A DNA stretch of 64,000 nucleotides, taken from the NCBI GenBank assembly GCA_016290415.1, contig JAEETP010000001.1, positions 41,007-105,006 on the forward strand, written 5' to 3'. Position numbers and translations under genes: made by a program. Positions 1 through 64,000 of this stretch are shown here, one piece after another (the stretch's first letter is position 1; each line of letters opens with the position of its first letter). A model generated the notes under the pieces. It was not told the DNA's origin and did not search any database. It was given only the letters and a program-made list of their open reading frames with translations. Source of the stretch: Bacteroidales bacterium. GTDB lineage: Bacteria > Bacteroidota > Bacteroidia > Bacteroidales > UBA932.

Positions 1-2
1 AG

Positions 3-197
3 TACACCGAAAAGTTCAAGAAGGTGCTGCCAGTAAAGAAAGTAGCCGCTTTCTTTGCCGCCGAGGATGCCTTCCGCAAACATCTGTTCCGTCAGTTCAA
101 AGACAAGAGGCACCCGATGAAGCCTGGCGACAAACGTCCCTTTGAGGGCCGCAGAAAACCCGCTCAAAAAGAGACTACAGATAAAACCCAGAAGTAA
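3..197 (+). CDS. C-terminal fragment of a small basic protein, possibly a Spy/CpxP-like periplasmic sensor family member (5' end outside window)
   Basis: Open frame from the window edge: YTEKFKKVLPVKKVAAFFAAEDAFRKHLFRQFKDKRHPMKPGDKRPFEGRRKPAQKETTDKTQK*. The KVLPVKKVAxFFxAEDxFR pattern resembles Bacteroidales Spy-like proteins. Confidence 0.5.
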   Translation, partial: YTEKFKKVLPVKKVAAFFAAEDAFRKHLFRQFKDKRHPMKPGDKRPFEGRRKPAQKETTDKTQK

Positions 198-879
198 GTT
201 CACGATAACGCTCGTCGCCGATGACGAGCGTTTCTGTTTCCAGACGGGAGGGGGCGGCGGGAGAGAATTCCAGCATAAGGCGCTTGGGCAGAGCGCCTTT
301 CTTTGTCTTGACAAAGCACTGGCGGGTGAGGAACCACCCGAAGAGAGTCGCCTCCAGAATCATTTTCTTACCCTGGTCAAAGGGAAGAATCAGTGACAGG
401 CGGCCGCGCTCGGAGAGAAGTTTGGCGGCGGCGAAAAGCAAATCGCGGCGGCTCAAAGTATCCGTGCTGCGGGCGGCGTCGCGCTCGGCGCTGCGGGAAG
501 AAGGACTGCCGTCGTAATAAGGCGGATTGCAGAAGATGATATCGTAGCTTGCCGGAGCGGCCTCATCGGCAAAATCCTGCAGGGAAATCTGCCTGGCAGA
601 AAGATTATCCGCCCAGGGCGAAACCGCGAAATTGTCGCACGAATCGGCCACGGCGCCAGGCTCGATGTCGATAGCGTCGATGCGGAAATCAGAAACGCCC
701 GCCTCGGCCAGACGCTGCGCCGCCATAAGCGCCAGTATACCGCTGCCGCTGCCGGCATCCAGCAGTCGCTCCGCACCAGAAACATCCATCCAGGAGCCAA
801 AAAGGACCGAATCCGCGCCAATTTTCATTGCGCAGCGGTAATCCTTCAGCGAGAACTTTTTGAGGCGGAAAACGGCCAT
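175..879 (-). CDS. trmN6: tRNA1(Val) (adenine-N6)-methyltransferase family protein (TrmN6/YfiC-like)
   Basis: SAM-binding LLDAGSGSGILALMAAQR and NPPYY N6-adenine MTase motif; N-terminal FxLKKFSLKDYRCAMKIGADSVLFGSW. Confidence 0.85.
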   Translation of the reverse strand: MAVFRLKKFSLKDYRCAMKIGADSVLFGSWMDVSGAERLLDAGSGSGILALMAAQRLAEAGVSDFRIDAIDIEPGAVADSCDNFAVSPWADNLSARQISLQDFADEAAPASYDIIFCNPPYYDGSPSSRSAERDAARSTDTLSRRDLLFAAAKLLSERGRLSLILPFDQGKKMILEATLFGWFLTRQCFVKTKKGALPKRLMLEFSPAAPSRLETETLVIGDERYRELTSGFYL

Positions 880-1529
880 TAAATGAACTGTCCGTCGCGC
901 ATCTCAAGGGTGCGGTCGCTCATTGCGGCCAGGTCCTTGTCGTGGGTGACGATGACTATGGTGATGCCGTATTTGTCGCGCAGGGTAAAGAACATATTAT
1001 GCAGCTCTGCGCGGGTTTTGCTGTCCAGGTTGCCGCTGGGTTCGTCGGCAAACAGTATGGACGGCGAATTGATGAGGGCGCGGGCCACCGCCACCCTCTG
1101 CTGCTCGCCTCCGGAAAGTTCCGAGGGCTTGTGGGTCTTGCGCTCAGCAATTCCCAGATCTTCGAAAAGACCGTTTGCCCGCTCTTTGACCGCCCTGGTG
1201 AGGTTGTCACCGATCATTGCCGGCAGCAGCACGTTTTCCATAGCGGTAAACTCGGGCAGCAGGTGATGGAACTGGAACACAAAGCCTATCTTACGGTTGC
1301 GGAAGGCGGCCAGCTGCTTCTCGCCCAGGGCAAAGATATCGGTGCCGTCAATCAGCACCTTGCCTGCGTCGGGGCGTGAAAGTGAACCCAGTATGGACAG
1401 CAGGGTACTCTTGCCGGCGCCGCTGGCTCCGACAATGCTCACCACCTCGCGGTCCGAGGCAGAAAAATCGATACCCTTAAGAACCTTAAGGGTACCGAAC
1501 GATTTTTCTATGCCTGTAGCTTGTATCAA
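879..1529 (-). CDS. lolD: ABC transporter ATP-binding protein, LolD/MacB type
   Basis: Walker A GASGAGKST, signature LSGGEQQRVAVARAL, Walker B ILFADEPSGNLD. The ORF track extends to 1607, but that extension overlaps the EF-G 3' end; a TTG start at 1529 (L-IQATGIEKSFGT) is more likely. Confidence 0.85.
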   Translation of the reverse strand: MIQATGIEKSFGTLKVLKGIDFSASDREVVSIVGASGAGKSTLLSILGSLSRPDAGKVLIDGTDIFALGEKQLAAFRNRKIGFVFQFHHLLPEFTAMENVLLPAMIGDNLTRAVKERANGLFEDLGIAERKTHKPSELSGGEQQRVAVARALINSPSILFADEPSGNLDSKTRAELHNMFFTLRDKYGITIVIVTHDKDLAAMSDRTLEMRDGQFI

Positions 1530-1551
1530 AGCTGTAACTGTATCAAGAAGA

Positions 1552-3669
1552 TTATTCCTCTTCTTTCTGAGACTCTTCGTATTCTTTGAGGAGCTTCTCC
1601 TGAACATCCATAGGTACCTGCTGGTACTCGATGAAGGTCATTGTGAAGGTTCCACGACCGGAAGTGATGGAGCTCAGGGTGGTGGAATAGCGGTAGAGTT
1701 CTGCCAGAGGCACGCGTGCACGGAGTACCTGGAAGCCCTTCTCGGCGCCCATACCCTCGATGATACCGCGGCGGTTCTGGATATCGCTCATAACGTCACC
1801 GGTGCAGTCGCCGGGAACCATAATCTCAACCATATAGATAGGCTCCAGAAGCTTGGGACCTGCCTTCTTGAAGGCATCCTTGAAGGCGTTGCGGCCGGCG
1901 ATGATGAAGGCTATTTCTTTGGAATCTACCGGGTGCATCTTACCGTCGTAGATGTAAACGCGGATGTCGCGGGCGTAGGAACCGGTCAGAGGGCCTTCTT
2001 CCAGTTTCTGCATGATACCTTTCTTGATGGCGGGCATAAAGCCGGCATCGATGGCACCACCCACAACGCAGTTTACAAACTCGAACTTGCCGCCCCAGTC
2101 CAGATCGGCCTCTTCTTTGCCCTTGATGGTGAGCTGAGTGTCCTTGCCGTCGATTTTGAAGCGGCCAGTGGGCTCAACACCCTCTACGATGGGCTCGATG
2201 AGCATAACAACGCGGCCGTACTGACCTGCACCGCCGGATTGTTTCTTGTGGGTGTACTCTGCGGTAGCCACCTTGGTGATGGTCTCGCGGTACGGGATCT
2301 TGGGTGCGAAGAACTCGACGTCGATCTTATAGTCGTTGTTCAGATGCCACTTGAGGATATTGATGTGCTGCTCGCCCATACCGTTGATGATGGTCTGGCG
2401 GAGCTCCTTGCTGTATTCTACGCGCATTGTAGGATCCTCTGCAGCGGCGCGGTTCAGGGCCTCGCCCAGCTTCTCGTCATCCTTCTCGTCCAGGGCGCGG
2501 ATGGCTGCACGGTATTTTGCCGGCGGGAACTCGATGGGAGGGAATGCGGTGTCATAACCGGGAGCGTTCAGGGTCTGGTTGGTCTTGACAGCTTTCAGCT
2601 TCACTGTACAACCCATATCGCCGGCTACCAGCTCGGTAACTTTCTCTTTCTTCTTACCTGCAACGGCATAGAGCGTGGTGATGCGCTCTTTGCTGCCATT
2701 GTCCATGTTCACGAAATCCTGACCCTCGGAGATCTTGCCGCTTACTACCTTGAAATAGGTAACGTCGCCAAGATGCTGCTCCAGAGCGGTCTTGTATACG
2801 AACAGGGAGGTCTTGCCTGCTGCATCCTCCTTGGGGGCGGGAGCCACCTCGGTGAGGAATTCGAGCATACGCTTAACGCCCATATCCTTCTTGCCGCTGA
2901 TGCAGAACACGGGGTAGAACTCGCCTTTCACGAAGCCGGCGTTCAGACCTGCGTGGAGCTCCTCTTCTGAGAGCTCGCCTGCCTCAAAGAATTTCTCCAT
3001 CAGAGCTTCGTCGCTCTCGGCTGCCATCTCAACAACTGCAGAATGCATATCCTCTGCCTTGCCTACAAGGTCTGCGGGGATGTCGCACTCCTCGGTCTTG
3101 CCATCCTCACCGGAGAATTTGTACATCTTCATCTTGAGGACGTCCACAACGGCGTTGAACTCCATACCGGGGTTAACGGGGAACTGTACGGGCACGGCCT
3201 TGGCACCAAATGCCTGGTGCAGGCTGTCCAGAGTGTTGTCCCAGTTGGCCTTCTCGGTCTCGAGCTGGTTGACAGCGATGATCATCGGTTTCTTGTACTG
3301 CTCAACGTAACGGCCGTGGATTTCGGTACCAACCTCAACGCCAGCGCCGGCGTTGACTACCATAATTGCACTGTCGCACACGTTCAGGCCAAGGATTGCA
3401 CCCTCGATGAAGTCATCGGCGCCGGCAGCGTCAATGAAATTGAGCTTGTGATCCTGGAACTCTGCGTAGAACGGAGTGGAATAGATAGAGCGCTGGAAAA
3501 TCTGCTCTACCTCGGTGTTGTCGGAAACTGTGTTTTTACCTTCGATTGTCCCCCTGCGGTCGATGACTTTGCCTTCGAACATAATGGTCTCGGCAAGGGT
3601 GGTTTTGCCGCAGCGGGTACCGCCAAGCAGGACGACGTTGCGAATTTTGTCTGTGGAGTAATTTTTCAT
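1552..3669 (-). CDS. Elongation factor G paralog (EF-G2-like) with altered GTPase motifs
   Basis: Full-length 705-aa EF-G architecture, including the C-terminal VPGDCTGDVMSDIQNRRGIIEGM. G1 is GGTRCGKTT, G3 is DAAGA instead of DTPGH, and G4 is NQLE instead of NKxD. Confidence 0.9.
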   Translation of the reverse strand: MKNYSTDKIRNVVLLGGTRCGKTTLAETIMFEGKVIDRRGTIEGKNTVSDNTEVEQIFQRSIYSTPFYAEFQDHKLNFIDAAGADDFIEGAILGLNVCDSAIMVVNAGAGVEVGTEIHGRYVEQYKKPMIIAVNQLETEKANWDNTLDSLHQAFGAKAVPVQFPVNPGMEFNAVVDVLKMKMYKFSGEDGKTEECDIPADLVGKAEDMHSAVVEMAAESDEALMEKFFEAGELSEEELHAGLNAGFVKGEFYPVFCISGKKDMGVKRMLEFLTEVAPAPKEDAAGKTSLFVYKTALEQHLGDVTYFKVVSGKISEGQDFVNMDNGSKERITTLYAVAGKKKEKVTELVAGDMGCTVKLKAVKTNQTLNAPGYDTAFPPIEFPPAKYRAAIRALDEKDDEKLGEALNRAAAEDPTMRVEYSKELRQTIINGMGEQHINILKWHLNNDYKIDVEFFAPKIPYRETITKVATAEYTHKKQSGGAGQYGRVVMLIEPIVEGVEPTGRFKIDGKDTQLTIKGKEEADLDWGGKFEFVNCVVGGAIDAGFMPAIKKGIMQKLEEGPLTGSYARDIRVYIYDGKMHPVDSKEIAFIIAGRNAFKDAFKKAGPKLLEPIYMVEIMVPGDCTGDVMSDIQNRRGIIEGMGAEKGFQVLRARVPLAELYRYSTTLSSITSGRGTFTMTFIEYQQVPMDVQEKLLKEYEESQKEEE

Positions 3670-3729
3670 TTTATAATGTTGTTTTTACTTAATTCTTTTA
3701 AGTATGACGGGCTTATTAGGGGCGCAAAG

Positions 3730-5841
3730 TTAAGAAATTATATTCATTTCATCAATAAGCCTTCCGCAACCGCCAAATTTATCTATGATGAACAGCACGT
3801 AACGGATGTCCACACATATACAACGCTGTAAATCAGGCTCAAAGATAATGTCGCCCGACATCGACTCCCAGTTGCCGTCAAAGGCCAGGCCAATCAGGTT
3901 GCCCTCGCCGTCCAGCACCGGGCTGCCGCTGTTGCCGCCGGTGATGTCGCCGGTCATAATGAAGCAGGCGGGCATAGTGCCGTCGGGCCTTGCATATTGG
4001 CCAAAGTCGCCGGCCTTGTACAGATCCTTGAGGCGGGAAGGAACCACAAACTCCCAGTTGTCGGGATCTTCCTTTTCCATAACGCCCTTGAGGGTGGTGT
4101 AATAGTCATAAACCACACCGTCCTTGGGAGAATATGATTTCACGGTGCCGTAGGTCAGGCGCATAGTGAAGTTTGCGTCGGGATACATTGCCTTGCCCTT
4201 GTTCATCTCCATCTGGCCGCCGATATAGGCCTTGTGGCCCTGCTGCAGCTGCTTGGAAACCTTGCCGGCGCCGCCGGTCAAACCCATATAGAGACCCATA
4301 ACGGACTCGAACATCTTGGCTGCGGGGTCAGCGGCAAGCGTCTCGGCTGCATTTTCCCCGGCGAGGACGGCGTCCAGCTTCTCGCGGGAAGCGAACACAG
4401 ACTTGTCAAACAGGTCGTCTACAAACGCCTTGACGTCACCGCCAAAGTCGCTTTCTATGGTCTTGAAGAATTCGGGGTGAAATTCCGCAGCTACGCTGTC
4501 GCGGTAAATCTCTATCATACGCTTGGTTACCTTGCGGTCGGTAGAGGGAGAATAGTCTTTGTAGAAACGGTCTATGTAGGGCATCGCCTGTGACATATCG
4601 GCGGCGAAAGAGGCCGCCGAGCTGGCGATGTTCATAAGCTCTATATTGGCCAGGGTCTCGCGCAGATATGTGCTTGTACGCAGTATGGGAGCGCGCTCTG
4701 CCACAGCCTGATTGATGTCGTCCAGCGCGATGCCGTACTTTTTCTGGCGGTTTTTCTTTTCATTTACCCACTTCACGAAGGCCTGCTCTTCTTCTGCCCG
4801 GCGCTGCTCCACACCCAGTTTGGCAAAGGCCTCATTCATACCCATCCACTTTTTCCAGGCGTTGGTGCTGCCGCTGTATTTGCTGGCATACTGAATCTTG
4901 ACTGCCGGATCGGCCAGCATATCCTCCAGAAGGATTTTCTGGCGCTCGCCGCGGCAATAGATGCCGATGGCGTTGGATATATCCCTCTGCTGGGCCACCT
5001 CGCTGCTGGTCATAAAGCGGTTGGTGCGGCCCGGATAACCCATAATCATAGAAAAATCGCCGTCCTGAACCCCCTTGAGCGATACATTCAGCTTCTTCTT
5101 GGGGACGAAAGGCACATTCTCTTCAGAGTATTCTGCGGGGTTGCCATCTTTGTCGGCATAGATGCGGAACACAGAGAAGTCGCAGGTGTGGCGGGGCCAC
5201 ATCCAGTTGTCGGTGTCGGCGCCGAATTTGCCTATCGAAGACGGCGGGGCGCCCACGAAACGGATATCTTTATAAATCTTATAGCCAATCAGATAGTAGG
5301 TATTTCCGCCAAAGAAAGACACCACCGAGGCGCGGATGTTTTCGTCGGTCGCCTTAAGCGCCTTGGTCAGTTTGTCAGAAATCTCCTTGAAGGCCTTGTC
5401 GTATTCCTCGCCTTCTGCGCAGCCCTTGGTGGCTTTCTCTATCTGCGCGGTCACATCCTTGAAACTCTGCAGGAAAGTCACTGTGAGACCCTCCACTGGG
5501 AGCTCTTCGCCAAAACTCATTGCCCAGTAACCGTCGTTCAGATAGTCGTGATCTACGCTGCTGAGGCTCTGAATAGCGCCGTAGCCGCAGTGGTGGTTGG
5601 TGAGCACCAGACCTTTGTCAGAGACGACCTCGCCGGTGCAGCCGTTGCCAAAAATCACCACGGCGTCTTTCAGAGACGTCTTGTTGATACTGTAAATCTC
5701 GTCTGCAGAGAGGCGGCAGCCCATCTTCTGCATAGTTTTGATATTCATCTTCTCCAGGAGCGGCAGCAGCCACATTCCTTCGTCGGCAGCGGCGCCAATT
5801 GTAAGGAAAGCCGCCAGGAAAATTGCAAATAACTTTTTCAT
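3730..5841 (-). CDS. S46 family dipeptidyl peptidase (DPP7/DPP11 family, DPP7-like at the specificity position)
   Basis: Signal peptide MKKLFAIFLAAFLTIGAAADEGMWLLPLL; catalytic His region TNHHCGYG; Ser region GGNSGSPV; LAFDGNWE carries Gly where DPP11 carries Arg. Start taken at internal ATG 5841. Confidence 0.9.
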   Translation of the reverse strand: MKKLFAIFLAAFLTIGAAADEGMWLLPLLEKMNIKTMQKMGCRLSADEIYSINKTSLKDAVVIFGNGCTGEVVSDKGLVLTNHHCGYGAIQSLSSVDHDYLNDGYWAMSFGEELPVEGLTVTFLQSFKDVTAQIEKATKGCAEGEEYDKAFKEISDKLTKALKATDENIRASVVSFFGGNTYYLIGYKIYKDIRFVGAPPSSIGKFGADTDNWMWPRHTCDFSVFRIYADKDGNPAEYSEENVPFVPKKKLNVSLKGVQDGDFSMIMGYPGRTNRFMTSSEVAQQRDISNAIGIYCRGERQKILLEDMLADPAVKIQYASKYSGSTNAWKKWMGMNEAFAKLGVEQRRAEEEQAFVKWVNEKKNRQKKYGIALDDINQAVAERAPILRTSTYLRETLANIELMNIASSAASFAADMSQAMPYIDRFYKDYSPSTDRKVTKRMIEIYRDSVAAEFHPEFFKTIESDFGGDVKAFVDDLFDKSVFASREKLDAVLAGENAAETLAADPAAKMFESVMGLYMGLTGGAGKVSKQLQQGHKAYIGGQMEMNKGKAMYPDANFTMRLTYGTVKSYSPKDGVVYDYYTTLKGVMEKEDPDNWEFVVPSRLKDLYKAGDFGQYARPDGTMPACFIMTGDITGGNSGSPVLDGEGNLIGLAFDGNWESMSGDIIFEPDLQRCICVDIRYVLFIIDKFGGCGRLIDEMNIIS

Positions 5842-5843
5842 TT

Positions 5844-7205
5844 TTAGAATATTGATGATATGGCGGTAGTGACAATCACTATCGGCGCCACGTATTTTAT
5901 TATAAAAAACAGCACGGAGGCCAGCGTGCGGGGCACGCGGATGGTTCCGCCGGCCGTGATTTCGTCTGTGAATGTCTTTTTCCCGATGACCCAGCCCACA
6001 CAAATCACGGCCAGCAGGCCGCCCAGGGTCATAAGTATATTGGAAGAAACATAGTCAAACTGGTCAAAGATGTTCTTTCCGCCAATGGTGATGCCCCTCA
6101 GCGCCCCCTGCGACAGGGAGCAGATGCTGCCGGTGAACAGCAGTATGGCGGCGGTGATGGCGCTGGCAGTCTTGCGGCGGGCCTTGCCCATATCCATAAT
6201 GGTGGATGTCATAACCTCGAACAGCGACACCGCCGATGATATGGCGGCCAGAAACAGCGTCACAAAGAAAAGTATGGCGCACAGGCCACCCAGGGGCATC
6301 TGGGTAAAGATTTGCGGAAGCGTCACGAACACCAGGCCGGCCCCCTCGCTGGGGTTGATGCCAAAGGCGAACACCGCCGGCATTATGGCGCAGCCCGCCA
6401 GCAGCGCAAAGAAAGTGTCGCTGACGGTGATTATCGCGGCATTTTTGGTCAGGTTGCTGGATTTGGGCGTGTAGGCGCCGTAGGTCACCATCATACAGGC
6501 GCCCAGGCTCAGGGAGAAAAAGCTCTGCCCCAGCGCCGCCAGCAGCGAGTCAAAGTTGAACTGCGAGAAATCGGGCTTGAAAAGATAGTCCAGACCCGCC
6601 CCGGCGCCCGGCAGGGTGACGCTGCGGATGCCTATGAGCACAATCAGCACAAACAGCAGCGGCATCATAAGCTTGCTGGTCTTTTCTATGCCTTTCTGCA
6701 CCCCAAGGTTGATAATACCTATGGTAAGCAAAATGAATATCAGGCTGTAGACTATCGGGGAGACGTTGCTGCCCACAAAGCCGGAGAACACCGCCGCGCT
6801 GTCTATCTGCGCCCCGCGGTGGAATCCCGGAGCGATGGACATCACCAGATAGCGGATGGTCCAGCCGCCCACCACCACATAGAACGACATTATCATAAAG
6901 CAGGTCAGCATTCCCAGAATGCCGGCCACGCCCCAGCCTTTGCGGCCGGTGACCTTGACATACGCCCCGCGGGGACTGCCGCCGCCACGGCGACCAATCA
7001 CCATCTCGCTGAGCAGTATCGGGGTGCAAAGCAGCAGTGTAATAATCAGATACACAAGGATAAAGGCCGCGCCGCCGTTCTGCCCCACAAGGTAGGGGAA
7101 ACGCCACAGATTGCCCAGCCCGATGGCGCTGCCAATCGCGGCGGCAATCATACCGAAGTTGCTCGAGAACGCGTCTTTATTCTTCTTTTCTGTCATAGAC
7201 TGCAA
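5844..7205 (-). CDS. Sodium-dependent transporter, NSS/SNF family
   Basis: SSNFGMIAAAIGSAIGLGNLWRFPYLVGQNGGAAF NSS hallmark; multiple hydrophobic segments. Confidence 0.93.
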   Translation of the reverse strand: MQSMTEKKNKDAFSSNFGMIAAAIGSAIGLGNLWRFPYLVGQNGGAAFILVYLIITLLLCTPILLSEMVIGRRGGGSPRGAYVKVTGRKGWGVAGILGMLTCFMIMSFYVVVGGWTIRYLVMSIAPGFHRGAQIDSAAVFSGFVGSNVSPIVYSLIFILLTIGIINLGVQKGIEKTSKLMMPLLFVLIVLIGIRSVTLPGAGAGLDYLFKPDFSQFNFDSLLAALGQSFFSLSLGACMMVTYGAYTPKSSNLTKNAAIITVSDTFFALLAGCAIMPAVFAFGINPSEGAGLVFVTLPQIFTQMPLGGLCAILFFVTLFLAAISSAVSLFEVMTSTIMDMGKARRKTASAITAAILLFTGSICSLSQGALRGITIGGKNIFDQFDYVSSNILMTLGGLLAVICVGWVIGKKTFTDEITAGGTIRVPRTLASVLFFIIKYVAPIVIVTTAISSIF

Positions 7206-7665
7206 ATTCGTAGGTCAGTCCGCTTGCCTGGTCGGTTACGGGGGCGGTCCTGGAAGCCAGACTCCACTCCTTTGATGTAAATTCCGGGAAGAAGGTGTCG
7301 GCATCCTCTACCACAGTGTGGACGTGAGTCACATACAGCCTGTCGGCCAGCGATATAGCCTGCGCATAAAGCCGGCCTCCCCCCATTATGAAGATTTCCT
7401 CTCCGGTGGCCATTTCCAGAGCCTGTTTCAGCGACTGTGCCACCTCAAAACCATCCCCCACCTCAAGGGTGCTGCTCACCACAATGTTGCGGCGGTTCTT
7501 GAGCGGACGGCAGCCTATGGACTCCCACGTGCGGCGGCCCATAATCACAGTGTGATTCAGCGTTGTCCGCTTGAAATATTTGAGGTCGGCGCTGATGTGC
7601 CAGGGCATGTCTCCGGCACGGCCTATGGCCAGGTTGTCGCTGACCGCCACAATAATGTTTATCAT
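7177..7665 (-). CDS. folA: Dihydrofolate reductase
   Basis: MINIIVAVSDNLAIGRAGDMPWHISADLKYFKRTT...VIMGRRTWESIG, IMGGGRLYAQA. Start at internal ATG 7665. Confidence 0.95.
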   Translation of the reverse strand: MINIIVAVSDNLAIGRAGDMPWHISADLKYFKRTTLNHTVIMGRRTWESIGCRPLKNRRNIVVSSTLEVGDGFEVAQSLKQALEMATGEEIFIMGGGRLYAQAISLADRLYVTHVHTVVEDADTFFPEFTSKEWSLASRTAPVTDQASGLTYEFAVYDRKEE

Positions 7666-7667
7666 AG

Positions 7668-8462
7668 CTACACCGCCACGGGGGCCTTTATTGCGGGCCA
7701 CGGGTCGTAGCCACAGAGGGTAAAATCTTCGTATTTGAAGTCAAAAATACTTTTGACGTCTGGGTTTATCTTCATTGTGGGCAGCGGGCGGGGCTCGCGT
7801 TCAAGCTGGGTCTCCACCTGCTCAAAGTGATTCTTATAGATGTGCACATCGCCAAAAGTGTGCACAAAATCGCCCGGCGTGTAGCCGCACACCTGCGCCA
7901 TCATCATAGTCAGAAGTGCATAGGAGGCGATGTTGAACGGTACGCCCAGGAACACGTCGGCGCTGCGCTGATACAGCTGGCAGCTCAGGCGCCCTTCGGC
8001 TACATAAAACTGGAACAGGCTGTGGCACGGCGGCAGGGCCATCTTGTCCACCTCGGCCACATTCCAGGCAGAAATAATGTGCCGGCGGCTGTCGGGGTTG
8101 TGTTTAAGCGACTCCACCACACCCGCTAGTTGGTCTATATGCCCGCCGTCGGGCGTAGGCCAACTGCGCCACTGGTGGCCGTAGACGGGCCCCAGGTCTC
8201 CGTTTTCGTCTGCCCACTCGTCCCAGATATGAACATTGTTGTCCAGCAGATAGCCGATATTGGTATTGCCCGATATAAACCACAGCAACTCGTGGATAAT
8301 GCCCTTGGTAAACACCTTCTTGGTGGTGAGCAGGGGGAAACCATCCTGCAGGTTGAAACGCATCTGGTAGCCGAACACGCTCTGGGTGCCGACACCGGTG
8401 CGGTCGCTTTTCATCACGCCGTTCGCGCGTATATGGCGAAGCAAATCTAAGTACTGTTTCAT
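7668..8462 (-). CDS. thyA: Thymidylate synthase
   Basis: [73 protein letters not shown], 264 aa. Confidence 0.97.
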
Positions 8463-8500
8463 CGGGACAACGGTTGTTCCTACAAATATAATGGTTTTCG

Positions 8501-9430
8501 TTAATAAATGTCAGCGATTATGGGCAGATGGTCGCTGGCACCGGCGTTATATCGCGGCCCTACGTTGGTGCGGCGGGGTTTTTCTCCCATAAAAGATTTG
8601 TCGTCTTCCAGCAGGAATGCGGGCTTGAAGATCTCTGCCGGGCCTATTTTCTGCGCCGCAGCCGGACTGGCCAGCATCTGGTCTATCATTTCCCACTTGC
8701 CCTTGAAGCGGATGGTGCCGCCTTTCTTGGGGGTGATGTTCTTCAGGCCGCCCTCGGTGGTGAGCCGCATCACCGACGGCTCGTTGGGCGTGGCGTTGAA
8801 ATCGCCCATCAGCAGCACCGCGGCGGCGCTGTCGGAGCAGTGCAGCGAATCCATCTTGTGCAGCAGCGCGGTGCACACCGCCTGCCGCCTGGCCTCCGAC
8901 GCCTTTGCCCCCGAATACTTGCTGGGCCAGTGGTTTACAAAAACGTGCAGGGTGTCGGGCAGCGCCACCTTGGCATAAAGGATCTCGCGGGTGGCGAATT
9001 CCTTTATGGTGATAAATTCGAAGTCCAGCAGGCGCACCCGCTCCGGATCGAAGAGCAGCGCCACGTCTATCCCGCGGGGGTCGGGGCTCTCGCGGTGGAC
9101 GCTCCGGTATCTCTTCGCGGCCAGCGGCGAATCCTCCACCAGGGCCTTCAGCACCTTGGCGTTCTCTACCTCGCACAGCCCCACAATGGCCGGCATCCGC
9201 CCGTCGAAACGCTCTGCCGAGGCTATTATGGTCTTGGCTATCAGATTGCGCTTGGCCTCGTACTTCCGCTTTGTCCAGTGGTGCTCGCCGCCGGGCGTGA
9301 AGGCCTCGTCGGCCGTGACCGGGTCGTCGGCGGGGTCAAAATAATTCTCGAGGTTCCAACAAAAAATCTGGGCCTGGAGCCCGGCAGCCGCAACGAAAAG
9401 GGCCGCCACAACAGCACATATCTTCTTCAT
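8501..9430 (-). CDS. Endonuclease/exonuclease/phosphatase family protein, secreted
   Basis: Signal peptide; [48 protein letters not shown]. Confidence 0.87.
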
Positions 9431-9490
9431 ACGGCCAAGTTAGCCATATTTTTGGTATATTTGTGGTTCATTTGCATAAAGTAAAGCAGT

Positions 9491-10594
<1,104 letters not shown>

Positions 10595-10612
10595 TCAAAC
10601 TAAACTATCGAT

Positions 10613-12388
10613 ATGTACAGAACTAACACTTGTGGTGAATTACGCATCTCGGATGTCGGCAAAACCGTGACTCTGGCCGGCTGGGTACAGCGCATCCGCA
10701 AAATGGGCGGAATGAGCTTCATTGACCTGCGCGACCGCTACGGCATCACTCAGCTGGTGGTGGACGACGCCTCCAGCGACGCAGTCAAGGAAAACCTTGG
10801 CAAGCTGGGCCGCGAGGCGGTGATCCAGGCCGTAGGCAAGGTGGCCGAGCGCCAGAGCAAAAACGCCAAAATCGACACCGGCGACATTGAGATCATCCTC
10901 TCCGAAATCAACATCCTGAACCTCTCGGCAACCCCGCCGTTTACAATAGAGGACAACAGCGACGGCGGCGAGGAACTCCGCGCGAAATACCGCTATCTGG
11001 ACCTGAGGCGCGGTCCGCTGAAAAATGCCCTTATGCTTCGCCACAAGCTGGCCCACGAAGTGCGCAACTATCTTGATGCACAGGGCTTTATGGAGATTGA
11101 GACGCCCTACCTGATCAAGTCTACGCCAGAAGGCGCCCGCGACTTTGTGGTGCCCAGCCGTATGAACCCCGGCGAGTTCTACGCACTGCCCCAGAGCCCC
11201 CAGACCTTCAAGCAGCTGCTTATGGTGGCGGGCTACGACCGCTACTTCCAGATTGTGCGCTGCTTCCGCGACGAGGACCTGCGCGCCGACCGCCAGCCGG
11301 AGTTCACACAGATTGACTGCGAGATGAGCTTCGTGGAGCAGGAAGACGTTCTGAACACCTTCGAAGGTATGATGCGCACCCTGTTCAAGAATGTGGTGGG
11401 CGTAGAAATCGCCAACCCCATTCCCCGCATCAGCTGGTACGACGCTATGGACCGCTTTGGCAGCGACAAGCCCGATATCCGCTTCGGGATGGAGATTCAC
11501 GAGATTTCCCCGCTGGTTCAGGGCCACGGATTCAGCGTGTTTGACAGCGTAGAATACGTGGGCGCCATTGCCGTTCCCGGCGCCGCCGAATATACCCGCA
11601 AGCAGACCGACGAACTCACCGAGTGGGTAAAACGCCCCCAGGTGGGCGCCAAGGGCCTGGTTTACATCAAGCTGAACCCCGACGGCAGCATCAAGAGTTC
11701 CGTGGATAAATTCTATACCCCCGAGCAGCTGCAGGCCGTTGCCAGCGCTATGGGCGCTAAAACCGGCGACCTTATTCTGGTGCTCTGCGGGGCCAAGCGC
11801 AAGACACAGACTATGCTGGGCGTGCTCCGTATAGAAATGGGCAACCGTCTGGGCCTTCGCAAGCCTACCGAGTTCGCACCCCTCTGGGTTGTGGACTTCC
11901 CTTTGCTTGAGTGGAGCGAAGAGGACGGCCGCTTCTATGCGATGCACCACCCCTTCACTGCACCCAAGCCCGAACATATGGAGCTGTTCTACAGCGACAG
12001 GAAAGAAGATCTTGAGAAGGTTTGCGCCAATGCCTACGACTTTGTGCTCAACGGCACCGAGCTGGGCGGCGGCAGCATCCGTATCCATCAGGCCGACGTG
12101 CAGCAGCGTATGTTCCAGGTTCTGGGCATCAGCAAAGAAGACGCCGACTATAAGTTCGGCTTCATAATCAACGCCTTCAAGTTCGGCGCACCGCCTCACG
12201 GTGGCCTCGCATTCGGCTTTGACCGCGTCTGCGCCCTGTTTGGCGGCCAGGAGACCATCCGCGACTTCATTGCCTTCCCCAAGAACAATATGGGCCGCGA
12301 CGTGATGATTGACTCCCCTAGCCGGATAGATCAGGTCCAGATGGACGAATTGTTCCTTTCCAGCACCGCCCCCGAACCCAAAGAATAA
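10613..12388 (+). CDS. aspS: Aspartate--tRNA ligase
   Basis: [44 protein letters not shown]; class II motifs [18 protein letters not shown] and GLAFGFDRV. Confidence 0.97.
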
Positions 12389-13414
12389 ATGAAAGAGCGT
12401 ATCCTGGAGGTTTTAGGCGGCGTGATCCACCCCGCCGAAGGTCGTGACATCGTCTCCCTGGGGATGGTGGAAAATGTCCACGCCAATGCATCTTCCATCA
12501 AGTTCACCCTGGTTTTCCCCCGACGGGACCCTCTCTCTGGCAGCATTAAAAATGCCTGCAAAGAGGTTCTGGAAGCAGCTTTCCCCGGCTACGACATTTC
12601 CATACTGGAGCTGGTGCGCGCGGGCAAAAAGCCAGAGAAAGTGGCAATGAATCCCGACCTGGAGAACCTCGCAAATGTGGGCAGCGTTATTGCCGTTGCC
12701 AGCGGCAAGGGCGGCGTGGGCAAATCTATGGTGGCGGTGAACCTGGCCATAACCCTGGCCCGCAAGGGCTACAAGGTGGGCGTGGCCGACGCCGACATCT
12801 ACGGCCCCTCAATCCCCAAGATGACCGGCACCGAAAATGTCCAGCCCGAGGCTGAGATTGACGGCGAAAAACAGACGCTGATTCCGGTGGAAAAATACGG
12901 CGTCAAGTGGATGTCCATCGGCTACTTTGCCCGGCCGGAACAGGCGCTGGTGTGGCGCGGCCCCTTGGCCTCCAACGCCCTGAAACAGATGATATTGCAG
13001 GTTGCGTGGGGAGAGCTGGACTATCTGCTGATAGACCTGCCGCCCGGCACCGGCGACATCCAGATTTCGCTGGTGAACGACGTGCCGCTGGACGGCGTGT
13101 TCGTGGTCACCACCCCGCAGAAAGTGGCCCTGGCCGATGTGGAAAAGAGCATAGATATGTTCATTAACCCCAAGGTCAACAAGCACATCTTCGGCATAAT
13201 AGAGAATATGTCCTGGTTCACGCCCGAAGAATATCCCGACCACAAGTATTATATATTCGGCCATGGCGGCGCAGAGGCTCTGGCAGATAAGTACAACCTG
13301 CCTTTGCTGGCGCAGATTCCCCTGGTGGCTTCGATAAGCAGCGACGGCGATTCCGGAACCCCCGCCGCACTGCACGACGGGCCTGTTTTTGACGCACTTA
13401 GCGAAATTTTTTGA
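12389..13414 (+). CDS. mrp: Mrp/NBP35-family Fe-S cluster carrier ATPase
   Basis: DUF59 N-terminal domain, then VIAVASGKGGVGKSMVAVNLA; starts directly after the aspS stop. Confidence 0.93.
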   Translation: MKERILEVLGGVIHPAEGRDIVSLGMVENVHANASSIKFTLVFPRRDPLSGSIKNACKEVLEAAFPGYDISILELVRAGKKPEKVAMNPDLENLANVGSVIAVASGKGGVGKSMVAVNLAITLARKGYKVGVADADIYGPSIPKMTGTENVQPEAEIDGEKQTLIPVEKYGVKWMSIGYFARPEQALVWRGPLASNALKQMILQVAWGELDYLLIDLPPGTGDIQISLVNDVPLDGVFVVTTPQKVALADVEKSIDMFINPKVNKHIFGIIENMSWFTPEEYPDHKYYIFGHGGAEALADKYNLPLLAQIPLVASISSDGDSGTPAALHDGPVFDALSEIF

Positions 13415-13440
13415 TATTTTTGGAATAACTCCTATATTTG
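13410..13440 (+). promoter_or_regulatory. Bacteroidota-type promoter for tRNA-Gln
   Basis: TTTG (13410-13413), 19-nt spacer, TATATTTG (13433-13440), matching TTTG-n19-TAnnTTTG; ends 14 nt before the tRNA. Confidence 0.7.
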
Positions 13441-13454
13441 CAGTCCCAAACTAC

Positions 13455-13525
13455 TGAGATATGGTGTAATGGTAGCACTAGAGATTCTGGCTCTCTCAGT
13501 TCGGGTTCGAGTCCTGATATCTCAA
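13455..13525 (+). tRNA. tRNA-Gln (anticodon CTG); CCA not encoded
   Basis: Acceptor TGAGATA/TATCTCA; D-loop TGTAATGGTAGCAC; anticodon stem-loop AGAGA-TTCTGGC-TCTCT; T-arm TCGGG-TTCGAGT-CCTGA. Confidence 0.93.
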
Positions 13526-13567
13526 CAAAGAAAACGAGGGTATGCACCCTCGTTTTTTTGTTGAGAT
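13519..13567. terminator. Extended hairpin terminator downstream of tRNA-Gln, probably bidirectional
   Basis: Core stem ACGAGGGT-ATGC-ACCCTCGT followed by T-tract. The stem extends outward as ATCTCAACAAA.../...TTTGTTGAGAT. Confidence 0.8.
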
Positions 13568-13684
13568 CTACTATTATTGGGGCTACGCCCCAAACCCTGG
13601 CGCTCCAGCCTTGCTAACCCACAAGCCTACCCGGCCCGGCTTCCGCTATCGGCTGCTGCCGATTATTATCCACAACAATGTTCT

Positions 13685-14887
13685 TCAGCTGCGCAGGGCG
13701 TCTACGGGGGCGAGGCGGGAGGCCTGGGCGGCGGGGAGGACGCCGCTGGCAAGGCCCAGCACCACCGCCATTGCAAAACCAAGAATGGCGTTGGCGGCAG
13801 AGAGACGCACGGTGAGCACTCCAGAAGGGATTAATGCCAGCGCGCCCCAGGCCAGCAGCAGCCCCATGGCGGCGCCCATAAGCGACAGCGACACCGCCTC
13901 CAGCATAAACTCCAGCAAAATGCGCCTGCGCTTTGCCCCCAGAGCCTTTTTAAGGCCGATTATAAAGGTCCTCTCCTTGACGGAGACTAACATTATATTC
14001 ACTATTCCGAAGCCTCCTATAAGCAGCGAAAACAGTGCTATCGCAAGCCCTCCGGCAGAGATTTTCCGGGTCAGGGAAACCGTTTCACGACACAGGTCCT
14101 CCATTGTGTTCAGGGCAAAATTGTCTTCCTGCGAGGCCCGCAGGCCGCGGCTTGCGCGAAGGGTGCGCCTCGCATTCTCCATAGCCGCTTCCCTACCCTC
14201 TGCCCCGGGCCCTATGGCAATCATCGTCTCCAGATTGTCCCGGCCCGCAAGCCCTCTTGCAACGGCATACGGCACCACCAGTGCATAGTCGGTCGCATAC
14301 AGGTTTATCACATTCTTGCCTTCGTAAGAGAGCACTCCGGTAACGGTCATATTGCGGCCGTCTATCCTCACAGTGCGGCCACAGGCGTTGTCCTGGCCGA
14401 ACAGCTCCTGAGCCACTTTGGAGCCTATTATCACCTTGCTGCCGGCCCCCGAAAGCTCTGCCGCAGAAAAGTCGCGGCCGCTGCTCACCCGGGAATATAC
14501 AAGATGCTGCCAGGCGCCGGAAACCCCCAGCAACTTGCAGTCCCGCAGCATTTTACCATCACAGACAATGTCCGCCTGGGCCTCTGCGGCAAAGGCGGTC
14601 CACCCGGCGGACGTGCCGCTAAGCGCCATATAATCTTCCCACCGCGGCTGAGGACGGGCAGCATAGCGGCTCCAGTCGCCGCCCCCCGTCACGGGAAACC
14701 GCTCCACCATAATCATATCGCTGCCAAAATGGTCAAAACCAGCTACAACGGAATGCGAAAAGGCATCCACCAGCGAAAACGAAACGGTAACTACAAAGAT
14801 TCCTACACTGACCCCGACAAGGGAGAGAAAAGTGCGCAGCGCGTCACTTTTGTTTTTGAGAAACAATTCCATCTTCTTTTCCTCCAT
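13685..14887 (-). CDS. ABC transporter permease, MacB/FtsX family
   Basis: LRTFLSLVGVSVGIFVVTVSFSLVDAF N-terminus, periplasmic domain, ALGAKRRRILLEFMLEAVSLSLMGAAMGLLLAW. Confidence 0.87.
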   Translation of the reverse strand: MEEKKMELFLKNKSDALRTFLSLVGVSVGIFVVTVSFSLVDAFSHSVVAGFDHFGSDMIMVERFPVTGGGDWSRYAARPQPRWEDYMALSGTSAGWTAFAAEAQADIVCDGKMLRDCKLLGVSGAWQHLVYSRVSSGRDFSAAELSGAGSKVIIGSKVAQELFGQDNACGRTVRIDGRNMTVTGVLSYEGKNVINLYATDYALVVPYAVARGLAGRDNLETMIAIGPGAEGREAAMENARRTLRASRGLRASQEDNFALNTMEDLCRETVSLTRKISAGGLAIALFSLLIGGFGIVNIMLVSVKERTFIIGLKKALGAKRRRILLEFMLEAVSLSLMGAAMGLLLAWGALALIPSGVLTVRLSAANAILGFAMAVVLGLASGVLPAAQASRLAPVDALRS

Positions 14888-17435
14888 TTAATTTGTTTTT
14901 GATTTGTCTGATAGTATCAAAAGCGTCAAGCGGGGAAATGGAATTGATATCTATGCTTTCTATAATGTGTTTAATGTCAAGAAGCAGCGGGTCGTCCATC
15001 TGGAAAAAGCTCAGCTGCAGGGGATTGCCCGCAACCTTGCTCTCCAGCGAACGGAGTTTGTGCTCTGCCGCCACCAGCACCTGGTCGGGCATTCCGGCCA
15101 TACGGGCCACGTGTATGCCAAAACTGCTGGCCACGCCTCCGGGGCACAACTTGCGCAGGAATATGACCCTGCCGTCCACCTCTTTTGTGGAAATATGAAA
15201 ATTGTGCACCCTGGGCAGCGTGTCGGCCATCTCGTTAAGTTCGTGATAATGAGTGGCAAACAGCGTCTTTGGCGCCAGCGGCGACTTGTGCAGATATTCC
15301 ACAATGGCCCAGGCTATGGACATTCCGTCGTAGGTGCTGGTGCCGCGGCCAATCTCGTCCATAAGCAGCAGCGACCTCTGGGAAATATTGTTCAGGATGG
15401 TGGCGCTCTCTGTCATCTCTACCATAAAGGTGGATTCGCCCCGGGAAATATTGTCCGATGCGCCCACGCGGGTAAAGAGCTTGTCCACAACACCTATGCG
15501 GGCGCTGTCGGCCGGCACGTAACTGCCAATCTGCGCCATAAGCACAATCAGGGCCGTCTGTCGCAGCAGCGCCGACTTACCAGCCATATTGGGGCCAGTG
15601 AGAATTATGATCTGCTGCTTGTCGTTGCTCAGGAACACGTCGTTTGCAATATATTGCTCGCCCTCCGGCAGCATTGCCTCAATCACCGGGTGGCGGCCCT
15701 TCTTGATGTCTATTTCCAGAGATTTGTCCACCTCGGCGCGGTGGTATCCATATTTACGGGCGGTAAAGGCAAACGATGCCAGGCAGTCCAACTCGCTCAC
15801 TGCCACTGCATTCTGCTGAATGGCGGGAATGTTTTGCTGCAGCTGCTGCACCAAATCTGAATATATAGACGATTCTATGGCGATAATCTGGTCCTGCGCC
15901 ACCAGTATCTTCTCTTCGTATTCTTTAAGTTCTGCAGTGATGTAGCGCTCGGCCCCGACCAGGGTCTGCTTGCGGATCCACTCGGGCGGCACCAGGTCCT
16001 TGAAGGTGTTGCGGACCTCCAGGTAATAGCCAAACACATTGTTATAGCTGACCTTGAGCGACGATATGCCGGTGACATCCCTCTCCCGCTGCTGTATTTC
16101 CAGCAGGATATCCTTGCTGTGCTGCAGTATGTTGCGATAGTCGTCCAGGCGGGCGTCCACCCCGGCGCAAATCACATCGCCCTTGCCTATCTGCTGCGCA
16201 GTGTCGGCCTTTATGGTAGAAGCTATGTGTCTGGAGAGCTCCTCCAGCGGATTCAGGCGGCGGGTAAGGGCTTTTATGGCACTCAGGCGGCCGGCGGAGT
16301 TGATAATTTCGCCAATCTGCTCCAGGCCGCGGCCCAGCTGCAGCACCTCGCGCGGCAAAATCTTGCCGGCGGCGGCCCTGGAAACTATTCTCTCCAGGTC
16401 TCCAACCTGAGCGATACTCTCACGGATGGCCTCGCACGCCGGGCCGTCTTCGTATAGCGCAGTCACGGCATCGCTGCGGGCCTTGATGGCTTTGATATCC
16501 TTGAGCGGCATTGCCACCCATTCGCGCATCCGGCGGCTGCCCATTGGCGAACTGCAGTTGTCCAGAATGTCTATGAGCGAGCTCCCGCCGGGCGACATTG
16601 GCCTTAGCAGCTCCAGCGCCCTGCCGGTAAAACGGTCTATCCACATAAACTCTCCGCGGTCTATTCGGCCCAGAGAGCGGATGTGCGATATCTCTTTGTG
16701 TTCAGTAATATCCAAATAAGCCAGGATGGCGCCGGCTGCGGTGATGGCCAGCGGCATATCCTCCACCCCAAAACCCTTCAGGGAATCGGTTTCAAAGCGG
16801 TTCAGGAGTTTTTTATATGCGGTGGTGTATACAAAGGCCCAGCTGTCCAGGGCGGTGATGAAACTCTGGTCGGCAAAGCGGGCCTTGAAACCGTCTTCAA
16901 ACCCTTTTTGCAGCAGAATCTCCTTGGGGGTATAGTCGGCCAGCAGCAGGTCCACGAAATCCAGGCTGCCCTGCGCCACCTTGAAAGCCCCGGTGGAGAT
17001 GTCCAAAAGCGCTATTCCGGCCTGGTCTTTCTCAAAAAATACAGAACACAGCCAGTTGTTCTTGGAAGACTCCAGCAGCGACTCATTATAGTTTAGGCCG
17101 GGGGTAACCAGCTCTGTGACACCGCGTTTCACCAACTTTTTGGTGAGCTTGGGGTCCTCCAGCTGGTCGCAGATAGCCACCCTGTAGCCGGCCGCCACCA
17201 TCTTGGGCAGATAAATGTCCACGGCGTGATGCGGCACCCCTGCCATATTGGTAAAATTGCCGCCGCCGCAAGACTTGCGCGTAAGCACCAGCCCCAGCAC
17301 CTTGCTGGCAACAGTGGCGTCGTCGCCGTAAGTCTCGTAAAAATCGCCAACACGATAGAACAAAATGCTGCCGGGGTACTGCGATTTGATCTCGTAGTAC
17401 TGCAGCATCATAGGGGATGTCTTGTCGGCCGCCAT
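14844..17435 (-). CDS. mutS: DNA mismatch repair protein MutS
   Basis: SPMMLQYYEIKSQYPGSILFYRVGDFYETYGDDA; Walker A ITGPNMAGKSALLRQ; LLMDEIGRGTSTYDG; 863 aa. Confidence 0.97.
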   Translation of the reverse strand: MAADKTSPMMLQYYEIKSQYPGSILFYRVGDFYETYGDDATVASKVLGLVLTRKSCGGGNFTNMAGVPHHAVDIYLPKMVAAGYRVAICDQLEDPKLTKKLVKRGVTELVTPGLNYNESLLESSKNNWLCSVFFEKDQAGIALLDISTGAFKVAQGSLDFVDLLLADYTPKEILLQKGFEDGFKARFADQSFITALDSWAFVYTTAYKKLLNRFETDSLKGFGVEDMPLAITAAGAILAYLDITEHKEISHIRSLGRIDRGEFMWIDRFTGRALELLRPMSPGGSSLIDILDNCSSPMGSRRMREWVAMPLKDIKAIKARSDAVTALYEDGPACEAIRESIAQVGDLERIVSRAAAGKILPREVLQLGRGLEQIGEIINSAGRLSAIKALTRRLNPLEELSRHIASTIKADTAQQIGKGDVICAGVDARLDDYRNILQHSKDILLEIQQRERDVTGISSLKVSYNNVFGYYLEVRNTFKDLVPPEWIRKQTLVGAERYITAELKEYEEKILVAQDQIIAIESSIYSDLVQQLQQNIPAIQQNAVAVSELDCLASFAFTARKYGYHRAEVDKSLEIDIKKGRHPVIEAMLPEGEQYIANDVFLSNDKQQIIILTGPNMAGKSALLRQTALIVLMAQIGSYVPADSARIGVVDKLFTRVGASDNISRGESTFMVEMTESATILNNISQRSLLLMDEIGRGTSTYDGMSIAWAIVEYLHKSPLAPKTLFATHYHELNEMADTLPRVHNFHISTKEVDGRVIFLRKLCPGGVASSFGIHVARMAGMPDQVLVAAEHKLRSLESKVAGNPLQLSFFQMDDPLLLDIKHIIESIDINSISPLDAFDTIRQIKNKLNGGKEDGIVSQKQK

Positions 17436-17480
17436 AGGTTTACAAATGTAGCCAAAAAACGATTATCTTTGTATCTGTCT

Positions 17481-18242
17481 ATGAAAGTAAAACCCAAAAA
17501 GAGCCTCGGCCAGCACTTTCTGGCCAACCGTGAAATAGCCCGCCGCATCTCTGATGCGCTGCTGGTGGCAGACGGCACGGTTATGAACGTGCTGGAGGTG
17601 GGCTGCGGCACCGGTGCGCTCACACAGCACCTGCTGCAGCGCAGCGACTTTCTGCTCAAGGGTATAGAAATAGACGGCGAATCCATCGCATACCTGCGGG
17701 AAAACCTTCCGGCCATTATGCCCCGGCTCTACGAAGCGGATTTTCTAAAAAGCGACCTCCGAAAGATATTCCCCGAAGGCGACTTTTGCGTGATAGGCAA
17801 TTTCCCTTACAACATATCTTCGCAGATCTTTTTCAAGATACTCGAATATAAAGATGATGTGCCGCAGGTGGTGGGTATGCTTCAGAAAGAGGTGGCGGAG
17901 CGGCTCTCCAGCGGCCCCGGCAACAAAAGCTATGGCATTCTCTCGGTGCTGCTGCAGGCCTGGTACGATATAGAATATCTGTTCACGGTGGGAGAAAACG
18001 AATTCATTCCGCCGCCAAAAGTTAAATCTGCGGTGATACGGCTGCGCCGCAACGGCCGCACAGAGCTGGGCTGCGACGAGTCCCGCTTCAAGCAGATAGT
18101 AAAAGCGGCCTTCAACCAGCGGCGGAAAACCTTGCGCAACAGCCTGAAAGCCATAGGGGTAGATGTTCCGGAGCGTTATGCCGGGCTCAGGCCTGAACAG
18201 ATGGGTGTGGAAGACTTTATTGATCTTACCAAAATGATATAA
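17481..18242 (+). CDS. rsmA: 16S rRNA (adenine1518-N6/adenine1519-N6)-dimethyltransferase
   Basis: MKVKPKKSLGQHFLANREIARRI, VGCGTGALTQHL, VIGNFPYNISSQI. ATG at 17481. Confidence 0.96.
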   Translation: MKVKPKKSLGQHFLANREIARRISDALLVADGTVMNVLEVGCGTGALTQHLLQRSDFLLKGIEIDGESIAYLRENLPAIMPRLYEADFLKSDLRKIFPEGDFCVIGNFPYNISSQIFFKILEYKDDVPQVVGMLQKEVAERLSSGPGNKSYGILSVLLQAWYDIEYLFTVGENEFIPPPKVKSAVIRLRRNGRTELGCDESRFKQIVKAAFNQRRKTLRNSLKAIGVDVPERYAGLRPEQMGVEDFIDLTKMI

Positions 18243-18248
18243 AAAAAA

Positions 18249-18271
18249 AGACCGGCCTTTAAAGCCGGTCT
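18249..18271. terminator. Bidirectional intrinsic terminator between convergent rsmA and ompA-like gene
   Basis: AGACCGGC-CTTTAAAG-GCCGGTCT, flanked by A9 and TCTTTT. Confidence 0.85.
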
Positions 18272-18293
18272 CTTTTGTTTATCTGTTTAACGA

Positions 18294-19391
<1,098 letters not shown>

Positions 19392-19473
19392 TTAAACTGT
19401 TAATAATGTTAAGTGTTTCTACAATAGTGCACACTAGCGCTTTGCGAAGATACGCAACATTGAGAAATATTCC

Positions 19474-19506
19474 AAAAAAAAATGGGGTGACCTAATGGCC
19501 ACCCCA
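19474..19506 (-). terminator. Intrinsic terminator of the 1244-aa lipoprotein gene
   Basis: On the minus strand: TGGGGTG-GCCATTAGGT-CACCCCA followed by T9. Confidence 0.8.
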
Positions 19507-19528
19507 AATTTCTATTTAGAATAAACGA

Positions 19529-22500
19529 TTATTCGTTGTCGAAGATTACTGACCAAGTCGGGTGAGCATCGGTAGTGGGCTCAATCTCGGGACCATGACC
19601 CTCATTGACGTGAGCTGCAGGAGAATCAGCAGTCTTGTGGATGAGAATCTTGCCTTCGCCAGTAAGGTATGCAAGGCCAGCGATTTCCTGAGTAACCTTG
19701 TATGTGGTCCTCTTGTCAAACTGCAGGTCAGTACCCATGTTGCACCAGTAGAACCAACCGGAATTCTCACCATAGAGCAGGCGGTTACCGAAGGAAGTAT
19801 CTGCAAGAGAGTGCCACTTAGGAGCATTCAGGGAACCTGAAGAGAAGACGTCGGTACCGTAGGTTCTCTGTGCATAAGGAGTAACGTGCTGCGCGAATCC
19901 GAAAGGATCCCAGAATACAAGCAACTCGTTGGTGCCGGTCTCGCGGATGGAGAACAGAACTCTGTCAGAGCACCAGTCAGCCGTGTGGGTAAAGAGCTCG
20001 ATTTCATCTTCAATCTCGATATAGAACGGGCAGGTGAAGCGAACGATGTAAGCCTTAACCACCTTCTCGGAACCGTTGGCGAGGGTAACCTTGATGTCCA
20101 CAACATAATCTCTTGACTGCTCACCCATTGCGAACGGCTTCGTGAGTTTGATATCCTGATTTGCGTAAGAATCACCCATACCAGCGTCTCTGAGGATAAT
20201 CTCAGCACCATCTTGCTTCTGGCTGTTAGGGAAGTTGATTGCCATTGACATCTTTGCAATGTTCGGCTGAGCTGCCAGGTAAGAGCCGTACTCGCGGATG
20301 TGCTCCTTGATAGAGGACTGAGGTTTCCAGATGCCGTCTACCTCTTTGCCCTTAACGGTAACGATAGAGTCAACATACGGGAACTTAGATGTATCAAAGG
20401 CATCGTCTTTGCGGTTAGGCTGAGCATACTTAGTTGCAGGATCCGGAGTGATATCGGTTTCGGTAAGAACGCCTGTACCGCGTACGAAACGAGCGATATT
20501 ATCAGGATCAGTCTCAGGTGCCTCGTTGAAGAGGATATAGTTGTCGTTCAGGATAGGCTCGGTTGCAGTCCAGTCTATAACAACATTCCACTTGATGGTG
20601 TAGCATACAACAGGGTACTCAGATTTGCTGGGAGTGAAGGTATAAGTCACGGAACCAGGGCCAAGAGCAACCTGATTGGACAGACTTACGTTGAACATAT
20701 CGGCAGCTGTACGCTGGAATGATGCAGAGAAACCAGCGGGAGCGGATGAAGTCTGAATAGGTTCGGCTGTGTAAATAGCGTTGAAGCCTTCCATATCCAT
20801 ATCGAGAGCATCGTCCCACTCGTGTTCGCGGCCTTCCTGAGGACGAGGATCCTGGCTCTGGAGAGGAGCGGGGGTCTTGCCTGTATAAGTAAGTGTCAGG
20901 TAGTCAATGTCACCAAGGTCGAAGGTAACGTTCTTGGTTGTATTGCTGTCGGGAACAATGAGGAGAATATAGTGACCGATGAATTCGTCATACATTACCC
21001 TGTTGTTATTATTGTCCCACCATAAAGGAGAAGCTTTAGCTACTGCTGAATTGTAATAAGTGCCAAGCGCCTCGTTCTTTATAGAAGCATCAGCAACTAT
21101 GATGGCAACTTTACCGATAGCCTCTTCTGCGTCTTCCTTAACGGTAACCTTACCGTCTGCGGTAACATTCACCTTATCCCAAGCACCATAGTTGTTTTCA
21201 GTTTCGCCGGAAGGGCTTCCGCCTGCATCTGACCAAGCTCCACCATAGTCGTGGTAAGCCTCTGCATTTGCAGCCTGGAATACATAGTAGTCATATTTAA
21301 CCTCGAAACCGAGATCTTCAAGACGACCGTAATAAAGGTCAGCAAAACGCATATGTGATGCAACATCATAGGTTTGGCCAACTACAAGGTAGTCATTTGC
21401 GTTATTTGCATTAGGTGTGCCAGATGCAAAGTACATTCCCCAGTTGGGAGCAATAGGCCAGGAAGAAGCGGGAGAGTACATCTCGGACTGACCACGACGA
21501 TATGCGGTCCACACAGGATATACATAATCAAGTTTAACATTGGTGTAGTCAGAAACAACTGCTTCTGCACCCTGCCCGTTCTTAGAAGCCTCGAGGGCTA
21601 CTATAGTCTTATAGTTGAGACCGTTCATCTCCTGCCAACGCTGCATCGCGTCAATAGCAGCGGTCTCACCATTTGTATAAGCGTTCACATACGGGTTAGC
21701 ATTGTATATGTAATTCAAAAGGCCCATAGCATCACGCTCTCCTCTCGGCTTGTTGGGGATAGAGCCATAGCCATCAAAAGCATCCCAATAGTACCACGCC
21801 AAAGCCTGCTTGGTCATGAGCATTTTAAGGAACCACTCTGTGGGCTGATCTGCCCAATACTTGAAATAGTCAATATAACCTGTTGCATTCAGCTGATCTT
21901 TACCGGCCTTCTTAACCTCAAGTTTAGTAACAGCGTGATTGGCTTTGTCTCCGTCTGCCTTGGTGCTAACGGTGAGTGTGCGGTCAATCATTCTGTATTG
22001 ATATCCGCTAAGGTCAGCGCTTGCGGGATTTACGCGATACTTAATATTGAGAGCGCTAACTGGCGGCTGGCGAGTGAGCCAAGTACCTTCTTTGCTAACA
22101 TTGTCCAAACGTTTGCCAAGGTCTGCGATAGCATCATCTACTGCAGCTTTGAGGTCAGCATAAACGGCCTCCCACTGAAGGTTGTCCCCTTGCTCAGCTA
22201 AGCGCCAGTTGTAACCGAACTCACCGGAATTGATATCCCAGCTTGCGCTATAACCAGTCGCACTCTTCTGACCGGTAGCTCCCAGATAGGAGCTGTATAG
22301 TGCACACCAGAAATACACCTCCCAACCTGCAGGAGAGAGTGTTTCAAAAGCTTTGTCGGGCCAGTTCCATTCTTTAAGACGGGGGTTGTTTCCAGCGTTG
22401 CCGGTCAAAAGACGGAATGTCTCCCAAGCAGACGGAAGGATAGCATAAACCTGTGCCATAGGCATACCCAGAGTGGCATCCCAGAGTTCGGGGATAACCG

Positions 22501-23263
22501 CCAGGCTGTTGAGGCCAGTGGAGAGGTTAATTTCAACGATACCCTCGTCAGCGCCTTCTACATTGTGGAAGGTGATGATCTGTTTGTCCTCGTCCCAAAC
22601 AGCGGTAACAACGTCGTCAGAGAGCCAGAGAGCCTCCTGAGGAGTCTCAGCGCCGGTCTCGCCGTCAACCTTGATCCAGTGTTTGTAGTTTGCAGACTCT
22701 TTGTCTACGCAAGGATAGTAGTAGTCACCGTTGCGGCCTTTGTCGCCCTTATCTCCCTTAAGAGATGCGAGCCACTCAGCTTCGGTGCCAGTGAAACCAG
22801 CTTCCTTGGCAAGTTCGTAAGCGGATTTGCCGTCTTTACCGGGATCTCCGGTGAGACCCTTTTCACCCTTCTCGCCACGAGCGGGTTTGCCAGAATTCTG
22901 CCAACCTTTACCATCGCCGGCATCATAGAACCAATTGCCTGTAGCGTCGTCGATTTTCCAAGTTGTACCGTCCTTACCATCATTACCGTCTTTACCGTCC
23001 TTACCGTTAGTAACGTCAAAAGTGTCGCCGTTGCTAAGGGTAACTCTGGTACCGCCGGTGATGGGAGATACGTCAGTGATTACGTATCCGTCCTTAATGA
23101 GCTTGTCGAGGTCAGAAACCTGCTTGGAGAGGCCGTCAACCTTGTCCTGAAGCTCCTTGATGTCGGACTCGTAGTCTTTCGTACAAGCGATCAGAGCACT
23201 TACAGCCACCAGGCAGGTAACTGCAAGTCTAAAAAACATTTTACGTTTCATTTTGTTAAACAT
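19529..23263 (-). CDS. Large surface lipoprotein with coiled-coil and collagen-like N-terminal region; C-terminal function unknown
   Basis: Lipobox VSALIAC, heptad-like segment SDIKELQDKVDGLSKQVSDLDKLI, Gly-X-Y runs NGKDGKDGNDGKDG / GEKGEKGLTGDPGKDGKSAYELAKEAGFTGTEAEWLASLKGDKGDKGRNGD, then ~1000 aa without motifs I recognise. Confidence 0.75.
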   Translation of the reverse strand: MFNKMKRKMFFRLAVTCLVAVSALIACTKDYESDIKELQDKVDGLSKQVSDLDKLIKDGYVITDVSPITGGTRVTLSNGDTFDVTNGKDGKDGNDGKDGTTWKIDDATGNWFYDAGDGKGWQNSGKPARGEKGEKGLTGDPGKDGKSAYELAKEAGFTGTEAEWLASLKGDKGDKGRNGDYYYPCVDKESANYKHWIKVDGETGAETPQEALWLSDDVVTAVWDEDKQIITFHNVEGADEGIVEINLSTGLNSLAVIPELWDATLGMPMAQVYAILPSAWETFRLLTGNAGNNPRLKEWNWPDKAFETLSPAGWEVYFWCALYSSYLGATGQKSATGYSASWDINSGEFGYNWRLAEQGDNLQWEAVYADLKAAVDDAIADLGKRLDNVSKEGTWLTRQPPVSALNIKYRVNPASADLSGYQYRMIDRTLTVSTKADGDKANHAVTKLEVKKAGKDQLNATGYIDYFKYWADQPTEWFLKMLMTKQALAWYYWDAFDGYGSIPNKPRGERDAMGLLNYIYNANPYVNAYTNGETAAIDAMQRWQEMNGLNYKTIVALEASKNGQGAEAVVSDYTNVKLDYVYPVWTAYRRGQSEMYSPASSWPIAPNWGMYFASGTPNANNANDYLVVGQTYDVASHMRFADLYYGRLEDLGFEVKYDYYVFQAANAEAYHDYGGAWSDAGGSPSGETENNYGAWDKVNVTADGKVTVKEDAEEAIGKVAIIVADASIKNEALGTYYNSAVAKASPLWWDNNNNRVMYDEFIGHYILLIVPDSNTTKNVTFDLGDIDYLTLTYTGKTPAPLQSQDPRPQEGREHEWDDALDMDMEGFNAIYTAEPIQTSSAPAGFSASFQRTAADMFNVSLSNQVALGPGSVTYTFTPSKSEYPVVCYTIKWNVVIDWTATEPILNDNYILFNEAPETDPDNIARFVRGTGVLTETDITPDPATKYAQPNRKDDAFDTSKFPYVDSIVTVKGKEVDGIWKPQSSIKEHIREYGSYLAAQPNIAKMSMAINFPNSQKQDGAEIILRDAGMGDSYANQDIKLTKPFAMGEQSRDYVVDIKVTLANGSEKVVKAYIVRFTCPFYIEIEDEIELFTHTADWCSDRVLFSIRETGTNELLVFWDPFGFAQHVTPYAQRTYGTDVFSSGSLNAPKWHSLADTSFGNRLLYGENSGWFYWCNMGTDLQFDKRTTYKVTQEIAGLAYLTGEGKILIHKTADSPAAHVNEGHGPEIEPTTDAHPTWSVIFDNE

Positions 23264-23412
23264 TATTTTAAATGGATTATAAAATATTTATAATTCTATT
23301 TAAGTGTTTGCGCACTACGCACAAAATATTGGTCAAATATAGATATAAAATACTTAACCACAAAATTTTTTGCGGAATTATGCGTTCTGTTTGTTAAAAA
23401 AATGTCAATATT

Positions 23413-25473
23413 TTAATAAAATTTAGCCCGATAGTCCTTTACGTCAGTGTCTTGTGATATGATTTGAGTAAGGTTCTGCAAGAGAGAATATGCCTTCTGA
23501 GCGTTCCTGGAGTTGGCATCTGCCTCGGTATAATACTCCCCGGAGGTGGCATTGTTCACCTGGAAATAGTATGCTCCTATTGAGCCTTTCACGGGGCCTA
23601 CCACTTTTTCTGCAGGTGCAGAAGCCACTGCGCCCAACAGGCAAGGCTCGGTGCTCATATCCATAGTGGTGAAGCTTATACCGTCCTTGTGGTTCACTGT
23701 GGTGCCGAATTTCTCTGCCAGGGCCTCCAGCGACTCGCTGCCGCTGACCTGGGCCTTGCAATCTGCCAGTACCTTCTCTACCTTCTTCTGGTTGATAAGC
23801 TGGGTGAGGATTTCATCCTTTACATCTTCCAGCGGCACCCGACCCTCTTTGCGGGCCTTGGTGACTGCCGCCACAAAGTAATACTTATTGTCTACAGTAA
23901 TTACGTCAGAAACACTGCCTTCTTTGGTCTTGCGGTCAAACACCCAGTGCACCACGCCGCGGGCATTTTCGCACTGCCCTATGCGCTTAGTGTCTATGGT
24001 GACTCTTTCCATAGGAATGACGGGCAGGCCCTCTTCCTTTACAATGGCGGCAAACTTCTCGTATTTGCCGTCGCTGCGGTCTGCAAGGTCAGCGGCTTTC
24101 ATATTGTAGTCACGATAGGTATTGTCGCTGGGATTGATGTTCTTGCGCAGGAAAGCGAGTTTAACCTTCTGTTTGGGCTTGGTGGCCTGTTCAAGCCTGA
24201 GCACGGCCAGCATCTGGTGCTGGGTAAGATCCAGCAGGCGGGTCTCGCCCGGCTTCATCTCAAACGCCTCGTTGAAGACATCCATACCGTTTGACGCCAG
24301 GGTTTCCATTGTAACCCATCCGGTGGGCATCATCTCGGCGCTGGCGCCATCTTTGCGGACTGCTGCAAGCAGGGAGTCTGCCTTGGCTCGGTCTGTATTG
24401 GGCATCATTGCAAATGAAAGGCTCACCGAGTCGGGCAGGGTCTTGCGCTCTGCCACGCGCACAGCCATAAAGGCCTCTGCGGTGGAATCTATGGGGCTGG
24501 CTGCTGCAGCGCTGCCAAATGCGTACTCTGCAAAAGCGGGAGTGCGGCGCTCTATCTCTTCGCGGCTGTAGTAAGTGTCGTCCCAGCGGCGGTCAGAGTT
24601 GAGGGCAACGAAGTTCTTGAGATTGTCGGTCTCTTTGAACTGCTCGTAGAGCTCATCAAAGCCGGCCTTGATCTCGTCAATGTCTTCCTGACTGGGAACC
24701 ACTTCGTAAACCACGTATTCGATGTCGCGGTTGGCGGGCTGGACAAATATGTCCTTGCGGTCGTTATAATATTTGTTGACCTCTGCTGCAGAAATCTTGA
24801 TGGTGGAGTCCACACCAAAGTTGATTGGAACCATAATCCAGTCAATATCTTTGGTCACATTGCCGTCTGCAATGGCGCGCTCAAGCTCGGGAGCGCTCAG
24901 GGTATTACTGTTGCGCAGCGCAGACACGTACTTGCTGTACATCTGGTTTGCGTATACCTGCTCTTTAAGATAATCCCAATATCTGCGGGGAGTGCCGGTC
25001 TCGTCCATATCCATCTGGGCTACGAACTCCTTTACTGCGGCGGGGCTGAAGCGCCCGTCCTCTCCTGCAAACATACGCTGCTGGGCAATAACCGGAGAAG
25101 GGTTCTCGCCCTGGAGCAGGTCTACCATCTCAGCATCCTCTACGCTGAAGCCTGCATCTTTGATCTTGGGGAAGAACACTTTCTGATTGAAGAGCTGGTT
25201 CCAGGTCATTTCGCGAACCTGGTTCTGTGTCTCTTCGGTGTTGCTGCCACCGGTGAGAGCCTGCATCAGCGCCGTGTTCTGCTCTACGGCTGTGAAATAT
25301 TCGCGGTAGCTGATGGGCTTGCCATTCATCTGTCCCACGTTGTTCTCTTTGGATATACTTTGCAGGGTGGACCCGAGGGTGTTGGGGTCAATGATAAACG
25401 ACAGCAGAGCCACCGCTATCAGGATAGAAATAAGAATACCGAGTTTAACACGGATTTTCTCCAATACGGCCAT
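23413..25473 (-). CDS. SurA N-terminal / PpiD-type peptidylprolyl isomerase
   Basis: MAVLEKIRVKLGILISILIAVALLSFIIDPNTLG N-terminal anchor; MNGKPISYREYFTAVEQNTAL; 686 aa with PpiD-like layout. Confidence 0.87.
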   Translation of the reverse strand: MAVLEKIRVKLGILISILIAVALLSFIIDPNTLGSTLQSISKENNVGQMNGKPISYREYFTAVEQNTALMQALTGGSNTEETQNQVREMTWNQLFNQKVFFPKIKDAGFSVEDAEMVDLLQGENPSPVIAQQRMFAGEDGRFSPAAVKEFVAQMDMDETGTPRRYWDYLKEQVYANQMYSKYVSALRNSNTLSAPELERAIADGNVTKDIDWIMVPINFGVDSTIKISAAEVNKYYNDRKDIFVQPANRDIEYVVYEVVPSQEDIDEIKAGFDELYEQFKETDNLKNFVALNSDRRWDDTYYSREEIERRTPAFAEYAFGSAAAASPIDSTAEAFMAVRVAERKTLPDSVSLSFAMMPNTDRAKADSLLAAVRKDGASAEMMPTGWVTMETLASNGMDVFNEAFEMKPGETRLLDLTQHQMLAVLRLEQATKPKQKVKLAFLRKNINPSDNTYRDYNMKAADLADRSDGKYEKFAAIVKEEGLPVIPMERVTIDTKRIGQCENARGVVHWVFDRKTKEGSVSDVITVDNKYYFVAAVTKARKEGRVPLEDVKDEILTQLINQKKVEKVLADCKAQVSGSESLEALAEKFGTTVNHKDGISFTTMDMSTEPCLLGAVASAPAEKVVGPVKGSIGAYYFQVNNATSGEYYTEADANSRNAQKAYSLLQNLTQIISQDTDVKDYRAKFY

Positions 25474-25529
25474 ATCTTTACAATAGTATTTTGGTTAATC
25501 TGTTTTTAAGCGCGCAAAATTACAAAAAA

Positions 25530-26192
25530 TTATTTAATGCGCGGCAAGGGGCCCACAAAATTCACAGTATCAATGTAAAATTTGGTGGAATCGCTCACTA
25601 CCCGGCCATAAGAATCAAACGGCCTCAGAATGGTAGACTTGTTGGCCCGCTGGTCGCTGCGCAGTCCGTAACCCTGCAGCTTGCCCTTGGGCGAGGTCAT
25701 CACCACATAGCAGTCGGTGTATATCTGTTCCTGCTTCTTGTCCCACCAGACGGTGTCGGTGATGATACGTTCCCCTTTTATGTGATTCAGGATATTGACG
25801 TTGCCAAAGGCCATCCACTCTTCACTTCGGTCGCGCATCGTGTGCTGCGCACCGGCAGATACAAGCTGGGACTCCAGCAGTCCGTCACTATTATATATAT
25901 ATACTTCGAATCCTTCGCTGTAAACCTCCTTGGTAATGGGGATGGAGTCTTTTTCATATTTATAGGTGTCCATCGCCCGGCAGCGCATCTGCATTGTGAG
26001 ATCCGCCTTTTCATATTCCATAGCCTTCATACCGCGCACGCTCTGCACGGGCGTGGTTTCGTAGTCTATGGACGGGGTTGCCGCATCGTCGTTGCAGGCG
26101 ACGGCCAGCAGAAGGGATAAAAATAACGGTAGAGACAGGGATATCCCCGCCTCTACGCGTCTTGCTATGAAATGCTTCTTTCTCGTTATTAT
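25530..26192 (-). CDS. lptC: LPS export ABC transporter periplasmic protein LptC (start codon uncertain)
   Basis: EVYIYNSDGLLESQLVSAGAQHTMRDRSEEWMAFGNVNILN...WWDKKQEQIYTDCYVVMTSPKG is LptC-like. The ORF track starts at GTG 26048, but the frame stays open upstream through a lipoprotein-type signal sequence (HFIARRVEAGISLSLPLFLSLLLAVAC) to about 26192. Confidence 0.75.
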   Translation of the reverse strand: MITRKKHFIARRVEAGISLSLPLFLSLLLAVACNDDAATPSIDYETTPVQSVRGMKAMEYEKADLTMQMRCRAMDTYKYEKDSIPITKEVYSEGFEVYIYNSDGLLESQLVSAGAQHTMRDRSEEWMAFGNVNILNHIKGERIITDTVWWDKKQEQIYTDCYVVMTSPKGKLQGYGLRSDQRANKSTILRPFDSYGRVVSDSTKFYIDTVNFVGPLPRIK

Positions 26193-27499
26193 CTTGTTCT
26201 AACGGTTGTGCTTTCGCGCAGCGAGCCGCAAGTTACGGTGTAAGCCTTGCCCTCGGTGAGGTCGTACATAAATGCGTCTGCCTTGTTGGGGAAGTATGCC
26301 GCATACTGGCCGGCCAGGGCGTTGGCCTCTGCACGGAGCGAAGGATCTACAGATGCCGCACGGTTCACGTAGTCGTAGGCAACCCAGAAGTGAGCGTGAG
26401 ACTCAACCTCGTTTCCGCCGCAGCGGACGGTGCCCCAGATGGTACCGATAAGCAGGTAAGCCTTGCCCTTGTATTCGTCGGAGAGTTCGGCGGCCTTCTT
26501 GGCGGCGGCAATCGCAGCTGCGTTGTTGCCGGCCTTTTTATAATTATAGGAGCCGAGCTCGAGATAGTAGTTTGCAAGCTGGGTGTTGTCTCCGTCGCTG
26601 GTGCTGATGGCCTCGTTCAGGTATTTGACTGCATTGGCTGCATCATCCTTGCGGGCATAGAGCTTATAGAGCAGGTATGCGGAGCCGGAAGAAGGATCCT
26701 TTGCATAGAGACCCTGAACTGCATTCAGGTAGAGGTCGCTGTCCAGGCAGTCGGCTGCGCTGAGCATCTTGACTACGCTGCGCAGGGTCTCCTCATCGTC
26801 GGGATTGGCCTCGTAGCGAGGGGTGAGCAGAGCCAGCATATTATCGCAGCTTGCGATACCGCTGTTCATAAACAGTGTCTCGACATCCTTCTGAGCCTTG
26901 CGCAGCTTGGGATCATCCTTTGCTGCCAATGCGGCATTGATGTTTTCGGTGATGGCGGTGTAGTCTGCCATAACCTGCTCTGCATCCATGTTGCCGGCGG
27001 TATAGAGAGAAGCCGCTGTTTCCATCATCTTTACGTAAACCAGGTCGATTGCCTTGTTTCCGGTGTTGTCAAAGATCTCCTTCATCTGGTCGTAAACCTT
27101 CTGGGGATTGTCTTCGTCCACCTTGAAGTTGACCATATCGATGGCTTTGTTGTTATAGGCCGATACCTTGTTCTTGGGGAATGTGGCAACGCGCTGGTCA
27201 TAGAGTTTCATCAGAGTGTCGATGTAACCCTTGCGGTCTTCAGCTTTCTTGTTTTTGCCGTATGCCCAGCGCATCAGCTTCTGGCCATCAATAAGCAGGT
27301 TCTGGCTGGCGGTCACGGGGCAAATCGAATAAGCCTTGCGCCAGGGGCCGATAGCCTCGGCATTGTTGCCCTGCTTCATATATTCGGTGTAGTATGAAAG
27401 ATACTTTACACACTCTGCGCTGTCAGGGCCAAATCTGCCTTGTGCGAATGCGGATACTGTGAGTACTGCCGCAAACATAATTGTCAAAATCCTTTTCAT
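26189..27499 (-). CDS. TPR-repeat protein, exported (Bacteroidales conserved)
   Basis: Signal peptide MKRILTIMFAAVLTVSAFAQ; helical TPR-like repeats (NYYLELGSYNYKKAGNNAAAIAAAKKAAEL). Confidence 0.78.
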   Translation of the reverse strand: MKRILTIMFAAVLTVSAFAQGRFGPDSAECVKYLSYYTEYMKQGNNAEAIGPWRKAYSICPVTASQNLLIDGQKLMRWAYGKNKKAEDRKGYIDTLMKLYDQRVATFPKNKVSAYNNKAIDMVNFKVDEDNPQKVYDQMKEIFDNTGNKAIDLVYVKMMETAASLYTAGNMDAEQVMADYTAITENINAALAAKDDPKLRKAQKDVETLFMNSGIASCDNMLALLTPRYEANPDDEETLRSVVKMLSAADCLDSDLYLNAVQGLYAKDPSSGSAYLLYKLYARKDDAANAVKYLNEAISTSDGDNTQLANYYLELGSYNYKKAGNNAAAIAAAKKAAELSDEYKGKAYLLIGTIWGTVRCGGNEVESHAHFWVAYDYVNRAASVDPSLRAEANALAGQYAAYFPNKADAFMYDLTEGKAYTVTCGSLRESTTVRTR

Positions 27500-27523
27500 A
27501 GTGTAAAGTTATTAATTTGTGTT

Positions 27524-28870
27524 CTATTTATATAATGTCTTGTGGAACCACGTGTCAAACAAATTGACACCTACATTCAGTTTCACATAATTCTCTTTTA
27601 CCAAATTCTTTGCCAAAGTGCCAGTTTGCCCGATATCTACGCTGAAAGCGATGGATGTAAGACGGGTGTCGGCACTCAGGCTGATGGGGAAACTTGCACC
27701 GAAGGTGATGCCCGTAGAGTTGATGGGAACACCGTTTACGGCGATATAACCCTGATTGTGATATACCCCGGCGCGATAGGTCATACGGCGCAGATAGTGA
27801 CGGAAATCATATCTGGCGGGTGTGATTTCTCCGCCCAGGCGGAAACTCTGCGCGCGGCGGGTGACCACGTCTATGCCGGGAGCATTGTCAAACACGGTCT
27901 TGCTCCAGTTCTGCATAGTGTAGTCAAAGCCGAACATCCACTTGTCGGTTTTGCGCAGGGTGAATCCGGCGCCTATTTCTGCCGGTATCTTATAATCTAT
28001 AGGCTTGGTGATGTTAGACACGGTGTCCTGAGCCGTGCTGGTGGAGGCCAGCACCACATCAGAGAAGTCGCCGCCCATTGCCCCGCCTATAAGATATGTG
28101 GCGCCTATGGTCAAAGGCATATCCTTGGCCAGATTCACGGTGTATTGCAGGCCGGCCTTGCCGCCAAAGCCGCGGGAGACGCTGCTCCAGGTGCGGGAGA
28201 TCTGGCGGAAATGGCTGTTGGTGGCAAAGTTGGTGGAAGACGCATGCCTGGTGTTGCCCAGATAGTATATTCCGTCTATGCCTATGCTAAGGTTGTCTAT
28301 GATTTTCCATCCGGCACCTATCACCAACTGATAAATGCCGCCCTTGCCGGCTTTCTGATATTGGACGTCGCCCATCTGCAGCACCACCTCGTCTGCATAC
28401 TCGCGGGAAACGAATTTGTAGCCGGTGGCGGCATAGGGCATAATGCCCGCCTTTACGGCCACCCTGTTTCCAAGGGGCACCGATGCCACGATGTGATGGA
28501 TGTTGAACATATTGTTTGCAGACCTCAACTTGCCGCTGTCGGTGTTCTCTATGCTGGTGGCGGCATCTGCAGTATATAATATGTTCTTCTGGGTTACGCC
28601 AAAGTCCAGCATAAACGCGCGGCTCTCGCGGGCGGTGACCGCCGCGGGGTTGACCCAGTTTATGACAGCGTTGTTGCGGTCGCCTATGGCAATGCCGCCC
28701 ATAGCCATTGAGTTCTGGTTGCCGAGGGTTTCCAGATTGCCTACCCCGTACATAGAATAGGGAGAGAAGGCGTCAAAGGCGACGTCGCCGGACTGCGCCG
28801 ATACCTTTGCCGGCAGCAGCGCCAGCAGCAGGAGCGCAAACAATGAATATATGATCTTCTTTCCAGTCAT
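27524..28870 (-). CDS. Outer membrane beta-barrel protein (FadL/PorV-like)
   Basis: Signal peptide ...LLALLPAKVSAQ; SPYSMYGVGNLETLGNQNSMAMGGIAIGDRNNAVINWVNPAA is typical of Bacteroidota OM transport proteins. Confidence 0.78.
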   Translation of the reverse strand: MTGKKIIYSLFALLLLALLPAKVSAQSGDVAFDAFSPYSMYGVGNLETLGNQNSMAMGGIAIGDRNNAVINWVNPAAVTARESRAFMLDFGVTQKNILYTADAATSIENTDSGKLRSANNMFNIHHIVASVPLGNRVAVKAGIMPYAATGYKFVSREYADEVVLQMGDVQYQKAGKGGIYQLVIGAGWKIIDNLSIGIDGIYYLGNTRHASSTNFATNSHFRQISRTWSSVSRGFGGKAGLQYTVNLAKDMPLTIGATYLIGGAMGGDFSDVVLASTSTAQDTVSNITKPIDYKIPAEIGAGFTLRKTDKWMFGFDYTMQNWSKTVFDNAPGIDVVTRRAQSFRLGGEITPARYDFRHYLRRMTYRAGVYHNQGYIAVNGVPINSTGITFGASFPISLSADTRLTSIAFSVDIGQTGTLAKNLVKENYVKLNVGVNLFDTWFHKTLYK

Positions 28871-28872
28871 AT

Positions 28873-29613
28873 TTATGCCAGTGCAATGTGTGCCAGGCCG
28901 TCCAGTACCAGATTCTCCTCTACACGGACATTCCCTTCCAGGCCGGGCGCGAATATCTTGGCGTCTCCGCCTGTGAGTATCACTTTACGCTGCGGATGGG
29001 CGCGCATATAGCCCTCGATTTCAAATTTGATGCCCAGAATATTGCCTGCGGCCAGGGCGGTGTCCAAATTGTAGCCTATCGTGGAGATGGTGTTTATGTC
29101 GCCTGCGGCCAGCACGGTCTGCGGCTCCACAAGGGGTATCTTGCGCGTGAAGTGGCTCAGGGCGCGGTAGCGCGTATTCAGCCCCAGAGATATGGAACCT
29201 CCCACATAGTGGCCCTTGTCTATGAATTCTACCGTAGTGGCGGTGCCGAAATCAAAAAGGAGGATATCCTCCTGCGGCATAAGGATGCACGCCTGGTAAA
29301 TGGCGGCCATACGGTCGGCGCCCATCCCGTCCGGCATATTGTCCAGATAGCTGTATGCAGCGTCGCCCGCATTTATGCGCTCTCTCACAAAATCTATATT
29401 GAAATCAATAAAACGGCTGCAGAGAGCCTTGAGGGTCTGCTTCAGGTGCGGGTCAGAATCCCTCACCGAGCTGAGCACTATGGTTTCGAACCTCTCGCGG
29501 ATGATTTCGTTAAGGTTTGAAGCATCTTCTACCTTCTGCAAAGATTTGAGTTGCAGGCCGTCGTAGCGTGCAATCTTGCAGGATGTATTGCCGATGTCTA
29601 TAACCAGATTCAT
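28873..29613 (-). CDS. coaX: Type III pantothenate kinase
   Basis: MNLVIDIGNTSCKIARYDG; MGADRMAAIYQA; LLFDFGTATTVEFI; GGSISLGLNTRYRALSHFTRKIP. Confidence 0.95.
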   Translation of the reverse strand: MNLVIDIGNTSCKIARYDGLQLKSLQKVEDASNLNEIIRERFETIVLSSVRDSDPHLKQTLKALCSRFIDFNIDFVRERINAGDAAYSYLDNMPDGMGADRMAAIYQACILMPQEDILLFDFGTATTVEFIDKGHYVGGSISLGLNTRYRALSHFTRKIPLVEPQTVLAAGDINTISTIGYNLDTALAAGNILGIKFEIEGYMRAHPQRKVILTGGDAKIFAPGLEGNVRVEENLVLDGLAHIALA

Positions 29614-29626
29614 CTGAAAAAGCGGT

Positions 29627-32600
29627 TTAAGATTGCAAATTTAGCATTTCTTGCAATAATTCCACTGCTTTTTTGACACTTCTGACTTTTTCGCATTTGA
29701 CAAACAGTGAATTAGGACGCTGTACAAGTTGATATTTGTGCTGCGCACGCTGTATATATTCCAGTATCTGGCCAAAGGTGCGGCTGTTGTAATAAGATGA
29801 ACTCTGATTGGATACAAAATAGGCCAGCATATTGCCCCCCTTGAGTATTATCTTCTCAAATCCGAGTTCTATGGCCACCTGGCGCAGGCGCACAATATTT
29901 ATCAGTTCGTCCAGCTCGGGCGGCACGGGGCCGAAACGATCGGTCATCTCCGCCACAAAACCGTCTATCAGCGCAGAACTCTTCATATTGTCCAACTCTC
30001 GGTAGAGACGCATCTTCTCTTTAGGCACGTTTATATAATCGTCCGGGATGAAAGCCTCTATGTCGGTGTCGATATAACAGTCTGATACCCAGCCTCCCGA
30101 AATCACGCCTCCGGCGTCGGGGGTTATTTCGTCAGCATCCAGTTCGCCGCGAAGCTCGCTCATTGCCTCTGACAGTATCTTCTGATATGTTTCAAAACCC
30201 ATCTCCGCAATGAAGCCGCTCTGCTCTGCTCCCAGCAGGTTTCCGGCGCCGCGGATGTCCAGATCCTGCATTGCTATGTTGAAGCCGCTGCCCAGGTCGC
30301 TGAATGTCTCTATCGCATTCAGGCGGCTGCGGGCTTCGTCAGAGAGAATGGCCTGCGAGGGAACTATCAGGTAGCAATATGCCTTCACGTTGCTGCGCCC
30401 TACCCTGCCGCGAAGCTGGTGCAGGTCGCTGAGGCCAAAATATTGGGCGCGGTTTATGAGCATAGTGTTGGCGTTGGGTATGTCCACGCCGTTTTCCATA
30501 ATGGTGGTGGAAACCAGTATATCGTAGTCGCCGTCTATAAAGTCCAGGATTTTCTTTTCCAGCTCCACCGGCTCCATCTGGCCGTGGGCAACACAGATGC
30601 GCGCCTTGGGACATATCAGCCTTATCTGGTCGGCCACCGCGTCTATATCCTCTACCCTGTTGTGTATGAAATATACCTGCCCGCGCCTCTCCAGCTCGGT
30701 TTCTATAATCTCCTTAATGACGTCGGGGTCAAAGTCTATTATCTCCGTGTGTATAGGGATACGGTTGGGCGGAGGAGTGGATATTATGGAGATGTCCCTT
30801 GCCCCGAGCAGCGAGAACTGCAGCGTGCGCGGGATAGGCGTTGCGGTGAGCGTGAGGGTATCCACGTTTTTCTTGAGCATACGCATCTTTTCCTTGGCGC
30901 TTACGCCAAACTTCTGCTCCTCGTCTATCACCAGCAGACCCAGGTCCTTGAATATTATTTCCTTGCCCAGGATGCGGTGGGTGCCTATCAGTATATCTAT
31001 CTTGCCTTCGCGGAGCCTCTGGGCTATTTCACGGACCTCCTTGGCGGTTTTCAGACGGCTGATAAACTCTATGTTGCAGGGGAAGTCGTTCAGACGGCTG
31101 CGGAAGGTATGATAGTGCTGCAGCGCCAATATGGTGGTGGGCACCAGCACCGCCACCTGCTTGCCGTTTGCAACCGCCTTGAAAGCGGCGCGGATGGCCA
31201 CCTCGGTTTTGCCGAATCCCACGTCGCCGCATATCAGACGGTCCATAGGATGATTGTCCTCCATATCCTTCTTGACATCCTCTACCGCCTTGTGCTGGTC
31301 GGGAGTGTCTTCATACATAAAGGAGGATTCCAGCTCCTGCTGCAGATAGTCGTCAGGGGCAAAGGCAAAACCCGGCACCGAATATCTCTCGCTGTAGAGT
31401 TTTATGAGGTCGGCGGCTATATCCTTGACCTTGCTCTTGGTGTTGTTCTTGAGTTTTTCCCAGCTCTTGCTGCCCAGCTTGTATATTTTGGGAGGGGCGC
31501 CGTCGGCGCTCTTGTAGCGGCTGATGCGGTGGATGCCGTGAATAGAGACGAATATAACATCACCGTCTTTGTAGGTGAGTTTTATGGCCTCCTGCATCTT
31601 GCCGTTTATGTCGGTGCGCACCAGGCCGCCAAAACGGCCCACACCGTGGTCTATATGCACCACATAGTCGCCTATATTGAACGACATCAAATCGTTCAGG
31701 GTCAGCCGCTCGCTGCTGGTGACCTCGCGCTTGGTCACTATCTTGTGGTAGCGCTCAAATATCTGGTGGTCGGTGTACCAGCACTGCTTTTCGGTGTTGC
31801 TTATGTAACCTTCGTGCAGTGAGATGGATATGAATTCTACATTGGCCCCTACTCCCGTCTCTTCAAGAATTTGTTTCAGACGGACCGTCTGATTCAGCTG
31901 CGGAGAAAGTATATGCACCCTGTAGCCGTTTTCTTCCCTGTTGGTAATATCCCGGCACAGAATCTCAAAGTTCTTGTTGAACGCGGGTTGGGGAATTACA
32001 TCAGAAGCGTTTTCCCTGTTGTAGGTTATATCTTCGCAAAAGTCCCAGAAAAGAGTACTTTCCGGCAGTTGCTCGGTAAAATCAACATACTCCTCTTCGC
32101 CGTGGTTTTCGAACAGGTTGGGATAAATATCCACCTGCTGAACCTTTTCTATGGTGCGCTGGGAATCAGCGTCAAAGCGGGAAATCTGCTCTACCTCGTC
32201 TCCAAAAAAGTCTATGCGGTAGGGATAGTTGTCGGCATAGGAAAAAATGTCTATTATGGATCCGCGCAGCGCAAATTCGCCCGGCATTGAGACAAAATCC
32301 ACCTTTTTGAAAGCTGCTTCAAAAAGGACTTCCTTCACAAAGTCGTGGCTTAATGAATCTCCTTTTTTTATGGATATCACACTGCCGGCCGTCTGGCTTT
32401 TGCGCAGCACCTTCTCTGCCAGCGAATCTTTATAGGAGACAATGATCAGGGGTTTGTTCAAGCTGTTCAGCTGCTTGTTTAAAAGTCCCTTGCCTATAGT
32501 GGTGCTGCCTTTGCCTATAATCTGCTCAAGATTGGCCGGCAGGGCGGTGGCGGTGAAATTGTCCACCGCCTTTATGGCGGCGGTGCGCTGCACCTTGCTG

Positions 32601-32833
32601 GTGGCGCTTTTTACCGACTGTGCCGATTTGCCGTCTGTGGCAGAAGGGAGATAATACAGACATTCGTCGGTGAAGAAGTTGTCGAGGTCACTGGTAAAAA
32701 ACAGTGCCTCTTTCTTTGTATTAAAGCATACTAAATTGAGTGTTGGAGCGTCAAACTGCGATACCGCATTGGCCAGGAATACTGCTTTGCAGGATACTCC
32801 GCCGTTAAGGTTATCGAATTTCAATCGCTTCAT
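29627..32833 (-). CDS. mfd: Transcription-repair coupling factor
   Basis: CarD-like RNAP-interacting domain ([17 protein letters not shown]), helicase motifs [51 protein letters not shown]; 1068 aa. Confidence 0.97.
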   Translation of the reverse strand: [1068 protein letters not shown]

Positions 32834-33953
32834 AGAATGCCTTTATCTGTTCTCTGTTGAATTGAGGTGCGAAATTATCAAATATTTTATCTTCCGACTC
32901 CCTTATTTCTTTCATAATAGGGCGAACCTTATCCAGATCCACATATTTGTGACCGTCATTGAAATTCAGGGAGAATATATCCGCCTTTCGCCTAAGACTC
33001 CTCTCACAGGCGGCGGAAAAATTGTTGTTGCCGCTGCCCAGCATATCCTCAGGAATAATATCTCCCGCACCCACTTTCATAGGGACAATCTGCGCTGCCG
33101 GCGGATATCCCAGGGCACACCAGAATACACATTCGGAGGTATCTTCTCCAGGATTTACTCCCTGAACAATGGTTACACCCACAGATGACCTTCTGGGAAT
33201 GAAATCTCGGTCCACAAAAAGATGACAGCCGCTGCTTATTGCATCCAGACCGAACTGTGACTGCCAGTAACTTCTTGAAAGGCCGTCCATTATAAATCTT
33301 ACATCTATTTTTTCTCCTGAGGACAGTATGTCTTTTATAAGTTTAGATGCATTGTCGTATCTCACATATCCCTGACCTTTGTTTTCAGCGCCCGAAAAAG
33401 AGTAGTTTGTACGGATTATATATCCTTCAGGAGCTTCATTTACATCAAACTTGAGCCAACCGTAATTATTGACTTCGTAGTATGCGGCACCGCCGGCGGC
33501 ATCTATCACTCCAAAATTGGTTTCAAGCCCATAAGGAGCCTGCAATCCATCCAGCAGTTTTTCAAAATCTTCCAGAGTTCTGCAGGTGGCCAGTGCCTTA
33601 TACATCACTATTCCCTCTTTATCCATCATAGATTCGGGGGTTTCATCCCCTTCCTGCCGGATATTATAGGAAACTGTATTCATTATGGAAAAACCGGCAC
33701 TGTTCACTCCGCTCCAGGCCTCTGCGGGAGATTCCTTACTGTTTGAAAGATATATGAAACTGTATTTTATATCGCCGCCTGCAGGAATATAAACCACCCG
33801 GTTGTGGTTGGTGCCGCTGTCGCGGTTTTTCCAGATTATGGGACGTCCGTCGGCAGTAACCTTTCCGGAAAAAATGGCGCTGGTGCAGCAGTCGCCGTTC
33901 TGCGGTAAAAGCAGGGCAGATAATATCAGTATAAATGAAAGTAAACGCTTCAT
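32811..33953 (-). CDS. Secreted Ntn-hydrolase, C45/choloylglycine-hydrolase-like superfamily
   Basis: Signal peptide ending ...QNGDC followed by CTSAIFSGKVTADGRPIIWKNRDSG, WSGVNSAGFSIMNT. An N-terminal Cys nucleophile is expected after processing. 23-nt overlap with the mfd start. Confidence 0.75.
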   Translation of the reverse strand: MKRLLSFILILSALLLPQNGDCCTSAIFSGKVTADGRPIIWKNRDSGTNHNRVVYIPAGGDIKYSFIYLSNSKESPAEAWSGVNSAGFSIMNTVSYNIRQEGDETPESMMDKEGIVMYKALATCRTLEDFEKLLDGLQAPYGLETNFGVIDAAGGAAYYEVNNYGWLKFDVNEAPEGYIIRTNYSFSGAENKGQGYVRYDNASKLIKDILSSGEKIDVRFIMDGLSRSYWQSQFGLDAISSGCHLFVDRDFIPRRSSVGVTIVQGVNPGEDTSECVFWCALGYPPAAQIVPMKVGAGDIIPEDMLGSGNNNFSAACERSLRRKADIFSLNFNDGHKYVDLDKVRPIMKEIRESEDKIFDNFAPQFNREQIKAFYEAIEIR

Positions 33954-34979
33954 TTAGAAAAGGGTATTGTCGGGAGCCAGACGGCTGAGTCCGAGATGTG
34001 TGTAGGCCAGATCGGTGGCTTCACGGCCGCGCGGAGTGCGGCGTATGAATCCTTCCTTTATAAGGAAAGGCTCATAAACCTCTTCAAAGGTGCCCTGGTC
34101 TTCACTGATAGCAGTTGCAATGGTGCTTGCACCAACCGGTCCACCCTTGAATTTTTCAATAATGGTGGTCAGTATCTTATTATCAATAGCGTCCAGGCCG
34201 CGCTTGTCTATATTGAGGGCGTTGAGGGCGTATTTTGTGATATTCAGGTCTATCTCTCCATTGCCCTTCACCTGGGCAAAGTCGCGCACTCGGCGAAGCA
34301 GATTGTTTGCAATACGTGGTGTGCCGCGGCTGCGCATAGCTATCTCTACTGCTGCATCATCTTCTATTCCTATATTAAGTATGGATGCACTGCGCTTTAT
34401 GATGCCTGCAAGAGTTTTATAATCGTAGTATTCAAGGTGCTCCTGAATGCCGAAACGGGCGCGGAGAGGCGAGGTCAGCAAACCGCTGCGGGTGGTGGCG
34501 CCTATAAGTGTAAAAGGACTCAGCGAAATCTGCACGCTGCGGGCTCCGGGGCCTTTGTCTATCATTATGTCTATCACATAATCTTCCATTGCAGAGTAGA
34601 GATACTCCTCCACAACAGGACTCAGGCGGTGTATTTCATCTATGAAAAGGACATCACCCGGTTCAAGGCTGGTCAGAAGGCCTGCAAGATCTCCGGGCTT
34701 GTCCAGCACCGGGCCGGAGGTTATTTTCATATTAACCCCAAGCTCGTTGGCCACTATATGAGCCAAGGTGGTTTTTCCAAGGCCGGGAGGGCCGTGAAAC
34801 AGAATATGGTCCAGCGACTCGCCGCGGATTATGGCCGCCTGGACATAAATCTTAAGCTTCTCTATTATATCTGCCTGCCCTCCAAAATCGTCAAACTGAC
34901 CCGGACGTATTTTGTTTTCAAAGTCGGTGTCCTTGGATGCGAATTCTTCGCGTGGCTTGTATGAAACTTTTTCACTCAT
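33954..34979 (-). CDS. ruvB: Holliday junction branch migration helicase RuvB
   Basis: [69 protein letters not shown]. Confidence 0.97.
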
Positions 34980-35033
34980 AAAACAAAATTAAAAAGAAAT
35001 ATTTGAAATTCTTTTTTGGGTCTGATATCTGTC

Positions 35034-35192
35034 TGTTGAAAGTGTTGATAAATTTTTTTATTGCGGTTTCAGGTGCGTAGAGAAGCTTTTTTTCTGAATT
35101 ATTTTGTTAGTTGAGGTGTTGATAAAAAATGATAAGTTGTAGATAAAACAACTTATTGTTGATTACCTACAACTTATCAGAAGTTTTCAACA
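35034..35192. other. Candidate DnaA-box cluster / possible oriC in ruvB-frdB intergenic region
   Basis: DnaA-box-like 9-mers: TGTTGATAA (35043-35051, 35117-35125), TGTAGATAA (35138-35146), TGTTGATTA (35157-35165), TTATCAGAA (35174-35182), TTTTCAACA (35184-35192), in AT-rich DNA. Confidence 0.45.
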
Positions 35193-35217
35193 GTAGTTAA
35201 TATTGTTATTAACAATA

Positions 35218-36000
35218 CTACTCACTGAGTTTAGCTGAGAGGAATTCGCGGTTAAGGCGTGCAATGTGGGCAACTGTGATGCCTTTAGGGCATTCCAGCT
35301 CGCAGGCACGGGTATTTGTGCAGCTGCCGAATCCCAGAGCATCCATAGTATCCACCATAGCCTTTGCGCGGCGAGCACCCTCTATCTTGCCTTGAGGGAG
35401 CAGAGCCAGTGAACTTACGCGGGCTGCCACAAACAGCATTGCAGAGCCGTTTTTGCAAGTTGCTGCGCAGGCACCGCAACCTATGCAGGCAGCGGCATCC
35501 ATACTCTTTTCTGCATTCTCCTTCTTGATAGGGATTGCGTTGGCGTCGGGAACACCGCCGGTATTCACAGAAATGAAGCCGCCGGCCTGGAGAATCTTGT
35601 CGTATGCGCGGCGATCCACCACCAGGTCTTTGATGATGGGGAAACCGCTGCTGCGCCAAGGTTCAATGGTGATGGTGCTGCCGTCTTTGAATTTGCGCAT
35701 ATAAAGCTGACAGGTAGTGACACCGCTCTCAGGACCGTGTGCACGGCCGTTGATATAAAGCGAGCAGGCACCGCAGATGCCTTCGCGGCAGTCGTGGTCA
35801 AAGCTGACGGGACCGCTGTGGCCTTTGCAACCCTTGTCGAAAGCTACGGGATTAATCTTTTCATTTACAAGCTGCTCGTTGAGAATATCCATCATCTCGA
35901 GAAAAGATGTGTCGGGGCTGATGCCGTCGATTTTATAGGTCTCGAAATGACCTTTAGCCTTGGCGTTCTCCTGACGCCATATTTTAAGTGTAAATTTCAT
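35218..36000 (-). CDS. frdB: Succinate dehydrogenase/fumarate reductase iron-sulfur subunit
   Basis: [58 protein letters not shown] Fe-S motifs. Confidence 0.95.
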
Positions 36001-36006
36001 AATCTC

Positions 36007-37947
36007 TTAGTCTTTATAGTTGCGGGTTGCGACTTTGCAATATTTGAATTCCAGAGGCTCCTTGTGGAGTGAAGGCTCTTCTTCGCCCTTGTATTCCCAG
36101 GCAGCGACATACATAAAGTTTTCGTCGTCACGCTTGGTTTCACCCTCTTCTGTCTGCATTTCCTCGCGGAAATGACCGCCGCAGGATTCGCGTCTGTTAA
36201 GAGCGTCATAGGCCATAAGCTGACCTATTTCCAGGAAGTCTGCCACGCGCAGAGCCTTCTCCAGCTCCTGGTTGAAGTGCTCGTTGTCGCCGGCTACATA
36301 TACATTGCTCCAGAACTCTTTCTTAAGGTCGCTGATAAGGCCGATGGCCTTCTTCAAACCGGCCTCGTTGCGGGCCATACCTACGTATTCCCACATAATG
36401 TGACCGAGCTCTTTATGGATGCTGTCCACGGTGCGTTTACCCTTGATGGAAAGGAGCTTGTTGATGCGCTCTTTGATTTTAGCCTCAGCCTCTTCAAACT
36501 CGGGAGCGTTGGTGTCGGTCTTGGGCTCTTTGAACTTGGATGCCAGATAATCACCGATGGTGTAAGGGAGAATGAAATAACCGTCGGCCAGACCCTGCAT
36601 AAGTGCCGATGCACCCAGACGGTTTCCGCCGTGGTCGCTGAAGTTTGCCTCGCCTATTGCGTACAGGCCGGGAATTGTGGTCTGGAGATTATAGTCAACC
36701 CAGAGACCGCCCATTGTGTAGTGGATGGCGGGGAATATCATCATAGGCTCCTTGTACGGGTCAACATCGTTGATCTCTTCGTACATCTGGAAAAGGTTGC
36801 CGTATTTCTCTTCGATATACTTGCGGCCCTTCTGCTCCATACAGGTCTTGAAATCCAGGAACACTGCAAGACCCTGCTCGTTTACGCCGAAACCTGCGTC
36901 GCAGCGCTCTTTGGCAGCACGGGAAGCCACGTCGCGGGGAACCAGGTTACCGAAAGCGGGATAGCGGCGCTCCAGATAGTAGTCGCGGTCTTCCTCTGCA
37001 ATGTCGCTGGGCTTTTTGGTGCCCTTGCGGATAGCCTGTACATCTTCAAGTTTCTTGGGAACCCAGATGCGGCCGTCGTTACGCAGGGACTCTGACATAA
37101 GGGTAAGTTTACTCTGCTGGTCGCCGTGAACGGGGATGCAGGTCGGGTGGATCTGTGCGAAGCAGGGATTTGCGAAATATGCACCCTTCTTGTAGCACTG
37201 CCAGGCGGCGCTGCCGTTGGAGTTCATAGCGTTGGTAGAGAGGAAATAGGTATTTCCGTATCCGCCGCTGGCCACAACCACAGCGTGGGCGCCGAAGCGC
37301 TGGATTTCGCCGGTGGTAAGGTCGCGGGCAATGATACCTTTGGCCTCGCCGTTAATCAGCACCAGGTCCAGCATTTCGTGGCGGGGATAACTCTTGACAG
37401 TACCTTTTGCCACCTGACGGTTAAGGGCTGCATAAGCACCCAGCAGAAGCTGCTGACCGGTTTGTCCGCGGGCGTAGAAAGTACGGGATACCTGTGCGCC
37501 ACCGAAAGAACGGTTGTCCAGCAGTCCGCCATAGTCGCGTGCAAAGGGAACACCCTGGGCCACGCACTGGTCTATGATGTTGTTGCTGACCTCTGCCAGA
37601 CGATATACATTGGCTTCGCGGCTGCGGTAGTCACCACCCTTGATGGTGTCGTAGAACAGACGGTAAACCGAGTCATTGTCGTTCTGGTAGTTCTTTGCCG
37701 CATTGATACCGCCCTGCGCTGCAATGGAGTGTGCGCGGCGGGGGGAATCGCTGATGCAGAAGATTTTAACATTGTAGCCAAGTTCACCGAGAGTGGCAGC
37801 TGCGCTGGCTCCGGCAAGACCTGTGCCGATTACGATGATTTCCATCTTCTTCTTGTTGGCGGGGCTCACGACTCTGATATGAGCCTTGTGGTTGGTCCAT
37901 TTCTCGGCCAACGGTCCTTCAGGAACTTTGGAAATTAGTTCTGTCAT
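36007..37947 (-). CDS. frdA: Succinate dehydrogenase/fumarate reductase flavoprotein subunit
   Basis: [75 protein letters not shown]; 646 aa. Confidence 0.96.
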
Positions 37948-38048
37948 TAGAGTATAATGTGTTAGTTATTAAGATTCTTACGAAACTATAATCAAAACAC
38001 AAAGATAATCGAAAAAGTTATACCTTTACACACCCAAATCACAATTAA

Positions 38049-38834
38049 ATGGAGTTTTTTGCTACAGCCGCAAATATTGCCACACATATAGAGGATTCCA
38101 AGAAGGGAGAAAAGACCATTCTGCTGCTCCACGGCTATCTTGAGACTATGTACATCTGGGAAGAAATGTTCAAAGATCTGAGCCGTGACTATCGAGTGAT
38201 AAGAATAGATTTGCCGGGCCACGGCCTCACCTGCACGGCCCCTGTAAACACAATGGACCTTATGGCCACCGTGGCCAAAGGAGTGTTGGATGTCTGCGGA
38301 GTGAAAACCGCCACCGTAGTGGGCCATTCAATGGGTGGATTCGTAGCCTTAAAGTGCTGCGAACTCTTTCCCGACCGTTTTGAAAAACTGGTGCTGCTCA
38401 ATTCCTATCCTTATGCAGAAACCGACGAATCCAGGGCCATCCGCGCCCGAGAGCAGGCCGTGATAAACTCCGAACATCTGGCCACCCTTGCAGAGCTTTC
38501 AATTCCAAAAATGTTTCATCCGGACAATCTCCGCTCTATGGACGAGAAGATAAGGGAGACTGTGGAACTATGCGAAACCCACGATCCCGCCGGAATCATA
38601 GCCTGCGTAAAGGGAATCATCCAGAAAGAGGATTCCAGCGCCTGGCTGGCCTCCTGCACCATTCCGGTGCTCTCTGTATGCGGCGATTCCGACGCCCTTG
38701 TTACAGAAGAAATCCGGGCCAAAATGGCCGCCGACTGTCCCAATGTAAAGCAGGTTATTCTGCCCAAATGCGGCCACAACGTCTTTCTGGAATGCCCCGA
38801 AAAGACGCTGGAACTGATACGGGAATTCGTTTAG
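38049..38834 (+). CDS. Alpha/beta hydrolase
   Basis: LLHGYLETMYIWEEMFKDL, nucleophile elbow VVGHSMGGFVALKCCE, C-terminal KCGHNVFLECPEKTLELI. Confidence 0.9.
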   Translation: MEFFATAANIATHIEDSKKGEKTILLLHGYLETMYIWEEMFKDLSRDYRVIRIDLPGHGLTCTAPVNTMDLMATVAKGVLDVCGVKTATVVGHSMGGFVALKCCELFPDRFEKLVLLNSYPYAETDESRAIRAREQAVINSEHLATLAELSIPKMFHPDNLRSMDEKIRETVELCETHDPAGIIACVKGIIQKEDSSAWLASCTIPVLSVCGDSDALVTEEIRAKMAADCPNVKQVILPKCGHNVFLECPEKTLELIREFV

Positions 38835-38836
38835 AT

Positions 38837-40000
38837 TTACCAGAGGAAATTATTGAAAGGATAGCGTCCGGCGTGGATTTCTGCCACCATCTTGTACAGG
38901 TCGCTGCGCATCTTATCTATCCCAATTCGCTCTTTTGCGCTGATGAATATGCAGGGTGTGTGCTCCTTTGCCATCCAGCTGTTTTTGATTTCCTCTATGG
39001 TGAGGTTGCGGTCAGTTTTCTCGTCTATTGAAAACTCGTCGTAACTCTCCGGCACATAAGAATCTATCTTGTTGAATACCAGATAGACAGGCTTGTCGCC
39101 GGCGCCGATATCCTTAAGGGTCTTGTTCACCACCGCCAGTTGGTCGGCAAAATTGGGATGGGAAATGTCCACCACGTGCATCAATATGTCGGCCTCGCGC
39201 ACCTCGTCCAGGGTGCTTTTGAAAGCCTCGATGAGTTGCGTGGGGAGTTTGCGGATAAAGCCTACGGTGTCGCTCAGCAAAAACGGAACATTTTCCAGCA
39301 CCACCTTGCGCACAGTGGTGTCCAGGGTGGCGAACAGTTTATTCTCTGCGAAAACCTCGCTTTTGGCCAGCAGATTCATAATGGTGCTCTTGCCCACGTT
39401 GGTATAGCCCACCAGCGAAATGCGCACCATCTGGCCGCGGTTACCCCTCTGGGAGGCCATCTGCCGGTCAATTTTCTTGAGTTGTTCCTTAAGGCGGGAG
39501 ATGCGTTCCAACACTATGCGCCGGTCTGTCTCCAACTGGCTCTCACCGGGACCGCGCATATTGATACCGCCCCTCTGGCGCTCGAGGTGGGTCCACATAC
39601 CGGTCAGCCTGGGGAGCAGATACTGGTATTGTGCCAGCTCTACCTGGGTTTTGGCATAGGCGGTCCGGGCCCGCTGCGCAAATATGTCCAGGATCAGGCC
39701 GGTGCGGTCAATCACGCTGCAGTGAGCCTCCTTTTCTATGTTGCGCATCTGGGTGGGGCTTAGCTCGTCGTCAAAAATCACGTAGTCGATATTGTTTTCC
39801 TCTACGAAATTTTTGATTTCATCAAGCTTGCCGCTGCCAAAGTAGGTGCCGGAATATGGATGGTCCAGCCGCTGGGTGAACCGCTTCACAACCTGGATGT
39901 CGGCGGTTTCTGCCAGGAACACCAGTTCGTCCAGATATTCTTCGCTCTGACGGATCTGGTCTTTGTCTCGGATGATTGTTGCGGCTACGGCAGTTTCCAT
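38837..40000 (-). CDS. hflX: GTPase HflX
   Basis: GPGESQLETDRRIVLERISRLKEQL; SLVGYTNVGKSTIMNLLAKSEV; LLSDTVGFIRKLPTQLIEAFKSTLDEV. Confidence 0.96.
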   Translation of the reverse strand: METAVAATIIRDKDQIRQSEEYLDELVFLAETADIQVVKRFTQRLDHPYSGTYFGSGKLDEIKNFVEENNIDYVIFDDELSPTQMRNIEKEAHCSVIDRTGLILDIFAQRARTAYAKTQVELAQYQYLLPRLTGMWTHLERQRGGINMRGPGESQLETDRRIVLERISRLKEQLKKIDRQMASQRGNRGQMVRISLVGYTNVGKSTIMNLLAKSEVFAENKLFATLDTTVRKVVLENVPFLLSDTVGFIRKLPTQLIEAFKSTLDEVREADILMHVVDISHPNFADQLAVVNKTLKDIGAGDKPVYLVFNKIDSYVPESYDEFSIDEKTDRNLTIEEIKNSWMAKEHTPCIFISAKERIGIDKMRSDLYKMVAEIHAGRYPFNNFLW

Positions 40001-40009
40001 ATTTGGGTT

Positions 40010-40041
40010 AAAAAAAGGTGGCCTGAAGCGACCACCTTTTT
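40010..40041. terminator. Intrinsic terminator downstream of tonB-like gene
   Basis: AAAAAAGGTGG-CCTGAAGCGA-CCACCTTTTT between tonB (-) and hflX (-). Confidence 0.75.
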
Positions 40042-40059
40042 ATGATGTTTTGACAAATT

Positions 40060-40749
40060 TTATTTAAGCTGGAAGATAACGGGGAAGGTGTAGGTAACCT
40101 TTACCGGGCGGTCACGCTGCTTTCCGGGAGTCCATTTAGGCGAACTCGAAACGACCCTCACGGCCTCTTTGTCAAGAGAAGGGTCCACGCCGCGGAGCAC
40201 TTTCACGCCGCTGACGCTGCCGTCTGTGTTGACGGTGAACTGCAGGGTAACACGGCCCTGGATGCCGTTTTCCTTTGCGATGTCGGGATAGGCAAGGTGC
40301 TGGTTGACCCACTTGGAGAAGGCGTTGGCGTCACCACCCTGGAACATCGGCTTCTGCTCTACCAATGCAAACGGGATGGCCTCTTCCTCTACCGACTCTT
40401 CACCGACCTCGTATCCATAGTCATTCATATCCACACCAAGGTCCTCGCTGTCCTCGAAAGAGAACATCTCTTCGTCTACCTTGATATCATCGTCCACGAT
40501 ATCGATGGCATCTGAAAGGATGGGGATTGTGGGCATTTTGGGGCGCACAACGTTCTCCTCTTCGGTGATGGGGATAATTTCTTCTTCTGCCGCAATAACG
40601 TCATTTGCAGAAAGTTCTGCTTTCTTTATGTTGCCGGATTTCCATTCAAAAGCCAGCAGTGTAATGAGCAGGGCGGCAATGAGACCTATCTCCAGGAACA
40701 TCGGTGAGCTCTTGGCAAGGTCGGCCTTGGGTGATTTCTTGACTTCCAT
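40060..40749 (-). CDS. TonB-family energy transducer
   Basis: Single N-terminal TM; C-terminal YPDIAKENGIQGRVTLQFTVNTDGSVSGVKVLRGVDPSLDKEAVRVVSSSPKWTPGKQRDRPVKVTYTFPVIF. Confidence 0.9.
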   Translation of the reverse strand: MEVKKSPKADLAKSSPMFLEIGLIAALLITLLAFEWKSGNIKKAELSANDVIAAEEEIIPITEEENVVRPKMPTIPILSDAIDIVDDDIKVDEEMFSFEDSEDLGVDMNDYGYEVGEESVEEEAIPFALVEQKPMFQGGDANAFSKWVNQHLAYPDIAKENGIQGRVTLQFTVNTDGSVSGVKVLRGVDPSLDKEAVRVVSSSPKWTPGKQRDRPVKVTYTFPVIFQLK

Positions 40750-40815
40750 AGCTTGTTATTCTTTAACTCTCAAAATTATAAAGAATAAATTGATTTGTCA
40801 AAAATTTGTTTACAA

Positions 40816-41760
40816 TTATTTTACCAAACCCATTTCCTTGAGCACGGAATTGGTCTTGTTCACAGCCTCTGCGCTCTTCTCGAATGCCTCTTTTTCCTCT
40901 GCGCTGAGCTTGAGCTCGATGACCTTCTCTACACCGTTCTTGCCAATAACTGCGGGAACGCCAATGCAGATATCCTTCTTGCCATATTCGCCGTCGAGGG
41001 CTACGCAGCAAGGGAATACCTTCTTCTGGTCCAGAACCATAGCCTTGACCATAGTGGCTGCAGCTGCACCGGGAGCATACCAGGCGCTGGTGCCCAGGAG
41101 CTTGGTGAGGGTTGCGCCGCCCACCATAGTGTCAGCCACGATCTTGTCGGCAACTTCTTTGGAAACGAGATCCTTGACCTTGAGGCCCTTGTAGGTTGCA
41201 CGGTCAATCAGGGGGATCATAGTGGTGTCACCGTGACCGCCGATAACCATACCGCCGACATCGCTGGCAGCTGCGCCCAGAGCCTGGCTGATGTAGTAAG
41301 TGAAACGGCTGCTGTCCAGCTGGCCGCCCATACCAATGACGCGGTTCTTGGGGAGACCGGAGGTCTTGTAGGTGAGGTAGGTCATAGTGTCCATAGGGTT
41401 TGCAATCATCAGGAAGATTGCGTTGGGAGAGTACTCTAAAGCGCTCTTTACAACGGAATTCACGATGCCTGCGTTAACGCCGATGAGCTCTTCGCGGGTC
41501 ATACCGGGCTTGCGGGGGATACCGGAAGTCACCACAATGACGTCGCTGTTTGCTGTAGCTTTGTAGTCGTTGGTAACGCCTTTGATGCGGGTGTCAAAGC
41601 CATAAAGCTTTGCGGTCTGCATCATATCCATAGCTTTACCTTCGGAGAGTCCTTCTTTGATGTCAATCAGGACGAGATCGGACACACAACCGGTGTGAGC
41701 GACTGCGTTGGCAACGGTTGCACCCACGTTGCCGGCGCCGATAACTGTTACTTTTGCCAT
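40816..41760 (-). CDS. mdh: Malate dehydrogenase
   Basis: MAKVTVIGAGNVGATVANAVAHTG, DVIVVTSGIPRKPGMTREELIGVNAGIV, MGGQLDSSRF, GGHGDTTMIPL. Confidence 0.95.
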   Translation of the reverse strand: MAKVTVIGAGNVGATVANAVAHTGCVSDLVLIDIKEGLSEGKAMDMMQTAKLYGFDTRIKGVTNDYKATANSDVIVVTSGIPRKPGMTREELIGVNAGIVNSVVKSALEYSPNAIFLMIANPMDTMTYLTYKTSGLPKNRVIGMGGQLDSSRFTYYISQALGAAASDVGGMVIGGHGDTTMIPLIDRATYKGLKVKDLVSKEVADKIVADTMVGGATLTKLLGTSAWYAPGAAAATMVKAMVLDQKKVFPCCVALDGEYGKKDICIGVPAVIGKNGVEKVIELKLSAEEKEAFEKSAEAVNKTNSVLKEMGLVK

Positions 41761-41832
41761 TTCAATAAGTTTTTAGATGTTTATTTAATTTGATACTTTT
41801 GCCAAAATTCATTAAGCACGCAAAGTTAGCAA

Positions 41833-42270
41833 ATGATTTCTTTTTTTAAAGAAAACACAAGTTTTGATATTAAAAGTAAAAACAAAATCAAAACGTGGTT
41901 AAGAAGTGTTGCCGCCGGCTACGGCTATGCCATAGGCGACCTCAACTATATTTTCTGTGACGACGAGTATCTGCTTTCCATAAACCGGCAGTATCTGGGA
42001 CACGACTATTACACCGACATCATCACTTTCGATTCCCGCGAGGATCCCGCGTCGCTGTGCATAGACGGCGACATTTTCATAAGCGTGGACACCGTCAGGG
42101 CCAACGGCGCCCAATACGGCGAAGGGTTTGAGCGCGAAATGATGCGGGTGGTGGCCCACGGCCTGCTGCATCTGGTGGGAGAGGACGATACCACACGGGC
42201 AAAACAGGCAAAAATGCGTGCGGCAGAGAATGCCGCCCTTGAGCAATGGGATACGATTACGAAGTCATAG
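41833..42270 (+). CDS. ybeY: Endoribonuclease YbeY
   Basis: C-terminal HGLLHLVGEDDTT zinc motif; NRQYLGHDYYTDIITFD. Confidence 0.93.
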   Translation: MISFFKENTSFDIKSKNKIKTWLRSVAAGYGYAIGDLNYIFCDDEYLLSINRQYLGHDYYTDIITFDSREDPASLCIDGDIFISVDTVRANGAQYGEGFEREMMRVVAHGLLHLVGEDDTTRAKQAKMRAAENAALEQWDTITKS

Positions 42271-44117
42271 TCGTAGGGGCCGGCCACGCCGGATGCGAAG
42301 CCGCCTGTGCCGCCGCCGGTATGGGGGCGCGCACGCTGCTGGTCACAATGGATATGCGAAATATTGCACAGATGTCCTGTAATCCGGCGGTGGGCGGTAT
42401 TGCCAAAGGCCAGATAGTGCGGGAAATAGACGCTTTGGGCGGCTATTCCGGCATTGTGACCGACCGCAGCACGCTGCAGTTCAGGATGCTGAACAAGAGC
42501 AAGGGCCCCGCAATGTGGAGCCCGCGGGCGCAGTGCGACAAAACCCAATATACGCTGGAGTGGCGGCGGATTCTGGAGTCCACCCCCAATCTGGATATGT
42601 GGCAGGATACAGTGGCTTCGCTGGAGTTTGACGGCGGCCGCGTGACCGGAGTCACCACCAAGATGGGGACGACATTCACCGCCGGCGCGGTAATTATCAC
42701 CGCCGGCACTTTCCTTGGCGGCAAACTGTTCATCGGGCAGCAGACCAGCGAAGGCGGCCGCATTGGAGAGCTGGCCAGCTATCACATCGCCGACCAGCTG
42801 CGCGACGCCGGCATTGCGGTGGGCCGTATGAAAACCGGCACCCCGCCCCGCATAGACACCCGCAGCATAGACCTCTCTGCTCTGGAGGTGCAGGAGGGCG
42901 ATGCCGTCCCCGCCCGCTTTTCGTTTGGCCGGGAGCCCTCTGCCATTCAGGCCGGCCGGCCGCAGAAGGTCTGCTATATAGTCCATACAAACGAGAGGGT
43001 GCACGATATCCTGCGCAGCGCCTTTGACCAGAGCCCGCTGTTTACCGGCAAAATCACCGGCATAGGGCCGCGCTACTGCCCTTCCATAGAGGACAAGCTG
43101 CGCACGTTTGCCGGCAAAACCTCGCACCAGCTGTTCCTGGAGCCCGAAGGCCTGGATACCTGCGAATATTATCTGCAGGGATTCTCATCATCGCTGCCCA
43201 CCGACACCCAGATTGCGGCGCTGCGGCAGATAAAGGGCTTTGAAAACATAAAGATTTTCCGCCCGGCCTACGCCGTGGAATATGACTATTTTGACCCGAC
43301 GCAGCTCAAGGCCTCGCTGGAGAGCCGCGTGGTGGAGGGGCTTTTCCTGGCGGGTCAGGTCAACGGCACCACCGGATACGAAGAGGCTGCGGCACAGGGC
43401 CTTATGGCAGGTATCAACGCCGTGCTCAAGTTGCGCGGCCGCGAGCCGTTTGTGCTGATGAGAGACGAGGCGTATATAGGCGTGCTGATAGACGACCTCA
43501 TCACCAAAGGGGTGGACGAACCCTACCGTATGTTCACCTCCCGCGCCGAATACCGCATCCTGCTGCGGCAGGACAACGCAGACCGCCGCCTGACGGGCAA
43601 GGGCTATGAGCTGGGATTGATTTCCCAGGAGAGATATGCAGCTATGCTGGCCAAATACGAAGAGGTGGAGCGCTGCCGCACCGCCCTGGAAGAGACCCCG
43701 CTCACTCCGGCCCAGGTCAACGGTTATCTGGAGAGTGTCGGGAGCGCACCCATAGAGAATCGCAAGCGCATCAGCGAGCTGCTGTCCCGCCCCGGCGTGT
43801 CGCTGCAGGGCCTTTTGGCCTGCTCTTCGGAAAATCTGCTGCCGGGTGCCGATAGCGCGGAGATTCTGGAAGATGTGGAAATAGCCGTCAAGTATCAGGG
43901 CTATATAGACCGCGAGAGGCGTCTGGCCGACAAGATTCTGCGGCTGGAGAATATTAAGATTCCGGAAGATTTTGATTTCAGCCAGGTGCAGAGCCTCAGC
44001 ACCGAGTGCCGCATCAAACTGGCACGCTACAAGCCCGCCACCATAGCGCAGGCATCCCGCATCAGCGGAGTCTCCCCCGCCGACATCTCTGTGCTGCTGG
44101 TGTATTTCGGGAGATAG
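42246..44117 (+). CDS. mnmG: tRNA uridine-5-carboxymethylaminomethyl(34) synthesis enzyme MnmG
   Basis: [54 protein letters not shown]; 623 aa; 25-nt overlap with ybeY. Confidence 0.97.
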   Translation: [623 protein letters not shown]

Positions 44118-44221
44118 CGCTGCCCGGAGCGAGAAAAAATAAGTTCGCGAAGGGAACACGTGCGAAGAGTCACGGGGCCCGTAGCGAAGCTTATTTTTTC
44201 GATATGCGGAGGGCAGAAACC

Positions 44222-44269
44222 GCCCTCGCTATGCTACGCAAAGCTTTTTCTGCGCTGTATCGCTCGGGC
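44222..44269. repeat. REP/BIME-like palindromic intergenic repeat, copy 1
   Basis: GCCCTCGCTATGCTACGCAAAGCTTTTTCTGCGCTGTATCGCTCGGGC; the same two half-units occur at 51253-51350. Confidence 0.7.
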
Positions 44270-44300
44270 AGATATCAGCCGGATGCATCTGCCCGGAGCT

Positions 44301-46070
44301 TTACTCGAACGCCTTTTCCATCAAATCGGAGTACTTCTTTGTGATGTTTGCGCGCTTGAGTTTGAGCGTTTGTGAAAGCATTCCGTTGTCAAGACCCCAG
44401 ACGTCGTCTATAAACTGCTCCTTCTTGATCTGCTCGTGAGCGGCAAGGCTCTCGTTTACAGTTGCGACCTCTTTATGAAGAGCGGCCAGGAGTTTCTCGT
44501 TGGCAAGCATACTCTGGTTGTCGGTGACCTTGATCTTCTCTTCCTTGGCCAGTTCGCGCAGGGCGGCAAAGTCGGGGATAATTATGGCAGACGCATATTT
44601 ATGGTTCTCGCCGAACACTATGCACTGCGATATCAACTCTGACTCCCTAAGCTTGGTCTCTATGGCCTGAGGGGCGATGTACTTGCCGTTGTTCAGCTTG
44701 AACATCTCCTTTTTGCGGTCGGTGATCTTCAGGAATTTTCCATCCACCAGATATCCGATGTCGCCGGTGTGCAGCCAGCCGTCCTCGTCAATAATCTCCT
44801 TGGTGAGATCGGGAGTCTTGTAATAGCCCATCATCACGTGCGGGCCGCGGGTCAGGATCTCGCCCTCTTCTGTAAACTTGACCTCGGTGCCGTCAATGGG
44901 CTGGCCCACGGTGCCGATAATCACCAGTTTGTCCACAGGATTGTTCACCGCGATCACGGGAGAAGTCTCGGTCATACCGTAGCCTTCGCACAGCTGGAAG
45001 CCGGCAGCGGTGAAGCAGCGGACAATCTTCTCCTGTATTGAGCTGCCTCCGCTCACCACAATCATATGGTGGCCGCCCAGGGCGTCGCGCCATTTCTTGT
45101 AAATGAGAGAGTCGTAGATATTGTGGCGAAGTTTGTACAGCGGAGCGTTGTTGTAGCTGTCAAACTTGTTGGCAAAGTTCCAGGCCTTGCGATAGAGCCA
45201 TTTCTTGAAGCCCTTGAGCTGCTTGCCGGCAGTCTCGAACTTGTCGTACATCATCTCCAGCACGCGGGGCACGCCGCAGAAAAAGTCGGCGTGGCAGCTG
45301 GCCAGGTCGGCGGCAATGGTGCTCAGGTTCTCTGCATAATAGATGCGGATACCGCGCTCCAGGTTGTCGTAGATCATTGTGCGCTCGTATGCGTGACACA
45401 GCGGCAGGAAACTTACGGCGATGTGATGATAGTCCATCACGTGGCGCACAGAATGGGCGTGGGCGTCAAACACCAGGTTGCGGTGGGAGAGCATAACCCC
45501 CTTGGGACGGCCGGTGGTGCCGGAAGTGTACACGATGGATACACACTCGTCTTCTTTGATGGTCTTTTTGTTCTCTTCCAGAACCGGATCCCACTTCTCT
45601 TTCTGTTCGTCGCCCTTGGCGCAGAGCTGCTTCAGGCAGTAGACCTCGTCGCTGTCGTCTATCAGGATGACTTTGATTTTCCGGTCGATCTCCTCTGTGA
45701 CGGGGGCAATTTTGTCGTAGAGTTTCGTGTTGTCTATAAAGATGACCTCCGCATCGGAATGGTCAAATATATACAGATAGTCATCGTGAGCCAGGGTGGC
45801 GTATAACGGCACGTGAATCATCCCGGCCAGTGCGGTACCCAGGTCTATGAAGTTCCATTCGGGACGGTTGGCGCTGATGCTTATGACCTTTGTCCCCTTG
45901 CCGTAACCTTCGGCCAGCAGGCCGCGGGCAACGGACCAGGTGTTATTTACGAATTGGTCGGTGCTGACTTTGTGCCACTCGCCTTTGATGCTTCGTGCAA
46001 CGACGTCTTCCCTGTAGGGGAGCTCATTTTTCACGAAGTCGATAAAATCGAATAACCGTTTGATTTCCAT
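44301..46070 (-). CDS. AMP-binding long-chain fatty acid--CoA ligase
   Basis: SIVYTSGTTGRPKGVMLSHRN, GYGMTETSPVIAVN, DGWLHTGDIGYLVDGKFLKITDRKKEMFKLNNGKYIAP. Start taken at MEIKRLF (46070). Confidence 0.93.
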   Translation of the reverse strand: MEIKRLFDFIDFVKNELPYREDVVARSIKGEWHKVSTDQFVNNTWSVARGLLAEGYGKGTKVISISANRPEWNFIDLGTALAGMIHVPLYATLAHDDYLYIFDHSDAEVIFIDNTKLYDKIAPVTEEIDRKIKVILIDDSDEVYCLKQLCAKGDEQKEKWDPVLEENKKTIKEDECVSIVYTSGTTGRPKGVMLSHRNLVFDAHAHSVRHVMDYHHIAVSFLPLCHAYERTMIYDNLERGIRIYYAENLSTIAADLASCHADFFCGVPRVLEMMYDKFETAGKQLKGFKKWLYRKAWNFANKFDSYNNAPLYKLRHNIYDSLIYKKWRDALGGHHMIVVSGGSSIQEKIVRCFTAAGFQLCEGYGMTETSPVIAVNNPVDKLVIIGTVGQPIDGTEVKFTEEGEILTRGPHVMMGYYKTPDLTKEIIDEDGWLHTGDIGYLVDGKFLKITDRKKEMFKLNNGKYIAPQAIETKLRESELISQCIVFGENHKYASAIIIPDFAALRELAKEEKIKVTDNQSMLANEKLLAALHKEVATVNESLAAHEQIKKEQFIDDVWGLDNGMLSQTLKLKRANITKKYSDLMEKAFE

Positions 46071-46131
46071 TCGGATAAGTTTGTTAGCGGGCCAAAGGTA
46101 CAAAAAAGTATGTAAAGTCGTCTACGGGGCA

Positions 46132-46170
46132 AAAATTAAGCCCGCGAACCGGGCGGCTGGCGGGCTTAAC
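46132..46170 (-). terminator. Intrinsic terminator downstream of gcvH
   Basis: TTAAGCCCGC...GCGGGCTTAA stem; T-tract on the minus strand. Confidence 0.75.
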
Positions 46171-46193
46171 ACATCACATTTAATTTTCAATGT

Positions 46194-46568
46194 TTAGACT
46201 GATTCCTTGTACTCTTCAGCTTTTAACAATGTATCAAATTCCGACGGATCGGAGAACTTGATCTTAATAATCCAGCCCTCGTCATACGGGCTGGCGTTTA
46301 CTAACTCGGGCGCGCTCTCAAGGGCTTCGTTGAACTCCACAACCTCTCCGCTTACGGGCATATAAGCCTCCGCCACTGTCTTGACCGCCTCGATGTCACC
46401 AAATTTCTCTCCCGCCGACAACATCTCACCCACCGTGGGAACATCCAGAAAAACGATGTCTCCCAGCTCGTTCTGCGCAAAATCCGTGATGCCTACGTAT
46501 GCGACATCCCCCTCGATGCGGGCCCACTCGTGATCTTTGGTGTAAAATAAATCTTCAGGTACTAGCAT
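46194..46568 (-). CDS. gcvH: Glycine cleavage system H protein
   Basis: [37 protein letters not shown]; lipoylation motif [25 protein letters not shown]. Confidence 0.97.
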
Positions 46569-46612
46569 AGTAATCCTTAATCGGGTACAAATTTAGGAAA
46601 ACTCCTTGGGAT

Positions 46613-47203
46613 TTACAATATTTTCAAACAATTTTTAATTAAATTTTCAAGACTGATTTCCGGCGTGGCCGTAAGGACCTTATCCAGAGCCTTTTCTACG
46701 TTGGGCTTGGCAAAGCCAAGAAGCACCAGCGCGTTGAAGGCTTCGGCGCGGACTTCGCTTTTGACGGTGGTGAATCCCGCCAGCGGCTTGCTGTCCCCTT
46801 TGACAATCTTGTCGCGCAGCTCCAGGATGATGCGCTCTGCCGTTTTGGCGCCGATGCCCTTTATGGATTTGATCCTGGCCACATCGCCGCCGATAATTGC
46901 GTTTTGCAGCTCATCGCTGCTCAGGGAGCTGAGCATCATCCGGGCAGTGCCGGGCCCCACGCCGTTCACAGAAATCAGCAGGGTGAACAGCCCCCGCTCT
47001 TCTTTGGTGGCAAAGCCGTATAGCGCCTCTTCGTCTTCGCGAAGCAGATGGTATAGATACAGCTTGACTGTCTCGCCGCCCCGGTGCTCTATCTGGGAGA
47101 ACGTACCCAGTGAAATCAGTATTTTGTAGCCTACGCCGCCCGCCTCCAGAATGGCCTCGGCGGGATTGAGCTCGGCAAGTGTGCCCTGTATATATTCGTA
47201 CAT
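46613..47203 (-). CDS. ruvA: Holliday junction branch migration protein RuvA
   Basis: MYEYIQGTLAELNPAEAILEAGGVGYKILISL; VNGVGPGTARMMLS; IKGIGAKTAERIILELRDKI. Confidence 0.96.
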   Translation of the reverse strand: MYEYIQGTLAELNPAEAILEAGGVGYKILISLGTFSQIEHRGGETVKLYLYHLLREDEEALYGFATKEERGLFTLLISVNGVGPGTARMMLSSLSSDELQNAIIGGDVARIKSIKGIGAKTAERIILELRDKIVKGDSKPLAGFTTVKSEVRAEAFNALVLLGFAKPNVEKALDKVLTATPEISLENLIKNCLKIL

Positions 47204-47260
47204 ATATTCTAAAAATGATTATTTTTGCAGTTTGTAAAGATACGAAAATTAGTTGGATTA

Positions 47261-48505
47261 ATGAGTTTTTCGGCACGGATAAGGGCAGATTTTCCGATTC
47301 TCCGCCGCACGGTAGAGGGCCGGCCGCTTGTCTATTTTGACAACGCCGCCACAAGCCAGCGTCCGGAGGCGGTTGTGGAAATGCAGCAGCGGCTGTGCCG
47401 GGAGCATAATGCCAACATCCACCGCGCGGTGCACACGCTCAGCTACGAGGCCACCGAGGCCTATGAGGCGGGGCGCAAGGCGGCGCAGCGGTTTTTGAAT
47501 GCCGCATCGCCAGACGAGATTGTGATGACCTCCGGCGCCACGATGTCCATCAACCTGGTGGCCAATTGCCTGGCGTGGGGCGGCTTTATAGGCCGTGGCG
47601 ACGCCATTCTGCTCACCGAGGCGGAGCATCACTCCAACATCGTCCCCTGGCAGATGGTTTGCCAGCGCACCGGCGCGCACCTGGAGGTGGTTCCGGTTGA
47701 TGCCGGCGCAGAGGATAACACCGGCAGCGTGGATATGGAGGCCTACCGTGCTGCTCTGCGCCGCGGAGTGAAAATGGTGGCCATAACTCACGTATCCAAT
47801 ATTCTGGGTGCCGTGAATCCCGTGGCGGAGATGGTGGCCGAGGCGCACACGCTGGGCATACCGGTGCTGATAGACGGCGCCCAGGGCATCGTGCATCGCC
47901 GGGTAGACGTGCGGGCTTTGGACTGCGATTTTTACGTATTCTCCGGCCACAAGATATATGCCCCCACCGGCATCGGCGTGCTATATGGCAAGCGCGAGTG
48001 GCTGGAAAAACTCCCGCCGTTTATGGGCGGCGGCGATATGGTGGGCCGCGTAAGCTTTGAAGGGACCACCTATGCCGATATCCCGCTCAAGTTCGAGGCC
48101 GGCACTGCCAATTTCGTGGCGGGCGCCTGCCTGGCCCCGGCGCTGGAATATGCCTCCAGGGTGGCTGCTAACCCGCAGGCGGCAGAGCACGAGAAGACTC
48201 TGGTGGCTGCTATGAACAGGGCTCTGGCGTCTGTAGATGGCATTTTTATGGCCGCGGCCGACGCGCCCGACAGGGTGCCGCTGTGGTCCTTTACAATAGA
48301 GGGCGTGCATCCGCTGGATGCCGCAATGCTTATGGACAAGATGGGGGTGGCGCTGCGCAGCGGACATATGTGCGCGGAGCCCATCGTGGACCGCATAGGC
48401 GGCGGCAGTATGCTGCGTGCCAGCCTGATGCCCTATAACACTGTAGAAGAGGTGGAGATTTTTGAGCGGGCGCTGCAGCGTACTGTTAAGATTTTGAGGA
48501 AATGA
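47261..48505 (+). CDS. sufS: Cysteine desulfurase, SufS-like
   Basis: RADFPILRRTVEGRPLVYFDNAATSQRPEAVVE; FSGHKIYAPTGIGVLYGK; RSGHMCAEP. Confidence 0.95.
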   Translation: MSFSARIRADFPILRRTVEGRPLVYFDNAATSQRPEAVVEMQQRLCREHNANIHRAVHTLSYEATEAYEAGRKAAQRFLNAASPDEIVMTSGATMSINLVANCLAWGGFIGRGDAILLTEAEHHSNIVPWQMVCQRTGAHLEVVPVDAGAEDNTGSVDMEAYRAALRRGVKMVAITHVSNILGAVNPVAEMVAEAHTLGIPVLIDGAQGIVHRRVDVRALDCDFYVFSGHKIYAPTGIGVLYGKREWLEKLPPFMGGGDMVGRVSFEGTTYADIPLKFEAGTANFVAGACLAPALEYASRVAANPQAAEHEKTLVAAMNRALASVDGIFMAAADAPDRVPLWSFTIEGVHPLDAAMLMDKMGVALRSGHMCAEPIVDRIGGGSMLRASLMPYNTVEEVEIFERALQRTVKILRK

Positions 48506-48924
48506 AAACGATAGAAGAGGTTCAGAAAGATATAATTGAAGAGTTTGCGGTCTTTGACGAGTGGCTCGACAAATACGAGTACCTCATTGACCTGGGGCGC
48601 GATATCGCCTTGATAGACGAGGCGGACAAGACCGACGCCAACCTGATTGACGGCTGCCAGTCGCGCGTGTGGCTCACCAGCAGCCGCGACACCGAGGGCC
48701 GGCTGCATTTCAGGGCTGATAGCGACGCCATCATCACCAAGGGAATCATCTCCTTGCTGATCAGGGTGTTCGAGGGGCAGTTGCCGAAGGATATTCTGGC
48801 TGCGGACCTGCATTTTATAGACGAAATCGGCCTCCGGGAGAACCTCTCCCCCACCCGCGCAGGCGGTCTGGCGGCAATGATAAAACGCATCCGCGCCATT
48901 GCGGCTGCAAGCGGGGAGGGCTGA
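48502..48924 (+). CDS. sufE: SufE family sulfur acceptor protein
   Basis: YLIDLGRDIALIDEADKTDANLIDGCQSRVWL with the conserved GCQS cysteine. Confidence 0.93.
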   Translation: MKTIEEVQKDIIEEFAVFDEWLDKYEYLIDLGRDIALIDEADKTDANLIDGCQSRVWLTSSRDTEGRLHFRADSDAIITKGIISLLIRVFEGQLPKDILAADLHFIDEIGLRENLSPTRAGGLAAMIKRIRAIAAASGEG

Positions 48925-48927
48925 ACT

Positions 48928-49239
48928 ATGTCAAAGACTGCACTTGAGGCAAACATAGTGATGGCGCTTCGCCAGGTCTACGACCCGGAGATTCCGGTGA
49001 ATGTATACGACCTGGGCTTGATATATGAGATTGCGGTGGACGACGACCACAAGGTGAACATCAAAATGACCCTCACCGCCCCCAACTGTCCCATTGCGGA
49101 CGTGGTGGTAGAGAGTGTGGCAGAGGCGGTTCGCGATGTGCCGGGCGTGGTGGATGTGGCCATAGAGCTGGTGTTCGAGCCGGAGTGGAACAAGGATATG
49201 ATGAGCGAAGAGGCTCGCATAGAACTGGGGCTGGAATGA
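48928..49239 (+). CDS. DUF59/MIP18-family Fe-S assembly protein (SufT-like)
   Basis: VYDPEIPVNVYDLGLIYEIAVDDDHKVNIKMTLTAPNCPIADVVVESV. Confidence 0.93.
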   Translation: MSKTALEANIVMALRQVYDPEIPVNVYDLGLIYEIAVDDDHKVNIKMTLTAPNCPIADVVVESVAEAVRDVPGVVDVAIELVFEPEWNKDMMSEEARIELGLE

Positions 49240-49667
49240 TTTATTTGCTGCTCGGCTCCAACCTGGGTGACCGCGAGGCTTATTTGAATGCTGCCTGCGG
49301 GATACTGGAAGATGCCTTGAAGGTGTCTTTGAAACGCACGGCGGTGTTGGAGACAGAGGCGGTGGGCTTTGACGGACCGGCGTTTTTAAATATGGCGGTG
49401 GCGTTTGAGGCGCCGGAAGGGTTGACGCCGATACGGCTTTTGAACCTCTGCCAGAGGGTAGAGGCGGCGCTGGGGAGGCCGCGCCATAAACCGGCCTTCG
49501 ATGCCGACGGGCGGCGGATTTATTCCAACCGCACCATCGACATAGATATTTTGAAATACGACGGTCTGGTGCGCAGCACAAAAAGGCTTACGCTGCCCCA
49601 CCCGCAGATATACAGCCGGCCCTTTGCGGCGGCGCTGCTTGAAGAATTGGAAGGAAATAATAATTAA
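49236..49667 (+). CDS. folK: 2-amino-4-hydroxy-6-hydroxymethyldihydropteridine diphosphokinase
   Basis: MIYLLLGSNLGDREAYLNAA; NMAVAFEAP; RTIDIDILKYDG; LPHPQIYSRPF. Start at ATG 49236. Confidence 0.94.
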   Translation: MIYLLLGSNLGDREAYLNAACGILEDALKVSLKRTAVLETEAVGFDGPAFLNMAVAFEAPEGLTPIRLLNLCQRVEAALGRPRHKPAFDADGRRIYSNRTIDIDILKYDGLVRSTKRLTLPHPQIYSRPFAAALLEELEGNNN

Positions 49668-49678
49668 CAATCGATACA

Positions 49679-51223
49679 ATGACACAAGAAGAGGTTTTCA
49701 GAAATTTGACCGCGCATTGCAAGGAATATGGTTTCATTTTCCAGTCAAGCGAGATTTATGACGGTCTGGCAGCCGTTTATGACTACGGCCAGCTGGGCGT
49801 GGAGCTCAAGAACAACATCAAGACATATTGGTGGGACGCTATGGTCCGCCTGCACGACAACATCGTGGGCATTGACAGCGCCATCTTTATGCACCCCAAG
49901 ATCTGGGAGGCCAGCGGCCACGTGGCAGCGTTTAACGACCCCCTGATCGACAACAAGGATTCCAAGAAGCGCTATCGCGCCGACGTCCTCATAGAGGATT
50001 ATCTGGCCAAGCTGGAAGAGAAGATGAACAAGGAGGTCGAGAAGGGCCGCCGCAAATTCGGCGACGCCTTTGACGAGGCCCAGTTCCGCGCCACCAACCC
50101 CAACGTGCTGCGCAGCAAGGCAAAATGGGACGAGGTTCACACCCGTATGGTCAAGGCTCTGGATGCCAACGACCTTGAGGAGATGCGCCAGATCATCATA
50201 GACTGCGACATCGTATGTCCCATTTCCGGCACCAAGAACTGGACCGAGGTGCGCAAGTTCAACCTTATGTTCTCTACCCAGCTGGGTAATGTGGACGGCG
50301 GCGTGGGCACCATATACCTGCGTCCCGAGACCGCCCAGGGTATCTTCGTGAACTTCCTGAATGTTCAGAAGACCGGCCGTATGAAGATTCCTTTCGGCAT
50401 CGCGCAGATAGGCAAGGCGTTCCGCAACGAGATTGTGGCCCGTCAGTTCATTTTCCGTATGCGCGAGTTCGAGCAGATGGAGATGCAGTTCTTCATCAAG
50501 CCCGGCACCGAGATGGAGTGGTTTGCAAAATGGAAAGAGACCCGTCTTGCCTGGCACAAGGCTATGGGCCTGGGCGACAATAAATACCGCTTCCACGATC
50601 ACGACAAGCTGGCGCACTATGCAAATGCCGCCACCGACATCGAGTTTGAATTCCCGTTCGGCTTCAAGGAGCTGGAGGGTATCCACAGCCGCACCGACTT
50701 TGACCTGGGCAATCACCAGCGTATGAGCGGCCGCAAGATGCAGTATTTCGACCCCGAGACCAACGAGAGCTATGTTCCTTACGTGATAGAGACCTCTATC
50801 GGCGTGGACCGCACCGTTCTGGCCGTTCTCTCCAGTGCATATCACGAAGAGGAGCTTGAGGGCGGCGAGAAGCGCGTGGTTCTCTCCCTGCCTCCGGCAC
50901 TGGCTCCCGTCAAGGCTGCCATCTTGCCGCTGGTCAAGAAGGATGGTCTGCCCGAGAAGGCCCGCGAGATTCTTCACTCACTCCGCGTGGACTACAACTG
51001 CCAGTACGACGAGAAGGATTCCATAGGCCGCCGCTATCGCCGTCAGGATGCCATCGGCACCCCGATTTGCGTCACCGTGGACCACGACACCCTCACCGAC
51101 AATACAGTCACTGTCCGCTACCGCGACACGATGACCCAGGACCGCGTTCCCGTAGAGAACCTCCACAAGATCATCGCCGACCAGGTTAACATCAACAACC
51201 TGCTGCGCAAGAACATCGAGTAG
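49679..51223 (+). CDS. glyS: Glycine--tRNA ligase (dimeric class II type)
   Basis: FRNLTAHCKEYGFIFQSSEIYDGLAAVYDYGQLGVELKNNIKTYWW; YLRPETAQGIFVNF; 514 aa. Confidence 0.96.
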   Translation: MTQEEVFRNLTAHCKEYGFIFQSSEIYDGLAAVYDYGQLGVELKNNIKTYWWDAMVRLHDNIVGIDSAIFMHPKIWEASGHVAAFNDPLIDNKDSKKRYRADVLIEDYLAKLEEKMNKEVEKGRRKFGDAFDEAQFRATNPNVLRSKAKWDEVHTRMVKALDANDLEEMRQIIIDCDIVCPISGTKNWTEVRKFNLMFSTQLGNVDGGVGTIYLRPETAQGIFVNFLNVQKTGRMKIPFGIAQIGKAFRNEIVARQFIFRMREFEQMEMQFFIKPGTEMEWFAKWKETRLAWHKAMGLGDNKYRFHDHDKLAHYANAATDIEFEFPFGFKELEGIHSRTDFDLGNHQRMSGRKMQYFDPETNESYVPYVIETSIGVDRTVLAVLSSAYHEEELEGGEKRVVLSLPPALAPVKAAILPLVKKDGLPEKAREILHSLRVDYNCQYDEKDSIGRRYRRQDAIGTPICVTVDHDTLTDNTVTVRYRDTMTQDRVPVENLHKIIADQVNINNLLRKNIE

Positions 51224-51252
51224 GGTTTCGGGCAGAGGCCTTCGCCTGAATA

Positions 51253-51350
51253 GCCCTCGCTATGCTACGAAAAAGCTTCGCTCCGGGCCAGGGAGAACAT
51301 AGAACCCCTGTTCCCTACGCGAAGCTTTTTCTGCGCTGTATCGCTCGGGC
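51253..51350. repeat. REP/BIME-like palindromic intergenic repeat, copy 2 (half-units separated by a spacer)
   Basis: GCCCTCGCTATGCTACGAAAAAGCTTCG ... GCGAAGCTTTTTCTGCGCTGTATCGCTCGGGC; shares half-units with 44222-44269. Confidence 0.7.
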
Positions 51351-51362
51351 TTCTGCCGGAGC

Positions 51363-52316
51363 TTACTTCTTTGCGATGTTGGTGCGCATTTCGGTGTCGG
51401 CCTGGATGTTCTTGAACTTGTAGTAGTCCATAATGCCCAGATTGCCGTTGCGGAATGCCTCTGCCATTGCCAGGGGCACCTCTGCCTCGGCCTCGATGAC
51501 CTTGGCGCGGGCCTCCTGGGCCTTTGCCTTCATCTCCTGCTCCTGGGCCACCGCCATTGCGCGGCGCTCTTCGGCGCGGGCCTGTGCGATGTTCTTGTCT
51601 GCATTTGCCTGGTCCATCTGCAGCACGGCGCCGATGTTCTTTCCGACATCCACGTCTGCGATATCGATAGAGAGAATCTCAAATGCGGTACCTGCATCCA
51701 GACCCTTGCTGAGCACCACCTTGGAGATGCTGTCGGGATTCTCCAGCACCTCTTTGTGGGAGGCTGCGCTACCGATGCTGGACACGATGCCTTCGCCCAC
51801 GCGGGCCAGCACGGTCTCTTCGCCGGCGCCGCCCACCAGCTGGTGGATGTTGGTGCGCACGGTCACGCGGGCCTTGGCTATCAGCTGGATACCGTCCTTG
51901 GCCACAGCCGATACGGGCGGGGTGTTGATAACCTTGGGATTTACCGACATCTGCACGGCCTCAAACACGTCGCGGCCAGCCAGGTCAATGGCGGCAGCCT
52001 TCTTGAAATCGAGGGCGATGTTGGCCTTGTCGGCGCTGATGAGGGCGTTTACAACCCTGCCGACGTGGCCCTTGGCCAGATAGTGGGCCTCAAGTTCGTT
52101 GGCGTTGAGTTTAAGGCCGGCCTTGGTGCCGGCAATCATAGCCTGGACAATGGTTCCCGGAGGGACCTTGCGCCAGCGCATCAGGATAAGCTGGATCAGT
52201 GAAACCCTGGCGCCGGAAATCAAAGCCTGGAACCAAAGGGTCACGGGGAAAAGCCACAATAACAGGAGCAGCAGGACAAAACCGACTGCTATCCACACGA
52301 AAGTCATTGGTGTCAT
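51363..52316 (-). CDS. floA: Flotillin-like protein FloA
   Basis: [58 protein letters not shown]; Ala/Glu-rich C-terminal coiled coil. Confidence 0.95.
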
Positions 52317-52322
52317 ATTCAG

Positions 52323-52787
52323 TTAGATTTTTTTGATAAATATTTTCTCTCCTTCAATGGCGCTGACCTCAACCGCGCAGCCGGGATCCACAAAGCCGTC
52401 GGAAGAGTTTACCTCGGCCTTGGTGCCGTCTTCGAAACGGACCATACCCATAGGGGCCAGGCGGGTCACTGTGGTTCCCTTGCTGCCAATGGCGATGTTG
52501 CTCTGACCGGCGTTTACATCAACCTTGGAGTCTATTTTGGTGTTGAGGGTGGCCTTTTTCCAGGTGGAGGCGCGCATTACCCACACTATCAGCGCCGCAG
52601 CCAGCAAAATGCAGACGATGGTGACAATGATGCCGGCGGTGTTGCCCAGGCGGGTGAATGCCAGCCAGCAGGCGGCGCCCAGCGAGCAAATGCCCAGGAT
52701 GCCGGTCACGGCAAAGCCGGGAATCAGCAGGGTTTCAACAAGCAGGAGCAGCAGCCCCACTACAATAAGAATTATTATCGGTCCCAT
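52323..52787 (-). CDS. NfeD-like membrane protein
   Basis: N-terminal hydrophobic segments; OB-like C-terminus (KGTTVTRLAPMGMVRFEDGTKAEVNSSDGFVDPGCAVEVSAIEGEKIFIKKI). Next to floA. Confidence 0.92.
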   Translation of the reverse strand: MGPIIILIVVGLLLLLVETLLIPGFAVTGILGICSLGAACWLAFTRLGNTAGIIVTIVCILLAAALIVWVMRASTWKKATLNTKIDSKVDVNAGQSNIAIGSKGTTVTRLAPMGMVRFEDGTKAEVNSSDGFVDPGCAVEVSAIEGEKIFIKKI

Positions 52788-52793
52788 ATATTA

Positions 52794-54629
52794 CTATTTA
52801 ATAGGTTCTATGACTATGCCCTCAGCTCCGGCGGCAAGGGCGGCGTTGCGCAGCTTCTCTGCCGAGGTCTTGTCCAGCGGCGCCACGAAGTATATCACGC
52901 GGCCGTTTTCGCTGCTGCGGGCAATATCCATTGTGCTGCCCTCGCGTATCACGGTGAGAATCTCGGCAGGGATGCCGTCGGGATACTCGCGCAGCACCAG
53001 ACGGTATTTCTGGCTGTCCTTGCGCTTGGCCTCAAGCGTGCGGGCGTTCTTGACATTTACGTTGGCCCCGTCGTCAAAGGCCACGATGGCGGCAGAGGAG
53101 AAGCCCTTCTTCTTGACGGTGGTCAGGGCTTTGTTGGCCTCGGCCCAAGTGTAGAACAGGCCCACGCGGTATACATATTTGCTGCCCAGGCGCTTCTCAA
53201 ATGCGGGGCTGAGTCCCTTGAGGCGGGTGGCGTCCATCCTGTTGGCATTGGTGGCCAGCTGAATCTGATATACCAGCCCATCGGGCAGAGTATAATCGGT
53301 GATGAGTTCCGAAACGTCCAGAACTTTGAAGTTGAGGTCCACCTTGGATTCGGGCTGGGCAAAGTCAAAATCGGGCATCTGGCCCAGCGTGCGCTGCATA
53401 AAAGTGTACTGCGGAGCTGTGATGGGAGCGTCGGTCTCGGAGAGGGTCTCTTCCAGGAACTGCTGCTCGAACTCCTCCGGATTGATTTCCTCGCCCCTTA
53501 CCAGAAAGTCCATCTCCACGACCTGGATCTCTGAAGAGAGGTCGCTGAGCCGGGTCTGAAGGTTGAAAATCTCGCTCTCTGCAGCCTTAATGCCCCTTGA
53601 TATGTCCTTGCGGTCGTCTTCGTCGCTCTCTGCATAGGCGGCGCGGCTGGCCGCGATGGCGCTTTGCAGCACCTTGATGGAATCTTTCACGGCAGAATAT
53701 CTTCCCACAAGGGCAAAGTAGCGCGCAAAGGAATCCTCGTCGTACATAGTGTGCGAGAACAGGCTCTCGTCTATGTCAAGATTGATGTTGGGTCTTGGAC
53801 GCAAGGCGGCCAGACGGCGGGCGTCCTCTACCGATTCTATGGAGGTCTTGACGGGGGTCGGGTCGTATCTGAGCAGATATATCACTACGCTGTCTTCAGA
53901 GCAGGCGCGGTTGGATGCAAACAGCGAGAAGTTGCCGTCGGGCGTGTTGCAGAACAGCAGGTCGTCGTAGGGCGAGGAATAGGGGAAGCCCAGATTCTCC
54001 GCCACGCCCCATTCCTGGCGGGTTTCGTCCCATTCGCTCACAAACAGGTCGTAGCCGCCCATACCGTAGAGGCCCTTGGAAGAGAAGTACAGTTTCTTGC
54101 CGTCTTCGCTGAGCACGGGGTAGATTTCGTCGTCGGCAGAGTTGATGCCGTCGCCCATATCTGTAAGCGGCCCCCAGGCACCGCTTTCCTGGCGGACGGA
54201 CCAGTTGAGGTCATAGGTGCCCCACTGTCCCCTGGTGGGGATGACAACCTTGTCCATATCTTCTGTATAGATAAAGGCCTCTCCGTCGGGACCCTTTTTC
54301 CACGATTTGTCGGGGAAGTGGCTGTAGTACAGGAAAAACCGGTTGCGGGGCACGGTTACGCTGGAAATAACAGTAGGCCTGGACGCATAGTTGAGCATAT
54401 TGAGGCCGTTTTCGCACCAGGTGATCTTCTCCGAAAGAATAATCCTTTCGGTGGAATCCTGGGTGCGCTCCAGCGCACGGGCGTAGTCGTGCCGGGCCGA
54501 TTCAAAGTCATAGCCGGCCAGCGCCCTGTCGCCGCTGCTTATCAGGGATTTGGTGTTCTGGCCCGCCGCATTTGTCGCAAAAACGGGCAGCAGCAACGCC
54601 AGGATAAAGATTTTGAAAATATGTTTCAT
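52794..54629 (-). CDS. PD40/WD40-like beta-propeller protein with C-terminal SPOR-like domains
   Basis: SADDEIYPVLSEDGKKLYFSSKGLYGMGGYDLFVSEWDETRQEWGVAENLGFPYSSPYDDLLF (PD40); YQIQLATNANRMDATRLKGLSPAFEKRLGSKYVYRVGLFYTWAEANKAL (SPOR-like). Confidence 0.82.
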   Translation of the reverse strand: MKHIFKIFILALLLPVFATNAAGQNTKSLISSGDRALAGYDFESARHDYARALERTQDSTERIILSEKITWCENGLNMLNYASRPTVISSVTVPRNRFFLYYSHFPDKSWKKGPDGEAFIYTEDMDKVVIPTRGQWGTYDLNWSVRQESGAWGPLTDMGDGINSADDEIYPVLSEDGKKLYFSSKGLYGMGGYDLFVSEWDETRQEWGVAENLGFPYSSPYDDLLFCNTPDGNFSLFASNRACSEDSVVIYLLRYDPTPVKTSIESVEDARRLAALRPRPNINLDIDESLFSHTMYDEDSFARYFALVGRYSAVKDSIKVLQSAIAASRAAYAESDEDDRKDISRGIKAAESEIFNLQTRLSDLSSEIQVVEMDFLVRGEEINPEEFEQQFLEETLSETDAPITAPQYTFMQRTLGQMPDFDFAQPESKVDLNFKVLDVSELITDYTLPDGLVYQIQLATNANRMDATRLKGLSPAFEKRLGSKYVYRVGLFYTWAEANKALTTVKKKGFSSAAIVAFDDGANVNVKNARTLEAKRKDSQKYRLVLREYPDGIPAEILTVIREGSTMDIARSSENGRVIYFVAPLDKTSAEKLRNAALAAGAEGIVIEPIK

Positions 54630-54755
54630 CGCCTTTTTTCTGAAGAAAGCAAAAACAAAAATACGAAATACTTCACATATTGAGAAAAAATACTAATTTT
54701 GCAGACTATTTTTCGCGAAATATCGAAATATCAAAATATTAAATAAGCAATAATT

Positions 54756-57700
54756 ATGCAAAGTAAAGGAGCCATTCGTTTAGTGGCAATTCTCATCGGC
54801 CTGGCTTGCGCTTTCCAGCTGTCGTTCACGCTGGTCACCGCACTCCAGGAGCGCAAAGCCGCAAAATATGCGCAGAAAGTAGTGGAGCTGGAGCAGACAA
54901 AGCCTGAGTTCCAGGCGGTTTCTGAGCTTAACCGCGCATTTTATCTGGACAGCGTAAACACTGCGGCAAACAACAGGTACATCGACTCCATATCCACCGA
55001 GAAAGTTTATCTCGGCTACACATACAAGGATGTTAAGGAGAAAGAGATTAACTTGGGTCTGGACCTCAAGGGCGGTATGAACGTGATGCTGCAGTTGGAT
55101 CTGGCGGAGCTGGTGCGCAACTGCGCCCGCGAGAAAACCTCCGACAAGTTCAACCAGGCACTCAAGCTTGCCCGTGAGCGTGCAGAGGAAACCCACACCG
55201 ACTTCATCACCCTTTTTGCAGACGCTTGGAAAGAGGTTGCCGACGGTCAGAGGCTTTCGTTCGACATCGACCTGGAGAAATTCAGCAACGAGGTAGAGAA
55301 CAAATCCAAGATCACCGACGAGCAAATCATCGACCTTCTCCGCAAAGAGGCTGAGAGCGCCATCAACAACTCCTATACAGTTGTAGAGCGCCGTGTCAAC
55401 CAGTTTGGTGTGGCTCAGCCCAACATCCAGAAGATTGCCCGCACCGGCCGCATCCTCGTGGAGCTTCCCGGTGTTAAGGAGCCCGAGCGTGTCCGCAAGC
55501 TCCTCCAGGGTACCGCCGCATTGGAATTCTGGACCACCTACACCGCATCCGAGATTATGCCTTTCCTTCAGGAGGTCAACCGCGACGAAGCTGCCAAAGT
55601 GGCCGCTACCGAGCCCGAGACCGAGGTTGAAGAGGCTGCTGCCGAGGCTGAGCCCCAGGTTGCAGAGGCCGTTTCTGCAGAGCAGGACAGCCTGCTGACC
55701 AACCTTGCAGCAGAGAATGCAGAGCAGGACCAGAACGAGCAGCTGGAGGCCTACAGAAAGGCCAATCCGCTGTTTGGCCGTCTGCAGCAGATGGGTGGCA
55801 ACAACGCCTGCCTGGGTCTGATTCACTATCGTGACACCGCAGATGTGATGCGTATGCTGCGCAACACTAGCGTTGCTTTCCCCAACGACTTTGTTCCGGC
55901 TCTCACCTTCAAGCCCAGCTCTTATGCAGCCAACGACCAGTATTTCGAGCTGGTTGCCCTCAAGAGCAGCGCCGGCAAGGGTGCAGCCCTGGACGGCGGC
56001 GTGATCACATCCGCCCGCGTCAACTACAGCCAGATTTCCGGTGCCGCCGAGGTTTCTATGACTATGAACACCACCGGCAGCTCCCGCTGGGAGGTCATCA
56101 CCGAGCAGAATATCGGCAAGCAGATCGCCATCGTAATGGACGGTCTGGTTTACTCATATCCTAACGTACAGAACAAGATCAGCGGCGGTAGCAGCCAGAT
56201 CACCGGCCACTTCACCCGCGAAGAGGCTGAAGACCTTGCAACCGTGCTCAAGAGCGGTAAGCTCTCCACTCCCGCCCGCATCGTGCAGGAGCAGGTGGTT
56301 GGTCCTTCCCTGGGTAGCCAGTCCATCAAGAACGGTATGATTTCGTTCGCACTCGCCTTCCTGCTCGTGCTGCTTTATATGTTGATATGGTATCGCCGCG
56401 CAGGTTTTGCAGCCGACATCGCACTGCTTTGCAACGTGCTGTTCCTGTTCGGCGCCCTGGTATCCTTCGGTGCCGTCCTCACCCTCCCCGGTATCGCCGG
56501 TCTGGTGTTGACAATGGGTATGGCCGTGGATGCCAACGTGATTATCTACGAGCGTGTCAAAGAGGAGCTTCGCGCAGGCAAGTCGCTGCGCCTGGCCATC
56601 AGTGACGGTTACAAGAATGCATATTCCGCAATCATCGACGGTCAGCTGACCACCCTGATTACCGGTGTTATCCTTTACTTCTTCGGCAGCGGCCCCGTTA
56701 AGGGTTTTGCAGCCGTTCTGGTAATCGGTATCATCACCTCTGTATTCACCTCCATCTTTATCCCTCGTCTGATATTCGAGGCAAGGCTTGCCCGCAACAA
56801 AGACATCAGCTTTGACTCTCCCGCAACCCGCAACTTCCTCAAGAACACCCACGTGGACTTCATCAAGCTGCGCAAGATATCCTACATCGTGTCCGGTATC
56901 CTTTGCGCTATCGCTCTGATAAGCATCTTCACCAAGGGCTTCAGCTACGGTGTTGATTTCAGCGGTGGCCGTACATATGTGGTTCGTTTTGACCAGCCCA
57001 CCACAGCCGAGGCCGTACGTGCCGCAACAATGCAGGAGTTTGGCGAGGCTGCCGAGGTTAAGCAGTTTGGCGGTGCATCCCAGATGCGTATCACCACTAA
57101 ATATAAAGTGGACGACCGTAGCCAGGCTACTGACAAGGAAATCGAAGGCAAGATCTACAATGCACTGAAGGGCTTCTTTGCAAACGACATGTCTCAGGAA
57201 GAGTTCACCTCTACCCTGAACAACCCCAACGGTATCATCTCCTCCGACCGCGTGGATGCCTCCATCGCAAGTGAGATGCAGAGAGATGCCGTAATTGCAG
57301 TTATCCTTGCCCTCATCGCCATCTTCGGCTACATCGCAATCCGGTTCACCAACTGGACCTGGGGTGTCGGCGGCGTGGCTTCCCTGGTACACAACGCCCT
57401 GATTATGATTGGCTTCTTCTCGCTGTTCAGCGGAATCCTGCCCTTCACCCTGGACGTTGACCAGACCTTCATCGCAGCCATCCTGACCATCATCGGTTAC
57501 TCCATCAACGATAACGTGGTTATCTTTGACCGTATCCGTGAATACAAGGCCCTGTATCCCAAGCGTTCTCTCAAGGACAACGTGAACGACGCCGTGAACG
57601 CAACCTTGAGCCGTACGTTGAACACCTCTATCACCACCCTCATCGTGCTGCTCGCCATCGCAATCTTCGGCGGCGAGTCCATCCGCGGTTTCGCAGTGGC

Positions 57701-57821
57701 TCTGACCCTGGGTGTGATTGTAGGTACCTACGCTTCTATCTTCATCGGTACGCCCATTATGTACGACCTCAACCGCAAGCGCGAGGCCAAGGCCGCCGAG
57801 AAGGCAGTAGCAAAGAAATAA
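54756..57821 (+). CDS. secDF: Protein translocase subunit SecDF (fused)
   Basis: NLGLDLKGGMNVMLQLDL; MGMAVDANVIIYERVKEEL; GVDFSGGRTYVVRF; SINDNVVIFDRIRE; 1021 aa. Confidence 0.97.
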   Translation: MQSKGAIRLVAILIGLACAFQLSFTLVTALQERKAAKYAQKVVELEQTKPEFQAVSELNRAFYLDSVNTAANNRYIDSISTEKVYLGYTYKDVKEKEINLGLDLKGGMNVMLQLDLAELVRNCAREKTSDKFNQALKLARERAEETHTDFITLFADAWKEVADGQRLSFDIDLEKFSNEVENKSKITDEQIIDLLRKEAESAINNSYTVVERRVNQFGVAQPNIQKIARTGRILVELPGVKEPERVRKLLQGTAALEFWTTYTASEIMPFLQEVNRDEAAKVAATEPETEVEEAAAEAEPQVAEAVSAEQDSLLTNLAAENAEQDQNEQLEAYRKANPLFGRLQQMGGNNACLGLIHYRDTADVMRMLRNTSVAFPNDFVPALTFKPSSYAANDQYFELVALKSSAGKGAALDGGVITSARVNYSQISGAAEVSMTMNTTGSSRWEVITEQNIGKQIAIVMDGLVYSYPNVQNKISGGSSQITGHFTREEAEDLATVLKSGKLSTPARIVQEQVVGPSLGSQSIKNGMISFALAFLLVLLYMLIWYRRAGFAADIALLCNVLFLFGALVSFGAVLTLPGIAGLVLTMGMAVDANVIIYERVKEELRAGKSLRLAISDGYKNAYSAIIDGQLTTLITGVILYFFGSGPVKGFAAVLVIGIITSVFTSIFIPRLIFEARLARNKDISFDSPATRNFLKNTHVDFIKLRKISYIVSGILCAIALISIFTKGFSYGVDFSGGRTYVVRFDQPTTAEAVRAATMQEFGEAAEVKQFGGASQMRITTKYKVDDRSQATDKEIEGKIYNALKGFFANDMSQEEFTSTLNNPNGIISSDRVDASIASEMQRDAVIAVILALIAIFGYIAIRFTNWTWGVGGVASLVHNALIMIGFFSLFSGILPFTLDVDQTFIAAILTIIGYSINDNVVIFDRIREYKALYPKRSLKDNVNDAVNATLSRTLNTSITTLIVLLAIAIFGGESIRGFAVALTLGVIVGTYASIFIGTPIMYDLNRKREAKAAEKAVAKK

Positions 57822-57846
57822 TTCCCCGTCCGGGTTTAGATAACAA

Positions 57847-57878
57847 GGGCCGGCATTTCCGCCGGCCCTTTTATTTTT
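57847..57878 (+). terminator. Intrinsic terminator of secDF
   Basis: GGGCCGGC-ATTTCC-GCCGGCCC followed by TTTTATTTTT. Confidence 0.9.
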
Positions 57879-57888
57879 CCAATTATAC

Positions 57889-58045
57889 AATCGTTGCGAC
57901 GAATATGTTTGGCACCCGCTTGATTATCAGCGGGTTTCGTTGAGTGCTCGTCTCAATCTCCATTTTATTTCGAGAATGAGACGAGGGGTAATCGCTAATA
58001 ACATAAAGCTCAGCAAATTAGCAACAGCTCCACGTCGCAACGATT
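57889..58045. repeat. 157-bp element with perfect 13-bp terminal inverted repeats and internal hairpins (MITE-like or structured RNA)
   Basis: AATCGTTGCGACG (57889-57901) / CGTCGCAACGATT (58033-58045). Inner stems ACCCGCT/AGCGGGT, CTCGTCTCA/TGAGACGAG, GCTAAT/ATTAGC. Confidence 0.65.
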
Positions 58046-58210
58046 TCAGGTAGTTGCTTTTCGGGAATTTCGTCCGCCACGCGCACCGTGGTGTGCCTTA
58101 GATGCAGGTCTTGAGGGGGAAGGCGTGCGCGAACCCCTGATATCGGCCTTATGAGCACCCCTCTTTCCGTTGTACTTCGGGACCGACCGCTTTTGCGGAA
58201 TCGGACGTGT

Positions 58211-58564
58211 TTACGGTACGGGATCGTAGCCGCTGCCGCCCCAGGGGTTGCAGCGGAGGATGCGCCAGGCGCCCAGAAGGCCGCCTTTGATGATGCCGTA
58301 CTTTTCTATGGCCTCGTAGGTGTAGGTGCTGCAGGTGGGGGTAAAGCGGCAGCTGCGGCCCATAAAGGGCGACAACAGGAGCTTATACAGCTTGATGAGC
58401 ATCAGGAACGGCCAGTTGACAACGCGCCGCACCGCCCTCATAAATGGGGGCAGGGTTTCTGTGGCTAAAAAGCGGGACACGCGGCGTGCCTCGCCTTCGC
58501 CCTCGTGGTGGTGCTTGCCCTTGGGGCGCCCGCCGCGAGCATCGCTATGAGAGTCTGGCGTCAT
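58211..58564 (-). CDS. yidD: Membrane protein insertion efficiency factor YidD
   Basis: [64 protein letters not shown]. Confidence 0.96.
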
Positions 58565-58908
58565 TGCTGCCGGCTTTTGGTGAGGAGCTCCTTTACGGCA
58601 GCCTCAACCACGGGAAATTCACAGATATCCTTGGCGATATATACAAACAGATAGTCTCCGCAGAAACCGCCCAGGCATTCGGCCTGATTCAGGCGGATGG
58701 CCTCGCGGATGCGCCGCTTGAGCAGGTTGCGCTTTACGGCCCGTTTAAAGCTCTTTTTGGGCACGGCCACGGCATAACGCGACACCTCTGCACCACCCGG
58801 CATCCAATAGGCTTTGAGCGGGAATTTGAACAACGGAGAACCTTTGGCGGACAAATTTGCAATTGTCTCGCGCTGCCTCAGGCGTTGTTCTTTGGGAAAC
58901 GAAAACAT
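58561..58908 (-). CDS. rnpA: Ribonuclease P protein component
   Basis: [55 protein letters not shown]. Confidence 0.94.
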
Positions 58909-58929
58909 AACCGGCCCGCAGGGGGGAGA

Positions 58930-59676
58930 TTACAGTTTGCTGCAGTAGAGGTTCAGCGCCTGGGCAATTGAAGGAGCCTCGGGCGTGGGTGCCATAATCT
59001 CCACATTGAGACCGGCATCCCTGGCGGCCTTGGCGGTGTTCACGCCAAAGGTGGCCAGCAAGAGATTCTCCTGCTTGAACTCGGGGAAATTCTCCAGCAG
59101 CGAGCGCACGTCGCAGGGGCTGTAGCACACCAGCGCGCTGTAAGAAGACAGGTCCAGATGCTTGATGTCGCTAACCACGGTGTTCATAAACACGGCGCTG
59201 CCGTATTTGAGGCCGGCGGTCTCAAAGGCCTTGGCCATATCGGGACGCAGTCCGTCGGTGCAGGCAATCAGAAACTTTTCGTTTTTATGCTTTGCACCAA
59301 TCGCGTTCAGTACAGACAGGGGCTTTCCGTCGCCAAAGAAAATCTTGCGTTTGCGGTAGACGATATATTTCTGAAGATACAGGGCAATCTGCTGATTCTG
59401 GCAGAAATACTTCATATCCTCCGGCACTGTGACGCGGGTCTCTTCGCAGATATGGAAGAAGGAATCTATCAGGCTGCGGGAGGTGAAAACTATTGCGGTG
59501 TAGTCCAGAATATTTACGTGCTGTCCCCTGAAACTGCGGGTGGAAACGGGGTTTACTGTAAAAAACGGGCAGAAATCGAACGAGAGGCGATACTTTGTCT
59601 CAAGCTCTGCGTATGGCGAATTGTTCTTGGGGGCCGGTTGGGCAACCAGGATTTTCTTTCCTCTTAAATCAATCAT
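58930..59676 (-). CDS. hemD: Uroporphyrinogen-III synthase
   Basis: Two-half HemD layout: LRGKKILVAQPAPKNNSPYAELE; YTAIVFTSRSLIDSFFHICEE; LSSYSALVCYSPCDVRSLLENFPEF; ATFGVNTAKAARDAGLNVEIMAPTPEAPSIAQALN. Confidence 0.87.
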   Translation of the reverse strand: MIDLRGKKILVAQPAPKNNSPYAELETKYRLSFDFCPFFTVNPVSTRSFRGQHVNILDYTAIVFTSRSLIDSFFHICEETRVTVPEDMKYFCQNQQIALYLQKYIVYRKRKIFFGDGKPLSVLNAIGAKHKNEKFLIACTDGLRPDMAKAFETAGLKYGSAVFMNTVVSDIKHLDLSSYSALVCYSPCDVRSLLENFPEFKQENLLLATFGVNTAKAARDAGLNVEIMAPTPEAPSIAQALNLYCSKL

Positions 59677-60374
59677 ATTCTAGTCAGTGCACAAATAATT
59701 AGCACAAGGGGTAGAATTTCGAGCGTGCAAAGGTACAAAAACCAAAATAAAATAGAACAATTATTTTCTTTAAAAATCTTGAAACTCCTCACAGAGAGCA
59801 AAATAAACAAGATTAAAAGTGTAACGCCAAGTATTATGGCGCTTGCCGCATAGGGCAAATCAAAGGGCAGCCTGCCCGCCAGGAGCACCAGCAAGGCAAC
59901 AGTTGTGAACACAATCACATAAACCCGGTCACAAATCTGCAGCGTGCGCATCATCTCCGGACAGCGTTTTAGCCAGCCAGTCAGCAACATAAGACCAATG
60001 TGCAGCACCGCAAAACCGGCCAGCAGGGCCAGTATAAAAATGAAATTAAGCTGCGAAATGTTCAAAAAATAGAACGCCAGCGCCAGCAGCGGCAGACACA
60101 GCAGCGCGGTGTTGTTTATGGCGTATGTCAGGTTCTTGTTTGCCATTGTGTCTTCCAGCGCCAGCCGGTTGAACAGTGAGCGCCAGGAGAGCAGTATGGC
60201 AATGAAAGAGTTCTCTACAAAAATCAGGAAGTAGAGCAGGCACAGCAGCAGGGCGTAGGTCGTAAGGGCGGGATGGCTCTCCATCACGGTGGACGGGAAG
60301 CTGTCGCCTATGACCGTCATCAGCTCGCTGGACTGCCAGCAGTCGCTGCCTATCGCCTGCAAAAGAGAAAACAT
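59673..60374 (-). CDS. DUF4271-like integral membrane protein
   Basis: Multiple hydrophobic helices with an FLYLCTLEILPLVLI C-terminus; lies upstream of hemD, the usual Bacteroidota context. Confidence 0.7.
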   Translation of the reverse strand: MFSLLQAIGSDCWQSSELMTVIGDSFPSTVMESHPALTTYALLLCLLYFLIFVENSFIAILLSWRSLFNRLALEDTMANKNLTYAINNTALLCLPLLALAFYFLNISQLNFIFILALLAGFAVLHIGLMLLTGWLKRCPEMMRTLQICDRVYVIVFTTVALLVLLAGRLPFDLPYAASAIILGVTLLILFILLSVRSFKIFKENNCSILFWFLYLCTLEILPLVLIICALTRI

Positions 60375-60383
60375 ATCCCGAAA

Positions 60384-60737
60384 TTAATTGCCCCGCTTTG
60401 CTTTATAGCCCGCCGCCAGCAGAATCTCCACCACGCGGTCGCGCATATCGCCCTGAATCAAAATCTCGCCGTCCTTGGCGCTGCCGCCCACGCCGCATTT
60501 GGTTTTGAGCGTTTTGGAGAGCGCCACCAGATCTTCTTCGCGGCCCACGAAGCCCTTCACGACCGTGACCTGCTTGCCGCCGCGGTTGCGCCTGTCAATG
60601 GCCACGACCAGCTTTTGGCGCGCAGGCTCCAGCGTTTCGGCCTCCTGCACCAGATCGTCTTTGGTGACATATTTGAAGTTGGGATCTGTCGAATACACGA
60701 CGCCCAGGCGGTCTTTCCAGTCGTTTGCCATATTCAA
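60384..60737 (-). CDS. SUI1/eIF1-family translation factor (YciH-like)
   Basis: GGKQVTVVKGFVGREEDLVALSKTLKTKCGVGGSAKDGEILIQGDMRDRVVEILLAAGYKAKR. Confidence 0.94.
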   Translation of the reverse strand: MNMANDWKDRLGVVYSTDPNFKYVTKDDLVQEAETLEPARQKLVVAIDRRNRGGKQVTVVKGFVGREEDLVALSKTLKTKCGVGGSAKDGEILIQGDMRDRVVEILLAAGYKAKRGN

Positions 60738-60802
60738 AGCGCTTACTCGGCTGCAAAGTTAAAAACTAATTGCTAAATTTGTGGGATTATACGCTTATCG
60801 AT

Positions 60803-63800
60803 ATGGAGAAAAAATTGTTCGACAGAATCAAGAATATCGTGGCCATCGCGATTCTTGCTATCTCGTCTTTTGTATATCTCTCTACCATAGAACAGACGGC
60901 CAGTTTCTGGGACTGCGGAGAGTTCATAGCATCGTCCTATAAGCTGGAGGTGGGTCACCCCCCGGGAAACCCTATGTTCCAGCTGGTTGCGCGCTTTTTC
61001 ACCATCTTTACCGACAGTGCCCACGCGGCCGCGGCGGTGAACTGCTGCAGCGCGATGTGCAGTGCCTTCACCATCTTTTTCCTGTTTCTGACCATCGTCC
61101 ATTTTGGCCGCAGGATACAGGAAAAACGGCTCAAACCCCTCACCACCGGCAGTGCCATAGCCATACTTGGGGCCGGGGCGGCCGGGGCGCTGGCCTACTG
61201 CTTCTCCGACACCTTCTGGTTCTCTGCCGTGGAGGGCGAGGTATACGCAATGTCGTCGCTGGTCACTGCCATAGTGTTCTGGGCCATCCTCAAGTGGGAA
61301 GAGCATTACGGTGAGCCCTATAACGACCGCTGGATAGTGTTCATAGCCCTAATCCTGGGCCTTAGCATAGGCATCCACCTGCTCAGCTTGCTGGTGATTC
61401 CGGTGATAGTGTTCGTGTGGTACTACCGCAGCCACGAGGGCGAGAAGATGACCATCTGGAAAGGTCTGCTGATGCTGGCGATATCCGGCCTGGTGCTGGC
61501 GCTGATACTGTTCCTGATCATCCCCGGCGTTCCCAAGCTGATTGCCACCGTGGACCGCTGGTTCGTGAACGGGCTGGGCGCGCCGTTCAACCTGGGCGCC
61601 GCCATTTTCAGCCTGCTGATATTCGCGCTGTGCTTTTTGCTGCTGGCGGTTTTCCGCAAGAAAAACAAGCCGGTGGCTCATACCGCCCTGCTGTGCCTGA
61701 CCTGCATATTGATAGGCTATTCTGTGTTTGCCGTGATAGTGATCCGTGCAAATGCAAACCCTCCCACAAACGAGTATTCCCCCGACAACCCTTACACGCT
61801 GGTGCGCTACATCAACCGCGAGCAGTACGGCAGCAAGCCGGTGATTTACGGCGAGAGCTACAAGTCTGTATACGACATCAAAGAAGATGAATACTGGACC
61901 CAGCTGGACGGCAAATACTATAAAACACCCAAGCCACTGGCTGCCGACTATCCCGCCGGAGCCAAGATGCTGTTCCCGCGACTGTGGAGCACCCAGTCGT
62001 CTATGCACGAGCAGTTCTACGACGCCTACACCAACGGCGACTTCCGCGTCAAAGCGGTGCGTATGGCAGACGGCTCGATGCGCAAGACGCAGATGCCCAA
62101 ACAGCGGGACAACCTGCGCTACTTCTTTGACTACCAGCTGAACTATATGTACTTCCGCTATTTCTTCTGGAACTTTGTGGGCCGCCAGAACGACCTTCAG
62201 GGCACCACTCCGGGAGACCCCTGCTGCGGCAACTGGGAGAGCGGAATCAAATTCCTGGACAAAATCCGCCTGGGAGACCAGAGCGTAGCCCCCGACTATA
62301 TTGCGAAGAACAAGGCCAAGAATCACTACTTCTTCCTGCCCTTGATTCTGGGCCTGATAGGCTTGTTTTTCCAGCTGCGTCACGACGGACGCAACGGCTG
62401 GGTCACCTTCCTGCTGTTTATCCTCACCGGCATCGCCATCATCATATACCTGAACCAGCCGCCGTACCAGCCGCGCGAGCGCGACTACGCCTATGCCGGC
62501 TCGTTCTATGTGTTTGCCATCTGGATTGGCCTGGCGGTGATGTCGCTCAAGGACGCCTTTGACAGCCTGCTTGCCGGCAGCAAGAACGGCGCATCCGAGC
62601 CCAAGGGCATCATATCCGCTTCGGTGGCCTCTGCCCTGGCTGTGGCTGTGGCTGTCCTGATGGGTTGCCAGAACTGGGACGACCACGACCGCAGCGGCCG
62701 CTACACCTCTATAGAAGAGGCCTACAACTACCTGAACAGTTGCGGCAAGGATGCTATACTGATAACCCACGGCGACAACGACACCTTCCCCCTGTGGTAT
62801 GCGCAGGAGGTGGAGAGCATCCGCCCCGACATCCGCATTATGAACACCTCGCTGCTGGGTATGGACTGGTACATAGACCAGATGAAGTGCCGCAGCAACC
62901 AGTCGGCCCCGCTGCCCATCTCGCTGCCAAGAAAGGACTATCTCTACGGCACCAACGACTTTATCCGGGTGGTGGACGCCGTGGACGGCCCCGTTTCGGC
63001 TCAGGATGTGATATCCATCTTCACCAATCCCAAATACCGCAACGGCAACGTCGGCTTCATAGCCACCCACACCATAGTGGTGCCGGTGGACAAGGAGGCA
63101 GCCGTGGCCAACGGGCTGGTGCTGGAAAAGGACAGAGACAAGATGGAGGACTATCTGGTGCTCAAGATACCCGAGAGTGCCACCACAATTACCAAAACCG
63201 ACCTTATCCTGCTGGATATACTGGCCAACTACAAATGGGACCGCCCCATCTATTTCGTGTCCCAGAACGGCGACTGCACGTTTGAGATTGCCAAGTGGCT
63301 GCAGTTTGACGGCTATGCCTACCAGATTGTTCCGATAGACTGCCCGCAGGGCTCTTCCGCCAAGCAGATGAATACCGACAAGATGGTGGATCTGGTGATG
63401 AACGGCTACCGCTTTGACAGCCAGAAGGACACCACCATCAACTATGACTATTTCAACCTCTACGCCTTCAGCAGTGTGACTCCGGTGCGCGGCATCTTCA
63501 ACCAGGTGGCCATCAAACTCCTGGAAGAGGACCGCACAGAAGAGGCCGAGGCCGTGCTGGACCGCTGCTACGAGGTTACCCCCGAAAAGAATATGCCATA
63601 TGACATTGCCCTGATTCGCGGCAGCAACGAATATGAGGTGCTCTCCAGCATCAACTGCTACCTGGAGCTGGACAAGTTTGAAAAGGCGCAGAAACTCGCC
63701 CGCGCTTATATGGACGAGTCGCTGAAGTCGATGGTATATTCAATGCAGGAGTTCCACGGGGCGATGCTAGACGAGGAAACGCTGGACCGCGAGATACAAT

Positions 63801-63892
63801 ACGCGTCTTACCTGGCCAATATGTTCCGTGCCCACGGCCATCAGGAAGAGTACGACTGGATAAACGAAAGCATTAAGGCCCTCACCGAGTGA
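60803..63892 (+). CDS. DUF2723 multi-pass membrane protein (TMEM260/O-mannosyltransferase-like superfamily)
   Basis: [35 protein letters not shown] signature; many TMs; C-terminal globular region. Start at ATG 60803. Confidence 0.9.
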
Positions 63893-64000
63893 ATGTAAGG
63901 GAAAAAGTTAGCTTGCTGCCCCACACCCCCGGGGTTTACCGCTTTTTTGACAGCAGCGGTACGGTGATTTATGTGGGCAAGGCAAAGGACCTGCACCGCC
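63889..64000 (+). CDS. uvrC: Excinuclease ABC subunit C, N-terminal fragment (runs off window)
   Basis: GTG start overlapping the previous stop (GTGA); [37 protein letters not shown]. Confidence 0.93.

Follow-up and report, generated by a model that had tools for sequence, protein, structure and literature searches.

This locus raises the question of whether the AT-rich gap between frdB and ruvB is the chromosomal replication origin (oriC) of a Bacteroidales bacterium, as a preliminary description of the DNA had suggested. The window, that is, the whole stretch of 64,000 nucleotides that was analysed, corresponds to positions 41007-105006 of contig C86 in the Bacteroidales assembly G000 (156 contigs, 2.31 Mb), whose closest named relatives are Bacteroidales MAGs from rumen and omasum. 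The cluster of DnaA-like boxes in the gap, its conservation, the GC-skew minimum of relatives and synteny all support the suggestion, and from these sequence comparisons we consider the frdB-ruvB gap very probably to be the oriC of this chromosome.

A cluster of DnaA-like boxes between frdB and ruvB

The gap comprises the 238 bp from the frdB stop to the ruvB start. Its GC content is 25.6%, compared with 46-60% for 2-kb bins across the window, which confirms the AT-richness noted earlier. Six 9-mers in the gap match TTATCCACA or TTATCAACA (TTATC[C/A]ACA) with at most one mismatch (Table 1). In 2000 dinucleotide shuffles of the gap, the mean was 0.30 boxes and the maximum was 3, and the second-ranking 250-bp segment of the window contained two boxes in the same scan (at most one mismatch). 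No rival box cluster was found when positions 1-40000 of C86 were scanned. The gap is an AT-rich intergenic region with an above-chance cluster of boxes, as is expected of an oriC.

The six 9-mers listed in the preliminary description were all found at the coordinates it gave, and the core boxes are 21 and 19 nt apart, as it had stated. The consensus is matched with at most one mismatch by five of them; the remaining one, TTATCAGAA at 35174, differs from TTATCCACA at three positions and is weak. The plus-strand box TTATTAACA and the minus-strand second half of the tandem double site had been overlooked.

Table 1 Features of the frdB-ruvB gap and its neighbours (positions in the window).
Feature	Position	Strand	Basis or remark
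ruvB, neighbour on one side	33954..34979	-	Pfam RuvB_N, AAA_lid_4, RuvB_C
Proposed oriC (frdB-ruvB gap)	34980..35217	.	Box cluster above chance, family conservation, GC-skew minimum of relatives, synteny
AT-rich flank between ruvB and double site	34980..35033	.	Candidate unwinding region; AT-rich in relatives too
CTTTCAACA, second half of tandem double site, 9-bp pitch	35034..35042	-	Sequence
DnaA-like box TTATCAACA, first half of tandem double site nearest ruvB	35043..35051	-	Sequence
DnaA-like box TTATCAACA	35117..35125	-	Box scan
Inverted repeat, followed by a U-rich tract	35131..35178	-	Possible terminator of the frdB transcript
DnaA-like box TTATCTACA	35138..35146	-	Box scan
DnaA-like box TAATCAACA	35157..35165	-	Box scan
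DnaA-like box TTTTCAACA	35184..35192	+	Box scan; TGTTGAAAA-like column in genus alignment, conserved
DnaA-like box TTATTAACA	35206..35214	+	Box scan, genus alignment
frdB/sdhB, neighbour on other side	35218..36000	-	mfd there in most relatives

Conservation of the boxes among relatives

The regions upstream of ruvB were compared in 80 related loci and in an additional 30. In 55 loci, mfd and ruvB are transcribed divergently, and 3-10 boxes lie in the intervening gap, which mostly measures 235-540 bp; in 18 loci of the window's genus, frdB is located upstream of ruvB and the gap contains 4-7 boxes. Box density upstream of ruvB was 1.3-1.4 per 100 bp at these 73 mfd or frdB loci versus 0.22 at 38 other loci, that is, about six times lower where neither gene lies beside ruvB. 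When the mfd-ruvB gaps are aligned, the boxes are the best conserved noncoding columns. Read from mfd, the layout consists of TTATnAACAT, an array of GTTnAnAAnnTGTTGAnAAC, a middle TTnTnAACA, the tandem TTATnAACATnTnAACA near ruvB, and TATATTTGTA before ruvB. The 9-mers, whose loss in close relatives had been proposed as a test of the origin, were kept in both close and distant relatives. Position and box layout are conserved, with one such site per genome, as would be expected for an oriC.

The partner gene opposite ruvB varied between loci (mfd, frdB, a hydrolase-like gene or a ychF-like gene), and the boxes stayed. At one locus, L006, no boxes were found immediately upstream of ruvB; the cluster (L006:8908) lies about 1 kb from ruvB with an alpha/beta-hydrolase-like gene in between, and there the origin and ruvB seem to have become separated.

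The tandem double site was present in 44 of 72 loci, with a pitch of 9 bp in the window's genus and 8 bp in most other genera. Of 25 same-genus genomes, 16 (G000 among them) have exactly one copy of the pattern TTATMAACANTWTCAACA, and the reversed control has none; wherever the pattern and ruvB share a contig in these genomes, it is located within 1 kb upstream of ruvB. The nine same-genus genomes in which the pattern was not found are mostly incomplete assemblies, and in one that is 96% complete (G018) neither the pattern nor ruvB was found. We also followed the double-site pattern in other families (G038, G042, G046 and G047), of which only G038 has a real cluster, with six boxes at L219:7579 (C20:259579 of G038) flanked by NadA-like and TrmH-like genes (named by eye). 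This six-box cluster is a candidate oriC of G038, a member of another family of the same order. The match in G047 lies inside a reading frame and was rejected.

A basal unwinding system (BUS) was taken to require tandem DnaA boxes adjoining at least three DnaA-trios (3'-NAN-5', best GAT). A search for a canonical DnaA-trio after the double site gave no clear one in the window. The longest DnaA-trio run averaged 2.2, versus 1.9 in shuffles, and a period-3 AAT/CAT run is present in some relatives only.

GC skew in complete relatives

Three one-contig genomes of the family, G029, G036 and G088, were sampled in 20-kb stretches that covered 47%, 35% and 17% of their chromosome bins, respectively. 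The sampled chromosome-wide minimum of cumulative GC skew in G029 is at 670 kb, and at 672.0 kb in 500-bp steps, with the ruvB start at 672.4 kb. That of G036 is at 10 kb in 10-kb bins and at 16.5 kb when resolved finely, with the box cluster at 16.26 kb. The fine local minimum is about 0.5 kb or less from the homologous gap in both genomes, and in random 60% subsamples the minimum fell in the same bin in about half of the trials and otherwise mostly nearby. For G088, the minimum of a contiguous 120 kb is at 1494.0 kb and the box cluster at 1493.9 kb, and the sparse whole-chromosome sample (17%) puts the minimum elsewhere. Regression of third-position skew, corrected for gene strand, gave a best step at a distance of 0.6 kb from the site for both G088 and G036, and of 9 kb for G029. 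Divergent transcription of mfd and ruvB alone would produce a small local skew minimum. The GC-skew check proposed in the preliminary description thus gave a minimum on the homologous gap in G029 and G036 at the scale of the chromosome and in G088 locally, and a blunt switch up to about 42 kb off in the window's own contig.

The skew minima also bear on a regulatory role of the boxes, in which DnaA or a protein with similar sites would control transcription of the repair genes ruvB and mfd and the true origin would be elsewhere nearby. A role of this kind would fit the usual position of the cluster directly upstream of ruvB and the conserved TATATTTGTA element between the double site and ruvB, an element that resembles the -7 promoter motif of Bacteroidetes. 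We nevertheless regard it as improbable in view of the chromosome-scale minima on the gap in G029 and G036, the separation of the cluster from ruvB in L006, the persistence of the boxes when the partner gene changes between mfd, frdB, hydrolase-like and ychF-like genes, and the lack of another comparable cluster on the window's contig. A promoter role on the ruvB side can be compatible with an origin.

Skew and synteny in the window's own genus

The assemblies of the window's genus are fragmented, and the skew switch in them is blunt and 14-42 kb from the site. Along C86, GC skew falls up to 40 kb, stays level until about 80 kb and increases a little after that. The distance between the site and the best strand-corrected step was 42 kb for C86, 23 kb for G021 and 14 kb for G008, with the step on the ruvB-downstream side in every case; a step at the site was better than no step in C86, G021 and G008 (p 0.0005, 0.0015 and 0.02, respectively).

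Synteny compensates for the blunt skew. In G029, G036 and G088, the counterparts of window genes up to about 58 kb ruvB-downstream lie on the mfd side of the origin; the genes beyond frdA, over a distance of about 21 kb, have theirs on the other side, with orientations that mostly match. Because synteny holds on both sides, the gap corresponds in chromosomal position to the origin of the complete genomes. Gene order within the mfd-side arm is rearranged in the window's genus, and this internal rearrangement may blur the skew there. At 29627-37947 of the window, the ori-ruvB-C69-like segment and frdAB were each found to be inverted as small blocks relative to relatives, with flanking synteny kept.

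It is conceivable, with a probability still lower than that of a regulatory role, that only other genera use the homologous gap as their origin, and that the active origin of the window's genus has shifted by 14-42 kb to the ruvB-downstream side, leaving the boxes as remnant or secondary sites. The skew switch points of G000, G021 and G008, all ruvB-downstream of the site, and the inversion of the ori-ruvB block point in that direction; they are countered by the double site kept once in 16 of the 25 genus genomes, by the lack of a rival box cluster in C86 and by the rearranged gene order that may blur the skew. We infer that the frdB-ruvB gap is active as an origin in the window's own species. 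A chance cluster, which the very AT-rich spacer might invite, is scarcely credible, as no shuffle reached the observed box count and the boxes are conserved across genera.

Position of dnaA

G000 encodes an intact DnaA with ATPase and helix-turn-helix domains. Its dnaA gene is on contig C145 and the site on C86, and the proposed oriC is not dnaA-linked. dnaA is also remote from the site in complete relatives (dnaA at position 76 kb of G029, 1.63 Mb of G036 and 0.72 Mb of G088), and is 0.6-1.0 Mb from the homologous gap in G029 and G036. An origin beside dnaA was considered and rejected, as G000 has no box cluster there and L001, L172 and L173 hold at most 2-3 boxes per 250 bp. The preliminary description had held that the absence of dnaA is not decisive. 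A study of Prevotella intermedia states that Bacteroidetes commonly have their oriC at a distance from dnaA (PMC4755523). The gap would be a further case of a known origin type.

In G036, the DnaA ATPase model also gave six additional weak matches (C1:481447, 1364446, 1377848, 1962104, 1967246 and 2248560), in frames of 249-263 aa; these are perhaps IstB-type transposition helpers.

An inverted repeat specific to the lineage

A perfect 12-nt inverted repeat had been counted among the origin features of the gap. The repeat itself was confirmed (35131-35142 / 35167-35178); its value as origin support was not, since it is lineage-specific. Only 3 of 13 aligned genus sequences share it (the window, L002 and L090), and it is therefore not a conserved part of the element and was rejected as a conserved origin or RNA element. 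An Rfam search of the repeat returned chance matches only, far below gathering scores. Several other genus sequences have a G+C-rich hairpin after frdB instead. The segment from 35131 to 35178 forms a strong AT-rich hairpin (z -7.9), with a U-rich tract after it on the minus strand. Rather than being part of the origin, the inverted repeat may terminate frd transcripts before they enter it, and the AT-rich hairpin possibly replaces the G+C-rich hairpin of sister species in this function.

A model of the proposed origin and its relation to known systems

By analogy with established oriC biology, DnaA, expressed from its gene on C145, would bind the cluster of TTATCAACA-type boxes. The strands would open at the AT-rich ruvB-side flank, presumably beside the conserved tandem double site, after which helicases would load and two forks would leave in opposite directions. 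We suggest tentatively, and with somewhat less than even confidence, that the family has an origin design of its own, in which TTATCAACA boxes follow a fixed layout whose last element, next to the unwinding region, is a tandem double site with a pitch of 8-9 bp, shorter than one helical turn. Within a single genus, on this view, the compact ori-ruvB unit would have been flipped in place with its chromosomal address kept.

The analysis fixes the proposed oriC to a few hundred bp in a family of mostly uncultured gut Bacteroidales, in which dnaA is no landmark. With such a location, growth rates can be estimated from metagenome coverage, genomes can be rotated and replichores analysed, and the gap offers a compact, well-delimited target for work on origin opening by DnaA in Bacteroidetes.

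The oriC of Bacillus subtilis, which has a basal unwinding system, likewise combines clustered and tandem DnaA boxes with an adjacent putative unwinding region (PMC6669920, PMC8287927). Unlike that origin, the gap is far from dnaA and its tandem pitch is 8-9 bp, and the B. subtilis DnaA-trio consensus 3'-GAT-5' is not evident in the window (PMC6669920, PMC8287927). Our literature search for Bacteroidetes origins found neither the ruvB-mfd setting nor the TTATCAACA layout, and nothing on ruvB with oriC; DoriC or other databases may still list it. The text of the P. intermedia report (PMC4755523) gives the position and DnaA boxes of the predicted oriC of chromosome 1, and no flanking genes. As described there, this origin and other DoriC Bacteroidetes origins likewise have multiple DnaA boxes and a GC-skew transition and are far from dnaA. 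A dnaA-remote oriC is already known in Bacteroidetes, and what is new here is a well-located, conserved origin in a little-studied family.
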